Source: Lactobacillus sp.
GTDB lineage: Bacteria > Bacillota > Bacilli > Lactobacillales > Lactobacillaceae
DNA length: 64,000 bases
Assembly (NCBI GenBank): GCA_022651245.1
Contig: JALCQM010000014.1
Coordinates: 1 to 64,000, forward strand
Reading direction: 5' to 3'
Every line of letters begins with the position of its first letter. Positions within the stretch are counted from its first letter, which is position 1. Below, piece by piece: positions 1 through 64,000 of the stretch. A program made the position numbers and the translations under genes. The notes under the pieces were generated by a model. That model saw only the letters and a program-made list of their open reading frames with translations. It did not search any database and was not told the DNA's origin.

Positions 1-32
1 TTCAATCACCACAATCGGTCGGCACAAAGAAA

Positions 33-67
33 CGGCCTCACCCCAGATGAATACTGGGGTGAAGCCG
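33..67 (-). terminator. Hairpin terminator, minus strand
   Basis: A 14-bp stem with one mismatch (33-46 with 54-67) and a 7-nt loop. Read on the minus strand it is followed by a T-rich stretch (GTTTCTTTG). It lies about 145 nt past the pyruvate kinase stop and probably ends that transcript. The stretch 68-210 holds no gene that I can see. Confidence 0.6.
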
Positions 68-210
68 CTTAGAAACAGACAAAATTTTATATTATTTCAT
101 CTGTCAACTTGACAGGGCATAGTGCAGGATTGCCTCGGTAGGGGCTTTTTCTGTGCTTAAGCGCCTTTATGGTTTTGCTGACTTGCAGGGTGAAGCACGC
201 TTAGTCGCAA

Positions 211-1641
211 TTAGTCGGCGATGCGGCGAAGCATCACGTTGTTGGTCGAACCAGGTTCGTAAAGTGGTAACCCAGCAACGATCACCACCACGTCGCCGCC
301 TTTGAGCTCACCATCGGCAACCAGTTTGGCTTCCGCTTCCGCTACTAAAGCTTCAAAGTCATTGCCTTTGGCGAAGACCATCGGGGTGACGCCCCACGAG
401 AGGAGCAAGCTGGAAGCGGTGCGTTCATCGTAAGTAATGGCAACGATCGGTGCTTGTGGCTTCAAACGGGAGATCTGCCGGGCGGTGTAACCGCTGGAGG
501 TTAAGGTGATGATTGCTTTGGCGTTGACTCGATCTGCCGCGGTGACTGCTGCAATGGCAGTGGTCGTGGTGATCGAGCCAGAACTCTTGAGTTCCTCTAG
601 AACTGGAGAATGTTTTGGCAACATCTTATCGGTACGCTCGTCGATCACAGCCATGGTATGGACAGATTGAACAGGATAATCACCGTTAGCAGATTCACCA
701 GATAACATGGTGGCATCAGTCCCTTGCAAGACTGCAAAAGCAACATCGGTCACTTCGGCGCGTGTCGGCCGCGGGTTTTCTTGCATCGAATCGAGCATTT
801 GGGTTGCTGTGATCACGGGTTTGCCGGCAAGTAAGCATTTGTGGATCAATTCTTTTTCAACGGCAGGGACTTCTTCAAAAGGAATCTCGATCCCCATGTC
901 GCCGCGCGCGACCATCAAACCGTCGGCGACTGCTAAGATGTCATCGGCGTTGTTAATTCCCTCTTGTGATTCGATCTTAGGGATGATCAAAACATCTTCG
1001 CCACTGACTTCAGTCAGCACGTCTTTGATTTCTTGAACGTCAGAAACTTTGCGGACGAAAGACGCAGCGATGAAGTTGATGCCTTGGGCGACGCCGAACC
1101 GGATGTCATCTTTGTCTTTGTCTGTGATGCCTTTAAGCTGCAAGGAGACACCAGGCGAGTTGACCCCTTTTTTGGAGCCTAAGACAGCGGGATTTTGTAC
1201 TTCAAGGGTTAATTCGCGCTTTTTAGGGTCTTTAGCGATGATCTCAGTGTCCAATAAACCGTCATCGAACAAGACATGATGGCCGATCTCGACGTCATCG
1301 TACAACCCACCATAGGTAATATCGATCGCGCCTTTTTCGCTGAGTTTGCCCGTGTTCATTGATAAGCTGATCTTGTCACCAGTGGCGTATTCGACTTTGA
1401 CACCATCTGTCGTGGCAGTGGTGCGAATTTCGGCGCCTTTGGTATCCAGCATCAAGCCAACCTTGACACCGGTTTCTTGCATGGCTTGTTTGACCAAGTT
1501 CATCCGGCCAAGCTGTTCAGCGTGATCACCATGCGAGAAGTTGAAACGGAAAATGTTGGCACCTGCGTTGATCAGGGCTTTGATGGTTTGTAAGTCGTTA
1601 GACGCTGGGCCCAGCGTCGACACGATTTTGGTTTTGCGCAT
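211..1641 (-). CDS. pyk: Pyruvate kinase, short form
   Basis: Transfers phosphate from phosphoenolpyruvate to ADP, the last ATP-forming step of glycolysis, in the cytoplasm. The protein begins MRKTKIVSTLGPAS, has the substrate-loop motif RFNFSHG at residues 32-38 (most family members read RLNFSHG), the PKIESQEG active-site lysine segment and the Mg/ADP motif ARGDMGIEI. The start was placed at 1641 because GGAGGAAAT lies just upstream; an upstream in-frame start would add 16 unrelated residues. At 476 residues it lacks the roughly 110-residue C-terminal extra domain common in Bacillus and many lactobacilli (about 585 residues). It could therefore be a second, paralogous enzyme, but whether another pyk exists elsewhere cannot be seen here. 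Confidence 0.95.
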   Translation of the reverse strand: MRKTKIVSTLGPASNDLQTIKALINAGANIFRFNFSHGDHAEQLGRMNLVKQAMQETGVKVGLMLDTKGAEIRTTATTDGVKVEYATGDKISLSMNTGKLSEKGAIDITYGGLYDDVEIGHHVLFDDGLLDTEIIAKDPKKRELTLEVQNPAVLGSKKGVNSPGVSLQLKGITDKDKDDIRFGVAQGINFIAASFVRKVSDVQEIKDVLTEVSGEDVLIIPKIESQEGINNADDILAVADGLMVARGDMGIEIPFEEVPAVEKELIHKCLLAGKPVITATQMLDSMQENPRPTRAEVTDVAFAVLQGTDATMLSGESANGDYPVQSVHTMAVIDERTDKMLPKHSPVLEELKSSGSITTTTAIAAVTAADRVNAKAIITLTSSGYTARQISRLKPQAPIVAITYDERTASSLLLSWGVTPMVFAKGNDFEALVAEAEAKLVADGELKGGDVVVIVAGLPLYEPGSTNNVMLRRIAD

Positions 1642-1813
1642 GTTAACTATTTCCTCCAAAAATTTATGTAAACGTGATAAAAATCTCACCTTTATATTTT
1701 AGAGAATATTAATACATTAAACCATTACAGTTGTGTGTCAGTTAAGCTGAAAGGACCGCAGAATTTACCAATGAATGAGATTGATTTGCATAGAGAACGC
1801 CTAGTCGCAGCGA

Positions 1814-1841
1814 TTGCATTCTTTGTTAAATCAGTTACAAT
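1814..1841 (+). promoter_or_regulatory. Promoter of the flavin cluster
   Basis: TTGCAT (1814-1819), a 16-bp spacer and TACAAT (1836-1841), about 48 nt before the first reductase gene. A short hairpin, CGGCTAAGCCG, follows in the leader. Confidence 0.55.
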
Positions 1842-1889
1842 TTCATTAGAAGCTTAAACGGCTAAGCCGAACCGATAGGAGTGATTAAT

Positions 1890-2450
1890 GTGAAATTTGT
1901 CGCAATTGTGGGCACGAACGCCAAACGCTCATATAATCGAATGCTTTTACACTACATGCAAAACCATTTTGACCAAGCGACGATAACGGTTGTTGATATC
2001 CAGGGCATTCCAATGTTTAACGAAAATCATCCGGAAACGGATCCTGAAGCCGTGGTCGAACTGGCAGCAGCAATCGCAGAGGCGGATGGCGTGATCATTG
2101 GCTGTCCGGAATATAACCACAGTGTGCCATCGCCGTTGAAGAGTGTGATCGAATGGCTGTCTTACCGCCTGCATCCATTTGCGGACAAGCCAGTCATGAT
2201 CGTTGGGGCATCCACTTATCCCCAAGGTTCATCGCGCGCCCAATTGCATTTGCGCCAGATTTTAGATTCACCAGGGGCCAATGCTCAGGTCTTTCCAGGA
2301 AATGAGTTTTTACTTGGCCAAGCCAATCGGGCGTTTGATGATGAAGGCAACTTGAAGGACTCGGGCACCATCGATTTTTTGACGCAGTGCTTTGACGGGT
2401 TCTTGGACTTTGTCGCCATGCACCAGCAATTCAAGAAGGGGGACGCCTAA
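1890..2450 (+). CDS. NAD(P)H-dependent FMN reductase family protein
   Basis: A flavodoxin-fold oxidoreductase that binds FMN and takes electrons from NAD(P)H; the physiological acceptor is unknown. The family signature is visible: an N-terminal [14 protein letters not shown] phosphate loop, the [18 protein letters not shown] segment and a [13 protein letters not shown] helix. The GTG at 1890 is preferred because AGGAG (1877-1881) sits 8 nt upstream and the product then starts MKFVAIVG, matching the neighbour's MLLTAIVG; an in-frame GTG at 1881 would overlap the ribosome-binding site. It overlaps the next gene by one base. The two reductases are clearly related, so this looks like a tandem duplication in which only the second copy gained extra domains. 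Confidence 0.9.
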
Positions 2451-3559
2451 TGTTACTGACTGCGATTGTCGGCACGAACGCCGACTTTTCTTATAACCGG
2501 CTCTTACTGCAGTATATGCAAAAACATTTTAAGGGACTCGCAAACATCCGGATCGTCGAGATTGATACGTTACCACCATTCAGTGAGGATACACCAGCTG
2601 ATATGGCGGTGTGGCGCTTTAAAAAAGCAATTCAGCTTTCAGATGGGGTGATTTTTTCGACACCGGAATATGATCATTCCATTCCAGCAGCACTAAAAAG
2701 TGCGATCGAATGGCTGTCATACAAATCAGAAGTCTTGAAGCACAAACCGGCAATGATCGTCGGCACTAGTTATGGTCCCCAGGCATCGTCACGCGCACAA
2801 GAACATTTGCGACAGATCTTGGCTTCACCAGATTGCGATGCGTATACTTTGTCTGGTAATGAAATGTTGATTGGCAATGCGGCTAAGGTATTTGTCGATG
2901 GTAACGTGACGGACCGGCGGATACAGGCCGAGTTGGAAGAGTATTTTGTCAACTTCGTTAAATTTATCGATCAAACTGCAGAGGGGGACGACGCGATGTC
3001 GATGCACCAACCTTATTTAGATGACGCTTATATCAATTTTCCTACCGGACGCTTGAGCTTCCGTGAGGTGCAACAGATTTTTAGTACGATTCCATTTGAA
3101 ATCGATTTGATCGATCATAATGACAAATTCTCATGGTTTTCGAACAAGCCGAATCGTGAGCACGTTCGCTCGGTTCGAGAAATCGGCGAAGGGGTTGAAG
3201 AATGTCACCCACCTAAGGCGTTGCCGATTGTCATGAAAATTATTAACTCGTTTAAAGACGGTAGCCAAGATTCTGTCAGTCGGCCGTTGATGATGCACGG
3301 GCACCGCGTGTTGATCCAGTATTATGCGTTGCGAGACGTTGATGGGTCGTATTTAGGCACCATCGAGTTTACGGGTAGTGTCGAACACATCTTGAATTTT
3401 TACGAGCAAGGCGCGTGGTCTGACGCCGCCACTGGGGCTTCGCAAACAGACGGGACGACGGGGGCTTCCGAGCATGCCGAAACGGCACCGGATGAGACAC
3501 CTGAGCCCAAACCTAAAGCCGATTCTAGCGACGGGACTAGCGGTGCATCTGAACATTAG
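2450..3559 (+). CDS. FMN reductase-PAS fusion with a triple flavinylation-motif tail
   Basis: Residues 1 to about 180 form an NAD(P)H-dependent FMN reductase domain (VGTNADFSYNR, TPEYDHSIPAALKSAIEW, ASSRAQEHLRQIL). Residues about 190-318 resemble the PAS-like domain found at the end of DUF438 proteins (CHPPKALPIVMKIINSFKDG, then YYALRDVDGSYLGTIEF). The last 50 residues are low-complexity and contain DAATGAS (325-331), DGTTGAS (334-340) and DGTSGAS (361-367). Each fits D-x-x-(S/T)-G-A-(S/T), the pattern in which ApbE enzymes attach FMN to the final Ser/Thr. The next gene is apbE, 15 bp away. The inference is that this soluble protein carries covalent FMN on a flexible tail that could shuttle electrons from the reductase domain. 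Family assignment of the reductase domain is firm; flavinylation is a prediction. Confidence 0.9.
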   Translation: MLLTAIVGTNADFSYNRLLLQYMQKHFKGLANIRIVEIDTLPPFSEDTPADMAVWRFKKAIQLSDGVIFSTPEYDHSIPAALKSAIEWLSYKSEVLKHKPAMIVGTSYGPQASSRAQEHLRQILASPDCDAYTLSGNEMLIGNAAKVFVDGNVTDRRIQAELEEYFVNFVKFIDQTAEGDDAMSMHQPYLDDAYINFPTGRLSFREVQQIFSTIPFEIDLIDHNDKFSWFSNKPNREHVRSVREIGEGVEECHPPKALPIVMKIINSFKDGSQDSVSRPLMMHGHRVLIQYYALRDVDGSYLGTIEFTGSVEHILNFYEQGAWSDAATGASQTDGTTGASEHAETAPDETPEPKPKADSSDGTSGASEH

Positions 3560-3574
3560 TAACGAGGCAAACGC

Positions 3575-4489
3575 ATGAAACAAACAAAAGTGGGACACGG
3601 CTTGGGGACGACGATCACCCTCACCGTGTTTGGCGAATTAACCAGTGTAGCGCTTGACGCCGCATTTGCGTTAATTGCTGAATATGAAGACCGGCTGACG
3701 GTCAACCGCGCCGTATCCGAGGTAATGGCGGTCAATCATGCTGCGGGCGAACATCCCGTCGCGGTCTCGCATGCCACCTATCAATTGGTGCAGCGAGCGG
3801 TTGCCGCTAGTCGTGAAAATTTCGGTTTCAACGCTTTGATCGGCCCGCTAGTCAAGCTATGGGCGATCGGCTTTGCGGACGCGCATGTCCCGGCCGAAGC
3901 AGACATTACGGCGCGCCAGCAATTGATTGATCCCCAACAAGTCCTGCTCGATCCAGACGCCCAAACCGTGTTTTTACAGCAGTCTGGCATGGAGCTAGAT
4001 CTTGGCGGCATCGCCAAAGGTGAAATCGCCGATCGGGTGGCCGACTTATGGCGTGCTTATGGCGTGGCTAGTGGCATTATCGACCTTGGTGGCAATCTCG
4101 TGTTTGTCGGGGCCTCACCTCATCGTCCAGACGGTGAGTGGGTGATTGGGGTACAAGATCCTCAGCGTGCTCGGCACGAAGAGGTGGGGCGCGTGTGCCT
4201 ACCGGCTTGCACAGCGGTCACCAGTGGGATCTACGAGCGCTTCTTGATCGTTGATGGGCAACAGTATCATCATCTCCTAGATTCGCGGACCGGACACCCC
4301 TTACAAACCCAGTTGTCTGGGGTGACCGTTTTTGCGACACAATCTGTGGTCGCTGAGACGGAAGCCAAGCGGTTGTTCTTTGCCGGTGCCCCCTTACCAG
4401 GTTGGCACCAGAAGCCGGGTATCTTCGGTGCTGTTTTTGTTTATCAAGATGGCCGAGTCGTTGCTGATGGGGTGACGTTGCAGCATTGA
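3575..4489 (+). CDS. apbE: FAD:protein FMN transferase, cytoplasmic type
   Basis: Moves FMN from FAD onto a Ser/Thr of a target protein. Family blocks are present in order: MELDLGGIAKGEIADRV, SGIIDLGGNLVFVG, CTAVTSGIYERF and YHHLLDSRTGHPL. No signal peptide or lipobox is visible, so it should act in the cytoplasm, unlike the exported ApbE forms. Its start lies 15 bp after the upstream gene, whose tail holds three matching target motifs, so that protein is the likely substrate. One oddity: where many ApbE proteins have AD-x-L-x-T near the C-terminus (metal ligands), this one reads AETEAK, with Glu261 for Asp and Lys265 for Thr. 304 residues is normal for the family. Confidence 0.92.
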   Translation: MKQTKVGHGLGTTITLTVFGELTSVALDAAFALIAEYEDRLTVNRAVSEVMAVNHAAGEHPVAVSHATYQLVQRAVAASRENFGFNALIGPLVKLWAIGFADAHVPAEADITARQQLIDPQQVLLDPDAQTVFLQQSGMELDLGGIAKGEIADRVADLWRAYGVASGIIDLGGNLVFVGASPHRPDGEWVIGVQDPQRARHEEVGRVCLPACTAVTSGIYERFLIVDGQQYHHLLDSRTGHPLQTQLSGVTVFATQSVVAETEAKRLFFAGAPLPGWHQKPGIFGAVFVYQDGRVVADGVTLQH

Positions 4490-4513
4490 GGCGGAATCGT
4501 TAAAAAGAAGTTC

Positions 4514-4551
4514 GGTAAGCAGTCGGAGTCATCGCTGCTTACCGTTTTTTG
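4514..4551 (+). terminator. Terminator after apbE
   Basis: A perfect 10-bp stem (4514-4523 with 4536-4545) followed by TTTTTT. It ends the flavin cluster. Confidence 0.85.
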
Positions 4552-4580
4552 CGCACAGCACAGTTTGTGGCAATTTAAGA

Positions 4581-4623
4581 ATTCATTACGGGAATTCCCA
4601 GTATGAATGTGATAGCGTATAAT
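4581..4623 (+). promoter_or_regulatory. Mevalonate operon promoter with embedded dyad
   Basis: TTCCCA (4595-4600), 17 bp, then TATAAT (4618-4623). The -35 region lies inside a symmetric element: ATTCAT (4581-4586), 3 nt, the palindrome GGGAATTCCC (4590-4599), 3 nt, ATGAAT (4603-4608). Such a placement suits a repressor operator. I do not recognise the regulator. Confidence 0.6.
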
Positions 4624-4702
4624 GATTGCAGGCAATTTATAATCCGTTTCAGCGTTGATACAATGAATCACAGCTAATGGAATGAATAATCTGGGGGTTA
4701 AT

Positions 4703-5884
4703 ATGGAAGAAGTCGTGATCATCAGTGCCCAGCGAACACCGATTGGGAAGTTTGGCGGGGCTTTGAGCACTATGAATGCGGTGGCTTTGGGTGAGCACGC
4801 CGCAAATGCTGCGATCCACGCCGCGGGGATTTCTCCTGAGTTGATTGATCAGGCGATTTTCGGGAATGTCTTGCAAGCTAATTCAGGACAAAATGTCGCC
4901 CGTCAAATTGCTTTGGGGGTTGGGATGCGGCCCGAAAGCACTGCAATAACGATCAATGAGGTTTGTGGCAGTGGGCTCAAAGCCGTTCGCCTGGGGCAAA
5001 GTGCAATTGTTATGGGTGATGCTGAAGTCGTGTTGGTCGGCGGAACAGAGAATATGAGTCAAGCCCCTTTTTATGCGCCGAATATGCGTTTTGGGAAGAA
5101 ACTCGGGGATGTGGCGTTCGTGGATGGCATGATGCGCGATGGCTTAGCGGATGCGTTCACCAATGAGCCGATGGGCGTCACCGCCGAAAATGTGGCTGCG
5201 GAATACCAAGTATCGCGAAAAGCACAGGACGCTTTTGCGTTGGCATCGCACCAAAAAGCCATCGCGGCAACGGCACGCGGTGATTTTGATGCCGAAATTG
5301 CCCCTGTGACTGTTGAAACGCGTCAAGGCGCCGTGGTGGTGCGACATGATGAAGGACCGCGAGCGGATACCAACGCGGAGAAGTTAGCTAAGCTGCGACC
5401 GTCTTTTCGGGCCAATGGGACGGTGACCGCCGGTAATGCGAGTGGCATCAATGATGGCGCCGCCGCTTTGATCTTGATGACTCGGCGTAAGGCAGAAGCC
5501 CTTGGCCTAGATTGGCTAGCGACAATTACGGGCTTTGCCGAAGGTGGCATCGCACCGCGAGTGATGGGCTATGCGCCGAAAGCGGTGGTTGAAACGCTGC
5601 TGCAACGGACACATACCGCACCAGAAGCAGTCGATATTTTTGAGCTGAATGAAGCGTTCGCAGCCCAAAGTGTCGCAGTGGTGCGTGATCTGGGCTTAGA
5701 CACCGCGGCGGTTAACCCGTTAGGCGGCGCGATCGCGTTAGGCCATCCTTTGGGCGCCTCTGGTGCTCGCTTATTGGTGACGTTAGCGCATCAACTCAAG
5801 CGTCATCAGCAACACATTGGGGTGGCAGCCTTGTGCATCGGCGGCGGTATGAGTGTCGCGATGCAAGTGGAGGCGGCACAATGA
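4703..5884 (+). CDS. Acetyl-CoA C-acetyltransferase (thiolase)
   Basis: Condenses two acetyl-CoA to acetoacetyl-CoA, the first step of the mevalonate pathway. The catalytic set is present: Cys88 in NEVCGSGLKAV, His348 in GGAIALGHPLGASGAR and Cys378 in CIGGG. The ATG at 4703 is preferred because GGGGG lies at 4693-4697; an in-frame ATG at 4682 would add 7 residues. Its last four bases overlap the HMG-CoA reductase start (ATGA). In enterococci and some relatives these two activities are fused as MvaE; here they are separate, overlapping genes. 393 residues is standard. Confidence 0.95.
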   Translation: MEEVVIISAQRTPIGKFGGALSTMNAVALGEHAANAAIHAAGISPELIDQAIFGNVLQANSGQNVARQIALGVGMRPESTAITINEVCGSGLKAVRLGQSAIVMGDAEVVLVGGTENMSQAPFYAPNMRFGKKLGDVAFVDGMMRDGLADAFTNEPMGVTAENVAAEYQVSRKAQDAFALASHQKAIAATARGDFDAEIAPVTVETRQGAVVVRHDEGPRADTNAEKLAKLRPSFRANGTVTAGNASGINDGAAALILMTRRKAEALGLDWLATITGFAEGGIAPRVMGYAPKAVVETLLQRTHTAPEAVDIFELNEAFAAQSVAVVRDLGLDTAAVNPLGGAIALGHPLGASGARLLVTLAHQLKRHQQHIGVAALCIGGGMSVAMQVEAAQ

Positions 5885-7122
5885 AGTTTTATCAACTCGA
5901 TGCGGCACAACGTCGACAACAATTGGTGGCCGAAGGGTATTTGACCTCGGAGGCTGCGGCTGCGTGGGCACAGCCAGCACTACCGAGTAGTGTTGGCCAG
6001 GCGTTGAGTGAAAATACGATCGGAGAGTTCGCCTTACCCGTGGGGATCGCGCGCCAGCTGCAGGTGAATGGCCAGGTGTATCAAGTGCCAATGGCCACCG
6101 AAGAGCCTTCTGTTGTGGCTGCCGCATCGAATGGCGCCCGGCTCGCAGCACTAAACGGTGGCGTAACGGCGACCACAACAGCACATTTGGTGACCGGTGA
6201 AATCGTCTTTGCGGATCTACCAGATCCTTCGAAGGTTCAAGCTTTGATCACCGAGCGCCAAACGGTCTTGATTTTAGCTGCCCAAGAGGCGCACCCTTCG
6301 ATCGTTCGGCGAGGTGGCGGGGTACAACTGATCACCGCTACAGTCCTAGGCCGCTTTTTGAAAGTGACCGTCGTCGTCGATACGCAGGCCGCAATGGGGG
6401 CTAACATTGTCAACACGATCTGTGAACACCTCGCTGCCGTGCTGGAACAGTGGGTCAAACAAACTGCGCTGGTAGCGATCTTGAGTAATGCCAGTGCCCA
6501 GCTGACAACAGCGACAGTCACATTGGCGCCCGAGACGCTGGCGACTAAGGCAGTCGCAGGTGCTGAAATCGCGTCGCGCATTGCCTTGTTAAGTGAGTTA
6601 GCCCAAGTCGATCGTGATCGCGCGGTGACGCACAACAAAGGCATCATGAATGGTGTTGAAGCAGCGGTACTGGCAAGCGGTAATGACACGCGTGCCGTGA
6701 GCACCAGCGTCGGAGAATATGCGGCGCATACTGGGCAATACCAACCCCTAAGTACTTGGCAACTTGATCAAGGGCTGTTGGTAGGGACTTTACGCCTGCC
6801 ATTGCCGGTCGGTATCGTGGGTGGGGCCATCTCCGCATTACCACGAGCGCAAGCCGTGAAGGCCTTAGGGCGATATGATACTGTGGCGACGTTGCAGCAA
6901 GTCTTAGCCAGCTTAGGGTTGGTCCAAAACTTAGCCGCGTTGCGGGCTTTGGCGGGGCCGGGCATTCAAGCAGGACATATGGCCCTTCAAGCCAATGCAT
7001 TAGCCATGGCGGCAGGGGCACATGGTCCCGAGATCGGCACAGTGGCGAAGGCACTACAGCACACCACCAAGGACTTGGCAACGGCGCAAGCACTTTTAGC
7101 AGATTTAAGACAAAAAGGATGA
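5881..7122 (+). CDS. mvaA: HMG-CoA reductase, class II
   Basis: Reduces HMG-CoA to mevalonate, the committed step to isopentenyl diphosphate and the undecaprenyl carrier. Class II catalytic positions can be read: Glu74/Glu75 in MATEEPS, Lys253 in HNKGIMNG, Asp269 in GNDTRAV (16 residues later, as in Pseudomonas mevalonii) and His366 in AGHMALQ. The DAMGxN-like segment reads AAMGAN. The start is fixed by GGAGG at 5869-5873 and the 4-bp overlap with the thiolase gene. It is followed 6 bp later by HMG-CoA synthase, so the three genes form one operon. 413 residues. Confidence 0.95.
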   Translation: MKFYQLDAAQRRQQLVAEGYLTSEAAAAWAQPALPSSVGQALSENTIGEFALPVGIARQLQVNGQVYQVPMATEEPSVVAAASNGARLAALNGGVTATTTAHLVTGEIVFADLPDPSKVQALITERQTVLILAAQEAHPSIVRRGGGVQLITATVLGRFLKVTVVVDTQAAMGANIVNTICEHLAAVLEQWVKQTALVAILSNASAQLTTATVTLAPETLATKAVAGAEIASRIALLSELAQVDRDRAVTHNKGIMNGVEAAVLASGNDTRAVSTSVGEYAAHTGQYQPLSTWQLDQGLLVGTLRLPLPVGIVGGAISALPRAQAVKALGRYDTVATLQQVLASLGLVQNLAALRALAGPGIQAGHMALQANALAMAAGAHGPEIGTVAKALQHTTKDLATAQALLADLRQKG

Positions 7123-7128
7123 GAGCAC

Positions 7129-8292
7129 GTGAAAATTGGAATTGATCAGATCGGTATGGCAACGCCGGCTTTTTATCTCGACTTAATTGAGCTGGCTCAA
7201 GCACGAGGAGATGAACCGGAGAAATATACCATCGGCATTGGCCAAGACCAGCAAGCCGTCGCCCCGAGCAGTCAAGATATCGTGACGCTGGGTGCCAGTG
7301 CGGCCAACTTCCTGTCGGCTACTGATCGTGAACAGATTGGGTTGATCGTTGTGGGGACCGAAACTGGGATCGATGCCTCGAAAGCGAGTGCGTTATACAT
7401 TCACGATCTGCTCGAATTAAGCCCTTGGTGTCGGGCCTTGGAGATCAAGGAAGCATGTTATGGTGGAACGGCAGCCTTGATGATGGCTCGCGATTTTATT
7501 GCGGCCCATCCCCAGCAAAAAGCGCTAGTGATCGCGGCTGACATTGCGCGCTACGGCCTGGCGAGTGGTGGGGAAGTGACTCAAGGAGCCGGGGCTGTGG
7601 CGATGTTAGTCAGCACCTCACCGCGGTTACTCGCTTTGCAAGACGACTCCGTGGTCAAAAGCGGGTCGATCATGGATTTTTGGCGGCCACAATACACTGA
7701 TTTAGCCTTAGCGAAGGGCAAGTATTCAACTGAACAATACCTGGCTTTTTTTCAGGCGACATGGACGCGCTATCAGGTTGAAACGGGACTGGATTTGAAT
7801 GATTTCGCCGCCTTATGCTTTCACCTACCGTACACGAAGATGGGGTTGAAAGCCTTGAGGACCGCACTGCCAGCGGTCGATGAGGCTAAGCAAGCAGCTT
7901 TAAAGGCGCATTTTGAGGCTAGTTGCCAATACAGCCGGCGAATCGGTAACTTATACACGGGTTCGTTGTATCTCGGTTTGCTCTCGATGTTGGAATTGGA
8001 CGGCCACCTTCAGGCTGGTGACCGGATTGGTTTGTTCTCGTACGGTTCAGGAGCCGTGGGAGAATTCTTCAGCGCGGAATTGCAGCCGGGGTTTGAACAG
8101 CAACTGCATGCTGTTGCGCATCAACACCTGTTAGATTCACGCCAACGCTTAGCCGTGGCGGAATATGAAGCCGTCTTTACGGACAAGGTACCTTATGGTC
8201 CAAAAGACTATCAGGCGAATTCAAAATACTTTGCTGGACCGTTTGTCCTGACAGGCGTCACTGATCAAGAGCGCCAATACCAACGGCTATAG
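7129..8292 (+). CDS. mvaS: Hydroxymethylglutaryl-CoA synthase
   Basis: Joins acetyl-CoA to acetoacetyl-CoA, giving HMG-CoA, and so links the two enzymes encoded upstream. Key residues are visible: the ETGIDASKA segment with the general-base Glu, nucleophile Cys110 in KEACYGGTAAL and His232 in CFHLPYTKMG. Translation begins at GTG 7129, with AAGGATGAG upstream. 387 residues matches bacterial MvaS. It is the last gene of the operon; a strong hairpin follows. Confidence 0.96.
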   Translation: MKIGIDQIGMATPAFYLDLIELAQARGDEPEKYTIGIGQDQQAVAPSSQDIVTLGASAANFLSATDREQIGLIVVGTETGIDASKASALYIHDLLELSPWCRALEIKEACYGGTAALMMARDFIAAHPQQKALVIAADIARYGLASGGEVTQGAGAVAMLVSTSPRLLALQDDSVVKSGSIMDFWRPQYTDLALAKGKYSTEQYLAFFQATWTRYQVETGLDLNDFAALCFHLPYTKMGLKALRTALPAVDEAKQAALKAHFEASCQYSRRIGNLYTGSLYLGLLSMLELDGHLQAGDRIGLFSYGSGAVGEFFSAELQPGFEQQLHAVAHQHLLDSRQRLAVAEYEAVFTDKVPYGPKDYQANSKYFAGPFVLTGVTDQERQYQRL

Positions 8293-8357
8293 CCCAAAAG
8301 CTGTGCACTTTCCGGAATGCGGGCAGTCGGGTTGGCTGCAATCTACAGAAACACAAA

Positions 8358-8402
8358 TGACCGCACCCCACGATTCGTGCCTTGAATCGTGGGGTGCGGT
8401 CA
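8358..8402. terminator. Bidirectional terminator between convergent genes (shared-core family)
   Basis: A perfect 19-bp stem (8358-8376 with 8384-8402) and 7-nt loop, between mvaS (+) and the peroxidase gene (-). The apical part, ATTCGTGCCTTGAATC, is nearly identical to the apical part of two other hairpins in this window (16027-16071 and 47035-47095), while the lower stems differ. Confidence 0.8.
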
Positions 8403-8464
8403 TTGTTATTGTGGACACAAACCACGCATGCTTTTGCCTAGTGCTTTGTGTCCTAGGGGGTGCG

Positions 8465-8935
8465 CTACAGGAGTTTTTCGATGGCTGGGATCATTTTCTC
8501 CGGATTCGTTTTAGGCGCGAACCGTTCGACGACGTTGCCTTGACGGTCAACTAAAAACTTGCAGAAATTCCACTTGATGGCTTCACCAAGGGCACCAGGC
8601 GCTGCATGTTTGAGAAATTGGAACAACGGGTCAGCATCGGGTCCGTTCACTTTGACGAGGGTATGCATTGGAAAACTGACACCATAGGTTAATCGGCAGG
8701 CTTCTGCCGCGGCACTGCCGGAATCGAGTTCTTGTTTGAATTGGTTGGAGGGAAAGCCTAAGACCATGAGCCCTTGGGCCTGATATTGCTGGTAAAGGGC
8801 TTCGAGTTGTGTGAATTGCGGCGCAAATCCGCACTTAGTGGCCGTGTTGACGATCACAAGCGGTTTGCCGCGGTAGCGAGACAGGGCATAAGTCTCACCG
8901 TTTTCTAGGGTTGTTGTGTAATCATAAAGCATCAT
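8465..8935 (-). CDS. Glutathione peroxidase family protein
   Basis: A thiol peroxidase that reduces hydroperoxides. The family motifs are NTATKCGFAPQF with peroxidatic Cys35, LGFPSNQFKQEL and the WNFCKFLV segment with the catalytic Trp/Asn. It has Cys rather than selenocysteine, as is usual in bacteria, where such enzymes often use thioredoxin. Two start codons lie in tandem (8935 and 8932); AAGGTGG upstream spaces slightly better with 8932. The gene appears monocistronic and is convergent with mvaS. A promoter TTGTAC, 19 bp, TATACT lies just upstream on the minus strand. Confidence 0.93.
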   Translation of the reverse strand: MMLYDYTTTLENGETYALSRYRGKPLVIVNTATKCGFAPQFTQLEALYQQYQAQGLMVLGFPSNQFKQELDSGSAAAEACRLTYGVSFPMHTLVKVNGPDADPLFQFLKHAAPGALGEAIKWNFCKFLVDRQGNVVERFAPKTNPEKMIPAIEKLL

Positions 8936-9075
8936 AACACCACCTTTTTTTCAGTATACCGCGTTGAATTCGATCGTGTACAATGTTTTTGCTTTTAAAC
9001 GGACGCTAGCGGCTTCTGGCTGGCCGGTATCGTGCTTCAGGAGCGGTAAGGGGACTTGTCCTATCAATTTAAAGC

Positions 9076-9534
9076 TTATAGACTCGCTTGTTTGTCCACT
9101 AATGCTTTCGTAAATGCCTCAAGGGCTTTGATGTCATCATCTTCAGGTGCTAGGTCGATTTTGACGTTTTCGGCCCCCTTAGTGGCGCCTGTTTTGGCGA
9201 ACGCTTTGGCAAAGTCGTCCACGCTGGTGCAAAAGTCGTCGTAGAAACGGTCGCCGGAACCGCAACAACCATAGACTTTTCCTTTAAGGTCAAGTTCTTC
9301 GAGATCTTCATAGAAATCGACGGCCTCATCTGGTAAGACGCCGTCACCGACATCAGAATAGGTGTAGGTCGCAACGACGCAAATATCCACGTCTTCAAAA
9401 TCCTCGGCATCGGCTTGTGAGACTTCAGTCGTTTCGACTTCGACGCCATACTTTTCAAACTCTTCTTCAACGATCCCTGCGATTTCTTCGTTGTTGCCAG
9501 TCATACTGGCGTATACGATTGCTGCTTTGGTCAT
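9076..9534 (-). CDS. Flavodoxin
   Basis: A small acidic FMN-binding electron carrier. The phosphate loop SMTGNNEEIA (residues 10-19), the aromatic YTYSDVGDG loop and the CCGSGDRFYDDFC segment place it in the long-known flavodoxin fold; 152 residues. GGAAGGAAG precedes ATG 9534. It is not next to an obvious partner oxidoreductase, so the electron donor and acceptor cannot be inferred from context. Confidence 0.93.
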   Translation of the reverse strand: MTKAAIVYASMTGNNEEIAGIVEEEFEKYGVEVETTEVSQADAEDFEDVDICVVATYTYSDVGDGVLPDEAVDFYEDLEELDLKGKVYGCCGSGDRFYDDFCTSVDDFAKAFAKTGATKGAENVKIDLAPEDDDIKALEAFTKALVDKQASL

Positions 9535-9618
9535 GGCGCTCTTCCTTCCTGGATATGGCCTAGCAATGCTTTGGCCGAATTTGCAACGGGTGGCGGCTCT
9601 TTTTTCGCCAACGAGACT

Positions 9619-9647
9619 ATTGTACCCGCAATTATGAACGGCGGCAA
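9619..9647 (-). promoter_or_regulatory. Flavodoxin promoter
   Basis: On the minus strand: TTGCCG (9647-9642), exactly 17 bp, TACAAT (9624-9619), about 85 nt upstream of the flavodoxin start. Confidence 0.65.
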
Positions 9648-9789
9648 TTGTTTCAGTATTGGGTCGGTATTCGTCCCATAAGATTTAAAAAAAGGGGCTA
9701 GGCGGGTAGAAATTGTCCGCTGAAAAATAGATTATGGTAGGATTGTAGCAGAGACCCAGGCGCTGTTGGCGCGAGGAGGAAATTAACGA

Positions 9790-10722
9790 ATGGCAAAATA
9801 CCTTGTCACCGGAGGAGCCGGTTTCATCGGTTCTAACTTAGTGGATACACTGGTTCAAGAGGATAATCAGATCGTTGTGGTCGATGATCTGTCGATGGGC
9901 TTGGTTGAGAACTTACCGCAATCAGATAAGGTCCGGTTCCTTGAGCATTCCATTACAGACCATGCGTTCATGCGGGCGTTATTGCAAGAGGAACACTTCG
10001 ATTATATCGTCTTGTTAGCGGCGATCGCTAGTGTGGCCGATTCTGTCGAACGGCCCTATGAAACCCACCAAGTGAATCAAGAAGCCAACCTGAACATTAT
10101 CGAGACCATCCGCCAAGAACAGCTGCCATTGAAGAAATTGTTCTTTGCTAGTTCTGCTGCCGTGTACGGTGATGATCCCGCCTTACCGAAACAAGAAGAG
10201 ATGGCGGTGAAGCCGTTGACGCAATACGCAGTGGACAAGTATGCGACTGAGCGCGCGATCATTAACTATTCGCGGTTATACGACCTGCCGTTTGTGGCTG
10301 TGCGCTTTTTCAATGTCTTTGGGCCTAAGCAAAATCCGTCCTCGCCCTATAGTGGGGTATTATCGATTTTGCTCAATGCCTTGACGCATGATTTGCCGTT
10401 CACTTTCTTCGGAGATGGTGGGCAAACCCGTGATTTCACTTTCATCAATGATGTCGTTTCAGCGATTGTGGGGCTGTTGCACACCCCTGAAGCAAAAGGT
10501 GAGGTCTTCAATATTGCCAATGGGCAACAGACGAGCTTGCAAGCAGTTGCGACCACGATGCAGCAAATTACCGGCAAGACGTTGGCTGTGAGTTACCAAG
10601 CAACGCGAGCAGGCGATATTCGCGATTCTTACGCGAACGTTGATAAAATCAACGCGTTAGGCTTCATGACGCACACCCCCTTAGCAGAAGGGTTGCGCGC
10701 TTATGTGGCTTCTGTCCAATAG
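9790..10722 (+). CDS. NAD-dependent sugar-nucleotide epimerase/dehydratase
   Basis: An extended short-chain dehydrogenase, similar to UDP-glucose 4-epimerase. The Rossmann motif TGGAGFIGS is at the N-terminus, SSAAVYG in the middle, and the catalytic pair is Tyr146/Lys150 in QYAVDKYATE. 310 residues is a little shorter than typical GalE (about 330), so another UDP-sugar or dTDP-sugar substrate is possible. AGGAGG precedes the ATG. It is a single gene with its own terminator, not embedded in a Leloir or capsule cluster. Confidence 0.88.
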   Translation: MAKYLVTGGAGFIGSNLVDTLVQEDNQIVVVDDLSMGLVENLPQSDKVRFLEHSITDHAFMRALLQEEHFDYIVLLAAIASVADSVERPYETHQVNQEANLNIIETIRQEQLPLKKLFFASSAAVYGDDPALPKQEEMAVKPLTQYAVDKYATERAIINYSRLYDLPFVAVRFFNVFGPKQNPSSPYSGVLSILLNALTHDLPFTFFGDGGQTRDFTFINDVVSAIVGLLHTPEAKGEVFNIANGQQTSLQAVATTMQQITGKTLAVSYQATRAGDIRDSYANVDKINALGFMTHTPLAEGLRAYVASVQ

Positions 10723-10726
10723 GCTC

Positions 10727-10755
10727 AAAGCCGCGGTTGACGCGGCTTTTCTTGT
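10727..10755 (+). terminator. Terminator after the epimerase gene
   Basis: A 7-bp GC-rich stem (10729-10735 with 10741-10747), a 5-nt loop, then TTTCTTG. Confidence 0.75.
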
Positions 10756-10812
10756 TTGTTGCGAGTGTGTTACACTATGTGATGCAGATAAAAAAATAGG
10801 AGATGCAAGCAT

Positions 10813-11631
10813 TTGATCACACTGAAATCAGAACGTGAAATAGAAGGCATGGCGAAGTCCGGCGCGATTTTGGCTGGCATGTTGGAAAAGCTTGAAGCGA
10901 TTATTCGGCCAGGGGTCTCAAGTTGGGAAATCGAAAAATTCGCGAATGAATGGATCGAATCGCATGGTGCTATCGCCGAAGAAAAAGGTGTTGAAGGCTA
11001 TAACTACGCGACTTGTGTCTCGATCAATGATGAAGTTGCCCACGCGATTCCGCGCAAAGGGTTGATCCTTCAAGAAGGCGACATTGTGGCGGTTGATACC
11101 GTGGTCAACTGGCAGGGGTATATGTCGGATGCTTGCCGTACCTATGCTGTTGGCAAGGTCTCGGCTAAGCGTCAAAAGTTAATGGATATCACGAAGCAGG
11201 CTCTTTATCTTGGCATCGAACAAGCTCAAGTCGGTAATCGGCTAGGAGATATCGGTTATGCGATTCAGCATTTTACTGAAGATGAGAATGGTTATGGTGA
11301 TGTGCGTGAACTCATCGGCCACGGCATTCAGCCAACGATGCACGAAAGCCCTAACGTTCCGCATTACGGTGATGCGGGGCATGGCTTACGCTTAAAGGCA
11401 GGGATGACGATCACCATTGAACCAATGATCACCACCGGCACCTGGAAAATTGCAGCCAAAGAAGTTCCTAATGAAGATTGGGAGTATTATGTGACGGCAG
11501 ATGGTTCCGATTGCGCTCAGTTTGAGCACACGATTGTGATCACCAATGACGGACCTAAGATCTTGACCAGCTACGATCCAGAATTTGACGCCAAATATTT
11601 GCTGGCCCCTGTGACTCCCGACGTCAAGTAG
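10813..11631 (+). CDS. map: Methionine aminopeptidase, type I
   Basis: Removes the initiator methionine from nascent proteins using two metal ions. The metal-ligand regions are seen in order: VAVDTVVNWQGYMSDACRTY (two Asp), ELIGHGIQPTMHE (His), TIEPMI (Glu) and FEHTIVIT (Glu). The insertion before the last Glu (SDCAQ region and the KEVPNEDWEYYVT segment) is like that of coccal Gram-positive enzymes. The start is a TTG at 10813 with AGGAG about 10 nt upstream. TACACT with an extended TG lies at 10771-10776. 272 residues. Confidence 0.95.
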   Translation: MITLKSEREIEGMAKSGAILAGMLEKLEAIIRPGVSSWEIEKFANEWIESHGAIAEEKGVEGYNYATCVSINDEVAHAIPRKGLILQEGDIVAVDTVVNWQGYMSDACRTYAVGKVSAKRQKLMDITKQALYLGIEQAQVGNRLGDIGYAIQHFTEDENGYGDVRELIGHGIQPTMHESPNVPHYGDAGHGLRLKAGMTITIEPMITTGTWKIAAKEVPNEDWEYYVTADGSDCAQFEHTIVITNDGPKILTSYDPEFDAKYLLAPVTPDVK

Positions 11632-11681
11632 CACCTAGCGGATTGCGAAAAAAGTAAAATCAGGTTCCGCGTCTCTCATAA

Positions 11682-11726
11682 AAACGCCACCGTCTACGAT
11701 TTCTTCAGTCGTGGACGGTGGCGTTT
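11682..11726. terminator. Bidirectional terminator
   Basis: An 18-bp stem with one wobble (11682-11699 with 11709-11726), flanked by A-run and T-run on either side. It serves map (+) and the convergent permease gene (-). Confidence 0.85.
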
Positions 11727-11753
11727 TGCTTTAGCCAATATGGCTGCTGTGGG

Positions 11754-12956
11754 TTATGGATCAACGACAGGCGCTTTTGCGGTCGGGGTTTGGTCATCGG
11801 CAACGTCTACGTCGCGAACCCCAAAAACGAGTATTCCTAGCGCGATCAATAACAAGCCGACGAACAAGCCGAAGACGCCTGAGATCCCGACTTTAGCGTC
11901 GAACAGCCAGCCGACTAGGAAAGGCCCGATTGTTGCGCCAACGCGACCGATCGACTGCGCAATGCCCATGGCGGTTCCCCGGATCAGTTGAGGAAATTGA
12001 CCTGGCGTTAAGGCAATCAAGGTGCCCCAAGCGCCAAGGTCGAAGAAAGAAAGGGCCGCACCGGCGATCAAGATCACGACGGTTGAATTCGCGGTGCCAA
12101 AAAGGAGACTGGCAACAATGGTGCCCGTTAAGTAGAGCCCCATGATCACTTTGCGGCTGATCTTGCGCATGAGCCAGGCTGCTAAGTAATACCCTGGTAG
12201 TTGGGCGATACTCATGGCCAGGGTATATCCCAACGAATTGACGATCGAAAACCCGCGCATGGTCAAGACGCTTGGCAGCCATAAAAAGATTCCATAATAC
12301 GTTAACATCACGATGAACCACATGAGGCTCAGTGAGATCAGTGGCTTGAGGTGTTGTGGTCGCACGACGACCGTGAACGGTGCGCGGTTGTCAGTGCTAG
12401 GAGTCGTCTCTTCTGGGAGGTGTTCGCGCAAAATAAAGGCGTACAAAGCGGCAATTAACGTCACGCCGACCGCGATCCGCCAGCCAAAGGCGGGCATAAC
12501 AAGGTAGGCAATCAAAGAAGCCACAATCCATCCCCAGGCCCAAAAACTATCTCCTAAGACGAGCATCTGGGAACGCTTGACGCCGTGGTAGTGGTCAGCC
12601 AGTAAGGTGGCAGCGACTGGCAATTCCCCTCCAAGGCCGATGCCCGTTACAAAGCGGATCGCCATGAACCAACCGACGTTTGGGGCGAAGGCTAATGCGA
12701 GGTTGCTCAGTGAAAAAAGGATCAAGGTGCCCATAAGCACTGGCTTGCGACCATAGGTGTCTGCTAGCCGGCCGCAAGCGACTGCGCCTAAGATCATGCC
12801 GATAGAGGTCATCGCACCCACTAGTCCTAACTGCGTGGCGCTAAGTTGCCACTCAGTTTTTAATAATGGCATGATGAACGAGAGTAAGGCGACATCCATG
12901 GCGTCGAAGAGCCAAGCGGTGCCGACGATCAATAATAAGTGTTTCGGGGTATGCAT
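11754..12956 (-). CDS. MFS permease, NiaP (niacin transporter)-like
   Basis: A 12-helix major facilitator permease of 400 residues. The N-terminal GTAWLFDAMDVALLSFIMP, GRLADTYGRKPVL loop and RFVTGIGLGGELPVAATL closely follow what I remember of Bacillus NiaP, which imports niacin; the broader family also includes aromatic acid and sugar porters. AGGAGGC precedes the ATG. Its promoter carries a perfect palindrome overlapping the -35 box, which fits vitamin-responsive repression. The substrate is inferred from similarity only. Confidence 0.85.
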   Translation of the reverse strand: MHTPKHLLLIVGTAWLFDAMDVALLSFIMPLLKTEWQLSATQLGLVGAMTSIGMILGAVACGRLADTYGRKPVLMGTLILFSLSNLALAFAPNVGWFMAIRFVTGIGLGGELPVAATLLADHYHGVKRSQMLVLGDSFWAWGWIVASLIAYLVMPAFGWRIAVGVTLIAALYAFILREHLPEETTPSTDNRAPFTVVVRPQHLKPLISLSLMWFIVMLTYYGIFLWLPSVLTMRGFSIVNSLGYTLAMSIAQLPGYYLAAWLMRKISRKVIMGLYLTGTIVASLLFGTANSTVVILIAGAALSFFDLGAWGTLIALTPGQFPQLIRGTAMGIAQSIGRVGATIGPFLVGWLFDAKVGISGVFGLFVGLLLIALGILVFGVRDVDVADDQTPTAKAPVVDP

Positions 12957-13013
12957 AATAGCCTCCTTAAATCATATAAAAGTCACCAAAACTTTTATTG
13001 ACGGTATGGCGAG

Positions 13014-13042
13014 AGTGTACGCGATATTGACACCCGTGTCAA
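13014..13042 (-). promoter_or_regulatory. Promoter with palindromic operator upstream of the NiaP-like gene
   Basis: Minus strand TTGACA (13042-13037), 17 bp, TACACT (13019-13014). The palindrome TTGACACCCGTGTCAA (13027-13042) covers the -35 box. The TGACAC/GTGTCA half-sites are reminiscent of NiaR (YrxA) operators controlling NAD-precursor uptake; that link is an inference. Confidence 0.6.
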
Positions 13043-13173
13043 GATATATTGAAATGTGTTCAATTTTAAAAACAATTTTATATGAAACCTGACTTATTAC
13101 TCTCGACAAAATTGGGTACACTAAAAGTAATTAGTGACCAATCGCGTATTCTATAATAGAAGGAAGGGATTTG

Positions 13174-14436
13174 ATGACCTCAGAAGCCTTAGCTGGATTA
13201 TTGGCAAAAAATCGCTTAGCATTTCGTCAATATGTGGATTATCCGCGGGTGCTGGAACGAATGCCGGAGTCAGCGGTCGACGAGGCGTTGGTGGATTTTT
13301 TGACCTTGTTAAGTGCGTTACGAACGGCGCCAGTGACCAAGTGGGACGCATTAACGTTGCGGTTGATGTTGACCGCGTTACGGCAGTTGTGTTTACGACA
13401 ATTACCGCAAGTCGCTGCGAAGTTGGAGGCGATATGTGGTGTTGGGCGGATCTATTTGCAGATGTTGGCCGCCAGCGGTCAGTTACGATTATCGCTCGAA
13501 ACCGTTCAACACATTATGGCGACAGAACGGCACTTGAGTATTGCGATGAGAGCTGTGGAGAAGGAAGCGGTGGGCGCAAAACTGAGGTGGCTGCGGCAAG
13601 AATTGTTACCGATGCAGGCGGTGAACGGTGCGTGGACAGCCCCTAAGTTGGCATTGCTTGCAGAAAAAGTTCCGGTTGGGCGATTGACGGATGACGATTT
13701 GGTCGAATGGGTGTCTACGCTTGACGTGCTCATGCAAGCCGAACATCACCAACGCTTCGATCAATGGCAGCCACAGGCGTTGACCGATGAACTACTAGGC
13801 GTGATCGTGATTGTTGGCGAGACGCAGCCGCAAACACTTGGACGGGTTTTGGGAGCGTGGGTGATGCTGCAGCAAGATATTACCCACCAGACGGCGAAAC
13901 AGTTACAGTTGGCATTAGCGCATGTTGAGCGCCGCTTAGCAGGGATTTTGGTGGCCGCGACACCGGCCGTTGAAGAATCTCAGGCCGTCGTGAATCTTGC
14001 GGCGACCTTTTCAGCGGCATTGTGGCAGCAGCGCCACGACTATGCCTTGCCAGATAGGGCCTCGCAAGCGGATGTTCAATACTGGACCAAGGATCTACTG
14101 ATCACGATCGCGACATGTGCCCATTTATTACCCTCTAACTGGCGGGCACCAGCAGTGGGGGAAGCTTGTACGGTCATCTTGCCGCAGTTACCTAGAGCGT
14201 CACGTATTAGCTTTTTGGCTTGTGTTCGCGGCTTAGTAAAGTTGGTGGCCCAGTGGTATGCGTTCATGCCGCTGCGCCAAGCACAAATCGTTGCTAGTCT
14301 TACCGTGTTGGAACGGGGATGGGCCAAACGTGAATGGCACGCGCCCAAAGTGGCGATCAAATTGCCTGATCAAAAAGCGCAGGTTATCGATTTGCAGCAA
14401 GCCAAAGCGCGCAGGGAGCAGCAACCGAAGGATTAA
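13174..14436 (+). CDS. Uncharacterised protein, 420 residues
   Basis: I do not recognise this family. The protein is soluble by eye: no signal peptide, no membrane segment. It is almost entirely helical in composition, rich in Leu, Ala and Gln, with amphipathic stretches (for example LLSALRTAPVTKWDALTLRL) reminiscent of helical-repeat scaffolds. The C-terminus is basic (QQAKARREQQPKD). AGGAAGGG lies 6 nt before ATG 13174; a TTG is directly in front. It is transcribed away from the NiaP-like gene and is separated by about 200 bp from the L,D-transpeptidase gene. No function is proposed. Confidence 0.75.
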   Translation: MTSEALAGLLAKNRLAFRQYVDYPRVLERMPESAVDEALVDFLTLLSALRTAPVTKWDALTLRLMLTALRQLCLRQLPQVAAKLEAICGVGRIYLQMLAASGQLRLSLETVQHIMATERHLSIAMRAVEKEAVGAKLRWLRQELLPMQAVNGAWTAPKLALLAEKVPVGRLTDDDLVEWVSTLDVLMQAEHHQRFDQWQPQALTDELLGVIVIVGETQPQTLGRVLGAWVMLQQDITHQTAKQLQLALAHVERRLAGILVAATPAVEESQAVVNLAATFSAALWQQRHDYALPDRASQADVQYWTKDLLITIATCAHLLPSNWRAPAVGEACTVILPQLPRASRISFLACVRGLVKLVAQWYAFMPLRQAQIVASLTVLERGWAKREWHAPKVAIKLPDQKAQVIDLQQAKARREQQPKD

Positions 14437-14587
14437 CAAAGAAACAATTGTCATCTAATTGAAATAATTGTATTATAAGGCTACAAAAATAGGCACCAAG
14501 GTGTTTAGGACCGTATTGTGGGTTTAATCATGATTGATGAGACGGGATTTTCGCAGTATCTTCACAAACTGATTTTAGAATTAGCCT

Positions 14588-14597
14588 GTGATACAAT
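14588..14597 (+). promoter_or_regulatory. Extended -10 promoter of the L,D-transpeptidase gene
   Basis: An extended -10 (TG-A-TACAAT) ending at 14597, with no good -35 box. It is 45 nt before the gene start. The gap 14437-14587 is AT-rich and holds nothing else I can support. Confidence 0.45.
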
Positions 14598-14641
14598 AAC
14601 GGCGAAACGCACTGCGACATTTTCGCAATCAAGGAGAAGAC

Positions 14642-16012
14642 ATGTCGATGAAGAACAAACGGGTTTTGCTAGGCGGCCTCGTTGCCGTTGCCGTGATTGC
14701 CATTGGTGGGTATGCGATGCGTAGCCACCATTATCAAGAACGCTTTTTGCCTAAGACCGCTGTATTAGGGGTCGATGTTAGCGGGCAAACCGTGGCGAAG
14801 GCGAACCAAACGCTCAGGACACATTTTACGACGAGTAAGTTGAAGTTAACTGATAACGGTAAGACCGTCGCGACTGCTTCGGGGACCCAACTCGGATTGA
14901 AGCGCGATTTTACCACACAACTTAAGAAATTGTTGCAGGATCAAAACCCGTGGGCCTTATCCGCAACGGTTCTGGCTAGTAGCGACGATAAACAGGCCTT
15001 GACTAAAGGCAACGCGCAGCTGGTGAGCTATAGCAAGACGACAGCTGACCAATTGAACCAAACGCGTCAGGCGCCGGTCGATGCCAAGGTGGTTGCGCAG
15101 TCTGGCCAGTTTGTGGTGCAAAAGGAAAAAGCAGGTAACCAGATCAATGCGGCAAAGCTAGCTACCGCAGTGACTCAGGCGGTCAGTGATGAAAAGCAAA
15201 GCGTCGACGTGGCGACCACCTACAACAAGCCACAAGTGACGTCAACTTCTGACACCTTGAAGAAAGCAGCAACGGCGCTTTCTAAGATTGCTGCGATCAA
15301 GGCGCAAGTCAAAGTCGAAAACCATGTGATTACGATTCCAACGAGTGACCTGCAAAGTTGGCTGAGCTATGATGGTGGCGTTCAGGTCAGTGAAACTAAG
15401 GTTGCGGCTTATGTGGCCAACTTAGCGAGCCAATACAATACCTATGGCACCTCCCGCAGCTTCAAGTCGACGAAGCGAGGCACGGTGACTGTTCCTGGCG
15501 GGACCTATGGCTGGTCGATCGCCGAGCAAACGACGGCCAAGGCGTTGATTGCTGCGATCAAGCAAGGGCAAGACTTTACGAAAGAGGTTTCGCACAGTGG
15601 GTCGGGCTACAATGAAGACGGCACTGACATCGGGAACACCTATGTTGAAGTCGATGTGACGAATCAGCACGAGTATTTCTATCAAAACGGGAAACTTGTT
15701 TTGGATTCTGCCGTGGTGACCGGCAAGCCTGGTCAGGATACGCCGCACGGGGTTGATTTCGTCTGGAGCAAGGAACGCAATAAGACGTTGAAGGGCTCTA
15801 ACGATGACGGCAGTGCCTATGCGAGCCCGGTTGATTATTGGATGCCGGTCGATTATACCGGGGTTGGGTTACATGACAGTTCCTGGCAGAAAAAGTATGG
15901 TGGCGATTGGTATAAGACGCACGGGTCCCATGGTTGTGTCAACAATCCGCCAAGCTTTATGGCCAAGTTATACGCGGCGGTTCCACTAGGGACGCCAGTT
16001 ATCATTTTCTAG
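14642..16012 (+). CDS. L,D-transpeptidase (YkuD domain)
   Basis: A membrane-anchored peptidoglycan cross-linking enzyme that can form 3-3 links and bypass penicillin-binding proteins. Order: a short cytoplasmic tail, one N-terminal membrane anchor (residues 8-25, VLLGGLVAVAVIAIGGYA), two regions resembling the PG_binding_4/VanW-type domain (about 40-310), and the YkuD catalytic domain with HGSHGCVNNP and nucleophile Cys432. AAGGAG precedes ATG 14642; a second ATG two codons later is possible. It is monocistronic and followed by a strong hairpin. 456 residues. Confidence 0.93.
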   Translation: MSMKNKRVLLGGLVAVAVIAIGGYAMRSHHYQERFLPKTAVLGVDVSGQTVAKANQTLRTHFTTSKLKLTDNGKTVATASGTQLGLKRDFTTQLKKLLQDQNPWALSATVLASSDDKQALTKGNAQLVSYSKTTADQLNQTRQAPVDAKVVAQSGQFVVQKEKAGNQINAAKLATAVTQAVSDEKQSVDVATTYNKPQVTSTSDTLKKAATALSKIAAIKAQVKVENHVITIPTSDLQSWLSYDGGVQVSETKVAAYVANLASQYNTYGTSRSFKSTKRGTVTVPGGTYGWSIAEQTTAKALIAAIKQGQDFTKEVSHSGSGYNEDGTDIGNTYVEVDVTNQHEYFYQNGKLVLDSAVVTGKPGQDTPHGVDFVWSKERNKTLKGSNDDGSAYASPVDYWMPVDYTGVGLHDSSWQKKYGGDWYKTHGSHGCVNNPPSFMAKLYAAVPLGTPVIIF

Positions 16013-16026
16013 CGTTGCGAAATCAG

Positions 16027-16075
16027 CGCCTTCACCTGACGGTTCGTTCCTTGAATCGGCGGGTGAGGGCGTTTT
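16027..16075 (+). terminator. Terminator after the L,D-transpeptidase gene (shared-core family)
   Basis: A 19-bp imperfect stem (16027-16045 with 16053-16071) followed by TTTT. Its apex, GTTCGTTCCTTGAATC, matches the hairpins at 8358-8402 and 47035-47095. Confidence 0.75.
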
Positions 16076-16201
16076 GCGTCTGGTACATGGTGATTGGTGC
16101 CTGTTGTGGCCGCTTTTTTAGCGCTTGAAGCCGTGGTATCATAACGGTTAAACTGTTGTGGCGGAGTTCTTTGACCCGTCACAAGGATCGGGGGCACAAG
16201 C

Positions 16202-17497
16202 TTGGACTATCAGTCAAGCGTTACATTTATTCATCAACAGCCACGGTTGGCAAAGGATGGGAGCCATGACCGCATCAACGCGTTGTTGGCAGAACTTGGC
16301 CATCCTGAGCGGCAACAGCGGTATGTTCATGTTACGGGCACGAACGGGAAAGGGTCAGTCGCCAATGCGATCGCCCATATTTTAGAAGCGAGCGGCTTGA
16401 CGGTCGGCTTATTCACCTCGCCGTTCATCATGCGCTTTAACGAGCGGTTTATGCGCGATCACGTGCCACTGGCCGACGATCAGCTGGCCGCTGCGGCAAC
16501 GGTGACGAGGGCCGCGCTAGAACGGTTGCAGGCCCAGACGGCCGGGTTTGTGGTGACGGAATTCGAGTTTATCACGGCCATGGCGTTGTGGGTATTTCGT
16601 CAAGCTAAAGTGGATGTGGCCGTGATCGAAGTCGGGATCGGCGGCAAGGAAGATTCAACCAATGTGATCACGCCTCAAGTTTCAGTGATCACGAGTGTTG
16701 GGTTGGATCATCAAGCCTTGCTCGGGAACACTTTAACTAGCATCGCCACTCATAAGGCGGGGGTCATCAAGTCTGGTATTCCAGTTGTGACGGGGGCGTT
16801 ACCGCCTGAAGCCGAAACCGTGGTCGCCGATCAGGTCACCGCAACGGGTAGTTCTTGGTGGCAATGTGGCCGTGATTTCACGGTTAGTTCGGGGCGGGTC
16901 TTCGATTGGGGTCAGCACTTTGATTATCAAGATGAAGCGGGTAAAATGCCTGACATCGAAGTCCCATTAGTCGGCACGTATCAACCGGGCAATATGGCCG
17001 TTGCGATCCGTGCCGCTAAAGCATACGCTACGGCGGTCGCTTGGCCACTATCGACTCGTGAGATCCGTCAAGGATTGGCGGCGAGTGTTTGGCCGGGACG
17101 GATGGAGAAAATCAGTACAGAGCCTTTGATCATTTTGGACGGGGCGCATAATCCGCAGGGGGTACACGCCCTGTTGCAGACGATGACGCAATTGTTTGGC
17201 CAACAAGAGGTCACAGTCATTGCGGGCGTCTTGAAAGACAAAGACGTCACGACAATGGTTGACGCTTTAGGCCGAGGGCCACATCGTCTGTGGGTGGTGC
17301 CGGTACCGGGGACGCCACGCGCGACCGCAGTGCAAGATTATCCCGCCACGGTTCGGCATTTTGCTCAGTGGCAAGAAGCTTTGGCGGCACATTTGCAGAC
17401 GCATGCTGATGAACCGTTAGTCGTGACGGGGTCACTGTATTTGGTGGCGGCGGTGCGACAAGCGTTGTGCGGACAGGAGGTAGACCATGATCGCTAA
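16202..17497 (+). CDS. folC: Folylpolyglutamate synthase / dihydrofolate synthase
   Basis: An ATP-dependent Mur-ligase-family enzyme that adds glutamate to folates. The P-loop GTNGKGSVAN (residues 41-50), the VIEVGIGGKEDSTNV block and the LDGAHNPQG motif of the C-terminal domain are clear. The start is a TTG at 16202, with GGGGG 8 nt upstream, giving MDYQSSVTFIHQQPRL, as expected for the family. Its last 11 bases overlap the HAD gene. 431 residues is normal. Confidence 0.94.
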   Translation: MDYQSSVTFIHQQPRLAKDGSHDRINALLAELGHPERQQRYVHVTGTNGKGSVANAIAHILEASGLTVGLFTSPFIMRFNERFMRDHVPLADDQLAAAATVTRAALERLQAQTAGFVVTEFEFITAMALWVFRQAKVDVAVIEVGIGGKEDSTNVITPQVSVITSVGLDHQALLGNTLTSIATHKAGVIKSGIPVVTGALPPEAETVVADQVTATGSSWWQCGRDFTVSSGRVFDWGQHFDYQDEAGKMPDIEVPLVGTYQPGNMAVAIRAAKAYATAVAWPLSTREIRQGLAASVWPGRMEKISTEPLIILDGAHNPQGVHALLQTMTQLFGQQEVTVIAGVLKDKDVTTMVDALGRGPHRLWVVPVPGTPRATAVQDYPATVRHFAQWQEALAAHLQTHADEPLVVTGSLYLVAAVRQALCGQEVDHDR

Positions 17498-18119
17498 CGT
17501 ATTATTTGACCTCGACGGGACGTTGGTGGACACCGAGCGGGTGTTTTTAGCTGGCAACGTCGCGGCAGCCCAACACTTGGGACTCGAACGGACGCAAGCC
17601 GATTTTTTGCCGTTGGTCGGGGCGGCAGGCGATGTTGAAGCGGCCTTGATCGCGCAGATCGTGGGCGCTGAGCACGTGCGGGCATTTACTGACGCGACGA
17701 TGGCGTTTGTGGATGAGCGACTCGATCATGGGGACTCGATCGCTTTACCTGGTGCGACGGCGTTGTTACACCGTTTGCGGCAAAATGGTCGGACTGTGGG
17801 GGTCGTCACCAGTTCTAGTCAGCACCATCTCGACCAGGTCTTGGCGAATACCGGATGGCAACAGGCGTTTGATTGCTATGTCAACTTGACTCATGGGCGA
17901 CCCAAACCAGCGCCTGATCTCTATCAGCACGCGCTGCAACAAGCTGCCTTGTCTGCACCGCAAACGATCGCCGTCGAAGATACGCCGGTTGGTGTGCAAT
18001 CGGCTAAAGCGGCAGGTTTGCGGTGTTTGCAAGTGCCTGATTTGGCGCCGGTCAGTGCAGAGGCGACTGCGCATTTTGATGATTTAGACACTGTTGGACA
18101 GTGGATCTTGGCCCACTAG
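17487..18119 (+). CDS. HAD-superfamily phosphatase/phosphoglucomutase-like hydrolase
   Basis: A subfamily with an alpha-helical cap, like beta-phosphoglucomutase and phosphoglycolate phosphatase. Motif I is FDLDGTLVDTE at residues 7-17, motif II is VVTSSS, the Lys motif is HGRPKPAPD, and motif IV is AVEDTPVGVQSAKAAG. Substrate cannot be told from sequence. GGACAGGAGG precedes the start, within the end of folC, so the two are translationally coupled. 210 residues. Confidence 0.9.
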   Translation: MIANVLFDLDGTLVDTERVFLAGNVAAAQHLGLERTQADFLPLVGAAGDVEAALIAQIVGAEHVRAFTDATMAFVDERLDHGDSIALPGATALLHRLRQNGRTVGVVTSSSQHHLDQVLANTGWQQAFDCYVNLTHGRPKPAPDLYQHALQQAALSAPQTIAVEDTPVGVQSAKAAGLRCLQVPDLAPVSAEATAHFDDLDTVGQWILAH

Positions 18120-18152
18120 CGTAATCTCTCTGACATAAAGGGGGAAATCGTG

Positions 18153-18818
18153 ATGGCAGGATTGTATGAACGTGTCGCGGCGCATAGTGCTGGCGGCTTG
18201 TCTGATGCGGAGCTCATGCAGGTTTTGTTACGCAGTGGCACAGCCAGTGTCCCGGTCCAAGAAACCGTGGCGATGTTATTGGCACGCTGGCCGGCACTGA
18301 ACGGGCTGGCGCAGGCGAACGTCGCGCAGTTAACGGCGATTCCTGGGATCGGGTTGAGCAAAGCGGTGGGGCTCGTTGCGGGGATCGAATTTGGCCAGCG
18401 CGTCTGGTCACAAACCACGTTGCGGTATGGGGCTGCCGTGTCCAGTGAGGCATTGGGGGGCCACTTGGTTCGGCGTTTGCGTGGCCAGCGGCGGGAGGTC
18501 ATGTTGACTGCGTATCTGGATACGCAGATGCGCATGATCCAGGAAGCGACGACCGCTTTAGGCGGCTTAGATGCCGCCGCTGCAGATCCGCGGGTCGTTT
18601 TTGCCAACGCGTTACGGCAAAATGCGGGCCGCTTGATCATTGCGCATAATCATCCTAGTGGTGATCCTACGCCTAGTTCAGCAGATGTTGACGTGACGGC
18701 ACGCTTCGTCGCCGCTGGCCAGTTGTTGGGGATCCAGGTTGTTGATCATCTCGTCATTGGCAACGGCAGTTATTATTCGTTTGCGGAACACGATGAAGAC
18801 TTAAGTTTTTTCAAATAA
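18153..18818 (+). CDS. radC: RadC family JAB-domain protein
   Basis: Carries an N-terminal helix-hairpin-helix segment ([22 protein letters not shown]) and a C-terminal JAMM/MPN metalloprotease-like fold with [18 protein letters not shown] (the H-x-H-x10-D signature). Its role in repair or recombination is unsettled in the literature. AAAGGGGGAAA lies 5 nt before GTG 18150 and 8 nt before ATG 18153; the ATG is preferred. 221 residues, directly upstream of mreB, a common arrangement in Firmicutes. Confidence 0.93.
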
Positions 18819-18872
18819 TCGTTGCCAAAAGGGATTTGCGGCCAACGTGTCTATAGTCGCTGTGGGCTTTTG

Positions 18873-18881
18873 TGCTATAAT
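18873..18881 (+). promoter_or_regulatory. Extended -10 promoter of mreB
   Basis: TG-C-TATAAT ending at 18881, 43 nt before the mreB start, with a poor -35 box. Confidence 0.5.
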
Positions 18882-18924
18882 GCGAGAGACCACATTACAG
18901 AAACGCGTTGAAGGAGAGAACATC

Positions 18925-19929
18925 TTGTTTGGATTAGGCTCAAAGAATATCGGGATCGATCTCGGCACCGCCAATACTTTGGTGTACGTCGATGGAAAAG
19001 GGATCGTGTTACACGAACCGTCCGTCGTTGCGAAGAACACCCAGACCGGCGAGGTCATCGACGTTGGCGAAGCGGCGCGGGCGATGATCGGCCGTACTCC
19101 GGCCAACGTTACCGCGATCCGGCCGATGAAAGACGGCGTGATTGCCGATTATGATACGACTGCCGCAATGTTGAAATATTTTATGGAAAAAGCTTTAGGT
19201 GGTTCTGGAAACCATCCGCAAGTGATGATCTGTGTCCCGAGCGGCGTGACTGAAGTTGAAAAACGAGCCGTGATCGATGCTGCGAAGGTGGCAGGGGCCA
19301 AAGAGGCCTTCGTGATCGAAGAACCGTATGCCGCTGCAATCGGCGCAGGGTTGCCCGTGATGGATCCGACCGGGAGTATGGTAGTCGATATCGGTGGTGG
19401 GACTACCGACGTGGCAACGATTTCTCTAGGAGGGATCGTCTCGAGTCGTTCGATTCGAATGGCAGGCGATAAGATGGACGAGTCCATCATCACCTATGTT
19501 CGCCAGAACTATAACTTATTGATCGGGGAACGCACGGCTGAAGATATCAAGATGCAATGCGGTTCTGCATCTGCAGAACGCGCTAAAGAAATTGATGGGA
19601 TGACCATCCGCGGTCGTGATTTGTTAACTGGCCTCCCAAAGACGATCGAGATTACCGCCGTGGATGTCGCCACCGCTATCCACGAAGTCGTTGTCGCGAT
19701 CATCGAAGCGGTTAAGGAGACCCTGGAAGAGACCTCTCCTGAAATTGCTGCGGATGTGATCGATCACGGGATCGTTTTGACCGGTGGCGGGGCTTTGTTG
19801 AAGCACCTGTCTGAAGTCATCTCCGATGCGGCACAAGTACCGGTCTTCATTGCTCAAGATCCGCTGGATTGTGTTGCTATTGGCACTGGTGAGTCTTTGA
19901 AGAACATCGACGACTTGAAGAAGCACTAG
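18925..19929 (+). CDS. mreB: Rod shape-determining protein MreB
   Basis: A bacterial actin that forms membrane filaments and directs lateral wall synthesis. It starts [21 protein letters not shown] (phosphate 1 motif), has [12 protein letters not shown] (phosphate 2) and [11 protein letters not shown] (adenosine motif). The start is TTG 18925, with AAGGAG 8 nt upstream; longer in-frame readings begin with unrelated residues. 334 residues is standard. It heads the mreBCD-minCD block. Confidence 0.96.
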
Positions 19930-19936
19930 TGACGCG

Positions 19937-19967
19937 AGCCGGTGACCGTTGTGGTGCCGGCTTTTTT
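19937..19967 (+). terminator. Hairpin between mreB and mreC
   Basis: Stem AGCCGG (19937-19942) with CCGGCT (19957-19962) and five or more T. It could attenuate read-through into mreC. Confidence 0.6.
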
Positions 19968-20008
19968 CAAGAGCGACACACTAGCAAATCAATGAGAGCG
20001 AGTATGAC

Positions 20009-20869
20009 ATGAACAAGTTCTTTTCCAACAAAAAGTTGATCGTGGTCATGATTGCCTTGCTACTGAGTTTAGGATTGGTGTCTTATTCTGTCGCGGTTCG
20101 CGATAAGCGCAACACGCCGCCTGTCATCCAACAGATCGGCAACGATGTGGTGGGGATCGGCGCGCGCATCGTGACGGCACCTGCCCAATGGCTCAAAGGC
20201 GGTTTAGACGATATCGACGATTTGATCAATACTTACAGTGAGAATAAACAGCTGAAGGCGCAGATTGAAGACCTTGCGCAAACTAAGGTGCAAGCGCAGA
20301 CGCTGAAACGAGAAAACGCGGCGCTCAAAAAGCAGCTCAAATTAGATGGGACGCTGACCGATTATAGTCAGATCAATGCCAGCGTGATGCTGCGCAGTCC
20401 AGACGACTGGCGCAATATCGTTGTGATCAACAAAGGCTCTGGTGCGGGTGTGAAGAAAAATATGCCGGTCATGTCAGGCTCAGGTGTCGTTGGGCGAATC
20501 GTTGAGGTCAATAAGACTAATGCGAAAGTCGAAATGTTGTCGACTGACAACAAGGCGGCTGATCATTTTGCGGCGCAGATCACGACGGCTGGTGGGGCAA
20601 CCATCAATGGGGTCATCACGGGTTATAGTCAAAAACGTGGCGAGTTGATCTTGGGTCAATTGAATACCGACAAAAATATTAAAAAAGGGCAGAAGGTGGT
20701 CACCTCTGGTCTCGGTGGTGCCACCCCGAAAGGCTTGTTGCTCGGAACCGTGCAGTCTGTCGATAAAGATGACTATGGTTTGGCCAATACCGTCTACCTC
20801 AAACCGGCGGCAAACCTCGATGATCTCAGCGTGGTCACAGTGATCGCCCGGACCATTGCCAGTGATTGA
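20009..20869 (+). CDS. mreC: Rod shape-determining protein MreC
   Basis: A bitopic membrane protein that scaffolds the elongation machinery outside the membrane. It has one N-terminal transmembrane helix (residues about 10-30), a coiled coil (about 70-112, QLKAQIEDLAQTKVQAQTLK), and two beta-barrel domains beginning with the NASVMLRSPDDWRN segment. The ribosome-binding site is weak (GAGAGCGAG). 286 residues is normal. Confidence 0.94.
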   Translation: MNKFFSNKKLIVVMIALLLSLGLVSYSVAVRDKRNTPPVIQQIGNDVVGIGARIVTAPAQWLKGGLDDIDDLINTYSENKQLKAQIEDLAQTKVQAQTLKRENAALKKQLKLDGTLTDYSQINASVMLRSPDDWRNIVVINKGSGAGVKKNMPVMSGSGVVGRIVEVNKTNAKVEMLSTDNKAADHFAAQITTAGGATINGVITGYSQKRGELILGQLNTDKNIKKGQKVVTSGLGGATPKGLLLGTVQSVDKDDYGLANTVYLKPAANLDDLSVVTVIARTIASD

Positions 20870-20877
20870 GCGCGGGT

Positions 20878-20906
20878 AAAGGGACGCTTCGGCGCCCTTT
20901 TTTGCC
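20878..20906 (+). terminator. Hairpin between mreC and mreD
   Basis: GGG-A-CGC, a TTCG tetraloop and GCGCCC, then TTTTTT; one bulged A. A compact terminator inside the operon. Confidence 0.6.
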
Positions 20907-20959
20907 GTGAGGTGGGTTAACGAGAATCGCTGAGAGGCGGGTCTAGAAAGGTGGTAAGT

Positions 20960-21490
20960 ATGCAGACAGAACATCCCTTCACAGGCCATGGGTGGATCGC
21001 GCTATTGCTATTTGTGGCCTTGTTGCTCGATGGCGTCTTGAGCTTGGTGCTCGGGCAATGGTTGTTGACCCCGCAATTTAGTGGGGTGCCACAGCTGACC
21101 TTGATCACGCTATTGATGATCGTGATTTTTTTGCCTGAAGAGCAGTACGTGGTCGTCTTTGCCGTTGGCTTCGGCTTATTGTTTGATGTGGTGTATACCG
21201 GGATTTTAGGGATTACTGCCTTATTGTGGCCGGTGATCGTCTACATTGCCGTCCAATTACGCAGGTACATTCCCCGCTCGCCACTATTTGTTGGGGCCTT
21301 GGTCGTGATTGCCGTCACGCTTTTCGTCGCGTTCAACGATGTGCTGAATCAGTTGATCGGTTATGGGACCAGCGCGTTTGTCTTGCTGGTCACGGCGCAT
21401 TTGGGTCCGGCGTTATTAGTGAATGTGGTCGGTTTTGCGATTGTTTATTTGCCTTTGAGCCGAATATTGATAAACTTAAAGAGAAGTTAG
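20960..21490 (+). CDS. mreD: Rod shape-determining protein MreD
   Basis: An integral membrane partner of MreC. The 176-residue protein is hydrophobic with about five membrane helices (for example WIALLLFVALLLDGVLSLV) and the family segment FLPEEQYVVVFAVGFGLLFDVVYTG. The ATG at 20960 is preferred because AGAAAGGTGG lies directly upstream; a GTG at 20951 falls inside that site. It follows mreC by 90 bp. Confidence 0.92.
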   Translation: MQTEHPFTGHGWIALLLFVALLLDGVLSLVLGQWLLTPQFSGVPQLTLITLLMIVIFLPEEQYVVVFAVGFGLLFDVVYTGILGITALLWPVIVYIAVQLRRYIPRSPLFVGALVVIAVTLFVAFNDVLNQLIGYGTSAFVLLVTAHLGPALLVNVVGFAIVYLPLSRILINLKRS

Positions 21491-21494
21491 TGAG

Positions 21495-21520
21495 CGCCAC
21501 CGGCTTGCCGGTGGTGTTTT
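21495..21520 (+). terminator. Hairpin between mreD and minC
   Basis: CACCGG (21498-21503), CTTG loop, CCGGTG (21508-21513), then TGTTTT. A weak terminator. Confidence 0.55.
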
Positions 21521-21567
21521 GCTAACCTGATGAAGGCTGGTACTGCGGTGCCATACGAGGTGAGAAA

Positions 21568-22224
21568 GTGGATGCAGTGATTTTAAAAGGGCGCAAGGAC
21601 GGCTTTGAGCTTCAATTAGCGGATGAAGCGGATTGGACCGCGATCTTGTCGGGGTTGGAAGCCTTATTGCAAAAGCTGGCCCAAGATACGCCTGAAGGTG
21701 ACGTCGAGTTCTTGTTGACAACGGGCAACCGCTTGTTGTCGGCGGACCAACAAACGCAGGTGCGGCGGGTTTTTGATCGTTTTCCTCGCTTTGAGGTCAA
21801 GACGATCCAAGCGGCCGTGGCGGACAGTGCCACATTGAAGGCGCAATGCTTGGCGCGCTCTGTGCATTTAGTCGGCGGCATTATTCGCTCGGGCCAAGTC
21901 GTGTCGTATACGGGAGACGTGCTGTTTATGGGGACGTTGCACCGCAGCGGGACACTGCAGGCGACTGGGAGCATTTTTGTGATGGGCGGGGTCGAAGGTC
22001 TCTTGATTGCAGGGGCTAGCGGTGACCAGCAGGCAGTGATTGTTGGGGATATCGGCCATGCTGGGCAGATTCGGATCGCCGATACCGTCGAGATCATTGA
22101 AGATAATGCGTACTCGGCGCAAACGCTCAGTTACATTAATGATCTACATATTTTGGAGCATGGGCAAGTGGCGGCACTCGCGCAATTACGTCCAAAACTT
22201 TTCCGGAAACTGGAGGACTTTTAA
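21568..22224 (+). CDS. minC: Septum site-determining protein MinC
   Basis: An FtsZ-polymerisation inhibitor that acts with MinD to block polar division. It has a variable N-terminal domain (1 to about 105) and a C-terminal beta-helix domain marked by GGIIRSGQVVSYTGDVLFMG and GSIFVMGGVEGLLIAG. It starts at GTG 21568, after CGAGGTGAG, and ends directly at the minD start codon. 218 residues. Confidence 0.93.
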   Translation: MDAVILKGRKDGFELQLADEADWTAILSGLEALLQKLAQDTPEGDVEFLLTTGNRLLSADQQTQVRRVFDRFPRFEVKTIQAAVADSATLKAQCLARSVHLVGGIIRSGQVVSYTGDVLFMGTLHRSGTLQATGSIFVMGGVEGLLIAGASGDQQAVIVGDIGHAGQIRIADTVEIIEDNAYSAQTLSYINDLHILEHGQVAALAQLRPKLFRKLEDF

Positions 22225-23019
22225 GTGGGAACAGCATTAGTTGTCACCTCAGGCAAAGGTGGGGTCGGTAAGACGACCACCAGTGCAAATATCGGGACGG
22301 CATTGGCTTTGCAAGGCAAGCGGGTCGTCTTATTGGATCTTGACATCGGTTTGCGTAACTTAGACGTGGTGTTAGGCCTCTCGAACCGCATCATCTATGA
22401 CATTGTGGATGTTGCGACCGGGCGTGCCAAGTTGCATCAAGCTTTGATCAAAGATAAGCGCTTCGATGATTTGTTGTACGTGTTGCCTGCCGCGCAAAAT
22501 GCGGAAAAAGACGCGTTAGAGCCGGAACAAGTCCAAACGATCGTCACGACCTTGCGTGATGAATTTGACTTTGTGATCTTAGATTCACCGGCGGGGATCG
22601 AGCAAGGCTTTCGGAATGCAATCGCCGGTGCAGATGGGGCGATCGTGGTCACGACCCCTGAAATCAGTGCCGTATCGGATGCCGATCGGGTCGTCGGGTT
22701 GCTCGAACAGCGTGACATGGTTTACCCACCGCGGCTAGTGATCAACCGCATCCGGCAGCGCATGATGGATGACGGGCGGTCAATGGATATCGATGAGATC
22801 ACGCAGCATCTGGGAATCGACTTGTTGGGGATCATCATCGATGATGATGATGTGATCGCAACCTCGAATAAGGGCGACACCGTTGTCATGGACCCGGATA
22901 ATTTGGCGAGCCGGGGGTACCGTAATATTGCGCGGCGGCTGTTAGGCGAATCGGTGCCATTGATGAAGCTGGAGCAAAAAAAGCCCGGTTTTTGGGCCCG
23001 GTTATTCCATCGTGGCTAA
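22225..23019 (+). CDS. minD: Septum site-determining ATPase MinD
   Basis: A membrane-associated ParA-type ATPase that recruits MinC. It has the deviant Walker A KGGVGKTT (residues 11-18), the switch segment LDLDIGLRNLD, and a C-terminal amphipathic membrane-targeting helix (PGFWARLFHRG). The start is the GTG at 22225, abutting the minC stop, with TGGAGG inside minC. No MinE is present; in Firmicutes DivIVA takes the topological role, and a divIVA lies at 41236. 264 residues. Confidence 0.95.
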   Translation: MGTALVVTSGKGGVGKTTTSANIGTALALQGKRVVLLDLDIGLRNLDVVLGLSNRIIYDIVDVATGRAKLHQALIKDKRFDDLLYVLPAAQNAEKDALEPEQVQTIVTTLRDEFDFVILDSPAGIEQGFRNAIAGADGAIVVTTPEISAVSDADRVVGLLEQRDMVYPPRLVINRIRQRMMDDGRSMDIDEITQHLGIDLLGIIIDDDDVIATSNKGDTVVMDPDNLASRGYRNIARRLLGESVPLMKLEQKKPGFWARLFHRG

Positions 23020-23038
23020 CGCGAAGGCGAAAAACCGC

Positions 23039-23067
23039 TTGACAATGGATTAAAAACTGATTAAAGT
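23039..23067 (+). promoter_or_regulatory. Promoter of the T-box/ABC transporter transcript
   Basis: TTGACA (23039-23044), 17 bp, TAAAGT (23062-23067). Transcription would begin near 23074, just before Stem I. Confidence 0.65.
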
Positions 23068-23084
23068 AAGCATTAATAAATCAA

Positions 23085-23332
23085 TGCGTTGAGTGGAACT
23101 GGTTCAGGCCTGCGACATCAAGCGAATCCGGAATGGTGAAAGCCGGATGGCCGCCCTGAAACCTCACGTCCACGAGTGCACGGCTGAATCAAGTAGGCTA
23201 TGCCGGTTGGCTCGTTATCGCCGTGGTTGAAAAACACAATGAGGCTGTTGCGGTGACGTGACGGCGAACATGAGGTGGTACCACGGCTTACCAGTCGTCC
23301 TCAAACAGCTTAGGCTGTTTGAGGATTTTTTT
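23085..23332 (+). promoter_or_regulatory. T-box riboswitch, complete copy
   Basis: A tRNA-sensing leader. Stem I spans about 23085-23178: a K-turn-like base, the helix GTGGA (23093-23097) with TCCAC (23169-23173), then an internal loop whose 3' strand (23159-23168, AAACCTCACG) should hold the specifier codon. The T-box AGGTGGTACCACGG is at 23273-23286. The antiterminator pairs GAGG (23272-23275) with CCTC (23299-23302). The competing terminator is a perfect 11-bp stem (23299-23309 with 23314-23324) and a T-run. The UGGU bulge predicts a tRNA with discriminator A. I cannot read the specifier with confidence (CTC, ACC and CAC are all possible in register); CAC/His fits the position but not the discriminator base. 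Confidence 0.85.
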
Positions 23333-23348
23333 GTTGCCGGGGGTTTTC

Positions 23349-23446
23349 AACCACATGAGGTCAGTGTAGTGATGCACTGGCGAAGTGAGGTGGCACCACG
23401 CATCAGCGTCCTCTCGTACCGTTACGGTATGAGTGGACGCTTTTTT
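23349..23446 (+). promoter_or_regulatory. Second T-box module lacking Stem I
   Basis: A repeat of the 3' half of the leader: a Stem III-like hairpin CAGTG/CACTG, the T-box AGGTGGCACCACG (23388-23400), antiterminator pairing GAGG (23387-23390) with CCTC (23410-23413), and a terminator GCGTCC (23406-23411) with GGACGC (23435-23440) plus a T-run. Only about 55 nt separate it from the first terminator, which is too short for its own Stem I. The bulge reads UGGC, not UGGU. Confidence 0.75.
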
Positions 23447-23478
23447 GATTCAATGCAATTTAAGGGGAGGCAATATTC

Positions 23479-24135
23479 ATGGACTATGTATTACAGATCT
23501 TACCGGCATTATTATCTGGACTAAAAATGACCCTCAGCGTCTTTTTTCTTACCTTGATCGGCTCGATTCCGCTAGGGATGTTGTTGTCGGTGGGGTTAAT
23601 GCATAAGGCGAAGTCTTGGTTAGGACAGTTAGGCAACTGGCTTTTGACCGCGTATGTCTGGCTGTTTCGGGGCACGCCACTGTTATTGCAGTTGATCTTC
23701 GTCTTTTATGGATTGCCATTGATCGGGATCGTGTTTGATCGCTTCAACGCCGCGATTTTCGCCTTCATCTTGAATTACGCGGCGTATTTTGCCGAAATTT
23801 TCCGCGGGGGCTTTGGTGCCGTTGAAGTTGGCCAATTCGAAGCCGCGACTGTTTTGAACTTGACCCGTTGGCAGACCTTACGTTACGTGGTGATTCCTCA
23901 GGTTTTGAAGATCGTGCTACCTTCAATGGGCAACGAAGTGATCAACTTGGTCAAAGATTCTAGTTTGGTTTATGTGATCGGGTTAGGCGACTTACTGCGG
24001 GCCGGTAATGTGGCGACATCCCGTGACGTCACGCTGATCCCGTTGGTCTTAGTCGGGATCATTTACCTCTTGATGACGGCCGTGTTGACGTGGGGACAAA
24101 AAAAGGTCGAGAAGTCGTTCTCGTATTACCGTTAG
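23479..24135 (+). CDS. Amino acid ABC transporter permease
   Basis: An inner component of a polar amino acid (PAAT/HisM-type) importer. About five membrane helices are seen. The EAA loop reads GAVEVGQFEAATVLNLTRWQ, with a following VVIPQVLKIVLPSMGNEVI. GGGGAGG is 8 nt before the ATG. The T-box control upstream shows that the cell expresses the transporter when one amino acid runs short. It is followed by the ATPase and binding-protein genes. 218 residues. Confidence 0.92.
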   Translation: MDYVLQILPALLSGLKMTLSVFFLTLIGSIPLGMLLSVGLMHKAKSWLGQLGNWLLTAYVWLFRGTPLLLQLIFVFYGLPLIGIVFDRFNAAIFAFILNYAAYFAEIFRGGFGAVEVGQFEAATVLNLTRWQTLRYVVIPQVLKIVLPSMGNEVINLVKDSSLVYVIGLGDLLRAGNVATSRDVTLIPLVLVGIIYLLMTAVLTWGQKKVEKSFSYYR

Positions 24136-24147
24136 GAGGCCAATGTG

Positions 24148-24789
24148 ATGTTAGAACTGAAAAATATTAATAAGACGTTCAATAACCAAGCTGTCTTGCG
24201 CGATATCAATGTGGTGATTGAAGACCATAAGACATTGGCAATCGTAGGGCCTTCCGGTGCGGGGAAAACGACCTTACTACGGATCATTGCGGGGCTAACA
24301 CCAGCGGATGAGGGCCAGTTCTTATGGCAAGGGCAAGCGACAACGCCTCAACAGCTGCGTAAGGATGGCATCATTGGCGTTGTGTTCCAAGGCTTCGAGC
24401 TGTTCCCGAATATGACGGTATTGAAAAACATCACGCTGGCTCCGACCTTGCAAGGCGTTTCGGCAGCAGAAGCGGAAAAACGGGCACGGGATCTGCTCAC
24501 GCAACTCGATTTGCCCGATCAAGCAGAGGCGTATCCCTTCTCGTTGTCGGGTGGTCAAAAGCAGCGGATCGCGATCGCCCGCGCGCTTGCGTTGAACCCG
24601 CAGATTTTGTTATATGACGAGCCGACATCGGCCTTAGATCCGAACTTGCGGCATTCAGTGGCAAAACTAGTCAACCGCTTCAAAGCAGACGGGATGACAC
24701 AGGTTGTGGTGACCCATGATATGGATTTTGCTCAAGAAGTTGCTGATACGGCCTTCACGGTGTCGAAGCTAGGCGGTGACGTTCAATGA
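24148..24789 (+). CDS. Amino acid ABC transporter ATP-binding protein
   Basis: Powers the importer. It has Walker A GPSGAGKTT, the Q-loop GVVFQGFELFPNMTVLKN, signature LSGGQKQRIAIARALA, Walker B ILLYDEPTSALD and the H-loop VVTHDMDFA. The ATG at 24148 has GGAGG 8 nt upstream; a GTG directly in front is less well spaced. The final four bases overlap the binding-protein gene (ATGA). 213 residues is short; such ATPases usually have about 240. Confidence 0.93.
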   Translation: MLELKNINKTFNNQAVLRDINVVIEDHKTLAIVGPSGAGKTTLLRIIAGLTPADEGQFLWQGQATTPQQLRKDGIIGVVFQGFELFPNMTVLKNITLAPTLQGVSAAEAEKRARDLLTQLDLPDQAEAYPFSLSGGQKQRIAIARALALNPQILLYDEPTSALDPNLRHSVAKLVNRFKADGMTQVVVTHDMDFAQEVADTAFTVSKLGGDVQ

Positions 24790-25601
24790 AAAAATGGTTG
24801 CGAGTGGCACTGATCGCCATCATCGCCATTGTCGCCGTCGGGGCGACAGGATGTGCTCGCCGAGCAGCCAAAAATTCTTGGCCGCGCATCAAGCAGACTA
24901 AAAAAGTTGTGATTGGATTAGACGATTCGTTTGTCCCCATGGGTTTTCGGGAAAAGAACGGGAATCTAAAAGGATTTGATATTGATTTGGCTAAAGCAGT
25001 TTTTAAGTTGTATGGGGTCAAGCCGGATTTTCAATCGATCGAGTGGTCGATGAAGGAAACGGAGTTAAAAAATCAAACGATCGATTTGATCTGGAACGGG
25101 TATTCGAAGACGCCGGAGCGTGCGAAACAAGTGGCGTTTTCGGATGATTACCTGGTCAATCACCAATTGTTGGTGACCAAGACCAAAGACCACATCAATT
25201 CTTATGCCGATATGCGAGGCAAGACGCTAGGCGTGCAAACTGGATCTAGCGGGGCGGCGGCGTTAGATAGTGAGCCGAAGTTGTTGAAGCAATATATCAA
25301 GGGCCAAGATCCGGTGTTGTATGATACCTTCACCAACGCCTTTTTGGACCTCAATGCGGGCCGGATCCAAGGAATCTTCATGGACGAGGTGTACGCGCGT
25401 TATTATGTGGCCCATCAAAGCGATCCGCAAAGCTACAAGATCTTGACCTCTAAAGGCTTTGAGTCTGAGGCTTTTGCGGTGGGGATGCGGCAGTCTGATA
25501 CCGAGTTACAGGCAAAGATCAATCAAGGCTTCAAGACGCTGGAGAAAAACGGCACCATGGCGAAGCTGAAGAAGAAGTGGTTCGGGACAGGCGCGGAGTA
25601 A
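24786..25601 (+). CDS. Amino acid ABC transporter substrate-binding lipoprotein
   Basis: The extracellular receptor of the importer. It has a lipoprotein signal: basic MKKWLR, a hydrophobic stretch, and lipobox GATGC with the lipidated Cys at residue 19. The mature part shows the family's VVIGLDDSFVPMGF start, GFDIDLAKAV, and GVQTGSSG. Substrate cannot be told; the T-box specifier, if decoded, would say. Last gene of the operon; a terminator follows. 271 residues. Confidence 0.93.
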   Translation: MKKWLRVALIAIIAIVAVGATGCARRAAKNSWPRIKQTKKVVIGLDDSFVPMGFREKNGNLKGFDIDLAKAVFKLYGVKPDFQSIEWSMKETELKNQTIDLIWNGYSKTPERAKQVAFSDDYLVNHQLLVTKTKDHINSYADMRGKTLGVQTGSSGAAALDSEPKLLKQYIKGQDPVLYDTFTNAFLDLNAGRIQGIFMDEVYARYYVAHQSDPQSYKILTSKGFESEAFAVGMRQSDTELQAKINQGFKTLEKNGTMAKLKKKWFGTGAE

Positions 25602-25621
25602 CCACGCAATATGCTAAACTG

Positions 25622-25653
25622 AAAGGGCAAGCCAAAGCGGGCTTGCCCTTTTG
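25622..25653 (+). terminator. Terminator of the amino acid transporter operon
   Basis: A perfect 11-bp stem (25622-25632 with 25641-25651) ending in a short T-run. Confidence 0.8.
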
Positions 25654-25717
25654 CGATGCGTGCGGCCAAGCTGGGTCAGCCAAGCCAATGGGGCGAGTTT
25701 TGAGGGAGGAGGGTGCG

Positions 25718-27148
25718 ATGGTGGTCGGGTTAGTCATTACGATCATCGTGATCAATGCAATATTGGCAATGATCACGGTGTTTTACCAATCACGTGATAT
25801 TGCGTCAACTTGGGCGTGGTTACTGGTCTTATTGGTGTTACCCGTTGTGGGCGCGGTTTTGTTTTGGGTCTTTGGGCGTAAGCTTTCGAGTGACAAGCTG
25901 ACAGCGCTGGTAACCCAACAACGTTTGGGCATCGATCAGATGGTCGCCTCACAAAGAGAGGCCATTGCCGTTGGCCAAAACCTCATCGGTAGCCAGCAAG
26001 GGGCCGGTGTGCCCGAGTTGGTGCGGGCACTGCTCCAAAGTGATGGGGCCCTGGTGACAACCATGAATGCGGTGAGTTTACAATCACAACGGGCCGATTT
26101 TACCGCGGCCTTGTTTGCGGACATCACCGAAGCGCAAGACCATATTCATATCGAAGCCTATACCATCGAACCAGACGCCACTGGCAGGCAACTACGGCAT
26201 TTGTTGACGCAAAAGGCCCAAGCAGGGGTCCGCGTCCGGGTCTTGTATGATGCTTTTGGCTCGCACCGGTTAAGTGCGCGGTGGTGGCGCCCCTTACGCC
26301 AAGCGGGGGGGCAAGTGGAACCTTTTTTCGCCACTAAAATGGCCCGAGCCAATCCGCGGATCAATTTTCGTAACCACCGCAAGCTTAGCGTGATCGACGG
26401 CCGGGTGGGATATATGGGCGGGTTCGATATCGGGGATTCGCCCAAGCACCTCACGATTCGGCGCGATACCCAATTGCGCTTTACCGGTCAGACGGTGGCG
26501 GTTTTGCAGGCACGGTTTTTTATGGACTGGAACACGATGGCGAAAATCAAGAAGGTCCACTTTCAAAAGGCCTATTTTCCGGATGCGCTTGATGAAGGGC
26601 AAACGACCATGCAAATCGTATCTAGCGGGCCAGAACAGTCTCAAGAGACTTTGAAGCTTGGGTATTTTCGCTTGATCTCGATGGCTAAACATAGTATTTG
26701 GATTCAAACGCCCTATTTTGTGCCGGATGACAGTTTACTAGATGCCCTGATCATTGCGGCCAATGCCGGTATCGATGTGCGCATTATGGTGCCGCGCCAT
26801 ACGAACCAACCGTTGATGGCTAAAGCCACGATGTTTTATTTGGATCGCATCGTGACTGGTGGCGGACGAGTTTACCTGTATGAAAATGGATTTTTGCACG
26901 CTAAAACCATCGTGGTGGATGACCGGATCTTAGCGACGGGAACGGCAAATTTTGATATTCGTAGTTTTCGGTTGAATTTTGAACTAGCCGCCTTTATTTA
27001 CGATCAGCGACTCGCCCAACAAGCCGCGGCGTTATTTCAAATCGACTTGCGCCACGCCTCAGCGTATACGGCGGCGATGGTCGCCAACAAACCACGTCAC
27101 CAACGGCTAGGTGAAGAATGGTCGCGACTGCTCGCGCCGATTCTTTAA
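25718..27148 (+). CDS. cls: Cardiolipin synthase
   Basis: A membrane phospholipase-D-type transferase making cardiolipin from phosphatidylglycerol. It has two N-terminal membrane helices (residues about 2-22 and 32-52), then two HKD motifs: His220-x-Lys222 in NHRKLSVIDG and His394-x-Lys396 in HAKTIVVDD. The ATG at 25718 is preferred because GGGAGGAGGG precedes it; a longer in-frame reading would run through the upstream terminator. 476 residues is standard. Confidence 0.94.
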   Translation: MVVGLVITIIVINAILAMITVFYQSRDIASTWAWLLVLLVLPVVGAVLFWVFGRKLSSDKLTALVTQQRLGIDQMVASQREAIAVGQNLIGSQQGAGVPELVRALLQSDGALVTTMNAVSLQSQRADFTAALFADITEAQDHIHIEAYTIEPDATGRQLRHLLTQKAQAGVRVRVLYDAFGSHRLSARWWRPLRQAGGQVEPFFATKMARANPRINFRNHRKLSVIDGRVGYMGGFDIGDSPKHLTIRRDTQLRFTGQTVAVLQARFFMDWNTMAKIKKVHFQKAYFPDALDEGQTTMQIVSSGPEQSQETLKLGYFRLISMAKHSIWIQTPYFVPDDSLLDALIIAANAGIDVRIMVPRHTNQPLMAKATMFYLDRIVTGGGRVYLYENGFLHAKTIVVDDRILATGTANFDIRSFRLNFELAAFIYDQRLAQQAAALFQIDLRHASAYTAAMVANKPRHQRLGEEWSRLLAPIL

Positions 27149-27150
27149 AC

Positions 27151-27179
27151 TTGGCAGGGGTGTTGGCCTGTGGTATGAT
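27151..27179 (+). promoter_or_regulatory. Promoter of the TPP riboswitch/thiT transcript
   Basis: TTGGCA (27151-27156), 17 bp, TATGAT (27174-27179), also with an extended TG. Confidence 0.7.
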
Positions 27180-27207
27180 GACGCTGTTATTAAAACTAAA
27201 GAGCCCG

Positions 27208-27289
27208 TCACAAAGGGGAGCCAGTGGCTGAGAGTGGGGAAACCCAGACCCTTCGAACCTGTTCGTTAATACGAGCGTAGGGATTGTGA
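27208..27289 (+). promoter_or_regulatory. TPP (thiamine pyrophosphate) riboswitch
   Basis: The THI-box landmarks are in order: GGGGAGCC, GGCTGAGAG, ACCCTTCGAACCTG, TTAATACGAGCGTAGGGA. P1 closes by TCACAA (27208-27213) with TTGTGA (27284-27289). Downstream, AGACC and GGTCT (27322-27337) can pair around the thiT ribosome-binding site and are followed by TTTT, so the output may be sequestration of that site or termination. Confidence 0.93.
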
Positions 27290-27342
27290 ACGTCGTTTTG
27301 CGACCTTCTTTGTGTCCGGGTAGACCAGAGGAGGTCTTTTTG

Positions 27343-27945
27343 ATGCAACAAAGTCACCAAAAGCTTCAAGTTTTGTTGGAAGTCGCCATTATCGCTGCTT
27401 TTGCCATGGCATTGGAATATGTGCCTCATAAGACGGGCATCAGTTCCGTCGAAATGAGTTATGGCTTGATTCCGATCAGTGTTTTGGCTTTGCGGCGTGG
27501 CGCCGGGCCAGCGTTAGCGGCGGGTTTTACTTGGGGGATCTTAGATCTGTTGTTGATCGGGATTGGCGAAGGGAGCGTCTTGAACGTGACCCAAGGGTTT
27601 ATTGAGTATCCAGTGGCCTTTACGGTGGCTGGATTGGGTGGGCTTTTGTATCAGCCTTTCCAAAAAGCACTGCAAGCCAACAAGCGTTTGACCAGCTTGG
27701 CTTTAGCTTGGGGCGCCGTGGCCTTAGGGGTCGTCGCAAAGTACCTGTGCCATTTCTATGCTGGCTGGGTCTTCTGGGGAGCGTATGCGCCTAAGGGGAT
27801 GGCCGCTTGGCTGTACTCGTTAGTGATCAACGGCTTATCCGCCGTTTTCACCGGCGTATTAACTTTGATCGTCGTGACGGCGTTAGTGACGATCGCCAAG
27901 CACCTTTTCATGCCAAAAACAACGGCCCGACTCGCCCATGAGTAA
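27343..27945 (+). CDS. thiT: Thiamine-specific ECF transporter S-component ThiT
   Basis: The membrane thiamine-binding subunit that works with the shared ECF energising module (not encoded here). About six hydrophobic helices are present. The family segment EYVPHKTGISSVEMSYGLIPISVLALRRG and the ECF-interacting Ala-rich helix near LLEVAIIAAFAMALEY are recognisable. The start at ATG 27343 was chosen for GAGGAGG 8 nt upstream; longer readings run into the riboswitch. 200 residues. Confidence 0.94.
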   Translation: MQQSHQKLQVLLEVAIIAAFAMALEYVPHKTGISSVEMSYGLIPISVLALRRGAGPALAAGFTWGILDLLLIGIGEGSVLNVTQGFIEYPVAFTVAGLGGLLYQPFQKALQANKRLTSLALAWGAVALGVVAKYLCHFYAGWVFWGAYAPKGMAAWLYSLVINGLSAVFTGVLTLIVVTALVTIAKHLFMPKTTARLAHE

Positions 27946-27977
27946 GCAGCTTGAGGCCTGATCTCGACAGACAGAAG

Positions 27978-28012
27978 GGGCGTAAACCGACTTTGGGTTT
28001 ACGCCTCTTTTT
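27978..28012. terminator. Terminator after thiT, possibly bidirectional
   Basis: Stem GGCGTAAACC (27979-27988) with GGTTTACGCC (27996-28005), then CTTTTT. It also lies downstream of the minus-strand small gene. Confidence 0.8.
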
Positions 28013-28035
28013 ACGATCGTGATTTGTCGTCTGGG

Positions 28036-28146
28036 TTACGAAATAGCTGCGAAGACCCCTAAGATCACACCTAAGAGGGTGACAACGAGCATGGCCCATG
28101 CTGCGATGTGCGTGATCCACCAGAATTTGGTGCGCTCATTTTTCAT
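28036..28146 (-). CDS. 36-residue single-helix membrane peptide (DUF4044-like)
   Basis: A short minus-strand gene with an excellent ribosome-binding site (AAAGGGGTG, 6-8 nt before the ATG). The product begins MKNERTKFWWITHIA and continues with a hydrophobic helix AWAMLVVTLLGVILGVFAA, ending in IS. The charged N-terminus followed by one helix resembles the small DUF4044 proteins that I recall near mraZ in lactobacilli; that link is from memory. It is divergent from the DUF3397 gene and has a terminator downstream at 27978-28012. Confidence 0.7.
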   Translation of the reverse strand: MKNERTKFWWITHIAAWAMLVVTLLGVILGVFAAIS

Positions 28147-28270
28147 TTAATCACCCCTTTCCTGCGTTTATCTTTGTATAGTTTACCTGTTTCTTAAGAG
28201 CACGGCAAATCGTTTTACAAAGGGTTCCTAAAAAAACCCAAAACCGGTATGATACTCGTGGAGGTGCACG

Positions 28271-28600
28271 ATGAGCCGTATACTTGCGATTGGCTTGCCC
28301 TGTTTATTGTGGGTGGCTTTGTTGACTTTGGTCGCTAAGACCCATTATCGGAAGAATTTTTTCTTCTTCTTTGTGAGCGCCAGCCTGCTTGTCGCGACTT
28401 GGCAGTTGACGCAGATACGGGCTGCCAACTACTTATGGGTGGTCTTACTGTGTGCCGTCGGGGTTGCCGCTTTGGTGGCGCTCTTGTTGATCACCAGCGA
28501 GCATGATTTGATATTATCCCGTTATTGGCACTGGCTAGCCCGTTTGCTGGTACTCGCCACCACCTGGTGGTGGCTAGCCGCCATTTTCCTCACTCGGTAG
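28271..28600 (+). CDS. DUF3397 family membrane protein
   Basis: A 109-residue hydrophobic protein with about four membrane helices (for example AIGLPCLLWVALLTLVA and YLWVVLLCAVGVAALVALLL). A protein of this type commonly sits just before mraZ in lactobacilli and related genera; its function is unknown. GTGGAGGTG precedes the ATG. A terminator separates it from mraZ, so it is not part of the division operon transcript by default. Confidence 0.82.
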   Translation: MSRILAIGLPCLLWVALLTLVAKTHYRKNFFFFFVSASLLVATWQLTQIRAANYLWVVLLCAVGVAALVALLLITSEHDLILSRYWHWLARLLVLATTWWWLAAIFLTR

Positions 28601-28633
28601 GGAAGAAGCCCCACCTTTCACCACAGAGATAGA

Positions 28634-28666
28634 CCCTTGCAGCCACGCGGTTGCGAGGGCTTTTTT
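28634..28666 (+). terminator. Terminator after the DUF3397 gene
   Basis: An 11-bp stem with two G-U pairs (28634-28644 with 28649-28659), a 4-nt loop, then CTTTTTT. Confidence 0.8.
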
Positions 28667-28717
28667 ATTACAATTGTTAAGTTTTGAATTTTGTCAAGCG
28701 GAATTAGCGGGTTGTTG

Positions 28718-28746
28718 TGGTGGGACGTGGGGGATTGTGGTAGACT
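28718..28746 (+). promoter_or_regulatory. Promoter of the division cluster with MraZ-box-like repeats
   Basis: An extended -10 (TG-G-TAGACT, ending 28746) preceded by three TGG-starting repeats at 28718, 28728 and 28738 (TGGTG, TGGGG, TGGTA), each separated by exactly 5 nt. Known MraZ operators are TGGGN direct repeats with 5-nt spacers, so this is a candidate autoregulatory site. Confidence 0.6.
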
Positions 28747-28771
28747 AAAAACAACGTTGGGAGGTGATCCC

Positions 28772-29203
28772 ATGCTCATGGGCGAGTTTCATCACAGCAT
28801 CGATACGAAAGGACGGTTGATTGTTCCGGCGAAATTTCGCGAGACTCTCGGACCTGCTTTTGTATTGACCCGGGGCATGGACGGTTGCCTGTTTGGTTAC
28901 CCACTCTCAGAGTGGCAGAAACTGCAAGAAAAATTGGCCAGTCTGCCATTGGCCAAGAAGAGTGCCAGAACATTCAGCCGCTTGTTGTTATCTGGCGCAG
29001 CGGAATGCGAACTGGATAAGCAAGGGCGGATCAACCTTCCCAAAAATCTCATCACCCATGCGGCGTTGAGTAAGGAATGCGTCTTGATCGGGGTGTCTAG
29101 CCGGATCGAAATCTGGAGCGTTGAGCGTTGGCGTGACTATGCGACACAAGCAGAAGATGATTTTGACGATATTTCCGAAAATCTAATCGACTTTGGACTG
29201 TAA
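28772..29203 (+). CDS. mraZ: Transcriptional regulator MraZ
   Basis: A DNA-binding protein of the AbrB-like double-barrel fold, usually a regulator of its own division/wall operon. Two SpoVT/AbrB-type repeats are visible: [21 protein letters not shown] (residues 4-24) and [16 protein letters not shown] (about 80-95). The ATG at 28772 follows GGGAGGTGAT. 143 residues is the typical length. The gene is 3 bp before rsmH. Confidence 0.95.
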
Positions 29204-29206
29204 ATT

Positions 29207-30166
29207 ATGACTGAATTCAAACACGAAACGGTGTTGTTGACTGAAGCGGCTGATAACTTAGCCATCGTTCCGACTGGCACATATGTTGACGCAACGTTAG
29301 GCCGAGCAGGGCATACGAAGCGGATCTTGAAGCAGCTGACCACCGGACAACTATATGCTTTCGATCAGGACCAAGCGGCCATCGCAGCGGTCACGCAAGA
29401 CTTAGCGCCTTTGCCAAGCAACCTACACCTCATACATACAAACTTTCGTTATTTACAAGCGGCGCTCACGCAAGAAGGCGTTGCTGGCGTTGATGGGATC
29501 TTATATGATCTTGGCGTGAGTTCACCACAATTTGATGACTCTCGTCGGGGGTTTAGCTATCGGTTCGATGCCCCGTTAGATATGCGGATGGATCAGAGCC
29601 AAGCCCTGACGGCCAAAGAAGTGATCAATGATTGGTCGTTCAATGATTTGGTGCGGATTTTTAGCCGTTATGGGGAAGAAAAATTTGCTAAGCAAATCGC
29701 TCGTCAGATCGAACGGGCGCGTGCTGATCACGAAATCGCCACGACGTTTGAATTAGTCGACTTGATCAAGGCTGGCATTCCGGCAAAGGCACGACGGACT
29801 GGTGGTCATCCGGCCAAGCGGGTTTTTCAGGCCGTTCGCATCGCTGTCAACGATGAACTTGGTGCCTTAGAAGCGTCGCTGACGCAGGCGGTGTCATTGT
29901 TAAATCCCGGTGGGCGGATCAGTGTGATCACGTTTCAGTCTTTGGAAGACCGCCTGGTCAAAGCGATGTTTCGTGAGTTGACCTCGATCAAGGATGTCCC
30001 GCGTGATCTGCCGGTATTACCACCGGAAGCCCAACCGGATTTCCGCCTGGTATCCCGCAAGCCGATTTTGCCATCGGCGGTGGAATTGGCCAATAATCAC
30101 CGGGCGCATAGCGCTAAACTACGAGTCCTTGAGCGACTCGATAAAGGAGGAACGGCAGATGCTTGA
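29207..30166 (+). CDS. rsmH: 16S rRNA (cytosine1402-N4)-methyltransferase RsmH
   Basis: Methylates C1402 of 16S rRNA with S-adenosylmethionine. The start [15 protein letters not shown], the SAM-binding [18 protein letters not shown], and [28 protein letters not shown] are diagnostic. It starts 3 bp after mraZ and overlaps ftsL by 8 bp. 319 residues. Confidence 0.96.
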
Positions 30167-30542
30167 TAATACAGCAAGACAATTACAAGAGCCGGTCCCT
30201 GCTGCGCCGCAGCCGGCCCCTAAGCCGCAAGCTGCACCACAAACAGCACCGCAGCCAGCCGTTAATCCGCGAACGTTCAGTCCTTTTGAACGGGTGTTGA
30301 GCGCGTTGTGCGGTGTCGTGGCAGTGGGGGTATGCCTGTTGTATCTCGGTGGACAGACGCATTTAGCCAATACGGATCGAACATACCAAGATGTTCAAGC
30401 GCGGATTGCGACGCAAAATCAAAGTGTCACGGATCTTAAGCAAACGATTGGCGAACTATCCAATTCGAATCGACTCAGTAACTATGCCAAGGCTCATGGC
30501 CTAACGGTGATCGAAGGCAATATTAAGCGTGTGACGAAGTAA
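30159..30542 (+). CDS. ftsL: Cell division protein FtsL
   Basis: A bitopic divisome protein that partners with DivIB and DivIC. It has a cytoplasmic Pro/Ala/Gln-rich segment (residues about 11-37, alternating [11 protein letters not shown] units), one membrane helix (about 50-66), then a short coiled coil ([20 protein letters not shown]). ATG 30159 follows AAAGGAGG; longer in-frame readings lie wholly in rsmH. The Pro/Ala-rich tail is unusually low in complexity. The gene overlaps the following penicillin-binding protein gene by one base. 127 residues. Confidence 0.88.
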
Positions 30543-32707
30543 TGACGAAAAAATCCCCACAAAGACAGGCGAACGCGATCCATCCGACTCGTAACCGTAA
30601 ACGTTTCGGCATCATCTTGATGCTGTTAACTACGGTGGGGTTGGTCGCGTTCGCCTGTCGTTTTGCGTATGTGGCCTTAGGTGGTAAAGTCGATTCGGCT
30701 AATTTAAGCCAATATCGGCAAAAAGTGATCGCGCAAAAGACCGTCTTGAAGGCTAAACGCGGCACGATCTATGATCGTAGTGGTAATGTGATCGCTGAAG
30801 ATTCCAATACCTATACGGTTTACGCCGTTTTGGACCAAAATTATGTGGATGGCAAAAAGAAACTTTACGTCACCGACAAAGCGAAGACGGCGAAAGTTTT
30901 AGCTAAATATTTACCTTTGAGTGAGGCCAAGATCTTGGCCTTGTTGAATCCGAAGTCAAAGAAAACGTTTCAAGTCGAATTCGGTAGTGCCGGGACTGGC
31001 TTGAGCTTGGCAACGAAGCAACAGATTCAAGCTGAAAACTTATCAGGGATCAACTTCACGGATTCGCCTTCCCGACTTTATCCCAATGGTGTGTTTGCAA
31101 GCCATGTCGTCGGCTTGGCCCAACCGCAAAATAATGCCAAAAGCACGGATCAGCTGGTCGGTGTGATGGGCCTCGAAAAGCAGTTTAACAATGTTTTGAA
31201 AGGGTCGAATGGTTACCGGACGTCCCAAACAGATGCTTATGGGTATCAGCTGCCCGATTCGCAGGTCAAGGCTAAAGCGGCTGTCAATGGTGGCGCGGTG
31301 ACGACCACCATCGATTCGAGCTTACAGAGCTACTTGGAAACCTTGATGACCAGTGTGGCGACCAAGTATCAGCCTAAATCGTTGTCAGCGGTGTTAGAAA
31401 ATCCCCAGACTGGGGAAATCTTGGCCGCCTCCCAACGCCCGACGTTTGATCCTAGCACTGGCGAAGGGCTAGGAAACATGTGGCGCGACATCTTAGTAGA
31501 AGATAACTACGAGCCAGGCTCGGTGATGAAGATCTTCACCTTAGCCGCTGCCATTCAAAGTGGTAAGTATTATCCTAATTCATACTACAAATCTGGTACC
31601 GTGAAGGTCGCCGATACCACCATCAAAGACTGGAACACAACCGGGTGGGGGACGATTCCGTTAAGCCAAGCCTTTCCGCGGTCCAGTAACGTCGGGATGG
31701 TCAAAATCGAGCAAAGCATGGGGGCAACAGTCTTCAGTGAATATTTGCGGAAATTTGGTTTTGGTCAGCAAACGGGAGTGGCCTTGCCAGGTGAAACGAG
31801 CGGCACCTTTGACTTTGGCTCATACTTGGATTCGGCCATGGCCAGTTTTGGTCAGAGTATTGATGTGAATACGATGCAGTTAATGCAGGCCGTCTCCGCC
31901 GTGGCGAATGACGGTACGATGGTCAAACCGCGCTTAGTCGAGAAAATCACCGATAAGCAAGGTAAGACCACAACGTATAAACGCCAAGTGGTGTCAAAAC
32001 CGATCAGCAAGGCAACAGCAGATCAGGTGACCGAAGCGATGCGGCAAGTGGTGACCGCCAGTTACGGGACGGGTGCGGCGTATAAGATGAACGGCGTCGA
32101 TCTCGCGGTCAAAACTGGGACGGCGCAGATCGCTGGTGCCAGTGGGAATGGTTACTTGACAGGGGACAGTAACTACGTGTTCAGTGTGATGGGCATGGCA
32201 CCTGCAAGTCACCCCAAGTACGTCTTATACATCGCAATGAAGCAGCCGCAGAAAATGACGGCCCCAGCTGAATCGATCATGGCAGAGATTTTCAAGCCGA
32301 TGATGGCGCGGGCTTTGGCGCTTGATGGCACCAGTGATACAGCCGCTAATGATAGTGAGGTGGCGAGTGTGCCTAATGTGACGAACACGGCGTTGGCGAC
32401 CGGCCAGCAAAAGCTGCAAAATGCCGGCTTTGCCGTGGCGACGATCGGCACGGGCAATCAAATCGTGCAACAATTGCCCACTGCCGGTGGGAGCGCCCTT
32501 AAAGGCGCCAGGGTCTTGGTGCTGACCAATGGCGCAATGACCATGCCGGACGTCTCTGGTTGGTCTAAAGGCGATGTGTTAAAATTGGCACAATTGACTG
32601 GCAAAAAGTTCAGTCTTAAGGGATCCGGCTATGCGACCCAGCAAAGCCTGAAGGCAGGGTCTTTGCTGGGGGATGACCAAGTCGTCATCCAATTTAAACA
32701 AAAATAG
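30542..32707 (+). CDS. ftsI: Division-specific class B penicillin-binding protein with PASTA domains
   Basis: A transpeptidase that crosslinks septal peptidoglycan. It has an N-terminal membrane helix (residues about 22-42), a dimerisation domain ([16 protein letters not shown]), a catalytic domain with Ser327-x-x-Lys330 (GSVMK), SSN at 381-383 and KTGT at 524-527, and two C-terminal PASTA repeats (about 600-721, [21 protein letters not shown]). This corresponds to PBP2B/PBP2x of other Firmicutes. 721 residues. It is followed 17 bp later by mraY. Confidence 0.95.
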
Positions 32708-32724
32708 AGATAAAGGGGCATATC

Positions 32725-33690
32725 ATGCAGTTAGCACAAATGTTGATCCCGATGGTCGCGGCATTCGCGATCACGGTAATGGCCTTGCCGTTGTTTATCG
32801 GCTACATGCGGTTCAAAAAGGAAGGTCAAATGATCCGCGAAGAGGGACCAAAGTGGCACGCGAAGAAAAGTGGCACGCCGACGATGGGCGGCGTGGTCTT
32901 CATTATTGCAATCGTGGTGGCTGCAATCGGTAGCGCAATTTGGCAACACAGCTTGGACACTAGTGTCTACGTCGCCTTGTTCATCTTGTTATTGTATGGG
33001 GTGCTCGGGTTCATCGATGATTTCGTTAAGTTGTTCCATCACCAAAACCAAGGATTAAAGGCGTGGCAGAAGCTTCTAGGGCAGATCATCGGTGCCGTGG
33101 TCGTGGTGATTGCCTACTTACACGATGGTTTTAGCCACGGGTTGTTCGTGCCGTTTTTCGGTACGGTACAAGCCGTGTGGTTCTTTGCGGCCTTTGCGAT
33201 CGTCTGGCTGGTCGGGTTCTCCAACGCGGTTAACCTTTCAGATGGGTTAGATGGTTTGGTGGGGGGCTTGAGCACAATCGCTTTTGGCACGTATGCCGTG
33301 ATCGCGGCCCACGATGGCAGGACCGATGTGTTAGTGATTTGCCTCGTGACGGTTGGCGCCATGGTTGGCTTCTTATTGTTTAATCACAAGCCAGCGCAAA
33401 TCTTTATGGGGGATGTTGGTTCCTTGGCGCTCGGGGGCATGTTGGCGACCGTGTCGATTCTGTTGAATCGTGAATGGTCGTTATTGTTGATCGGGCTGGT
33501 CTTTGTGTGTGAAACGGCCAGTGTCATGATTCAAGTGGCGGTCTTCAAAACCACCGGTCACCGCGTTTTTAAAATGAGCCCGATCCACCATCACTTTGAA
33601 ATGCTTGGCTGGTCCGAGTGGCGCGTCGATATCACGTTTTGGCTCGTGGGCTTAGTCGCAAGTCTCATTTACTTACTCATTTTTCTGTAG
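32725..33690 (+). CDS. mraY: Phospho-MurNAc-pentapeptide translocase MraY
   Basis: Transfers phospho-MurNAc-pentapeptide to undecaprenyl phosphate, giving lipid I, in the membrane. About ten helices are seen. The family motifs are [31 protein letters not shown] (Asp pair), [15 protein letters not shown] and [14 protein letters not shown]. 321 residues. Confidence 0.96.
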
Positions 33691-33705
33691 AAAGAAGTTA
33701 GGGTT

Positions 33706-35073
33706 ATGTTGGATATCAAGACGTATCAAAACAAAAAGGTATTGGTCTTAGGTTTAGGCATGAGCGGCGTCAACGCCGCACGCTTATTGAATTCGCTTGG
33801 CGCAATGGTGACGGTCAACGATAAGCAAAAATTCGATGATAACAAAGCCGCGCAAGCATTATTGGCAGACGGGATCAAAGTGATCACGGGCAGTCACCCG
33901 GTTGAATTACTCGATGAACATTTTGAGTTGATGGTCAAAAATCCTGGGATTCCTTATTCCAACCCGATGGTGCAGCGGGCGCTGGCGTTGAAGCTGCCGA
34001 TCATCACGGAACCAGAACTGGCTTATCAGATCAGTGACAGTGACTGGATCGCGGTCACTGGTTCTAATGGTAAAACCACCACGACGACCTTGATCGGCTT
34101 GATGCTCAACGAAGCGGGACAGACGGCTTATGATGCGGGGAACATCGGAATCCCAGCTAGTCAAGTAGCGCAAAAGGCAACCGCTGAAGATACGATCGTC
34201 GCTGAATTGTCGAGTTTTCAGCTGTGTGGCATCCGCACGCTACATCCCCACATCGCAGTGTTGACCAATATTTATGAGGCCCATCTGGACTGGCATGGCG
34301 ATCGTGAACACTATGTGGCAGCGAAAATGCGCATCACCATGAATCAAACCGCCGATGATTATTTCGTGATGAATTGGGACCTGCCCGAAATGCATGAGTT
34401 GGCTAAGCAAAGCCAAGCGCAGATCGTGCCGTTTTCTCGCACAGGCGTGACAGGTGCGCGGGCGCAGCTGCAAGCTGGGTGGCTGTGTTTTGATGGCGAG
34501 CGGATCATGAAAGCAGAAGACCTGCAGATTCCGGGTACGCACAACATCGAAAATGCCCTGGCTGCGATCGCGGCGGCCAAATTGGCCGGGGTGGATAACG
34601 CATCGATTCAGGCTGTTTTGGGCCGGTTTAGTGGGGTCAAACACCGTATTCAGTACGTTCAAACCATCAACGGTCGAAAATTTTACAACGATTCAAAAGC
34701 GACCAACGTCGAAGCGGCTAGCGTGGCAATCAACGCCTTCAAGCAACCCATCGTTTTGTTAGCTGGCGGTTTAGACCGGCACTTGTCGATGGCTGACTTG
34801 ATCCCATTAGTTCAAGAGCATGTGCGGGCCATGGTCACGTTCGGTGAAACGGCGCCGCTGATGAATGCTGTAGCAGAAAAAGCGGGCGTGCCGTATCAGC
34901 AAACCAAAAACGTTAAAACTGCGGTCCCGTTGGCTTATGCTGCCAGTGAATCAGGGGATGTCGTCTTATTGTCCCCCGCAGCAGCTAGCTGGGATCAGTT
35001 TCCTAACTTCGAGATCCGCGGCGATGTCTTTATTGACGCGGTCAAAACCTTAGCGGAAAGCGAGGAAGCTTAA
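33706..35073 (+). CDS. murD: UDP-MurNAc-L-alanine:D-glutamate ligase MurD
   Basis: An ATP-dependent cytoplasmic ligase adding D-Glu to UDP-MurNAc-L-Ala. It has an N-terminal Rossmann domain (VLVLGLGMSGVNAARLL), P-loop TGSNGKTTTTTLIG, the HLDWHGD segment and LSPAAASWDQFPNFE at the C-terminus. It ends 1 bp before murG. 455 residues. Confidence 0.96.
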   Translation: MLDIKTYQNKKVLVLGLGMSGVNAARLLNSLGAMVTVNDKQKFDDNKAAQALLADGIKVITGSHPVELLDEHFELMVKNPGIPYSNPMVQRALALKLPIITEPELAYQISDSDWIAVTGSNGKTTTTTLIGLMLNEAGQTAYDAGNIGIPASQVAQKATAEDTIVAELSSFQLCGIRTLHPHIAVLTNIYEAHLDWHGDREHYVAAKMRITMNQTADDYFVMNWDLPEMHELAKQSQAQIVPFSRTGVTGARAQLQAGWLCFDGERIMKAEDLQIPGTHNIENALAAIAAAKLAGVDNASIQAVLGRFSGVKHRIQYVQTINGRKFYNDSKATNVEAASVAINAFKQPIVLLAGGLDRHLSMADLIPLVQEHVRAMVTFGETAPLMNAVAEKAGVPYQQTKNVKTAVPLAYAASESGDVVLLSPAAASWDQFPNFEIRGDVFIDAVKTLAESEEA

Positions 35074-35074
35074 G

Positions 35075-36166
35075 ATGCGTGTGATCGTCAGTGGCGGTGG
35101 CACCGGAGGCCACATCTACCCTGCTTTGGCGCTGTTAGAACAGCTCAAAGCCCGTGGACTGCTCGATGAAGTCCTTTACATTGGCACCGAAAAAGGCTTG
35201 GAAAGCCGAATCGTTCCCAAGGCCGGGATTCCGTTTGCCACCATTGAATTGCAAGGCTTCAAGCGCAAGCTGACGCTAGAAAACGTCAAGACGGTAACCG
35301 TTTTTCTTCAAGGCCTGGGGAAGGCTAAAAAGATTTTACGCGATTTCAAGCCTGACGTCGTGGTGGGGACCGGGGGGTACGTTTCGGGTGCGATCTTATT
35401 TGAAGCCGCCCGACTACACATTCCGACGGTGATCCATGAGCAAAATTCAGTGGCTGGCGTGACGAACAAATTTTTAGCCCGGTTTGTCGACAAGATTGGG
35501 ATCGTTTTCCCAGAAGTAGCGGCAGCTTTTCCAGCGAATAAAATCGCAACGGTGGGGAATCCCCGCGCCCAGCAAGTGGCAGATCTGAAGCCGAATGACC
35601 GGCTTGCGGACTTTGGCTTAGATCCCAAGCGGCGGACCTTGTTGATTTTTGGTGGTTCTCGCGGGGCGCCGAAGATCAACCAAGCGGTTCAAGAAGCACT
35701 GCCCGCGTTTGGCCAAGCCGATTTTCAAACCTTATTTGTCACCGGGCGGCGGCATTTTGAGTCTGTGCAATCCCAGTTACACGGCTTGCCAGCTAACGTG
35801 AAGGTGGTGCCGTACGTAGATGATATGCCGGCCATCTTACCCGATATTGCGCTAGTGATCGGGCGCAGTGGCGCGACGAGTATCGCTGAGCTGACAGCGT
35901 TAGGCATCCCAAGTATTTTGATTCCCAGCCCGAATGTGACGCATAATCACCAGATGATCAATGCACAAAGCCTAGGCAAGGCTGGCGCGGCGGTCGTCAT
36001 TCCAGAAACAGCTTTGACGGCTGACTTTGCGACCACAGTGGTCGATTTGATGCAAGATGACGCGCGGTTGGTCGAAATGACCCGTGCTGCTAAGCATTTG
36101 GGTGTGCCAGATGCGAGTGACCGGTTGATCGCGCTGATGCAAGCGGCGATACAGGCGCACCAATAG
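35075..36166 (+). CDS. murG: UDP-GlcNAc:lipid I transferase MurG
   Basis: Adds GlcNAc to lipid I on the cytoplasmic membrane face, forming lipid II. The glycine-rich loop SGGGTGGHIYPALAL at the N-terminus, HEQNSVAGVTNKFLARF and GRSGATSIAELTALGIPSILIP with the downstream HNHQMINAQ are diagnostic. 363 residues. Confidence 0.96.
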   Translation: MRVIVSGGGTGGHIYPALALLEQLKARGLLDEVLYIGTEKGLESRIVPKAGIPFATIELQGFKRKLTLENVKTVTVFLQGLGKAKKILRDFKPDVVVGTGGYVSGAILFEAARLHIPTVIHEQNSVAGVTNKFLARFVDKIGIVFPEVAAAFPANKIATVGNPRAQQVADLKPNDRLADFGLDPKRRTLLIFGGSRGAPKINQAVQEALPAFGQADFQTLFVTGRRHFESVQSQLHGLPANVKVVPYVDDMPAILPDIALVIGRSGATSIAELTALGIPSILIPSPNVTHNHQMINAQSLGKAGAAVVIPETALTADFATTVVDLMQDDARLVEMTRAAKHLGVPDASDRLIALMQAAIQAHQ

Positions 36167-36181
36167 AGGAGAGGTGACAAA

Positions 36182-36988
36182 ATGGCTTGGTTTAAAAAGT
36201 CGAAATCAACAGATCCACTGACACCGTGGGAGGCTTACCAAGCCAAGCAAAAGGCAGCGACGCCAAAACGGCAGCCGCTACCGTTGCCGCACCTCAGCTC
36301 GACGCGCCGATCAAGGCGGCGACGGAACTTGGCGTTGATCTTGACCCCGTTGGTGCTCTTGGCCGCGTTTTTCGGGTATATGGTCTCGCCGTTAGCGAAA
36401 GTTGACACGATCAGCGTCCGCGGCGAAAAAACGTTACCGGCGCAAAATGTGATCGATGCCAGCGGCTTAAACCATTCGCAGGCGATTTTGGACCTCTTGT
36501 GGCACCGGCAGCGGGTGACGGCGCGCGTTGAAAAGCGCCTACCGCAAGTCCACCAGTTGACGGTTTCGGTGCACGGCTTCAACCAAGTACTATTAACGGT
36601 CACAGAATACGCCCCATTAGGCTATTGGCAAAAAACTGACGGGTACCATGTCCTATTAGCAAGTGGCCAAGTGGTGCCCACGGCAACGATGACCCCCAAA
36701 AGTACTTACCCGATCTTTACGGGTTTCAAGCATACCGAAGTGATCAAGCTGGCCAAAGTGGTGCAAGACTTTCCACCAGCAGTGCGGCGCGCCGTCTCTG
36801 AGGTCAAAGCCACGCGTGGGGCAGCTAATCCGTATCAAATCACATTAAGTATGACGGATGGCAATTTGGTGGTGGCAGATTCCCGTACAGTGGCCAAAAA
36901 AATCAAGTACTACCCGAAACTGCTGGCCAAGGTCACCAAAAAAGGAACAGTCGACCTCGAAGTAGGCGCCTTTTTCACGCCATATTAA
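36182..36988 (+). CDS. divIB: Cell division protein DivIB/FtsQ
   Basis: A bitopic divisome protein. It has a basic cytoplasmic region (residues 1-55, with STRRSRRRR), one membrane helix (about 58-75), a POTRA domain (starting VDTISVRGEKTLPAQNVIDASG) and a beta domain. AGGAGAGG is 5-10 nt before the ATG. 268 residues. Last gene before the ftsA promoter region. Confidence 0.9.
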   Translation: MAWFKKSKSTDPLTPWEAYQAKQKAATPKRQPLPLPHLSSTRRSRRRRNLALILTPLVLLAAFFGYMVSPLAKVDTISVRGEKTLPAQNVIDASGLNHSQAILDLLWHRQRVTARVEKRLPQVHQLTVSVHGFNQVLLTVTEYAPLGYWQKTDGYHVLLASGQVVPTATMTPKSTYPIFTGFKHTEVIKLAKVVQDFPPAVRRAVSEVKATRGAANPYQITLSMTDGNLVVADSRTVAKKIKYYPKLLAKVTKKGTVDLEVGAFFTPY

Positions 36989-37047
36989 TTAAAAACGCCA
37001 AAATCGATCAAGTTTAGTTGGATTTGGTGAGTAGGGTCTAAGATCTG

Positions 37048-37056
37048 TGGTAAAAT
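37048..37056 (+). promoter_or_regulatory. Extended -10 promoter of ftsA
   Basis: TG-G-TAAAAT ending at 37056, in the 125-bp gap between divIB and ftsA, with no clear -35 box at normal spacing. Confidence 0.45.
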
Positions 37057-37113
37057 CAAAACAGTATTACGTTTTCATAAGTGATCAATTCCAGTCCAGG
37101 AGGTTCCGTCGTC

Positions 37114-38403
37114 ATGGGAAATCAAGACATCTATGTTGGACTTGATATCGGGACCACCTCAATAAAAGTCATTGTTGCCGAGTATATTCAAGGTCAAATG
37201 AACATTATTGGTGTGGGGAGTCAACGATCGGCCGGGCTTAGCCGCGGTGTGATCGTCGATATCGACAAGGCAGTTTCGGCGATACGCCAAGCCGTCAGTC
37301 AAGCAGAAGAAAAAGCAAGTATTAAAATTGATAGTGTCGTCGTTGGTATTCCGGCGAATATGTTGCAAATCGAACAGGTCACCGGGATGATCGCGGTGGG
37401 GGATGCCAGCAAGGAGATCACCGATGCGGACGTGCAGGCGGTTGCGAGTGCGGCGTTGGTCCGCAATTTACCCCCTGAACGCGAAAGTCTGACCTTGACG
37501 CCGACCGAATTCATCGTTGATGGGTTTGATGACATCAAAGATCCGCGTGGGATGATCGGGGTACGCCTCGAAATGCACGGCATCTTGTTCACCGTGCCCA
37601 AAACCGTGCTGCACAATACCAAAAAAGCGTTAGCCAAAGCCGGTTTGGGTATCCGCACCGTCGTTGTGAGCCCTTTGGCGACCGCACAGGTGGCCTTGAG
37701 TGACAGTGAGCAGGATTTCGGGACCGTGTTGATCGATATCGGCGGCGGTCAAAGTACCGCAGCCGTCATCCATGATCATAAGCTGAAATTGACGTCAGTC
37801 GATCAAGAAGGCGGCGAGTTCGTCACTAAAGATATTTCAGTTGTTTTGAATACGGGGTTTAAAGACGCGGAAAAACTCAAGCGAGACTATGGCAATGCCG
37901 ATAGTCTCGCCACGCGTGAAGACGAAACCTTCCCCGTGACAGTGGTTGGCAAGACGGAACCGGTGATGGTTTCAGAGAAGTACCTGTCAGAGATCATTGA
38001 GGCGCGTCTAGGGCAGATCTTCAAACGGCTTAACGGGACCTTGCAACAAGCCGATGCCTTACAGTTGCCTGGCGGCATCGTGATCACAGGTGGCACGACA
38101 GCGATCCCTGGGATCGTCGAGTTGGCGCAAGACATTTTTGGTCGCGATGTGAAGCGGTACATCCCTGATGAAATGGGCCTACGACATCCTGCCTTTACAC
38201 AGGCTTTGGGATTGATCCAGTATGCAGCCGGATTGACAGATATTGATCTGTTGGTCGGCAGTGTGACGACGACCCCAACCGCTGCGCCAAAGCCGGAAGT
38301 AGCGTCGAGTACGCCGCTTCCTGAGGCCGATGAACCGCAAAGCGAACCGGAACCTAAGAAGCCGTCAGCGTTGCGTCGCTTCTTCGGTAATTTCTTCGAA
38401 TAA
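37114..38403 (+). CDS. ftsA: Cell division protein FtsA
   Basis: An actin-like membrane tether for FtsZ. It has the phosphate-1 motif [16 protein letters not shown], the FtsA-specific 1C domain (about 80-160), [13 protein letters not shown], and [15 protein letters not shown]. The C-terminal amphipathic membrane-targeting helix is [12 protein letters not shown], after an acidic/proline linker. AGGAGG lies about 10 nt before ATG 37114. 429 residues. Confidence 0.95.
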
Positions 38404-38425
38404 ACACTCTCTAGGAGGAACGACA

Positions 38426-39643
38426 ATGGAATTCTCACTTGATGCACAAAATGATACCGGCGCAGCGATCAAAGTGATCGGTGTTGGCGGTGCTGGCGGT
38501 AATGCCGTTAACCGGATGATCGCAGAAGACGTGAAAGGCGTCGAATTCATCGCGGCCAATACGGACGTGCAGGCGTTATCGAATTCAAACGCCGAAACCA
38601 AGATCCAGTTAGGGTCGAAATTAACCCGTGGTCTTGGTGCCGGGGCCACCCCAGAAATTGGTCAAAAAGCAGCTGAAGAAAGTGAAGAACAGATTCAAGC
38701 TGCCTTAAAAGGCGCAGACATGATTTTCGTGACCTGTGGTATGGGTGGCGGCACCGGGACAGGTGCTGCCCCTGTCGTGGCCAAGATTGCTAAGGATATG
38801 GGCGCTCTGACGGTTGGCGTGGTCACACGTCCGTTTACCTTCGAAGGCCCACGCCGAGCAAAGAATGCGGCAGAAGGAATCGCTAATCTCAAGGAACATG
38901 TCGATACCTTGGTGATCATTGCCAATAATCGCTTGCTTGAGATCGTCGATAAGAAGACGCCGATGATGGAAGCCTTCCATGCCGCAGATAACGTGTTGCG
39001 CCAAGGGGTCCAAGGGATCTCTGACTTGATCACCAGTCCTGGCTTTGTCAACCTGGACTTTGCTGATGTGAAAACCGTCATGGCGAACCAAGGGTCTGCC
39101 TTGATGGGGATCGGGAGTGCAAATGGTGAGAACCGCACGATCGAAGCAACCAAAAAGGCGATTTCCTCCCCATTACTGGAAGTTTCGATCGCTGGGGCCA
39201 AGCAAGTCTTGCTGAACATCACAGGGGGTCCAGATTTGAGCCTGTTTGAAGCGCAAGACGCCAGCGAGATCGTCGCCCAAGCGGCTTCTAACGATGTGAA
39301 CATCATCTTTGGGACGTCGATCAATGAAGACTTAGGCGATACCGTCGTGGTTACCGTGGTGGCGACTGGTATCGATGTGGCTGAGGCACAAAAGCGTGGC
39401 TCGCGGGCACCAGAAGTGACCAGCAAGCCAACGACGACGCAAACAACGACGACCAATGACGATCCGTTTGTGGATTGGGACTTGCGTCGTGAACCAAACA
39501 AGCACGAGCAAGCGGCGGATACGAGCCAAAGTTTTGATAACGTCAAGAAGACAGATTTCGACATCTTCGAAAGCCAACCGAGCCAAGATCAAGATGGTGC
39601 TGGCGATGACCAGCCCCCATTTTTCAAGCGCCGCCGGCAGTAA
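38426..39643 (+). CDS. ftsZ: Cell division GTPase FtsZ
   Basis: A tubulin-like GTPase forming the Z-ring. It has [15 protein letters not shown], the tubulin signature [10 protein letters not shown], and the T7 loop [12 protein letters not shown] Thr/Asp/Gln-rich linker (about 320-390) precedes the C-terminal peptide [11 protein letters not shown] that binds FtsA and SepF. The ATG at 38426 follows AGGAGGAACGACA. 405 residues. Confidence 0.97.
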
Positions 39644-39664
39644 TCACTGAAGGAGGAATGCAAG

Positions 39665-40111
39665 ATGGCATTCGACAAACTCGGGAGTAAGTTCAATTCG
39701 TTTTTTGCAATGGATGCAGACGAAGCGCCTCAAGACGACGCCCCGACTGCGCCGACACAGCCAGAAAAGCCGAAACCTCAGGCTTTTCGTGGCAATAAGG
39801 TGGTGGCGATGAGTCAACCAACAGAAAAAACGGCTAAGATCGTGGTGTACGAGCCACGGATCTATTCTGATGCCAAAGAGATCGGGAGCCATTTGTTGAA
39901 TAATAAAGCAGTGGTGGTTAATTTCGATCGGATCGACGCGGATTCAGCGACCCGGATCGTCGACTTTCTGACGGGGTTGGTGTTTGCCATCAGCGGTGAG
40001 ATCAAGCGCATCGGCGAGCAGATCTTCCTAGTGACGCCCGCTAACTTCCAAATCGATGGTTCCCTAGCAGAAAGCTTAGGCGTCGATGCGGACATTCAAA
40101 TGACAGAATAG
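39665..40111 (+). CDS. sepF: Cell division protein SepF
   Basis: A membrane anchor and bundler of FtsZ that forms rings. It has an N-terminal amphipathic helix (KLGSKFNSFFAMDA), an acidic/proline linker, and a globular domain with VYEPRIYSDAKEIGSHLLNNKAVVVNFDRID. GGAGGAATG precedes the start. 148 residues; it sits between ftsZ and yggT, as in other Firmicutes. Confidence 0.94.
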   Translation: MAFDKLGSKFNSFFAMDADEAPQDDAPTAPTQPEKPKPQAFRGNKVVAMSQPTEKTAKIVVYEPRIYSDAKEIGSHLLNNKAVVVNFDRIDADSATRIVDFLTGLVFAISGEIKRIGEQIFLVTPANFQIDGSLAESLGVDADIQMTE

Positions 40112-40124
40112 GAGGAGGCCGTTC

Positions 40125-40409
40125 GTGCAATTTTTGTTATTCTGGCTTTGGCGCGTTGCCAGCTGGGCCCTGTCACTGTATAGTGCCATGCTGGTGGTGT
40201 ATGTCTTGTTGTCGTGGTTCCCTGGCGCACAAGACAGTAAGCTTGGCCGGCTTCTCGAACGTTTGGTCCAGCCTTTCTTGGGCTGGTTTCAACAATTCAT
40301 TCCGCCGCTGTTTGGGTTAGATTTTTCGCCGATTGCGGCCTTTCTGGTGTTAGGCTTGTTCGAGAAGTTTCTCGCAATCGTCTATAACTTCTTAACAGGG
40401 ACATTCTAG
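40125..40409 (+). CDS. YggT family membrane protein
   Basis: A 94-residue protein with two membrane helices and the family's YVLLSWFPGAQDSKLGRLLERLVQPFLGWFQQFIPP segment. Its role is unclear; the gene is a regular member of the ftsZ-divIVA region. It starts at GTG 40125 after AGGAGG. Confidence 0.88.
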   Translation: MQFLLFWLWRVASWALSLYSAMLVVYVLLSWFPGAQDSKLGRLLERLVQPFLGWFQQFIPPLFGLDFSPIAAFLVLGLFEKFLAIVYNFLTGTF

Positions 40410-40418
40410 GTGTGAGTC

Positions 40419-41198
40419 ATGGAAAACGTTTATCAACACTTCCGTAAAGATGAAGGCCCGTTTATCGACCAGGTGCAAGAATTGATTGCGCAGGCCGCCT
40501 CGGAATACCGACCAGTATTAACTGATTTTTTGGATCCCCGTCAGGTCTACATCACGCGGGTCTTGGCCGGTAGTGTCGAAGGCGTTAAGGTATTGCCTTT
40601 TGGCGGCTTTGCGCAGGCGGAACGGTGCCGGGTGATGCTGGCGCCAGACTATTATGTCCCTGAGCCTGCTGATTATGAGCTCGCCGTATTGGCGGTCAAC
40701 TATCCCGAGAAGTTTGCAACGTTGCACCATAGCACGATCCTAGGCACTTTAGCGAATACCGGTATCCAGCGGGACCTTTTCGGTGATATCATTACTGATG
40801 GGCACGCGTGGCAGGTGATTGTGGCCGCTAGCATGAGTCAGTGGCTACAAAGTAACGTCACGCGGTTTGGCAAAATCGGGGTGCGTTTTGAACCGGTCGC
40901 ACTCGAGCAAGTCCTACAGCCACAAAATGATTGGGAAAAGGTGCAAACGACACTGCCATCTTTGCGCATCGATGCGGTGGTGGCCCATGTTTTTGCCATG
41001 TCCCGGCAGCGCGCGAAGGGCTTGGTTGAAGGCGGTAAGATCCGGTTAAATTTTGCGACGACGACACGACCAGATGTGGAAGTCGCCGCGCACGACATCG
41101 TCTCGGTACGCGGGTTTGGCCGCTTGCGGCTCCAAGAATTATTGGGGACCACCAAGAAGGACAAACTCAAGGTCACCGTTGACGTGATACATAAGTAA
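40419..41198 (+). CDS. YlmH family S4-domain RNA-binding protein
   Basis: A 259-residue protein whose C-terminal S4 domain starts near LPSLRIDAVVAHVFAMSRQRAKGLVEGGKIRLNF and includes the VRGFGRLRLQELLG strand. YlmH proteins bind ribosomal subunits and have been linked to ribosome quality control. It lies 9 bp after yggT in the division cluster. Confidence 0.9.
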   Translation: MENVYQHFRKDEGPFIDQVQELIAQAASEYRPVLTDFLDPRQVYITRVLAGSVEGVKVLPFGGFAQAERCRVMLAPDYYVPEPADYELAVLAVNYPEKFATLHHSTILGTLANTGIQRDLFGDIITDGHAWQVIVAASMSQWLQSNVTRFGKIGVRFEPVALEQVLQPQNDWEKVQTTLPSLRIDAVVAHVFAMSRQRAKGLVEGGKIRLNFATTTRPDVEVAAHDIVSVRGFGRLRLQELLGTTKKDKLKVTVDVIHK

Positions 41199-41235
41199 CG
41201 GTGGTACGAGACATGGTAATTAGGAGGCAGACACA

Positions 41236-41922
41236 ATGGCATTGAGCCCACTGGATATTCATAACAAAGAATTCAACGTCCGCATGCGCGGGTATGATCA
41301 AGATCAAGTCAACGATTTTCTCAGCCAAATCATCAAGGATTATAGTGCCTTGCTGAAACAAAACGAGGAAATGCAAAAGCATCTGGCAGACGCTGAAGAG
41401 AAGGTCAAATACTACAACGACCTCAAGGATGCGTTGAATCAAAGCATTATCGTGGCTCAAGAAGCGGCCGATAAAGTCAAGACGAATGCCGAACAAGAGG
41501 CGGACTTGATCCAGCAACAAGCTGAAAAGAACGCCCAAGACTTGCTGACTTCCTCGACGGAAAAAGCCAACCGTATCGTTGGTGATGCCAGTGAAAAGGC
41601 AAAGAAGATCACGGTTGAAACTGAGGACCTCAAGCGACAAACCCGCGTCTTCCGTCAGCGGTTGCAGGTGATGCTCGAATCGCAGCTGGAAGTGGTCAAG
41701 AGCCCAGAGTGGAAAGAATTATTGTCGAGTTCTGATACCGCGCCTGATGTCTTGGATCCTGCGAATATCCAATCTAACCTTGACAACCAACCGGCTCAGC
41801 CAGTAGAATCAGAGCAAACAGCAGTCGCTGATGATGACCAGCCGGGGTATACGGAGATCATCTTCCCACAAGAAGATGATGACGCGACGCCGGCGGCACC
41901 AGCAGACGATACTGAAAAATAA
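41236..41922 (+). CDS. divIVA: Cell division initiation protein DivIVA
   Basis: A coiled-coil protein that binds negatively curved membrane at poles and septa and steers MinCD and wall synthesis. The N-terminal membrane-binding domain reads LSPLDIHNKEFNVRMRGYDQDQVNDFL, followed by coiled coils (about 35-155) and an acidic tail rich in Asp, Pro and Ala. AGGAGG precedes the ATG. 228 residues. Confidence 0.95.
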   Translation: MALSPLDIHNKEFNVRMRGYDQDQVNDFLSQIIKDYSALLKQNEEMQKHLADAEEKVKYYNDLKDALNQSIIVAQEAADKVKTNAEQEADLIQQQAEKNAQDLLTSSTEKANRIVGDASEKAKKITVETEDLKRQTRVFRQRLQVMLESQLEVVKSPEWKELLSSSDTAPDVLDPANIQSNLDNQPAQPVESEQTAVADDDQPGYTEIIFPQEDDDATPAAPADDTEK

Positions 41923-41926
41923 TAAC

Positions 41927-42144
41927 GCATGGACACGCGTCGTGATGCGTCAGCCGGTAAAGCGACCCAGAGTTTGGTGGAAGTCTGGGACGGCTCGCGT
42001 TGCGATATCAGTCCGTTAGTTGCTGAGGCGATAGGTAGTCTCAGCCGGGTAACGCCGTTATGGGTTCTAGAGGAGTGCCAGCTGGCACTCGAACTTAGGT
42101 GGTACCACGATGATCTCGTCCTAACTGGACGGGATCTTTTTTGT
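41927..42144 (+). promoter_or_regulatory. T-box riboswitch of ileS (isoleucine)
   Basis: Stem I closes by GGAC (41931-41934) with GTCC (42011-42014); the specifier ATC (Ile) is at 42007-42009, followed by A. The T-box AGGTGGTACCACGA is near 42097-42110, with a UGGU bulge fitting the discriminator A of tRNA-Ile. The antiterminator pairs TTAGG (42095-42099) with CCTAA (42120-42124). The terminator is a 10-bp stem (42112-42121 with 42127-42136) and a T-run. It begins within 10 nt of the divIVA stop, so the transcript probably comes from upstream. Confidence 0.93.
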
Positions 42145-42194
42145 TGCCGCCAAGACTAACGACTCAGCGCCAGGTGCGTGGAAGAAGGGTATAA

Positions 42195-44984
42195 ATGAAA
42201 GTCAAAGAAACATTGAACTTAGGCAAGACGCCATTTAAGATGCGCGCCGGGCTTCCCAACAAAGAACCTAAGCTCCAAGCTGCATGGTATGAAAACCATG
42301 TGTATGAAGAACGCCAGAAGCTCAATGCAGGCAAGCCAACGTTTGTCCTACATGATGGCCCTCCATTTGCCAACGGCAATATTCACATGGGGCACGCCTT
42401 AAACAAGGTGACCAAAGACATCATCGTGCGGTCCAAGTCGATGAGCGGCTACCGGTCACCATATGTACCTGGCTGGGATACCCACGGCTTGCCAATTGAA
42501 CAGCAGCTCGCTAAAAAAGGGGTTCGCCGCAAGGAAATGTCGATGGTGGACTACCGCGAAATGTGCCGCCAGTTTGCCATGAAGGAAATCGACAAGCAAC
42601 GCACTGACTTCAAGCGCTTAGGGGTCTTGGGGGATTGGGACAATCCGTACATCACCTTACTGCCAGAATTTGAAGCACAAGAGATCCGGGTTTTTGGCAA
42701 GATGGCTGAAAAAGGCTATATTTATCACGGCTTGAAGCCGGTGTACTGGTCTTGGAGTTCTGAATCGACGTTAGCCGAAGCCGAAGTCGAATACCACGAT
42801 GTGAAATCGCCATCTATTTACGTGGCGTTCAAGGTGGTTGATGGCAAAGGCTTACTGGATACGGATACCGCCTTCATCATTTGGACGACGACGCCGTGGA
42901 CGATCCCTGCTAACTTAGGGATCGCAGTCAACCCCCGGTTTGAGTACGCCCAAGTCGCCGTTGACGGCAAAAAGTACGTGGTCGCTTCCGAGATGTTGGC
43001 CAAAGTGGCAGAAGAGTTGGGCTGGTCAGATTACCAAGTGCTCAAGACGTTCCCAGGAACGGCCTTGGATAAAATGACGGCCCAACACCCATTGTATGAC
43101 CGCACGAGCTTGCTGATGAATGCCGATCACGTCACGTTGGATGCCGGGACCGGGTTGGTGCATACCGCGCCTGGCCATGGGGAAGATGACTACAAAGTCG
43201 GGGTCAAGTATGGCTTACCGATCTATTCTGTGGTTGATGAAAAAGGGCTGATGACTAAAGACGCGCCGGGTTTTGAAGGGGTCTTTTATGACGACGCCAA
43301 CCGCATGGTGACCAAGGCCTTAACGGAAAAAGGCGCGCTACTCAAGCTCGATTTCTTTACGCATAGTTATCCGCATGACTGGCGGACCAAAAAGCCTGTG
43401 ATCTACCGGGCAACGACGCAGTGGTTCGCATCGGTCCAATCTTTCCGTCAAGAGATCTTAGACGAAATCGATAAGGTCCAATTCTTCCCAGATTGGGGCA
43501 AGACCCGCCTGCACAACATGATCCGTGACCGCGGTGACTGGGTGATTTCGCGTCAGCGGGCATGGGGGGTACCACTCCCAATTTTCTACGCGGAAGACGG
43601 AACACCGATCATTGAAAAAGCGACGATCGACCATGTGGCGGACTTGTTTGGCGAATTTGGCTCGTCGGTATGGTTCGATCGTGAAGCCAAAGACCTGCTG
43701 CCAGCAGGTTATACTAATGCGCATTCACCGAACGGTAAGTTCACCAAAGAAACCGACATCATGGATGTGTGGTTTGATTCTGGGTCTAGCTGGGCAGGGT
43801 GTGTGCAGGCACGCACGGACCTCACGTATCCAGCGGATATGTACATGGAAGGCTCTGATCAGTATCGTGGGTGGTTCAACTCCAGTTTGATCACCTCTGT
43901 TGCTGCTAATGGAATCGCCCCGTATAAGCAGATCCTATCGCAAGGGTTTACCTTGGACGGCGAAGGGCGCAAGATGTCCAAGTCGTTGGGCAATACCATC
44001 GTGCCGGATACCGTCGAGAAGCAGTTCGGCGCCGAGATCATTCGGCTATGGGTCGCTTCTGTTGATTCGAGTTCTGACATGAAGGTGTCGATGGACAATT
44101 TTGCCCATACCTCCGAAACCTACCGGAAGATCCGCAATACGCTGCGGTTTATGTTGGCGAATACCAGTGATTACGATGAAACCACCGATGCCATTTCGTA
44201 TGCCGAACTTGGGGCCGTCGATCAATATATGTTGGTACGCCTGAGTCAGGTCATCAAAGAAGCCCGGGCCGCTTACGACGCCTACGACTTTGCCACGATC
44301 GTTAAAACGATCACCGCCTTTTTGACCACGGATATGTCGGCGTTTTACCTTGATTTTGCCAAGGATGTCGTTTACATCGAAGGCGAAAAGAGCTTGGCGC
44401 GTCGGCGGATGCAAACGGTGATGTACAAGGCACTGGTTGATGTTGTCGAACTCCTCACACCGATCCTGTCTTTCACCGCTGAAGAGATCTGGCCGTTGTT
44501 ACACCAAGACCGGCAGTTTGCTGCCTTGGCAGAGTTCCCAGAGCCAACCGGGTTCACCAACCAAGACGAGTTGTCCGCACAATGGCCCGCTTTCATGGCT
44601 TTTCGTGAAAAGGTGCAAAAAGCGTTAGAAGTTGCGCGTGATGCCAAAGTGATCGGCAAGTCGCTCGAAGCCCATGTGACCGTGTATGCGGATCAAGACT
44701 TGCAGCAGTTGCTGGCAGGGTTAGAGGCGAATGTGATGCAGTTGTTGATCACTTCTGGCTTTACCGTTGCTGACTTGGCGGATGCGCCTGCAGATGCGCA
44801 AGACATCGATGGCGTCAAGTTAGTCGTGGCGCGTGCTGAAGGCGAAGTTTGTGACCGGTGCCGGATGACGACCACCGATGTGGGGAGCGACAGCCGCTAT
44901 CCGCACTTCTGCGCGCGGTGTGCCGCGATCGTTGCGACGAACTTCCCGGAAACTGCAGCCGCTGATTTTGCATTCGAGGGCTAA
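42195..44984 (+). CDS. ileS: Isoleucyl-tRNA synthetase
   Basis: A class I enzyme charging tRNA-Ile. It has the HIGH-type motif [15 protein letters not shown] (about residues 56-70), an editing domain ([15 protein letters not shown]), the KMSKS motif in [13 protein letters not shown] and a C-terminal zinc-binding site with CDRC and CARC. 929 residues is full length. Expression is set by the T-box upstream. It is followed 3 bp later by the cold-shock gene. Confidence 0.97.
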
Positions 44985-44987
44985 GCG

Positions 44988-45188
44988 ATGGAAGGAAGAG
45001 TTAAGACATTTAACGAAGAAAAAGGCTTCGGCTTTATCGAAACACCAGATCAACCCGATGTCTTTGTTCATTTCTCTGCAATCCAAGGGGGTGGTTATAA
45101 GAACCTCACCCCAGGGCAGACGGTTAAGTTTGTGATCGTTGAAGGCCCCCGCGGCCCGCAAGCCGCAAACGTCACGGTCGTCGATTAA
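44988..45188 (+). CDS. Cold-shock domain protein
   Basis: A 66-residue OB-fold RNA chaperone. RNP1 reads KGFGFIE and RNP2 VFVHFSAI. The usual VKWFN is VKTFN here, so one surface aromatic is missing, and [12 protein letters not shown] is a divergent loop. It may share the T-box-controlled transcript with ileS, since only 3 bp separate the genes and no promoter fits there. Confidence 0.9.
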
Positions 45189-45212
45189 AGCCTGATTGCT
45201 ACTGATAACGTC

Positions 45213-45261
45213 AACACCCTCGTTTCACGGTTTGTTTCTAAAATCGTGAGGCGAGGGTGTT
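45213..45261 (+). terminator. Terminator after the cold-shock gene
   Basis: Stem AACACCCTCG (45213-45222) with CGAGGGTGTT (45252-45261), extended inward by TTTCACG/CGTGAGG. It closes the ileS transcript. Confidence 0.75.
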
Positions 45262-45361
45262 TACTGTGAGGCAAGGGTTACTGTTGCACGCCTTAAAAAA
45301 GCGCTAAGTTTGGGTGGTTGAGGAAAACAACGATGGGCGGGTCGTATAATGGAAGCTATGA

Positions 45362-46990
45362 TTGGGGGTGTCGGCGATCGCTGATCGACAAGCACAAAAG
45401 GCCCTGGTGACCGGTTCGGCGTGGATGACGGCGGGCAGCATTTTTTCCCGCATCTTAGGCGCGATCTATGTGATCCCGTGGTATCTGTGGATGGGGCATG
45501 CGGCGGCTGCAGGCAACGCTTTGTTTGCCCGCGGGTATAATATTTATAGCCTATTTTTGATTATTTCGACGGCGGGGATCCCCAGTGCGGTGTCAAAGCA
45601 AGTCGCGCATTATTTGGCTAGTGGCGCGTATGCCTCGGCTAAGCGTTTGTTTGAGCGCAGTTTGGTGTTGATGATCGGGTTAGGGGTCGTTAGTGCCGGG
45701 GCGCTGTGGGGATTGACCCCTCTGTTGGCGCTGCAAAATGGCCAGGTCGATCCCCGAATGTTACCGGTACTGCACGCCTTAGTGTGGCCTTTATTGCTGA
45801 TCCCACCGATGAGTATCTTTCGGGGGTATTTTCAGGGCTTTGCCGAAATGGCGCCGAGTGCGATTTCGCAACTTTTGGAGCAATTCGCCCGCGTCGTGTA
45901 TATGTTGGGCTCGACTTATTTGATCATGAAAGCGGGGAGCGGGGATTATGTTCAAGCGGTCGCCCATTCGACTTTTGGCGCGTTTGTCGGGGCGGTTTTG
46001 GCGTTAGGCTACTTGATCGGAGTCTACTGGCGTCGGCACGAGGCCTTTGTCGAGGTCACGGCGGTCCCGCCGGCCCCGACCAAAACGCTCCTGCAAGAGG
46101 TGTTACGGCAGTCACTACCGTTTATTATTTTGGATGCTGGGACCGTCTTGTATCAGTTCTTTGACCAGTATAGTTTTCCAGAGTTGCTGCACCACTTCTT
46201 TTTAGTTTCTGAACCGCAACAAGAATACTTGTATGGGCTGTTTGCTTTCAATACGAACAAGCTTGTGATGATCGTCGTCTCGTTGGCTTCAGCAATGGCG
46301 GTAACCGCGATCCCGTTATTGGCCACGGCTTATACGCACCGTGATCGGCGTGGGGTCGCCGACCAAATCGAGAATATCTTACGCTTGTTTTTCTTGGTGA
46401 TGTGGCCTAGTGCCTTGGGGATGGCGGCAGTGGCGCGGCCACTGTACACTTTGTTTTACGTGGATGACCACTTAGGCGAGGCGATGCTCGCCTTCGATGC
46501 GTATGTGGCGATTTTTATGGGCTTGTTTACCGTCTTGGCTGCGGTCATGCAAGGGCTGTACCAAAACCGGCAGGCGATCAGGTACTTCTTGATCGGCTTG
46601 GGGGTCAAAATGCTTGTCCAATACCCTTTGGTGTTTTGGACGGTCAGCTTTGGGCCATTGGTCGCAACGTTGATCGGCATGGCCACCACGGTGGTGTTGA
46701 TGTTGTTGGCGCTTGATCGTCAGTATGACCTCGATTGGGCGCGATTAGGTCACGACGTCACGCAATTGTTGCTCGCGAGTTTAGTCATGTTCGGTTGCGT
46801 CGTCGTGGTCGTCGGCGGTTTGAGTGTGGCCATCGGCGGGATGCGGAAGCTGACGGCGGTGCCGGTACTCCTGGTTGGGGCGACGGTTGGCGTGGCGGTT
46901 TACGGTTACTTGATTTTACGCTGGCGGTTGGCTGATGACCTGTTTGGCCCACGGTTGGCGGCAATTCGACGCCGGTTACGGATCCGCTAG
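45362..46990 (+). CDS. MurJ/YtgP-like lipid flippase
   Basis: A polysaccharide-transporter (MOP) family membrane protein of up to 542 residues with about 14 helices. It has the N-terminal GSAWMTAGSIFSRILGAIYVIPW motif and a conserved FRGYFQGFAEMAPSAISQLLEQFARVV. The family moves lipid II or other undecaprenyl-linked sugars across the membrane. The start is uncertain: TTG 45362 and GTG 45368 are both possible, no good ribosome-binding site is visible, and a TATAAT lies only 12 nt upstream of the first, so translation could be leaderless. Confidence 0.88.
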   Translation: MGVSAIADRQAQKALVTGSAWMTAGSIFSRILGAIYVIPWYLWMGHAAAAGNALFARGYNIYSLFLIISTAGIPSAVSKQVAHYLASGAYASAKRLFERSLVLMIGLGVVSAGALWGLTPLLALQNGQVDPRMLPVLHALVWPLLLIPPMSIFRGYFQGFAEMAPSAISQLLEQFARVVYMLGSTYLIMKAGSGDYVQAVAHSTFGAFVGAVLALGYLIGVYWRRHEAFVEVTAVPPAPTKTLLQEVLRQSLPFIILDAGTVLYQFFDQYSFPELLHHFFLVSEPQQEYLYGLFAFNTNKLVMIVVSLASAMAVTAIPLLATAYTHRDRRGVADQIENILRLFFLVMWPSALGMAAVARPLYTLFYVDDHLGEAMLAFDAYVAIFMGLFTVLAAVMQGLYQNRQAIRYFLIGLGVKMLVQYPLVFWTVSFGPLVATLIGMATTVVLMLLALDRQYDLDWARLGHDVTQLLLASLVMFGCVVVVVGGLSVAIGGMRKLTAVPVLLVGATVGVAVYGYLILRWRLADDLFGPRLAAIRRRLRIR

Positions 46991-47034
46991 CGGCAACCAT
47001 AACCAAGCTGAGACATAAAGCGGTTTTAGCCCAT

Positions 47035-47095
47035 AACACAAGCGCCATTGCGTCACGATTCGTTCCTTGAATCGCGGCGCAATGGCGTTTGTGTT
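47035..47095. terminator. Bidirectional terminator (shared-core family)
   Basis: A 27-bp near-perfect stem (47035-47061 with 47069-47095) between the convergent flippase and PstS-like genes. Its apex, GATTCGTTCCTTGAATC, matches the hairpins at 8358-8402 and 16027-16071. Confidence 0.8.
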
Positions 47096-47155
47096 TCTGG
47101 GCGTTGCTTTATGGAACGCGATTACTGATTTTTGTCTCGATCTCGTTTGTGTGGC

Positions 47156-48013
47156 TCAGTGGGTATCTTCGATTTGGCCAGCGGCGGTGCGGGCGACTTG
47201 CATGGTGGCCAATGGTAAGTAGCCACGTTGGGCTAACGCCTGTTGGCCGCGTTGTGATTGGAGGTACTGGATCAAGCGGGTGGTTGGCGCATCCGGCGAC
47301 CCCAAACTGTACAGGTGTTCGTAGGTCCACAGTGGCCAACGGTTGGTTGCCACGTTAGCGGCGGTCGGGGCTTGTTGGTCTAAGGTCAGTTGGCGATCGT
47401 TAGGCTTTCGTGCCGAAAATGCCAGGTAGCTGATCGCACCCGGGGTGTGGGCGACGCGGGTACGGACAGCCGCCGATGACGCCACGGTGGTGGCCGCAAG
47501 CGGTGGGGTGCCACCTAAAACCAGCTGATCAAAAGCGGCACGAGTGCCGGAAGTTTCTGGGCGGTTGATCACGGTGATCGGTAGCATGTGGCCGCCGAGT
47601 TGTTGCCAATTGGTTAGTCGGCCCGTGAAGATCTGCTGCAACTGTTGGTGGGTCAAGTTAGTCACCCCTGTTTCGGCCCCTGCGATGATCGTGATCCCAA
47701 CCACCGCGATGGGCTGATCGACGAGTTTGGTCGTCGGTAGCGTCTTTTGGGTGGCCGCAAAAATATCGCTGGCCCCTAGCGTCACGGTGTGGTTGGCAAC
47801 TTGCTTTAACCCACTGATGCTGCCCCCGCCATGCAGCGTGATCGCCAGATCAGGGTTAGCTTTTGCTGCCGCGCGCAGTAGTGGTTGCATCGCCGTCGAG
47901 CCGGCCACCGTGATCTTAGGGGCCGGGGCCGCTTTCGTCAAGTGGTTCAAGCCTAAAGCGACACCTAACAAGCCCACGAGGACACCGGCTGTCCATAATC
48001 GTTTATTGTGCAT
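47156..48013 (-). CDS. PstS-like phosphate-binding protein
   Basis: A periplasmic-type substrate-binding protein of the phosphate family: ITVAGSTAMQPLLRAAA, TLHGGGSISGLKQVA, LGASDIFAA and NRPETSGTRAAFDQLVLGG are the phosphate-contact blocks. It has an N-terminal hydrophobic segment (residues about 6-20) but no Cys of a lipobox, so it may stay anchored by an uncleaved helix. No pstCAB genes are adjacent; it is an orphan here. AGGAGG lies 8 nt before ATG 48013; another ATG at 48019 is too close. 285 residues. Confidence 0.85.
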   Translation of the reverse strand: MHNKRLWTAGVLVGLLGVALGLNHLTKAAPAPKITVAGSTAMQPLLRAAAKANPDLAITLHGGGSISGLKQVANHTVTLGASDIFAATQKTLPTTKLVDQPIAVVGITIIAGAETGVTNLTHQQLQQIFTGRLTNWQQLGGHMLPITVINRPETSGTRAAFDQLVLGGTPPLAATTVASSAAVRTRVAHTPGAISYLAFSARKPNDRQLTLDQQAPTAANVATNRWPLWTYEHLYSLGSPDAPTTRLIQYLQSQRGQQALAQRGYLPLATMQVARTAAGQIEDTH

Positions 48014-48106
48014 CAACATGACCTCCTAGATGAGTCCAGCATACCCAGCGGATGTAAAGACTGATGCCTTTTGGTGTAACGATCAGGTAAGAAAAGTGTA
48101 ATTAAC

Positions 48107-48128
48107 GTGAATTCGCGGTATAATTCAC
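48107..48128 (+). promoter_or_regulatory. Inverted repeat on the drug-exporter promoter
   Basis: A perfect inverted repeat, GTGAATT (48107-48113), 8 nt, AATTCAC (48122-48128). The -10 hexamer TATAAT (48119-48124) lies partly in the right arm. This layout suits a repressor operator. Confidence 0.55.
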
Positions 48129-48158
48129 CATGAGTTTTCAGAAAGTAGAGGATCAGTC

Positions 48159-49598
48159 GTGTCAAATTATGTTAACGATCCCACGGTGCAAAAACACCGG
48201 TGGTGGATCATTACGGCAGTGGGGATGTTTACGATCATGTCGACATTGGACGCATCGATCGTCAATATCGCGTTGCCCGTCATGTCAAAAGACCTACATA
48301 TTCCGATGAACCAGGCGGAATGGGTGGTCTCGATTTATTTGATCGTCATCTGTGCGTTATTGCTCTTGATGGGCAAACTCGGGGACACGCTCGGTAAGAT
48401 CCGCATCTTTCGGATCGGTACGGGCCTTTTCGTTGGTGGCTCCTTGCTCGCTGGGTTTAACCACAGTTTGGGGTTGTTGCTATTTGCGCGGGTTATGCAA
48501 GCGTTAGGCGCTTCCATGACGATGGCCAATAACAACGGGATCATCACCGAAATTTTTCCCCAAAACGAACGCGGCAAAGCGCTAGGCTTGATCGGGTCGT
48601 TCGTGGCGGTGGGGTCGATTGCCGGGCCTGGGATCGGGGGCTTAATCCTCGGGGTGCTGCCTTGGGGGTACATTTTTTGGATCAACATTCCGATTGGGAT
48701 CGTCACGATGATCGTTGGCCATTTTGTTTTGCCAAAAGACACCCAAGTAAGCAAGCAGCCCATCGACTGGGCGGGGTTTGGCAGTTATGTGGTCGCGATC
48801 GTGCCGCTGTTTTTGGCGATTTCGCTCGGGCAAGAGGCTGGGTTCACAAAGCCGTATATCTTGGCGTTGTTCGCCATCGCGGTGGGTGGCTTGTTGGGGT
48901 TTGGCTATCTTGAGCAACACCGGCAACAGCCGTTGGTTTCGTTTAAACTATTTGGCAATGGCGAGTTTTCGATCAGCCTTTTGACGGGTTTTTTGATTTT
49001 CGTGACCAACTTCTTTTCCAATGTGATCACGCCGTTTTATTTGGAAAATGCCCGCGGTTTCTCAGCAACTCAAGCGGGCTACTTGATGATGATCTTTCCC
49101 ATCGTCCAAGTCGTAATCGCGCCGTTGTCAGGAGCTTTATCTGATAAGATCGGCCCGTACTTTTTGACGTTAGTCGGGTTAGCCGGCATCTTATTGGCCC
49201 AAGTGGGTTACGTGTTGTGGCATCTGAGTTCGCCACTGTGGCTGATCGGGCTGGTCATTGCGATCAATGGTTTTGGTAACGGGGTTTTTCAGTCGCCGAA
49301 TAATACGATCATTATGTCTGCCGTGGCGCCAAGCGATTTGGGTATCGCCGGCGGGTTGAACGCGTTGGCGCGTAACTTAGGCATGGTCGTCGGGATCAGC
49401 GCCGCAACGACCACATTATTTGCGGCGATGAGCCACACCGCTGGGCGGAAAATGACCACGTACCCAGTTGGCCACGCCGCCTTATTCATTTCGGGGATGC
49501 GCGTGGCGTTCGTTGTGGCGATCGGCTTGTGCGTCGTCGCGTTTGTCTTGACGGCTTACCGGATGTGGGCTCAGCGGCAGTCACGGCCGACAAAATAG
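48159..49598 (+). CDS. MFS drug:H+ antiporter, DHA2 type (14 helices)
   Basis: A multidrug exporter of the EmrB/QacA family. The family segments are FTIMSTLDASIVNIALP (motif D1), LGDTLGKIRIF (motif A) and LIGSFVAVGSIAGPGIGG (motif C, antiporter signature). It starts at GTG 48159 after AGAGGA. Substrates cannot be inferred. No TetR, MarR or EmrA gene is adjacent, although a perfect inverted repeat overlaps its promoter. 479 residues. Confidence 0.9.
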   Translation: MSNYVNDPTVQKHRWWIITAVGMFTIMSTLDASIVNIALPVMSKDLHIPMNQAEWVVSIYLIVICALLLLMGKLGDTLGKIRIFRIGTGLFVGGSLLAGFNHSLGLLLFARVMQALGASMTMANNNGIITEIFPQNERGKALGLIGSFVAVGSIAGPGIGGLILGVLPWGYIFWINIPIGIVTMIVGHFVLPKDTQVSKQPIDWAGFGSYVVAIVPLFLAISLGQEAGFTKPYILALFAIAVGGLLGFGYLEQHRQQPLVSFKLFGNGEFSISLLTGFLIFVTNFFSNVITPFYLENARGFSATQAGYLMMIFPIVQVVIAPLSGALSDKIGPYFLTLVGLAGILLAQVGYVLWHLSSPLWLIGLVIAINGFGNGVFQSPNNTIIMSAVAPSDLGIAGGLNALARNLGMVVGISAATTTLFAAMSHTAGRKMTTYPVGHAALFISGMRVAFVVAIGLCVVAFVLTAYRMWAQRQSRPTK

Positions 49599-49617
49599 TG
49601 GTGCCTTGATGGCATGC

Positions 49618-49667
49618 AAAAATTCCCTCACGCCCAAGTTTTTCTTGAGGTGAGGGAATTTTTTTAA
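49618..49667. terminator. Bidirectional terminator
   Basis: A-rich AAATTCCCTCA on the left pairs with TGAGGGAATTT on the right, with T-runs at both sides, between the exporter (+) and telA (-). Confidence 0.8.
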
Positions 49668-49673
49668 CCATGC

Positions 49674-50864
49674 TTACATATGCGTCCCGTTGCCCATGCT
49701 GCCTTTGGTGTAATCCAGTAAGTGATTTTTGAGGTCGTTTTCCATATTGGATAACTCTTGTTCGGCCGCTTGGCGCTTCGTGCGGCCTTCTTGCTGGATC
49801 TGTAGCGTTTGTTGTAAGGTTTCGACCAAGTCGTTTTGCGTCTGCGTGAGCGTTTCGATATCGACGACCCCACGCTCGTTTTCTTTAGCCGTTTCGACCG
49901 CAGAGATCTTCAGCATCTCGGAGTTCTTCTTCAGTAGATCATTCGTGGTTTCAGAGACTTGCCGTTGGGCCGTGACCGCGTCTTTTTGCCGCAGTAGGGT
50001 GAGGGCGATCGCCACTTGGTTTTTCCACAGTGGAATGGCGGTGTTGATCGAGGCCTGGATCTTTTCGGCCAGCGCTTGGTTCGTATTTTGAATCAAGCGG
50101 ATCTGAGGCGCTTGCTGCAAGGTGATCTGGCGCGCCAGTTGCAAGTCGTACGCCCGCTTTTCAAGCCGGGCTTGGAATTGCTTGAGGTCATTGACTTCTT
50201 GTACTTGCATTTGGTCGCCAGAAGCCTGTGCTTTGGCCATGGCTTCCGGGATGGTGGTCGCGTCTAATTCTTGCAGTTTGATCTTGGCCGCCGCGATGTA
50301 GATATTCAGCGCATCAAAATAGGCTTTATTTTGCGCGTAAAGCTCTTCGAGCATCTTGTTATCAGTCAACAGGCCTTGTTGTTCTTTCTCCAGGCGCGCG
50401 GCGATACTGTCGATTTGGGCGCCGATCTTTTGGTATTTGGCTGTGATTTCGAAGATCGAACGCCGGACCTTGCCGAACAGTTTCTTGAAAATATTGCTAT
50501 CTTCGGCGCGCAATTCATCAGGATTGGCTTCATTCAAACGAGCCATTAAGCTGGTCAAGGCGTCGCCGACAGCCCCGGTATCTTGGCTTTGGACCTTATT
50601 GAGCATGGTTTGAGAGAATTGTCCCAGTTGCTTTTGGGCGTTGGCCCCATAGCTCATGACGGCTTCTTGGCTCTTAACGTCGATTTGATCGGCGAGTTGT
50701 TGCGCTTGCGCTTCTTGTTCGGGGGTTAAGCCCGCCGGCTTGGCGGCTTGGGTACCGGTTGTATCAGTTTGCACCGGTGCTTCGGTGGCCCCAAACGGGT
50801 TCGCGAGGAGATCATTCACTAACGCTTGATCAGGGGTATTTTGCTCGGTAGGTTGTTCACTCAT
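49674..50864 (-). CDS. TelA/toxic anion resistance family protein
   Basis: A 396-residue, largely coiled-coil cytoplasmic protein. It has an acidic Gln/Thr/Pro-rich N-terminus (1 to about 55), then heptad-rich helices (for example [30 protein letters not shown]) and the [24 protein letters not shown] segment typical of TelA. Despite the name, tellurite resistance is not shown for most members; in Listeria and Bacillus homologues are linked to envelope stress. Its ATG overlaps the xpaC stop (TGATG), so the two are coupled. Confidence 0.9.
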
Positions 50865-51580
50865 CAGACGTGCTCCTTTTCCTTCATGCCAGACAAGTCG
50901 ACGCGGCGATCAAGCGTCGTGGTTGACTCTGGCAGTTGTTTTTTGGCAAGGTTGATATCGGCTTCGAGGTCGTCGATATCGGTTTCAACGAAGTGGGCGT
51001 AATCGTCCCGAATCGCATTGGCCAGGTCGGCAGTCGTGTTCGCCGCGGTGGTTAAAACCGCATAAGTATCTTCGGTTTTAACTTCGTGGTGACTGATCGC
51101 TTCATACTTCTTGGCAATCCGGACTAAGTTAGGGAGTTGCTCGTAGATAAAATGGCCGGCCGCTCCCATTTGTTTGGGGTTTTCGACGATGGCTTTGAAG
51201 TAGGCGTGCAAAACCGCCACAATGTCGGTATTCAAAGCGATGCGCTTCAGCTGGGGGACGCGGTTGGTGATGTCTTCGAACGATTGGATCTGGGCCGCGA
51301 CATCGTCCATCGTTTCGCGAAAAAGGGTGACTTCGCTGTCATCGAGTCCAGATTCTTGATAATGCAGCGCCATTTGCGTCGATAGCGGCGGGGTCGTGGC
51401 ATCGGGTGTCGGCTTAGGGCGCGAAAGTTCGCCGATGAGCCGCGCGAACGCGAAAACCAGCCCAACGAAAATGGCGATGCCAATATGTCGCGCGATCAGT
51501 CCCAAGGCCAGGCCGCCTAGCGCCCAGACGCCGACGCGCCACCAACGGATACGTTTTGGAGTTTTTTTCACCTGGTTCAC
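50864..51580 (-). CDS. XpaC-like (5-bromo-4-chloroindolyl phosphate hydrolysis) family protein
   Basis: A 238-residue protein with two close N-terminal membrane helices (residues about 16-48, [20 protein letters not shown]) and a helical cytoplasmic domain with [18 protein letters not shown]. XpaC and TelA genes occur together in many Firmicutes. The molecular role is not established. It is transcribed divergently from the Nudix gene. Confidence 0.85.
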
Positions 51581-51726
51581 TTCCTATTCGGTGTATGCAC
51601 ACAGTTTACCATATAAGTGGCAGGCCAATATCCGCCTTGGGGTGGAGATTCACAAAGAAATCCTTAAGACCTTTGCAGTCAGGGGTGAGGTTGGTATGAT
51701 GGACACATTGAAAGGATGTGGACGGC

Positions 51727-52269
51727 ATGTGTGAAGAACGAGTGGTCGCAGAAACCACCCTTTATTCTGGGCGGGTGGTCACGTTGACGAAACAAACGGT
51801 GGCGTTGCCGACGGGACAGTCGGCGGTCCGCGAAGTCGTCCATACCAGTGGCTCAGCGGGGGTGTTGGCCTTGGCTTCTGGTCGCGCCTTGTTTGTGCGG
51901 CAGTGGCGAGCGCCATTACAAAAAATGACCTTAGAGCTGATCGCAGGCCGCATCGAACCCGGCGAAGCGGGTCTGGCGACGGCACAGCGGGAGCTGAATG
52001 AGGAAGCCGGCATGGCCGCGCAGACTTGGCGACCGCTGACGGCTTTTTATCAGGCTGCGGGGTTCAGTGACGCTTACTGCCAGCTGTTTTTAGCGACCAA
52101 CCTCACGTCTGTTGCGCACAAGCGCCCGCTTGATGCCGGTGAAAGGGTGACCCAAGTTTGGTTGACCTTACCCGAGGCGCTGGTGGCCCAAGCGACAGGG
52201 GAGCTTTGTGATGCCAAAACAGTCATTGGGTTAATGCACTGGCAATTAATGGAGGAACGAAATGGCTGA
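51727..52269 (+). CDS. Nudix hydrolase, ADP-ribose pyrophosphatase type
   Basis: Hydrolyses nucleoside diphosphates linked to another moiety, most likely ADP-ribose. A perfect Nudix box (G-x5-E-x7-REL-x-EE-x-G) starts at Gly74 (GRIEPGE) and ends with RELNEEAGM. The preceding VRQWRAPLQKMTLELIAG is typical of the NudF/ADPRase group. ATG 51727 is chosen over GTG 51718 because AAAGGA sits too near the latter. It overlaps the next gene by 8 bp. 180 residues. Confidence 0.92.
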   Translation: MCEERVVAETTLYSGRVVTLTKQTVALPTGQSAVREVVHTSGSAGVLALASGRALFVRQWRAPLQKMTLELIAGRIEPGEAGLATAQRELNEEAGMAAQTWRPLTAFYQAAGFSDAYCQLFLATNLTSVAHKRPLDAGERVTQVWLTLPEALVAQATGELCDAKTVIGLMHWQLMEERNG

Positions 52270-52525
52270 TAAAGAACCCACGACGCGCAAGGCGTACCGC
52301 GAAGCGCAACGGCAAGCGCAGACTGAGGCGCAAGACCGCGATCACCAACGCCAAACTGTCGAGCGCGACTACGCACGCCAACAAAAGCGACAAAAGGCGC
52401 CACTCGGGCGTTTTGATGAGGTGACGTACAAAAAGGTCAATAGCTTAAAGAAAAAGCTGAATTGGGCGATCGGGATCGTGACCGCCTTGTTGGTCATTGT
52501 GGCATTGGTTTTATTCTTGGTATGA
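52262..52525 (+). CDS. Small charged protein with a C-terminal membrane helix
   Basis: An 87-residue protein I do not recognise. The first 60 residues are very rich in Arg, Gln, Lys and Glu (helical, probably cytoplasmic coiled coil); the last 22 (AIGIVTALLVIVALVLFLV) form one membrane helix, a tail-anchored layout. GGAGG lies 7 nt before the ATG within the Nudix gene, so the two are translationally coupled. It lies between a Nudix and an MTA/SAH nucleosidase gene. Confidence 0.75.
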   Translation: MADKEPTTRKAYREAQRQAQTEAQDRDHQRQTVERDYARQQKRQKAPLGRFDEVTYKKVNSLKKKLNWAIGIVTALLVIVALVLFLV

Positions 52526-52554
52526 TTGCGGCTTACGATAGGTAAGCGTACACT
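52526..52554 (+). promoter_or_regulatory. Promoter of mtnN with a palindrome in the spacer
   Basis: TTGCGG (52526-52531), 17 bp, TACACT (52549-52554). The spacer contains GCTTAC (52531-52536), 5 nt, GTAAGC (52542-52547), a perfect inverted repeat not followed by T residues, so more like an operator than a terminator. Confidence 0.6.
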
Positions 52555-52605
52555 AGATACTGACTGTGCCCACTGGGTACGAAAATTTTTTAAGGAGTGA
52601 CATTT

Positions 52606-53298
52606 ATGACGATCGGCGTGATCTGCGCGATGGAAGAAGAACTGCGGGCGTTACTGGCGCAGCTCAAGAATCAACACGAAACCGTGGTGGCGAATCAGCA
52701 TTATTACCAAGGCACCATTGACGGCACAGCGGTGATCCTGGTCGAATCTGGGATCGGCAAGGTCCAAATGGGGATGACTGGCGCGATTCTGCTGGCGGAA
52801 TTTCATCCGGATGTGGTGATCAATACCGGTTCTGCTGGCGGCATTGGCCAAGGCTTGCACGTGGGGGACGTGGTGTTATCTAGCGCCGTCGCTTATCACG
52901 ATGCCGACGCGACCGCATTCGGTTACGCGCCTGGACAATTACCCCAACAGCCACAAAAGTTTACGGCAGATGCGCAGCTGGTGGCGGACATCGCGGCCGC
53001 AGCGCAAGCGGTCAACTTGCAGACACAAGTGGGCTTGATCGTCAGTGGCGATCAATTTATTGCCAGTGCTGATGCGACGCAGCGGATCTTGGCGCTTTAT
53101 CCAGAGGCGTTGGCTGCCGAAATGGAAGGCGCCGCGATCGGCCAGGTAGCGACGCAATTCGGGACCCCATTCGTTGTGATCCGCGCGATGAGTGATGTGG
53201 GCGATGAAGAAGCCGGCCAATCTTTCGATGAATTCATCATTGATGCTGGTAAGCGCAGTGCCCAAATGTTATTGGCTTACATTCATGGCTTGAAGTAG
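52606..53298 (+). CDS. mtnN: 5'-methylthioadenosine/S-adenosylhomocysteine nucleosidase
   Basis: Cleaves adenine from MTA and SAH, recycling sulfur metabolites and relieving methyltransferase inhibition. It has the N-terminal GVICAMEEELRALL, SGIGKVQMGMTG, NTGSAGGIGQGLHVGDVV, and the AAEMEGAAIGQVA and SDVGDEEAGQSFDEF catalytic regions. ATG 52606 has AAGGAG 8 nt upstream. It is 10 bp before the cysteine desulfurase gene, giving a sulfur-metabolism operon. 230 residues. Confidence 0.95.
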   Translation: MTIGVICAMEEELRALLAQLKNQHETVVANQHYYQGTIDGTAVILVESGIGKVQMGMTGAILLAEFHPDVVINTGSAGGIGQGLHVGDVVLSSAVAYHDADATAFGYAPGQLPQQPQKFTADAQLVADIAAAAQAVNLQTQVGLIVSGDQFIASADATQRILALYPEALAAEMEGAAIGQVATQFGTPFVVIRAMSDVGDEEAGQSFDEFIIDAGKRSAQMLLAYIHGLK

Positions 53299-53308
53299 GA
53301 GTGTAAAA

Positions 53309-54466
53309 ATGCAACACGTGTATTTAGATAATGCGGCCACCACCCCGATGGCCCCTGAAGTGATCACAGCGATGACGCAGCAGATGCAAGGGGATTTTGG
53401 TAATGCGAGTTCCACCCATTGGTTTGGGCGCCAGGCCCACACCGTCTTGGACGCGAGCCGCAAACAGATCGCGGCGTCTTTGAACGCCAAGCCTGACGAC
53501 ATCATTTTTACCAGTGGGGCGACAGAAAGCAACAATACCGCGATCATGCAAGTGGCCCACGCGTTTGCCGCTCGCGGCAAGCATATTATTACGACGGCGA
53601 TCGAACACCCGAGTGTTTTGCAACCGTTGAAGCAACTAGAGGCAGAAGGGTTTCGCGTGACCTACCTACCGGTGGATACCAAAGGCGAGATCAGTCTCGC
53701 CGATTTTGACGCCGCCTTGGATGATGAGACGATCTTAGTGACCATCATGATGGGTAACAATGAGGTCGGCAGCCGGATGCCGATTGAAGCAATTGGGGCC
53801 CGTCTGGCCACGCATCAGGCCGTTTTTCATACGGATGCGACCCAGGCATACGGCCTGGTGGCGATTGACGTCCAGGCGCTGCACGTCGACTTATTGTCCA
53901 CATCGGCGCATAAGATCAACGGGCCTAAAGGCGTCGGTTTCTTGTACCGCCAGCCGAAGTTACTCGTGCACCCCTTTTTACGTGGTGGTGAGCAAGAGAA
54001 AAAGCGGCGTGCAGGAACTGAAAACATTGCCGGTATCGCGGGTTTTGCGCAAGCGGTCGCCTTATTGACGCCTGCGGTCAAAGCCCAACACCAAGCCGAT
54101 TATCTGGGCTTCAAGCGACAGATCATGGCAGCGCTAGACGAAGCGGGGGTCGCGTATGCGGTCAATGGCAGTGTCCAAGCGGATAATTTGAATCATGTTT
54201 TCAACCTTTGGCTAAAAGGCTTATCCACCTATGCCTTGCAAACAAATCTTGACCTGGCGGGTTTTGCGGTTTCTGGGGGCTCGGCTTGCACGGCAGGTTC
54301 CTTGGAGCCATCGCACGTCTTAACGGCGATGTTCGGTGCCGATAGCCCGCGCATCGGGGAGTCGATCCGGATCAGTTTCGGCGCCTTCACGACAGCCGCG
54401 GATGTGGCTGCGTTTGCGCAAGCCTTGGTCAAGATCGCCCAACGCCTATCCGCCCGCGCCAAGTGA
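53309..54466 (+). CDS. Cysteine desulfurase (NifS/IscS-like)
   Basis: A PLP enzyme that takes sulfur from cysteine as a persulfide. It begins VYLDNAATTPMAPEVI, has the PLP lysine Lys202 in TSAHKINGPKG and the persulfide cysteine Cys327 in GGSACTAGSLEPSHV. The nearby mnmA suggests that its main client is tRNA thiolation. No iscU or sufU is next to it. 385 residues. Confidence 0.94.
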   Translation: MQHVYLDNAATTPMAPEVITAMTQQMQGDFGNASSTHWFGRQAHTVLDASRKQIAASLNAKPDDIIFTSGATESNNTAIMQVAHAFAARGKHIITTAIEHPSVLQPLKQLEAEGFRVTYLPVDTKGEISLADFDAALDDETILVTIMMGNNEVGSRMPIEAIGARLATHQAVFHTDATQAYGLVAIDVQALHVDLLSTSAHKINGPKGVGFLYRQPKLLVHPFLRGGEQEKKRRAGTENIAGIAGFAQAVALLTPAVKAQHQADYLGFKRQIMAALDEAGVAYAVNGSVQADNLNHVFNLWLKGLSTYALQTNLDLAGFAVSGGSACTAGSLEPSHVLTAMFGADSPRIGESIRISFGAFTTAADVAAFAQALVKIAQRLSARAK

Positions 54467-54512
54467 GCCTTTTCATGGTAAAATAAAGCTAAACGACTGT
54501 GGAGGGGATTGT

Positions 54513-54854
54513 ATGGCACTCGCAACAACTGGGTCAGCCCAAGGCGACCCGAAGACGTATCAGATCAGCGCACAAGTGAAGCGGTACACCTTGATGGACT
54601 TAGGTTTTACCAAGACTAAAAACGGCAACTTCCAACTGGAGCGCTCGCTGGATCCGAATTCACCGTTTACGGCGGCCAATAAGTTGAAGATCACATTCAA
54701 AGCCGACCTATCCGCTTTTCAAATGAGCGTAACGACCGGCAACGGGTTGAAGGCGCTCAACATTTTTAAAGACGCTAGAAACGCCGATAATGTGGAACAG
54801 TATCATTACATCATCGCCGAGCTGATCGAGCGGCAGGTGCTCGAAGACCTGTAG
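54513..54854 (+). CDS. DUF1831 family protein
   Basis: A 113-residue soluble protein belonging, as far as I recall, to DUF1831, a small family largely confined to lactobacilli and relatives. Its segments are KTYQISAQVKRYTLMDLGFTKTKNGNF and LERSLDPNSPFTAANKLKITF. No catalytic motif is visible. GGAGGGG lies 6 nt before ATG 54513. It is placed between a cysteine desulfurase and mnmA, so a sulfur-transfer accessory role is conceivable, but unproven. Confidence 0.85.
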   Translation: MALATTGSAQGDPKTYQISAQVKRYTLMDLGFTKTKNGNFQLERSLDPNSPFTAANKLKITFKADLSAFQMSVTTGNGLKALNIFKDARNADNVEQYHYIIAELIERQVLEDL

Positions 54855-54909
54855 GCGACACCACTGCCAATTGGCGCGCCAGGTACTGGTGGGTGAAAAG
54901 CCCGGTGTC

Positions 54910-54942
54910 ATAGGCCGCAACGAATGGTTGCGGCCTATTTTT
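54910..54942 (+). terminator. Terminator after the DUF1831 gene
   Basis: A perfect 12-bp stem (54910-54921 with 54927-54938) with a 5-nt loop and T-run. Confidence 0.9.
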
Positions 54943-54998
54943 GCGGGATTTTTTTGACGCTCACAGGCGAGTAGGGTATCTTTAAGACCGCAAAGGGG

Positions 54999-55535
54999 AT
55001 GAGGAACTTGTTAAAAATTGGGGCATTGATCCGCACTGAGCGCGAACGGGTGGGTTTGTCGCAAAGTGAATTGGCAGCCCAACTGCAGGTGACGCGCCAA
55101 ACCGTTTCGAAGTGGGAATTGGACAAGAGTTATCCCGATGTGGCGATGTTAGTCACGTTGGCGCAAACGTTGCATTGTGACGTCCGCGTGCTTTTGGGGA
55201 TGAAGCAAAAGCAACCCTTGCGGCATTGGTTTCAGTGGCGCAAAGAAGACAAAGAGGTCAAATGGTACGCTGGCGGTCAAGAGCGGCGGCGGGTGGCGGT
55301 AGCCTTATTAGCCGAAATGTTGCCGTTATTGCCACCAGAGCAAGCAGCACTGAAACAAGTTTTGCAAAAGCAGTATGCCCTGTTAATGGCGGATGGCACA
55401 TCGGTACCGTATATTTTAATGGCGATGAATGTGGAAGTCGCAGGGGTGATGCACAAAGAACACTTGATGTTGTCGCCACAAGCTGAGGCGTTATATCAGC
55501 GGCTCATGCGCCTGAGCAATATTCGCTATCGGTGA
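54999..55535 (+). CDS. XRE family transcriptional regulator
   Basis: A helix-turn-helix DNA-binding domain of the Cro/cI type fills residues about 8-65 (IRTERERVGLSQSELAAQLQVTRQTVSKWE, then SYPDVAMLVTLAQTL). The C-terminal 110 residues are soluble and helical, without a recognised ligand domain. Start alternatives: ATG 54999 lies right against AAAGGGG; TTG 55008 has better spacing. The targets are unknown; it stands alone between two terminated units. 178 residues from the ATG. Confidence 0.88.
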   Translation: MRNLLKIGALIRTERERVGLSQSELAAQLQVTRQTVSKWELDKSYPDVAMLVTLAQTLHCDVRVLLGMKQKQPLRHWFQWRKEDKEVKWYAGGQERRRVAVALLAEMLPLLPPEQAALKQVLQKQYALLMADGTSVPYILMAMNVEVAGVMHKEHLMLSPQAEALYQRLMRLSNIRYR

Positions 55536-55554
55536 TACTTATTTTTTGTGAGTG

Positions 55555-55582
55555 TTGCAACCCACATTGAGATTGGTATAAT
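55555..55582 (+). promoter_or_regulatory. mnmA promoter
   Basis: TTGCAA (55555-55560), 16 bp, TATAAT (55577-55582) with TG-G in front. Confidence 0.65.
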
Positions 55583-55603
55583 GAAAGATACTGGAATTCA
55601 TGA

Positions 55604-56767
<1,164 letters not shown>

Positions 56768-56774
56768 TGCTTAC

Positions 56775-56800
56775 GGTCCGCGATGGCGGACCTTTTTTTT
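56775..56800 (+). terminator. Terminator after mnmA
   Basis: GGTCCGC (56775-56781), GATG loop, GCGGACC (56786-56792), then eight T. Confidence 0.9.
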
Positions 56801-56810
56801 CGTGTCCTGA

Positions 56811-56851
56811 ATTGCAATTTACAGGTAGTGCGCCTATACTTTGCATTGCAA
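56811..56851 (+). promoter_or_regulatory. Promoter of the PadR operon with repeated ATTGCAA
   Basis: TTGCAA (56812-56817), 17 bp, TATACT (56835-56840). ATTGCAAT at 56811-56818 and ATTGCAA at 56845-56851 flank the -10, 34 bp apart. A PadR repressor could bind here and regulate itself. Confidence 0.55.
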
Positions 56852-56867
56852 GGTAGGAGGGGAAAGG

Positions 56868-57209
56868 ATGGCGAAGATCCCGTCACAACTCTTAAAGGGG
56901 ACCCTAGAAGGGGCGCTACTTTTGATCATTGCGCGTGGTGAAACCTATGGTTACGCGGTACAAACGACATTAGCCGAGTTAGGCTTTGGGACGGTTCCTG
57001 AAGGGACGATCTATCCATTGTTATTGAAGATGCAAAAGCAAGGTTTGATCGCGGCTGAACGGCATGCCTCTAAAACTGGACCAGACCGTAAATATTATCA
57101 CCTGACTGCAGCAGGGCAAACGGCAATCGCCAGTTTTGTCCCGCGGTGGCAGCAGTTGGCACAGGCAATGGCACGCTTGGTGGAGGCGAAAGATGAAACG
57201 AGTCAATGA
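56868..57209 (+). CDS. PadR family transcriptional regulator
   Basis: A winged-helix repressor type of 113 residues: LLKGTLEGALLLIIARGETYGYAVQTTLAELG, then GTIYPLLLKMQKQGLIAAER and KYYHLTAAGQTAI. Small PadR proteins of this group usually control the membrane protein gene that follows them; here the next gene overlaps by 17 bp. GTAGGAGGGG precedes ATG 56868. Confidence 0.92.
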   Translation: MAKIPSQLLKGTLEGALLLIIARGETYGYAVQTTLAELGFGTVPEGTIYPLLLKMQKQGLIAAERHASKTGPDRKYYHLTAAGQTAIASFVPRWQQLAQAMARLVEAKDETSQ

Positions 57210-57954
57210 TCAACACTTAGCACAGTTGCATGGCCTAGATCATGCGTACATGGACACTTTGATCACGTATTTGCGCCGAGATTGGGGTAAAGATCCGCAG
57301 GCCATCGAAAGTGTGATTCAAGACCTCTTGGAAGGTGCGCTCACTGCGAGCCAATCAGGCGTGTCGGCCAAGGGGTATTTTGGGGCTGATCCACAGGTTG
57401 CGGCTGATGCGATTCTTGCGGAGTTGCCTCGGCGCACCGCAGCCCAATGGCGTCAATTGTTATGGCCGCTCGCCAACTTTTATTTAGCGTTTGCGTTTTT
57501 GGAGGGGCTGTTGCGCCAACCAATGCGGTGGACGCTTGGTGATTTGCGGTTACTCGTGATCCCGTTTGTCATGGTGGCAACAACATGGTTTTTCCGGGGT
57601 ATTAGCTTTAACCGCTTGAATCAGCGGACGAAACGGCGCGTCTTGGTGGGGATGGTGCTTTTTTTAGCGATTCCTTTAGTGGATGGTTTCGTTGGGGAAG
57701 TCATCACCTTTCCGTCATTGCCTGCTAATGCGCTACTAGGGGTGATCGCGCTGATGCTAGTTTGGGACCTGGCGGCTTGGCGCAAGCGTCGAGATGCCGC
57801 CTGGTGGGTTGGCGTCTGGGGCGTTTTGGCCGCAACTGTGGTGATCAGTCAGTGGTCTGTGGCCAATGGGCTGTTAGTCTTGATCGCCGCTGTGAACATC
57901 GGGTTATGGCTCGCGGCGTTGTTGGTCACGCAGGTCGCGGACGTGGCGGTATGA
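57193..57954 (+). CDS. Multi-pass membrane protein with an N-terminal helical domain, partner of PadR
   Basis: The first 80 residues form a soluble helical domain resembling the HAAS/DUF1700-type segment often found after PadR genes (HAYMDTLITYLRRDWGKDPQAIESVIQDLLEGALTAS). Six or so membrane helices follow (for example RVLVGMVLFLAIPLVDGFVG). It ends at a Val-rich C-terminus. TGGAGGCG lies 8 nt before ATG 57193. The function is unknown; the pair may sense envelope state. 253 residues. Confidence 0.8.
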   Translation: MKRVNDQHLAQLHGLDHAYMDTLITYLRRDWGKDPQAIESVIQDLLEGALTASQSGVSAKGYFGADPQVAADAILAELPRRTAAQWRQLLWPLANFYLAFAFLEGLLRQPMRWTLGDLRLLVIPFVMVATTWFFRGISFNRLNQRTKRRVLVGMVLFLAIPLVDGFVGEVITFPSLPANALLGVIALMLVWDLAAWRKRRDAAWWVGVWGVLAATVVISQWSVANGLLVLIAAVNIGLWLAALLVTQVADVAV

Positions 57955-58051
57955 CGAACGTCGCTTGACGCTGTTGAGCGCATTTTACGGCGCGGGGATG
58001 ATTGGACTCGTCGTGGTGGAATGGTCTACCTGCAATCATGGTTTAGACAGC

Positions 58052-58078
58052 GGCTTTTGACGTCGCCTTTTTGGAGCT
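58052..58078 (+). terminator. Probable terminator of the PadR operon
   Basis: GCGGC, 7-nt loop, GTCGC with a wobble pair, then CTTTTT. The wider gap 57955-58242 otherwise shows only another short AGGCC/GGCCT hairpin near 58107-58137. Confidence 0.4.
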
Positions 58079-58231
58079 GTTCGCTGTCGTGAGTTAACGA
58101 TTTCGTGAAGCATAGAGGCCTAGACATGAGCGGCCTTTAGGTGAATTAGCTGAAGACAGTTTTTGATATTGGTCTACTAATGTAAAAAGTTTGTAAAAGT
58201 TTATGTAAGGGGTTCCATTTACGGCAAAAGC

Positions 58232-58240
58232 TGGTATACT
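58232..58240 (+). promoter_or_regulatory. Extended -10 promoter of the structured RNA
   Basis: TG-G-TATACT (58232-58240). No good -35 box is seen at 17 bp. Confidence 0.5.
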
Positions 58241-58242
58241 GA

Positions 58243-58616
58243 CCTTAGCTTATACAGCTGGGTATGGTGGTGGCCACTCCATATGCTTTCCCAGTTGTAA
58301 CAGTGGGGGTACCAGTCGATGATCCTTGTCGGCCTCCACACACGCTAAGGGATAAATCCTGAAAATGGCCTAGAACTGATTGGGCACAGGCGAGACATCT
58401 GGTAGTACGACCCTCATGGCGGGACCAACCCGCGTGAGGCCGCTGTTATCCAAGCCCTGAGCGTCAACTCAGGCACCGTAACCAAAGCTTTTCGCGGTTC
58501 GGCAACCGCGCCTCTTCATTTGGGGAATCGCCTGGGACACGTTTGGGGAGACCTGACGTGTCTTTGTTGTACGCAAAAAGACGCCACCAGAAAAATTCTG
58601 GTGACGTTTTTTTTGC
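58243..58616 (+). ncRNA. Structured non-coding RNA of unassigned class, about 370 nt
   Basis: No convincing reading frame fills this stretch, yet it has a promoter-like element, dense base-pairing potential and a strong terminator. CCTTAGC (58243-58249) pairs with GCTAAGG (58344-58350) and encloses two hairpins: CAGCTGGG (58255-58262) with CCCAGTTG (58290-58297), and GTGGGGG (58303-58309) with CCTCCAC (58333-58339). Downstream hairpins are CCTCA-GCGGG/CCCGC-TGAGG (58412-58439), CCTGAG/CTCAGG (58456-58473), CGCGGTT/AACCGCG (58493-58510), GACACGT/ACGTGTC (58536-58562) and the terminator. The landmark sequences of RNase P, tmRNA, SRP RNA, T-box and common riboswitches that I know are absent. It could be a known class that I fail to recall, or a long leader peptide-free regulator. 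Confidence 0.6.
58580..58616. terminator. Bidirectional terminator
   Basis: ACG-CACCAG on the left and CTGGTG-ACG on the right around AAAAATT, with eight T after it and an A-run before it. It ends the structured RNA and the convergent small gene. Confidence 0.88.
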
Positions 58617-58618
58617 GC

Positions 58619-58834
58619 TCAATGATTGGCTTCAAAAACCGCGATATCCTGCCAGCCCGTGATTTGGTGGACGTTGGCGATGAAGGTGTTGGGCGCGGCG
58701 AGTGACAAGCAAGACCAGTGGTTGCCTTCAGTTTCAAGCCACTTGCCAAGTGTCGAAAGTTCTGGGTAATCGGTAAAGTGGTGTTCAGTGGCCACTCGGA
58801 TCTGCACATTATGACGACGGTGAATACGGATCAT
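58619..58834 (-). CDS. Small uncharacterised protein, 71 residues
   Basis: A minus-strand gene with AAGGGAG about 8 nt before its ATG and a shared terminator directly after its stop. The product (start MIRIHRRHNVQIRVATEHHF) is soluble, rich in His and Trp, with no motif I recognise. The C-terminus is TGWQDIAVFEANH. Overlapping frames on either strand lack a ribosome-binding site, so this frame is preferred. Confidence 0.6.
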   Translation of the reverse strand: MIRIHRRHNVQIRVATEHHFTDYPELSTLGKWLETEGNHWSCLSLAAPNTFIANVHQITGWQDIAVFEANH

Positions 58835-59055
58835 GGCATTTTCTCCCTTGGGTGATGACTATAGTGTATCTGAAAAAAGGCTGGGTTCTGCGCAAAAAGC
58901 TTAAAATTGACACCGAATTTAGTCGGTGCGTGCGGCTGCGTGAAATCATTCGGGTGCCTACTTCGCCGCGATTACCATGATTATCCTGTCGGAGCGGTTG
59001 AATTCAAGGGTCAAAATCGCGATAATGAAAGGTAACATTCAAGGGGGACGCAACG

Positions 59056-59718
59056 GTGACACGATTATACTTTGTTCGACATGGTAAAACAGAATGGAAC
59101 TTGCAAGGGCGCTACCAAGGCGCAAATGGGGATTCGCCGCTATTACCGCAGAGTTATGATCAGATCCACCAGTTGGCCCATTTCTTGAAGCCGGTCCACT
59201 TTGCCCATTGCTATGTCAGTCCACTGCCGCGTGCGCAAACGACCGCCAAGACGTTACTTGCCGACCTAGCACAGGCGATTCCGACAACAACCACCGTCGG
59301 AATGAGAGAGTTCAACCTAGGTAAAATGGAAGGCATGAAGTTCACCGAGGTGGCGAAGAAATATCCGCAGGAGCTGCATGATTTTCGAACGGCGCCTGGT
59401 GATTATGATCCTTCCAAAATTGCTGGCGAAAGCTTTCCGGAGTTGATCGCCCGAATGCAGCCTGTCGTGTTAGATGCGGTCCAGCAAGACCAAACCGGTC
59501 AGGCGAACCTCCTTTTCATCAGCCATGGTGCCGCGTTGGTGGCGCTGATTCAAAGTCTACTAGGCACGCCGATCAAAGACTTGCGCAAAGACGGGGGCTT
59601 GACCAATAGTAGTGTGACAATTCTAGAAACGCACGGGACGCAGCTGCCGTTCAAGTTGATCAAGTGGAATGATACCGAGTTTTTGACGAAGAAGCTCGAT
59701 CCGACAGACACGATTTAA
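59056..59718 (+). CDS. Histidine phosphatase (phosphoglycerate mutase-like)
   Basis: A 2H phosphatase of the cofactor-dependent mutase superfamily. The RHG motif FVRHGKTEWN at residues 6-15 has the phospho-acceptor His, SPLPRAQTTAKTL follows, and FISHGAAL holds the second His. 220 residues suits a broad-specificity phosphatase rather than the glycolytic mutase. It begins at GTG 59056 after AAGGGGG. It is 11 bp before the TPR gene. Confidence 0.92.
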   Translation: MTRLYFVRHGKTEWNLQGRYQGANGDSPLLPQSYDQIHQLAHFLKPVHFAHCYVSPLPRAQTTAKTLLADLAQAIPTTTTVGMREFNLGKMEGMKFTEVAKKYPQELHDFRTAPGDYDPSKIAGESFPELIARMQPVVLDAVQQDQTGQANLLFISHGAALVALIQSLLGTPIKDLRKDGGLTNSSVTILETHGTQLPFKLIKWNDTEFLTKKLDPTDTI

Positions 59719-59729
59719 AGGAGGTCGTT

Positions 59730-60398
59730 ATGAGTCAACAGAATATGATCACCCAGTTCAATGACGGCAAGCATGATGAGGCGATCCACCGCGCCGTTCA
59801 AGCCATCGATGAGCACCCTAAAGACCCCAAACGGTACGCGACGCTAGCCACCATGTTGATCGCGATCAAGGCCTATGATGAAGCCACCCAGCTGTTGCAA
59901 CAGGCGCTAGGCTTGTTCCCAGACGACAAGGAGCTGGTGTATAACTTTGGGCTGTTGCAGTTTGCGCAAGGCAATTGGACCTTAGCCGTGCAATATTTTA
60001 ACCAACTGGCCAAACAGCAAAGTGCGCTGGGCACCGATGCGCAGTACATGATCGCCTTGAGTTATCAGCACGCGGAACAGCCGCAAAAGGCGTTAGCGTT
60101 TGCGTTAACGGCGTACGAGGCCAATCCGGCAAGGCTGGATGCCAGTTTGTTGTGTGCAGAGTTATTGTTGGGGCTGGGGGCGTTTCAGGAAGCAGCAGAG
60201 CGGTTGGCGCCGCAATTACGCACCAAAAACGCGCAAGTCTTGTTTACCTATGGCATGGCCTTGTTAGGCATGGGCCAAGATGGGCAGCAATACCTAGACG
60301 AAGCGAAGCGCCTCGATCCGGATGGCTATGATCAAAAGGCCAACCAAGTACGCGATATCGCCGGATTTTTGAAGCAACAAGGGGTAAGTGATGAGTGA
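59730..60398 (+). CDS. Tetratricopeptide repeat protein
   Basis: A soluble 222-residue protein of stacked helical pairs: repeats start near residues 31 (KDPKRYATLATMLIAIKAYDEATQLLQQAL), 65 and 104. Such proteins act as scaffolds. AAAGGAGG precedes the ATG. It overlaps recD2 by 8 bp, and a TPR gene just before recD2 is a common lactobacillus arrangement. Confidence 0.88.
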   Translation: MSQQNMITQFNDGKHDEAIHRAVQAIDEHPKDPKRYATLATMLIAIKAYDEATQLLQQALGLFPDDKELVYNFGLLQFAQGNWTLAVQYFNQLAKQQSALGTDAQYMIALSYQHAEQPQKALAFALTAYEANPARLDASLLCAELLLGLGAFQEAAERLAPQLRTKNAQVLFTYGMALLGMGQDGQQYLDEAKRLDPDGYDQKANQVRDIAGFLKQQGVSDE

Positions 60399-62787
60399 CG
60401 AACCACAAACCGTCTCCGGGCGGGTCAAAAGTATTTTCTTTCAGAATCCGAATAACTTTTTCAAAATCTTACTGATCACGATCACGGCGACCAACATCAC
60501 TTGGCCAGAAGCTGAAATCGTCGTGACCGGCTCGTTTGGGGACGTGAAAGAAGACGAGACTTACCGGTTTACGGGGCATGTGGTCGACCACCCGAAATAC
60601 GGGCAGCAATTCGCGGCGGATAACTATCAGGTGGAAAAACCTAGCTCGAAACAAGGCTTGATCGGTTATTTGAGCTCTGACAAATTTCCTGGGATCGGCG
60701 AAAAAACAGCGACGAAGATCGTTGACCTGCTAGGGGTGACGGCGATCGATAAGATCTTGAAAAACCCTAGCGTGTTGGTGCCGCTCAAACTCAAGGCGGA
60801 CAAGCAAGCCGTGTTAGTGGATAACCTGAAGGCCAACATGGGCATGGAGCAAGTGATCATCGGGTTGAATGATTACGGCTTTACGGCAAATATGGCGGCG
60901 AAGATCTATCAGCTATATGACACCGATGCCTTAGAGGTGATCGAAGAAAATCCCTACCGCCTGATCGCAGACGTTGAAGGGATCGGCTTTAAGCGGGCAG
61001 ACGCGATCGCCGCGAAGATGCAGGTCGCCGCTGATGCGCCGATCCGGCTGCAAGGGGCGGCGATGGAAGTCCTCAACGAGCTGACAGAAGGTCAAGGCGA
61101 TACCTATGTGGCGCTGGACGTTTTGCTGGACGGCACCATCGGTATGCTAGAAGGGGCGCGTAATCAGGAGATCACGCCGCAGAAGGTGGCGGATGCGATC
61201 GTCGCGTTGGCGCAAGCAAACAAGCTGGTGGCCGAAGAAAAGCGGATCTTCCCTAAGAAATTGTATGACGCCGAATTTGAAATTGCTAACCGCTTGAAGC
61301 GCTTGGGGAGCGCTCTCGATGTCCCTGAAGCCGCAGCGATCACCAAGGCGGTCAAGCGCGTCCAAAAAGCGGCGGGGATCACCTATGATGAGACGCAAAC
61401 CCACGCGATCAGCACGGCGATGCAGTCGGGGATCTTCCTGTTGACTGGGGGCCCTGGTACGGGAAAAACCACCGTGGTCAATGGCATCGTCCGCACATAT
61501 GCCGAGCTTAACGAGCTGTCATTGGACATCAATACCTATAAGGATAAGGAGCAACCTTTCCCAATCATGTTAGCTGCACCCACAGGGAGAGCCGCTAAGC
61601 GCATGACTGAAACGACGAACCTGCCGGCTAGCACGATTCACCGGCTTTTAGGGTTGGCAGTGGATAGTGACGACTATGAGCCGAAGGACTTGCCGGATGG
61701 CTTGTTGATCGTGGACGAAATGTCGATGGTCGACACGTACTTGTTCCGGACCCTTTTGGCTGCGGTCCACCCAGGCATTCGCTTGATTTTAGTCGGGGAT
61801 AAAGACCAGTTGCCTAGCGTGGGGCCAGGACAAGTGTTCGCCGATTTGTTGGCGAGCCAAACCCTACCGGCGCAGGAATTGACCCATATTCACCGCCAAG
61901 ATGCGCAAAGCTCGATCATTACACTAGCCCATGCGATCAATGCTGGCCAGTTGCCGGCAGATTGGCAGCAACCGCGAGCCGACCGCAGCTTTATTTTATG
62001 CCCGCCTAACCAACTCGCTCAGGTCGTCGGGCAGGTGGTAGGCAAAGCGAAGTCGAAATTCACCTTGGCGCAGATGCAGGTGTTAGCGCCGATGTATCGC
62101 GGCGCAGCAGGTATCGATCAGCTCAATAGCCTCTTACAAGACATCGTCAATCCCAAAAAAAGTGACCGCAGCAAAGAAGTCGATTTTGGGGATAAGCATT
62201 ACCGGATCGGCGACAAGGTCTTGCAGCTCGTCAACAATCCAGAACAAAACGTCTTCAACGGCGAGATCGGGATCGTCACCGGGATCATCCCGGCCAAAGA
62301 AGCACCGTCCAAGACGGATGAGTTGGTTTTAGATTTTGACGGGAACGAGTTGACCTATAAGCGTTCTGATTTCAGTAAATTAACCTTGGCATATGCCACC
62401 TCGATCCATAAGGCGCAAGGTAGTGAGTTTGATTTGGTGATCCTGCCCTTGACGCTGGGCAGTCGGCGGATGTTGCGGCGAAACTTACTGTATACCGCCG
62501 TGACCCGGGCCAGCCGCTCATTAGTGTTGTTGGGCGATCCGCGGGCGTTCGAGTACGCCGTGGAAAGTCTGGCTGATAACCGCAAGACTCGGCTCGTGGC
62601 GCGTTTGCAGGCGGTGTTAGAAACGGTTGACAGTCCCGAAGGTGTCTTGGATAATAAGCATACTGATAATACGCCTGAAGCACACGTCTTAACGGCAGCG
62701 TTGATCGCCAGCCAGACCATCGATCCGATGATCGGGATGGGCGATTCTCGGCCGCAAGATTTTGCCGGCGCCAAGACCACGAACTGA
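60391..62787 (+). CDS. recD2: RecD2-type ATP-dependent DNA helicase
   Basis: A superfamily 1B 5'-3' helicase working without RecBC. It has an N-terminal OB-like and helix-hairpin-helix region (FPGIGEKTATKIVDLLGV at about 93), Walker A GGPGTGKTT from residue 353, Walker B LLIVDEMSMVD, a GDKDQLPSVGPGQV motif III and the C-terminal TSIHKAQGSEFDLVILPL. ATG 60391 is preferred over GTG 60388, with AAGGGG upstream. 798 residues is normal for RecD2. Confidence 0.95.
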   Translation: MSDEPQTVSGRVKSIFFQNPNNFFKILLITITATNITWPEAEIVVTGSFGDVKEDETYRFTGHVVDHPKYGQQFAADNYQVEKPSSKQGLIGYLSSDKFPGIGEKTATKIVDLLGVTAIDKILKNPSVLVPLKLKADKQAVLVDNLKANMGMEQVIIGLNDYGFTANMAAKIYQLYDTDALEVIEENPYRLIADVEGIGFKRADAIAAKMQVAADAPIRLQGAAMEVLNELTEGQGDTYVALDVLLDGTIGMLEGARNQEITPQKVADAIVALAQANKLVAEEKRIFPKKLYDAEFEIANRLKRLGSALDVPEAAAITKAVKRVQKAAGITYDETQTHAISTAMQSGIFLLTGGPGTGKTTVVNGIVRTYAELNELSLDINTYKDKEQPFPIMLAAPTGRAAKRMTETTNLPASTIHRLLGLAVDSDDYEPKDLPDGLLIVDEMSMVDTYLFRTLLAAVHPGIRLILVGDKDQLPSVGPGQVFADLLASQTLPAQELTHIHRQDAQSSIITLAHAINAGQLPADWQQPRADRSFILCPPNQLAQVVGQVVGKAKSKFTLAQMQVLAPMYRGAAGIDQLNSLLQDIVNPKKSDRSKEVDFGDKHYRIGDKVLQLVNNPEQNVFNGEIGIVTGIIPAKEAPSKTDELVLDFDGNELTYKRSDFSKLTLAYATSIHKAQGSEFDLVILPLTLGSRRMLRRNLLYTAVTRASRSLVLLGDPRAFEYAVESLADNRKTRLVARLQAVLETVDSPEGVLDNKHTDNTPEAHVLTAALIASQTIDPMIGMGDSRPQDFAGAKTTN

Positions 62788-62818
62788 TGTACGCAACTAA
62801 AAGGAGTGAAAGTCGGCG

Positions 62819-64000
62819 ATGGACGACAATATACGCAAAGAACTGACCATCAAACCCGTGACCTTAGATTACTTGGACCAGTTTAACGATTTGTTAGCTT
62901 ACGTTTTTCAAGTGACCGCCAAAGAGGTCGAAGAGTCTGGGTATGAAGAAGGCGAACTCGAACGGGCTAAGCGCCCGGTGTTGGAAAAATCCGATGTCAT
63001 CGGCTGGTTCCATGAGGACCAGTTGATTTCACAGCTGGCCATCTACCCGTGTACCGTGAACTTACATGGTCGGCAAGTCAAAATGGGCGGCTTGACCGGG
63101 GTCGGGACTTATCCCGAATACGCCGGCCACGGTTTGATGCACGATCTCGTTCGGCTGGCCTTGCAGCACATGCGCGCGCATAAGCAGTGGCTGTCTTATC
63201 TCTACCCGTATAGCATTCCTTTTTACCGGAAGAAAGGGTGGGAGATCATGTCTGATCATTTGACCTTCGAATTGAAAGACACGCAGTTGCCGAAGCCGGT
63301 GGCGGTTCCTGGCCACGTTGAACGTCTTGAGATCGATGATCCAGATGTGATCGCGACGTATCAAACCTACGCGTTGCATAATCATGGCGCCATGATCCGG
63401 AACCAATTGAACTGGGATGAATATTGGCGCTGGGAGAATGAAGAGGAGCGGATCGCCGGGGTGTATTATGATGCCGACGATCACCCACAAGGCTATGTGT
63501 TGTATTGGATCGCTGAGGAAGTCTTCCACATCAAAGAAATGGTGTACAACACCCAAGAGGCGCGCGTCGGGTTATGGAACTTTGTTAGTGCCCATTTTTC
63601 GATGGTGGAGCTGGTGCGCGGCAACATTTACAAGAATGAACCGCTGCATTTTCTGTTGTCAGACGGCGACATCAAACAGACGATCCACCCGTATTTCATG
63701 GCGCGGATCGTCGATGTGGCTGAATTTCTGCAGGAGTATCCTTTCGCCGAAAGTGGCCAGCCGGTGCACTTTGTGGTGAGCGACCCACTGGCTGATTGGA
63801 ATAACCGGACGTTTGGTTTGTGGTGGGATGCTGCCGGGCAAGTTCACGTGACAGCACGACCAGTTGGGGAAGCCGTCACGCTGGATATTCAGACCTTGAC
63901 CACCATGTTGATGAGTTATCGCCGCCCATCATACTTAGCCAAGATCGAGCGGCTACAAGCGTCCAAGGCAGCGCTAAAGATACTGGAAAATATTATCCCG
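62819..64000 (+). CDS. GNAT/Eis-like acetyltransferase, cut by the window edge
   Basis: An open frame from ATG 62819 (AAAAGGAGTG about 10 nt upstream) to the last base with no stop, 394 codons. The layout matches the Eis family: an N-terminal GNAT domain (VGTYPEYAGHGLMHDLVRLAL is the acetyl-CoA loop), a second GNAT-like domain with PYSIPFYRKKGWEIM at its entry, and a C-terminal SCP2-like domain (about 300 on, with FGLWWDAAGQVHV). Family members are about 390-410 residues, so only a few residues are missing. The substrate is unknown. Confidence 0.88.
   Translation, partial: MDDNIRKELTIKPVTLDYLDQFNDLLAYVFQVTAKEVEESGYEEGELERAKRPVLEKSDVIGWFHEDQLISQLAIYPCTVNLHGRQVKMGGLTGVGTYPEYAGHGLMHDLVRLALQHMRAHKQWLSYLYPYSIPFYRKKGWEIMSDHLTFELKDTQLPKPVAVPGHVERLEIDDPDVIATYQTYALHNHGAMIRNQLNWDEYWRWENEEERIAGVYYDADDHPQGYVLYWIAEEVFHIKEMVYNTQEARVGLWNFVSAHFSMVELVRGNIYKNEPLHFLLSDGDIKQTIHPYFMARIVDVAEFLQEYPFAESGQPVHFVVSDPLADWNNRTFGLWWDAAGQVHVTARPVGEAVTLDIQTLTTMLMSYRRPSYLAKIERLQASKAALKILENIIP

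Follow-up and report, generated by a model that had tools for sequence, protein, structure and literature searches.

Organization of the locus

The 64,000-nucleotide stretch of DNA analysed here (the window) forms part of a 2.77 Mb genome of the family Lactobacillaceae, and its PAS domain is closest to that of Lacticaseibacillus baoqingensis (94% by sequence comparison). The window carries a tight operon of three genes, encoding in order a FRedA-like FMN_red protein, a protein in which an FMN_red domain is followed by a PAS_10 domain and a C-terminal tail, and an ApbE-type FAD:protein FMN transferase (Table 1). The stop codon of the first gene overlaps the start of the second (TAATG) and apbE begins 15 bp past the stop of the second; for the FRedA-like gene, the GTG at 1890 is a likelier start than that at 1881. 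The first-pass annotation had placed the feature of interest at 3419-4489, a span that takes in the tail and apbE but misses the beginning of the gene to which the tail belongs, at 2450.

In Pfam searches, the proteins of the operon match only FMN_red, PAS_10 and ApbE, with neither FAD_binding_2 nor FMN_bind among the hits. The earlier statement that the cluster lacks a terminal reductase is therefore correct within the window, but in relatives such a reductase is fused or adjacent. Inspection of the ApbE sequence reveals neither a signal peptide nor a lipobox; its best solved relative is 7ESA (5.3e-55) and the TSGxYER and YHHxxDxxTGxP blocks are conserved. The translation of the FMN_red-PAS protein is also devoid of a signal peptide, the FMN_red core beginning at residue 1. 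Downstream (4682-8292) lie genes that read from their translations as thiolase-, HMG-CoA reductase- and HMG-CoA synthase-like (mevalonate pathway), for which no link to the flavin operon was seen.

Table 1. Features of the operon in the window and of related loci elsewhere
Feature	Locus	Position	Strand	Evidence
FRedA-like FMN_red subunit, predicted heterodimer partner, 189 aa from GTG 1881	Window	1881..2450	+	Pfam FMN_red, 8.3e-37
FMN_red-PAS_10 protein with predicted flavin arm, 369 aa	Window	2450..3559	+	Pfam; AlphaFold2; homologues
FMN_red domain, residues 1-145	Window	2450..2884	+	Pfam, 7.7e-31; tree grouping with CrdA-like small partner subunits
PAS_10 domain, residues 208-307	Window	3071..3370	+	Pfam, 2.6e-15; sequence and fold matches 2QKP, 3CAX
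Disordered tail, residues 324-369	Window	3419..3556	+	AlphaFold2, pLDDT <50
Flavinylation motif 1, DAATGAS, residues 325-331, predicted acceptor Ser331	Window	3422..3442	+	
Flavinylation motif 2, DGTTGAS, residues 334-340, predicted acceptor Ser340, best conserved	Window	3449..3469	+	
Flavinylation motif 3, DGTSGAS, residues 361-367, predicted acceptor Ser367	Window	3530..3550	+	
apbE, cytoplasmic-type FAD:protein FMN transferase, 304 aa	Window	3575..4489	+	Pfam, 7.1e-65
Contig 27 gene row	L053 (contig 27, 3000-22000)	7352-8050, 8075-9172, 9597-11393, 11408-12184, 12203-12895		
FMN_red with repeat tail beside motif-less PAS gene	L148; L154; L155	5994-6932; 5872-6936; 51-1232		
PAS-arm-PAS-arm protein, 569 aa, 7 motifs	L098	5706-7415		

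Conservation of the tail motifs

The three C-terminal motifs recorded in the first-pass annotation are exact matches to the ApbE consensus D-x-x-[ST]-G-A-[ST], beginning at residues 325, 334 and 361, with the acceptor Ser codons at nucleotides 3440, 3467 and 3548. The disordered arm that it described also agrees with the AlphaFold2 model. When the 50-residue tail was shuffled 200,000 times, two motifs arose twice and three never, and no other strict motif occurs among the 29,254 residues of the window's open reading frames. The copies differ in their codons (Ser being TCG, TCC or TCT), and thus are not a fresh DNA duplication. Across 41 FMN_red-PAS homologues, the key motif residues are 83% identical and the tail spacers 25%, a contrast that is still large given the tendency of the aligner to line motifs up; the corresponding values for the FMN_red and PAS domains are 61% and 68%. 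In motif 2, D334 and A339 are invariant in this set, whilst G338 and S340 are each 95% conserved. The motifs exceed chance expectation by far, and no other part of the tail is conserved.

Linkage of the arm to ApbE

Close association with apbE extends well beyond the window: 45 distinct window-type FMN_red-PAS proteins were compared, and for 40 of them an apbE gene lies on the same strand within 2 kb, in keeping with the adjacency noted at first pass. Random loss of the motifs among homologues that keep the domains and apbE had been named beforehand as an observation that would refute the proposal. The window clade passes this check: at least one strict motif is kept in all 45 proteins, each of which has between one and five. 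The picture is less clear in a second clade (FMN_red-PAS2), where 13 of 54 proteins are without a strict motif; 12 of these 13 have drifted copies, e.g. DAVASAS or DATSSAS, and apbE is often close. All heptads of a single tail are commonly altered alike to DxxASAS or DxxSSAS, for example as three DxVASAS copies (L299, L303, L306, L308 and other loci), with apbE still near in several of these loci. Such uniform change suggests that the heptads have drifted together with their transferase rather than having been lost at random.

Among 301 Lactobacillaceae genomes, 96 encode both an arm-type protein and a cytoplasmic-type ApbE, 23 the arm only, 27 ApbE only and 155 neither, a co-occurrence statistic that ignores relatedness. 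The 23 arm-only genomes were counted at a strict cut-off; Pfam finds ApbE in 22 of them and the remaining genome is 76% complete. Nine stand-alone arm genes of Secundilactobacillus are without apbE in the surrounding stretch examined. Together, co-occurrence and linkage with ApbE count for the flavinylation of arm proteins and, given the motifs, it is highly probable that at least one of the sites in the window protein carries covalent FMN.

Relationship to FRedA/FRedB and LjPAS

The two FMN_red genes of the window differ from each other, lie in tandem and are orthologues of FRedA and FRedB. In an FMN_red tree of 31 rows, some forks of which are weak, FRedB of a Lactobacillus genome groups with the second FMN_red of the window and FRedA falls within a FRedA/CrdB-N group. 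The operon is predicted to encode a FRedA/FRedB-type heterodimeric NADH:FMN oxidoreductase. The Lactobacillus johnsonii FRedA/FRedB heterodimer passes electrons from NADH to FMN or FAD, forming H2O2; it reduces free FMN with a Km of 20 uM, binds FMN at 1.96 uM and retains about 0.58 FMN per dimer after purification (PMC4500961). Like the window operon, this system combines two FMN_red proteins in tandem with a PAS_10 protein (LjPAS), the PAS being fused to FMN_red in other lactobacilli. With free FMN, FRedA/B shows activity in the absence of an arm. Co-expression of LjPAS renders FRedA soluble, purified LjPAS only slowed formation of the FRedA/B complex, and its transcript undergoes an about 3-fold change with aeration (PMC4500961). 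Flavinylation was not considered in that study and the word ApbE is absent from it (Valladares 2015, PMC4500961).

PAS_10 proteins of 244-247 aa and 28.0 kDa, encoded in Lactobacillus genomes (L278-L283), carry three motifs (e.g. DATTGAT, DTATGAS and DTSSGAS); in such a genome, apbE lies near the FRedA/B genes instead. These proteins probably correspond to LjPAS, a match made by size, genus and single PAS domain, and LjPAS is therefore probably a substrate of ApbE. Short PAS proteins of about 140-160 aa were rejected as candidates for LjPAS, having no motifs and the wrong mass.

Origin of the arm-bearing subunits

In the cinnamate reductase Crd of Vibrio ruber, a small FMN_red protein forms a heterodimer with a large subunit whose N-terminal domain is FMN_red. 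HcrA/HcrB of Lactiplantibacillus plantarum form a heterodimer of the same kind, again with FMN_red at the start of the large subunit (PMC10295242). In the tree, FRedA of the window groups, with weaker support, with the N-terminal FMN_red of FMN_red-FAD_binding_2-FMN_bind reductases, being 68% identical to this domain of the Liquorilactobacillus sucicola reductase; the second FMN_red of the window groups, with good support, with the small partner (CrdA-like) subunits of such reductases. Compared with HcrAB and Crd, the large-type subunit of the window has neither FAD_binding_2 nor FMN_bind, and a PAS-arm has been added to the small-type subunit. In the window type, the tree shows the CrdA-like subunit to be the bearer of the arm; in the second clade the bearer is the CrdB-N-like subunit, and there the PAS-arm stands in place of the FMN_bind/FAD_binding_2 part. 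This distribution suggests that PAS-arms were grafted twice, independently, onto an HcrAB-related heterodimer, the arm assuming the terminal electron-handling role.

The predicted flavin arm as a reusable module

The range of protein contexts in which the arm occurs suggests that it is a module that has been reused. Window-type FMN_red-PAS arms are present in Lacticaseibacillus, Limosilactobacillus, Companilactobacillus, Liquorilactobacillus and Secundilactobacillus, whilst proteins of the second clade (about 410-490 aa) also bear the arm and are distributed across many genera; at least two genomes of the family Streptococcaceae encode versions with two motifs. FMN_red proteins with motif tails and no PAS are likewise present in Streptococcaceae. 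In Secundilactobacillus and Lactiplantibacillus loci, an arm of five to seven strict motifs sits directly on FMN_red and adjoins a PAS gene that has no motifs (Table 1); these tails also contain several degenerate motifs and form a regular repeat containing YSSDLD. Distant PAS_10 matches outside the Lactobacillales, of about 390-440 aa, have no motifs and were left out of the arm comparison.

Stand-alone PAS-arm proteins, which have no FMN_red domain, possess the most regular arrays, with three to six motifs. Across 25 named loci encoding them, the genes nearby include ApbE (13), pyruvate oxidase (11), FAD synthetase (9) and lactate oxidase (4), the FAD synthetase gene often standing beside ApbE. 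A gene (c6) next to one stand-alone arm was considered as a fumarate reductase; this was rejected, as Pfam and comparison with the PDB identify a pyruvate oxidase. The genome of the window itself encodes two further PAS-arm proteins on contig 27, each with five motifs, their genes lying in one series with those for lactate oxidase, pyruvate oxidase and FAD synthetase. The double PAS-arm protein in Table 1, from a metagenome-assembled genome titled Bifidobacteriaceae (the label as given), occurs with pyruvate oxidase, FAD synthetase and ApbE.

Arms are also found fused or adjacent to reductases. Secundilactobacillus collinoides and S. paracollinoides encode FMN_red-PAS-arm-FMN_bind-FAD_binding_2 fusions of 1020 and 1022 aa, respectively, and in three Liquorilactobacillus species a gene for an FMN_red-FAD_binding_2-FMN_bind protein of 804-815 aa directly precedes that of the FMN_red-PAS-arm.

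A proposed electron carrier and its alternatives

These observations are best explained, with a probability of roughly 0.6, by a heterodimeric flavin reductase that carries a PAS-docked, multi-flavin swinging arm as its electron carrier. In this scheme, the neighbouring ApbE would fix up to three FMNs to Ser331, Ser340 and Ser367, and the non-covalent FMN of the FMN_red core would be reduced by NADH. The tethered flavins would act as a built-in substrate replacing free FMN, swinging to the core to collect electrons and handing them either to O2, with H2O2 as the product, or to a partner protein in the cytosol, for example an FMN_bind-FAD_binding_2 enoate reductase. Docking of the arm on the flavoenzyme would fall to the PAS domain and, elsewhere, the free PAS-arm protein would serve pyruvate oxidase or lactate oxidase. 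An electron role is proposed for the arm because of its fusion or adjacency to FMN_bind-FAD_binding_2 reductases and its oxidase neighbours. Considered separately, electron carrying by the arm is somewhat favoured, and docking through the PAS domain is held with comparable, reserved confidence.

A different reading would make the PAS-arm a redox or oxygen sensor, in which the flavins report redox state or dock in the PAS pocket and the PAS regulates assembly or activity of the flavoenzyme, with little electron flux through the arm. Sensing is a classic function of the PAS fold, and the slowed FRedA/B assembly and aeration-dependent transcript reported for LjPAS would fit such a function; given these L. 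johnsonii data, a regulatory role of the arm protein is possible. Flavin and heme PAS domains (NifL, LOV, FixL and DOS) also appear, at weak similarity, in the Foldseek list for the window PAS domain; its main resemblance is to 2QKP and 3CAX, whose entries are for uncharacterised proteins, and these matches speak neither for nor against a flavin in the PAS pocket. On the other side, up to five to seven motifs in a tail of variable length suit a carrier better than a sensor, the Secundilactobacillus and Lactiplantibacillus arms sit on FMN_red itself with none on the neighbouring PAS protein, and the fusion to FMN_bind-FAD_binding_2 indicates electron flow. A sensor is thus considered unlikely. 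The tethered FMNs might instead occupy the two sites at which the heterodimer binds FMN non-covalently, with the extra copies as spares. The FMN affinity and occupancy of FRedA/B given above are in line with such cofactor retention, as is the location assigned to the motif sites in Lactococcus, close to where FMN_red holds its flavin (Huang 2024, PMC11334425), yet motif copies outnumber the sites to be filled, and the most regular arrays belong to stand-alone proteins that have no FMN_red and adjoin oxidases, which renders this explanation improbable.

It is less probable still, and the least credible reading, that the heptads are a low-complexity repeat or the site of another modification. 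Tails rich in Ala, Ser, Asp and Glu evolve fast, and a minority of lineages have departed from the strict motif while keeping apbE. Against this, the heptads conform exactly to the ApbE consensus and are selectively conserved, arm proteins are linked to and co-occur with ApbE, FAD synthetase is found within the same operons, and the nearest characterised proteins are flavinylated (PMC11334425).

Relationship to known flavinylated proteins

Those nearest relatives are the FMN_red proteins of Lactococcus, whose unstructured C-terminal extension contains one or two motifs and is flavinylated by the cognate ApbE, as demonstrated by co-expression and by loss of the modification on changing the Ser/Thr to Ala; covalent attachment was suggested to secure the flavin (Huang 2024, PMC11334425). 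They share with the window protein the FMN_red domain, the unstructured motif-bearing extension and a cognate apbE nearby, but have fewer motifs and no PAS is mentioned. The window protein differs in the PAS_10 domain inserted between reductase and tail and in its three motifs (up to five to seven in relatives), and is accompanied by a gene for a heterodimer partner; paralogues also exist in which the PAS-arm stands alone. Proteins with several ApbE sites, for which longer-range electron transfer was proposed, are also known (Meheust 2021, PMC8238504; Tong 2023, PMC10339131). These are extracytosolic and use one folded FMN_bind domain per flavin, whereas the window arm consists of bare heptads in a disordered cytoplasmic tail with no FMN_bind match.

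The architecture had been regarded at first pass as undescribed. This view requires qualification, since FMN_red-PAS fusions (PMC4500961) and flavinylated FMN_red tails with one or two motifs (PMC11334425) were already on record. In the open-access literature, no description was found of the PAS-arm, of three- to seven-motif arrays in disordered tails or of the arm as a module, nor any account of operons combining the arm with oxidases or of flavinylation of LjPAS.

More tentatively, with the balance of judgement slightly against it, the Lactobacillales may possess an unrecognised class of soluble cytoplasmic carriers, including LjPAS, in which PAS-docked disordered multi-FMN arms are loaded by a dedicated cytoplasmic ApbE. 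Such carriers would form a common outlet for NADH:FMN reductase and for pyruvate and lactate oxidase, and could feed enoate/fumarate-type reductases. Lactic acid bacteria form H2O2 via FMN reductase, pyruvate oxidase and lactate oxidase; if the proposal is true, a shared, covalently loaded arm links these H2O2-forming enzymes, bearing on how electrons are split between O2 and other acceptors. It would also explain the presence of apbE and FAD synthetase within pyruvate oxidase operons, and the LjPAS results of 2015 would need re-reading. ApbE sites would, moreover, work as tandem bare peptides, offering a ready scaffold for the attachment of flavins to proteins.

Other ApbE systems and candidate targets

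The genome of the window encodes a second ApbE, on contig 24 (L001), which on inspection reads as a lipoprotein. It adjoins a PplA-like lipoprotein with two DVVSGAT motifs, and an FMN_bind domain is found there by hmmscan. The cytoplasmic and extracytoplasmic flavinylation systems thus seem to be kept apart within the genome. Thr is the last residue of the sites on contig 24, and Ser that of most cytoplasmic sites. In Lactobacillus-genus genomes (L228-L239), a small YtxH-like protein has an N-terminal hydrophobic stretch and one to three terminal motifs or near-motifs (DSNSGASEEEHKE, DAATGASEEEHKE), and is a possible membrane-tethered target of ApbE.
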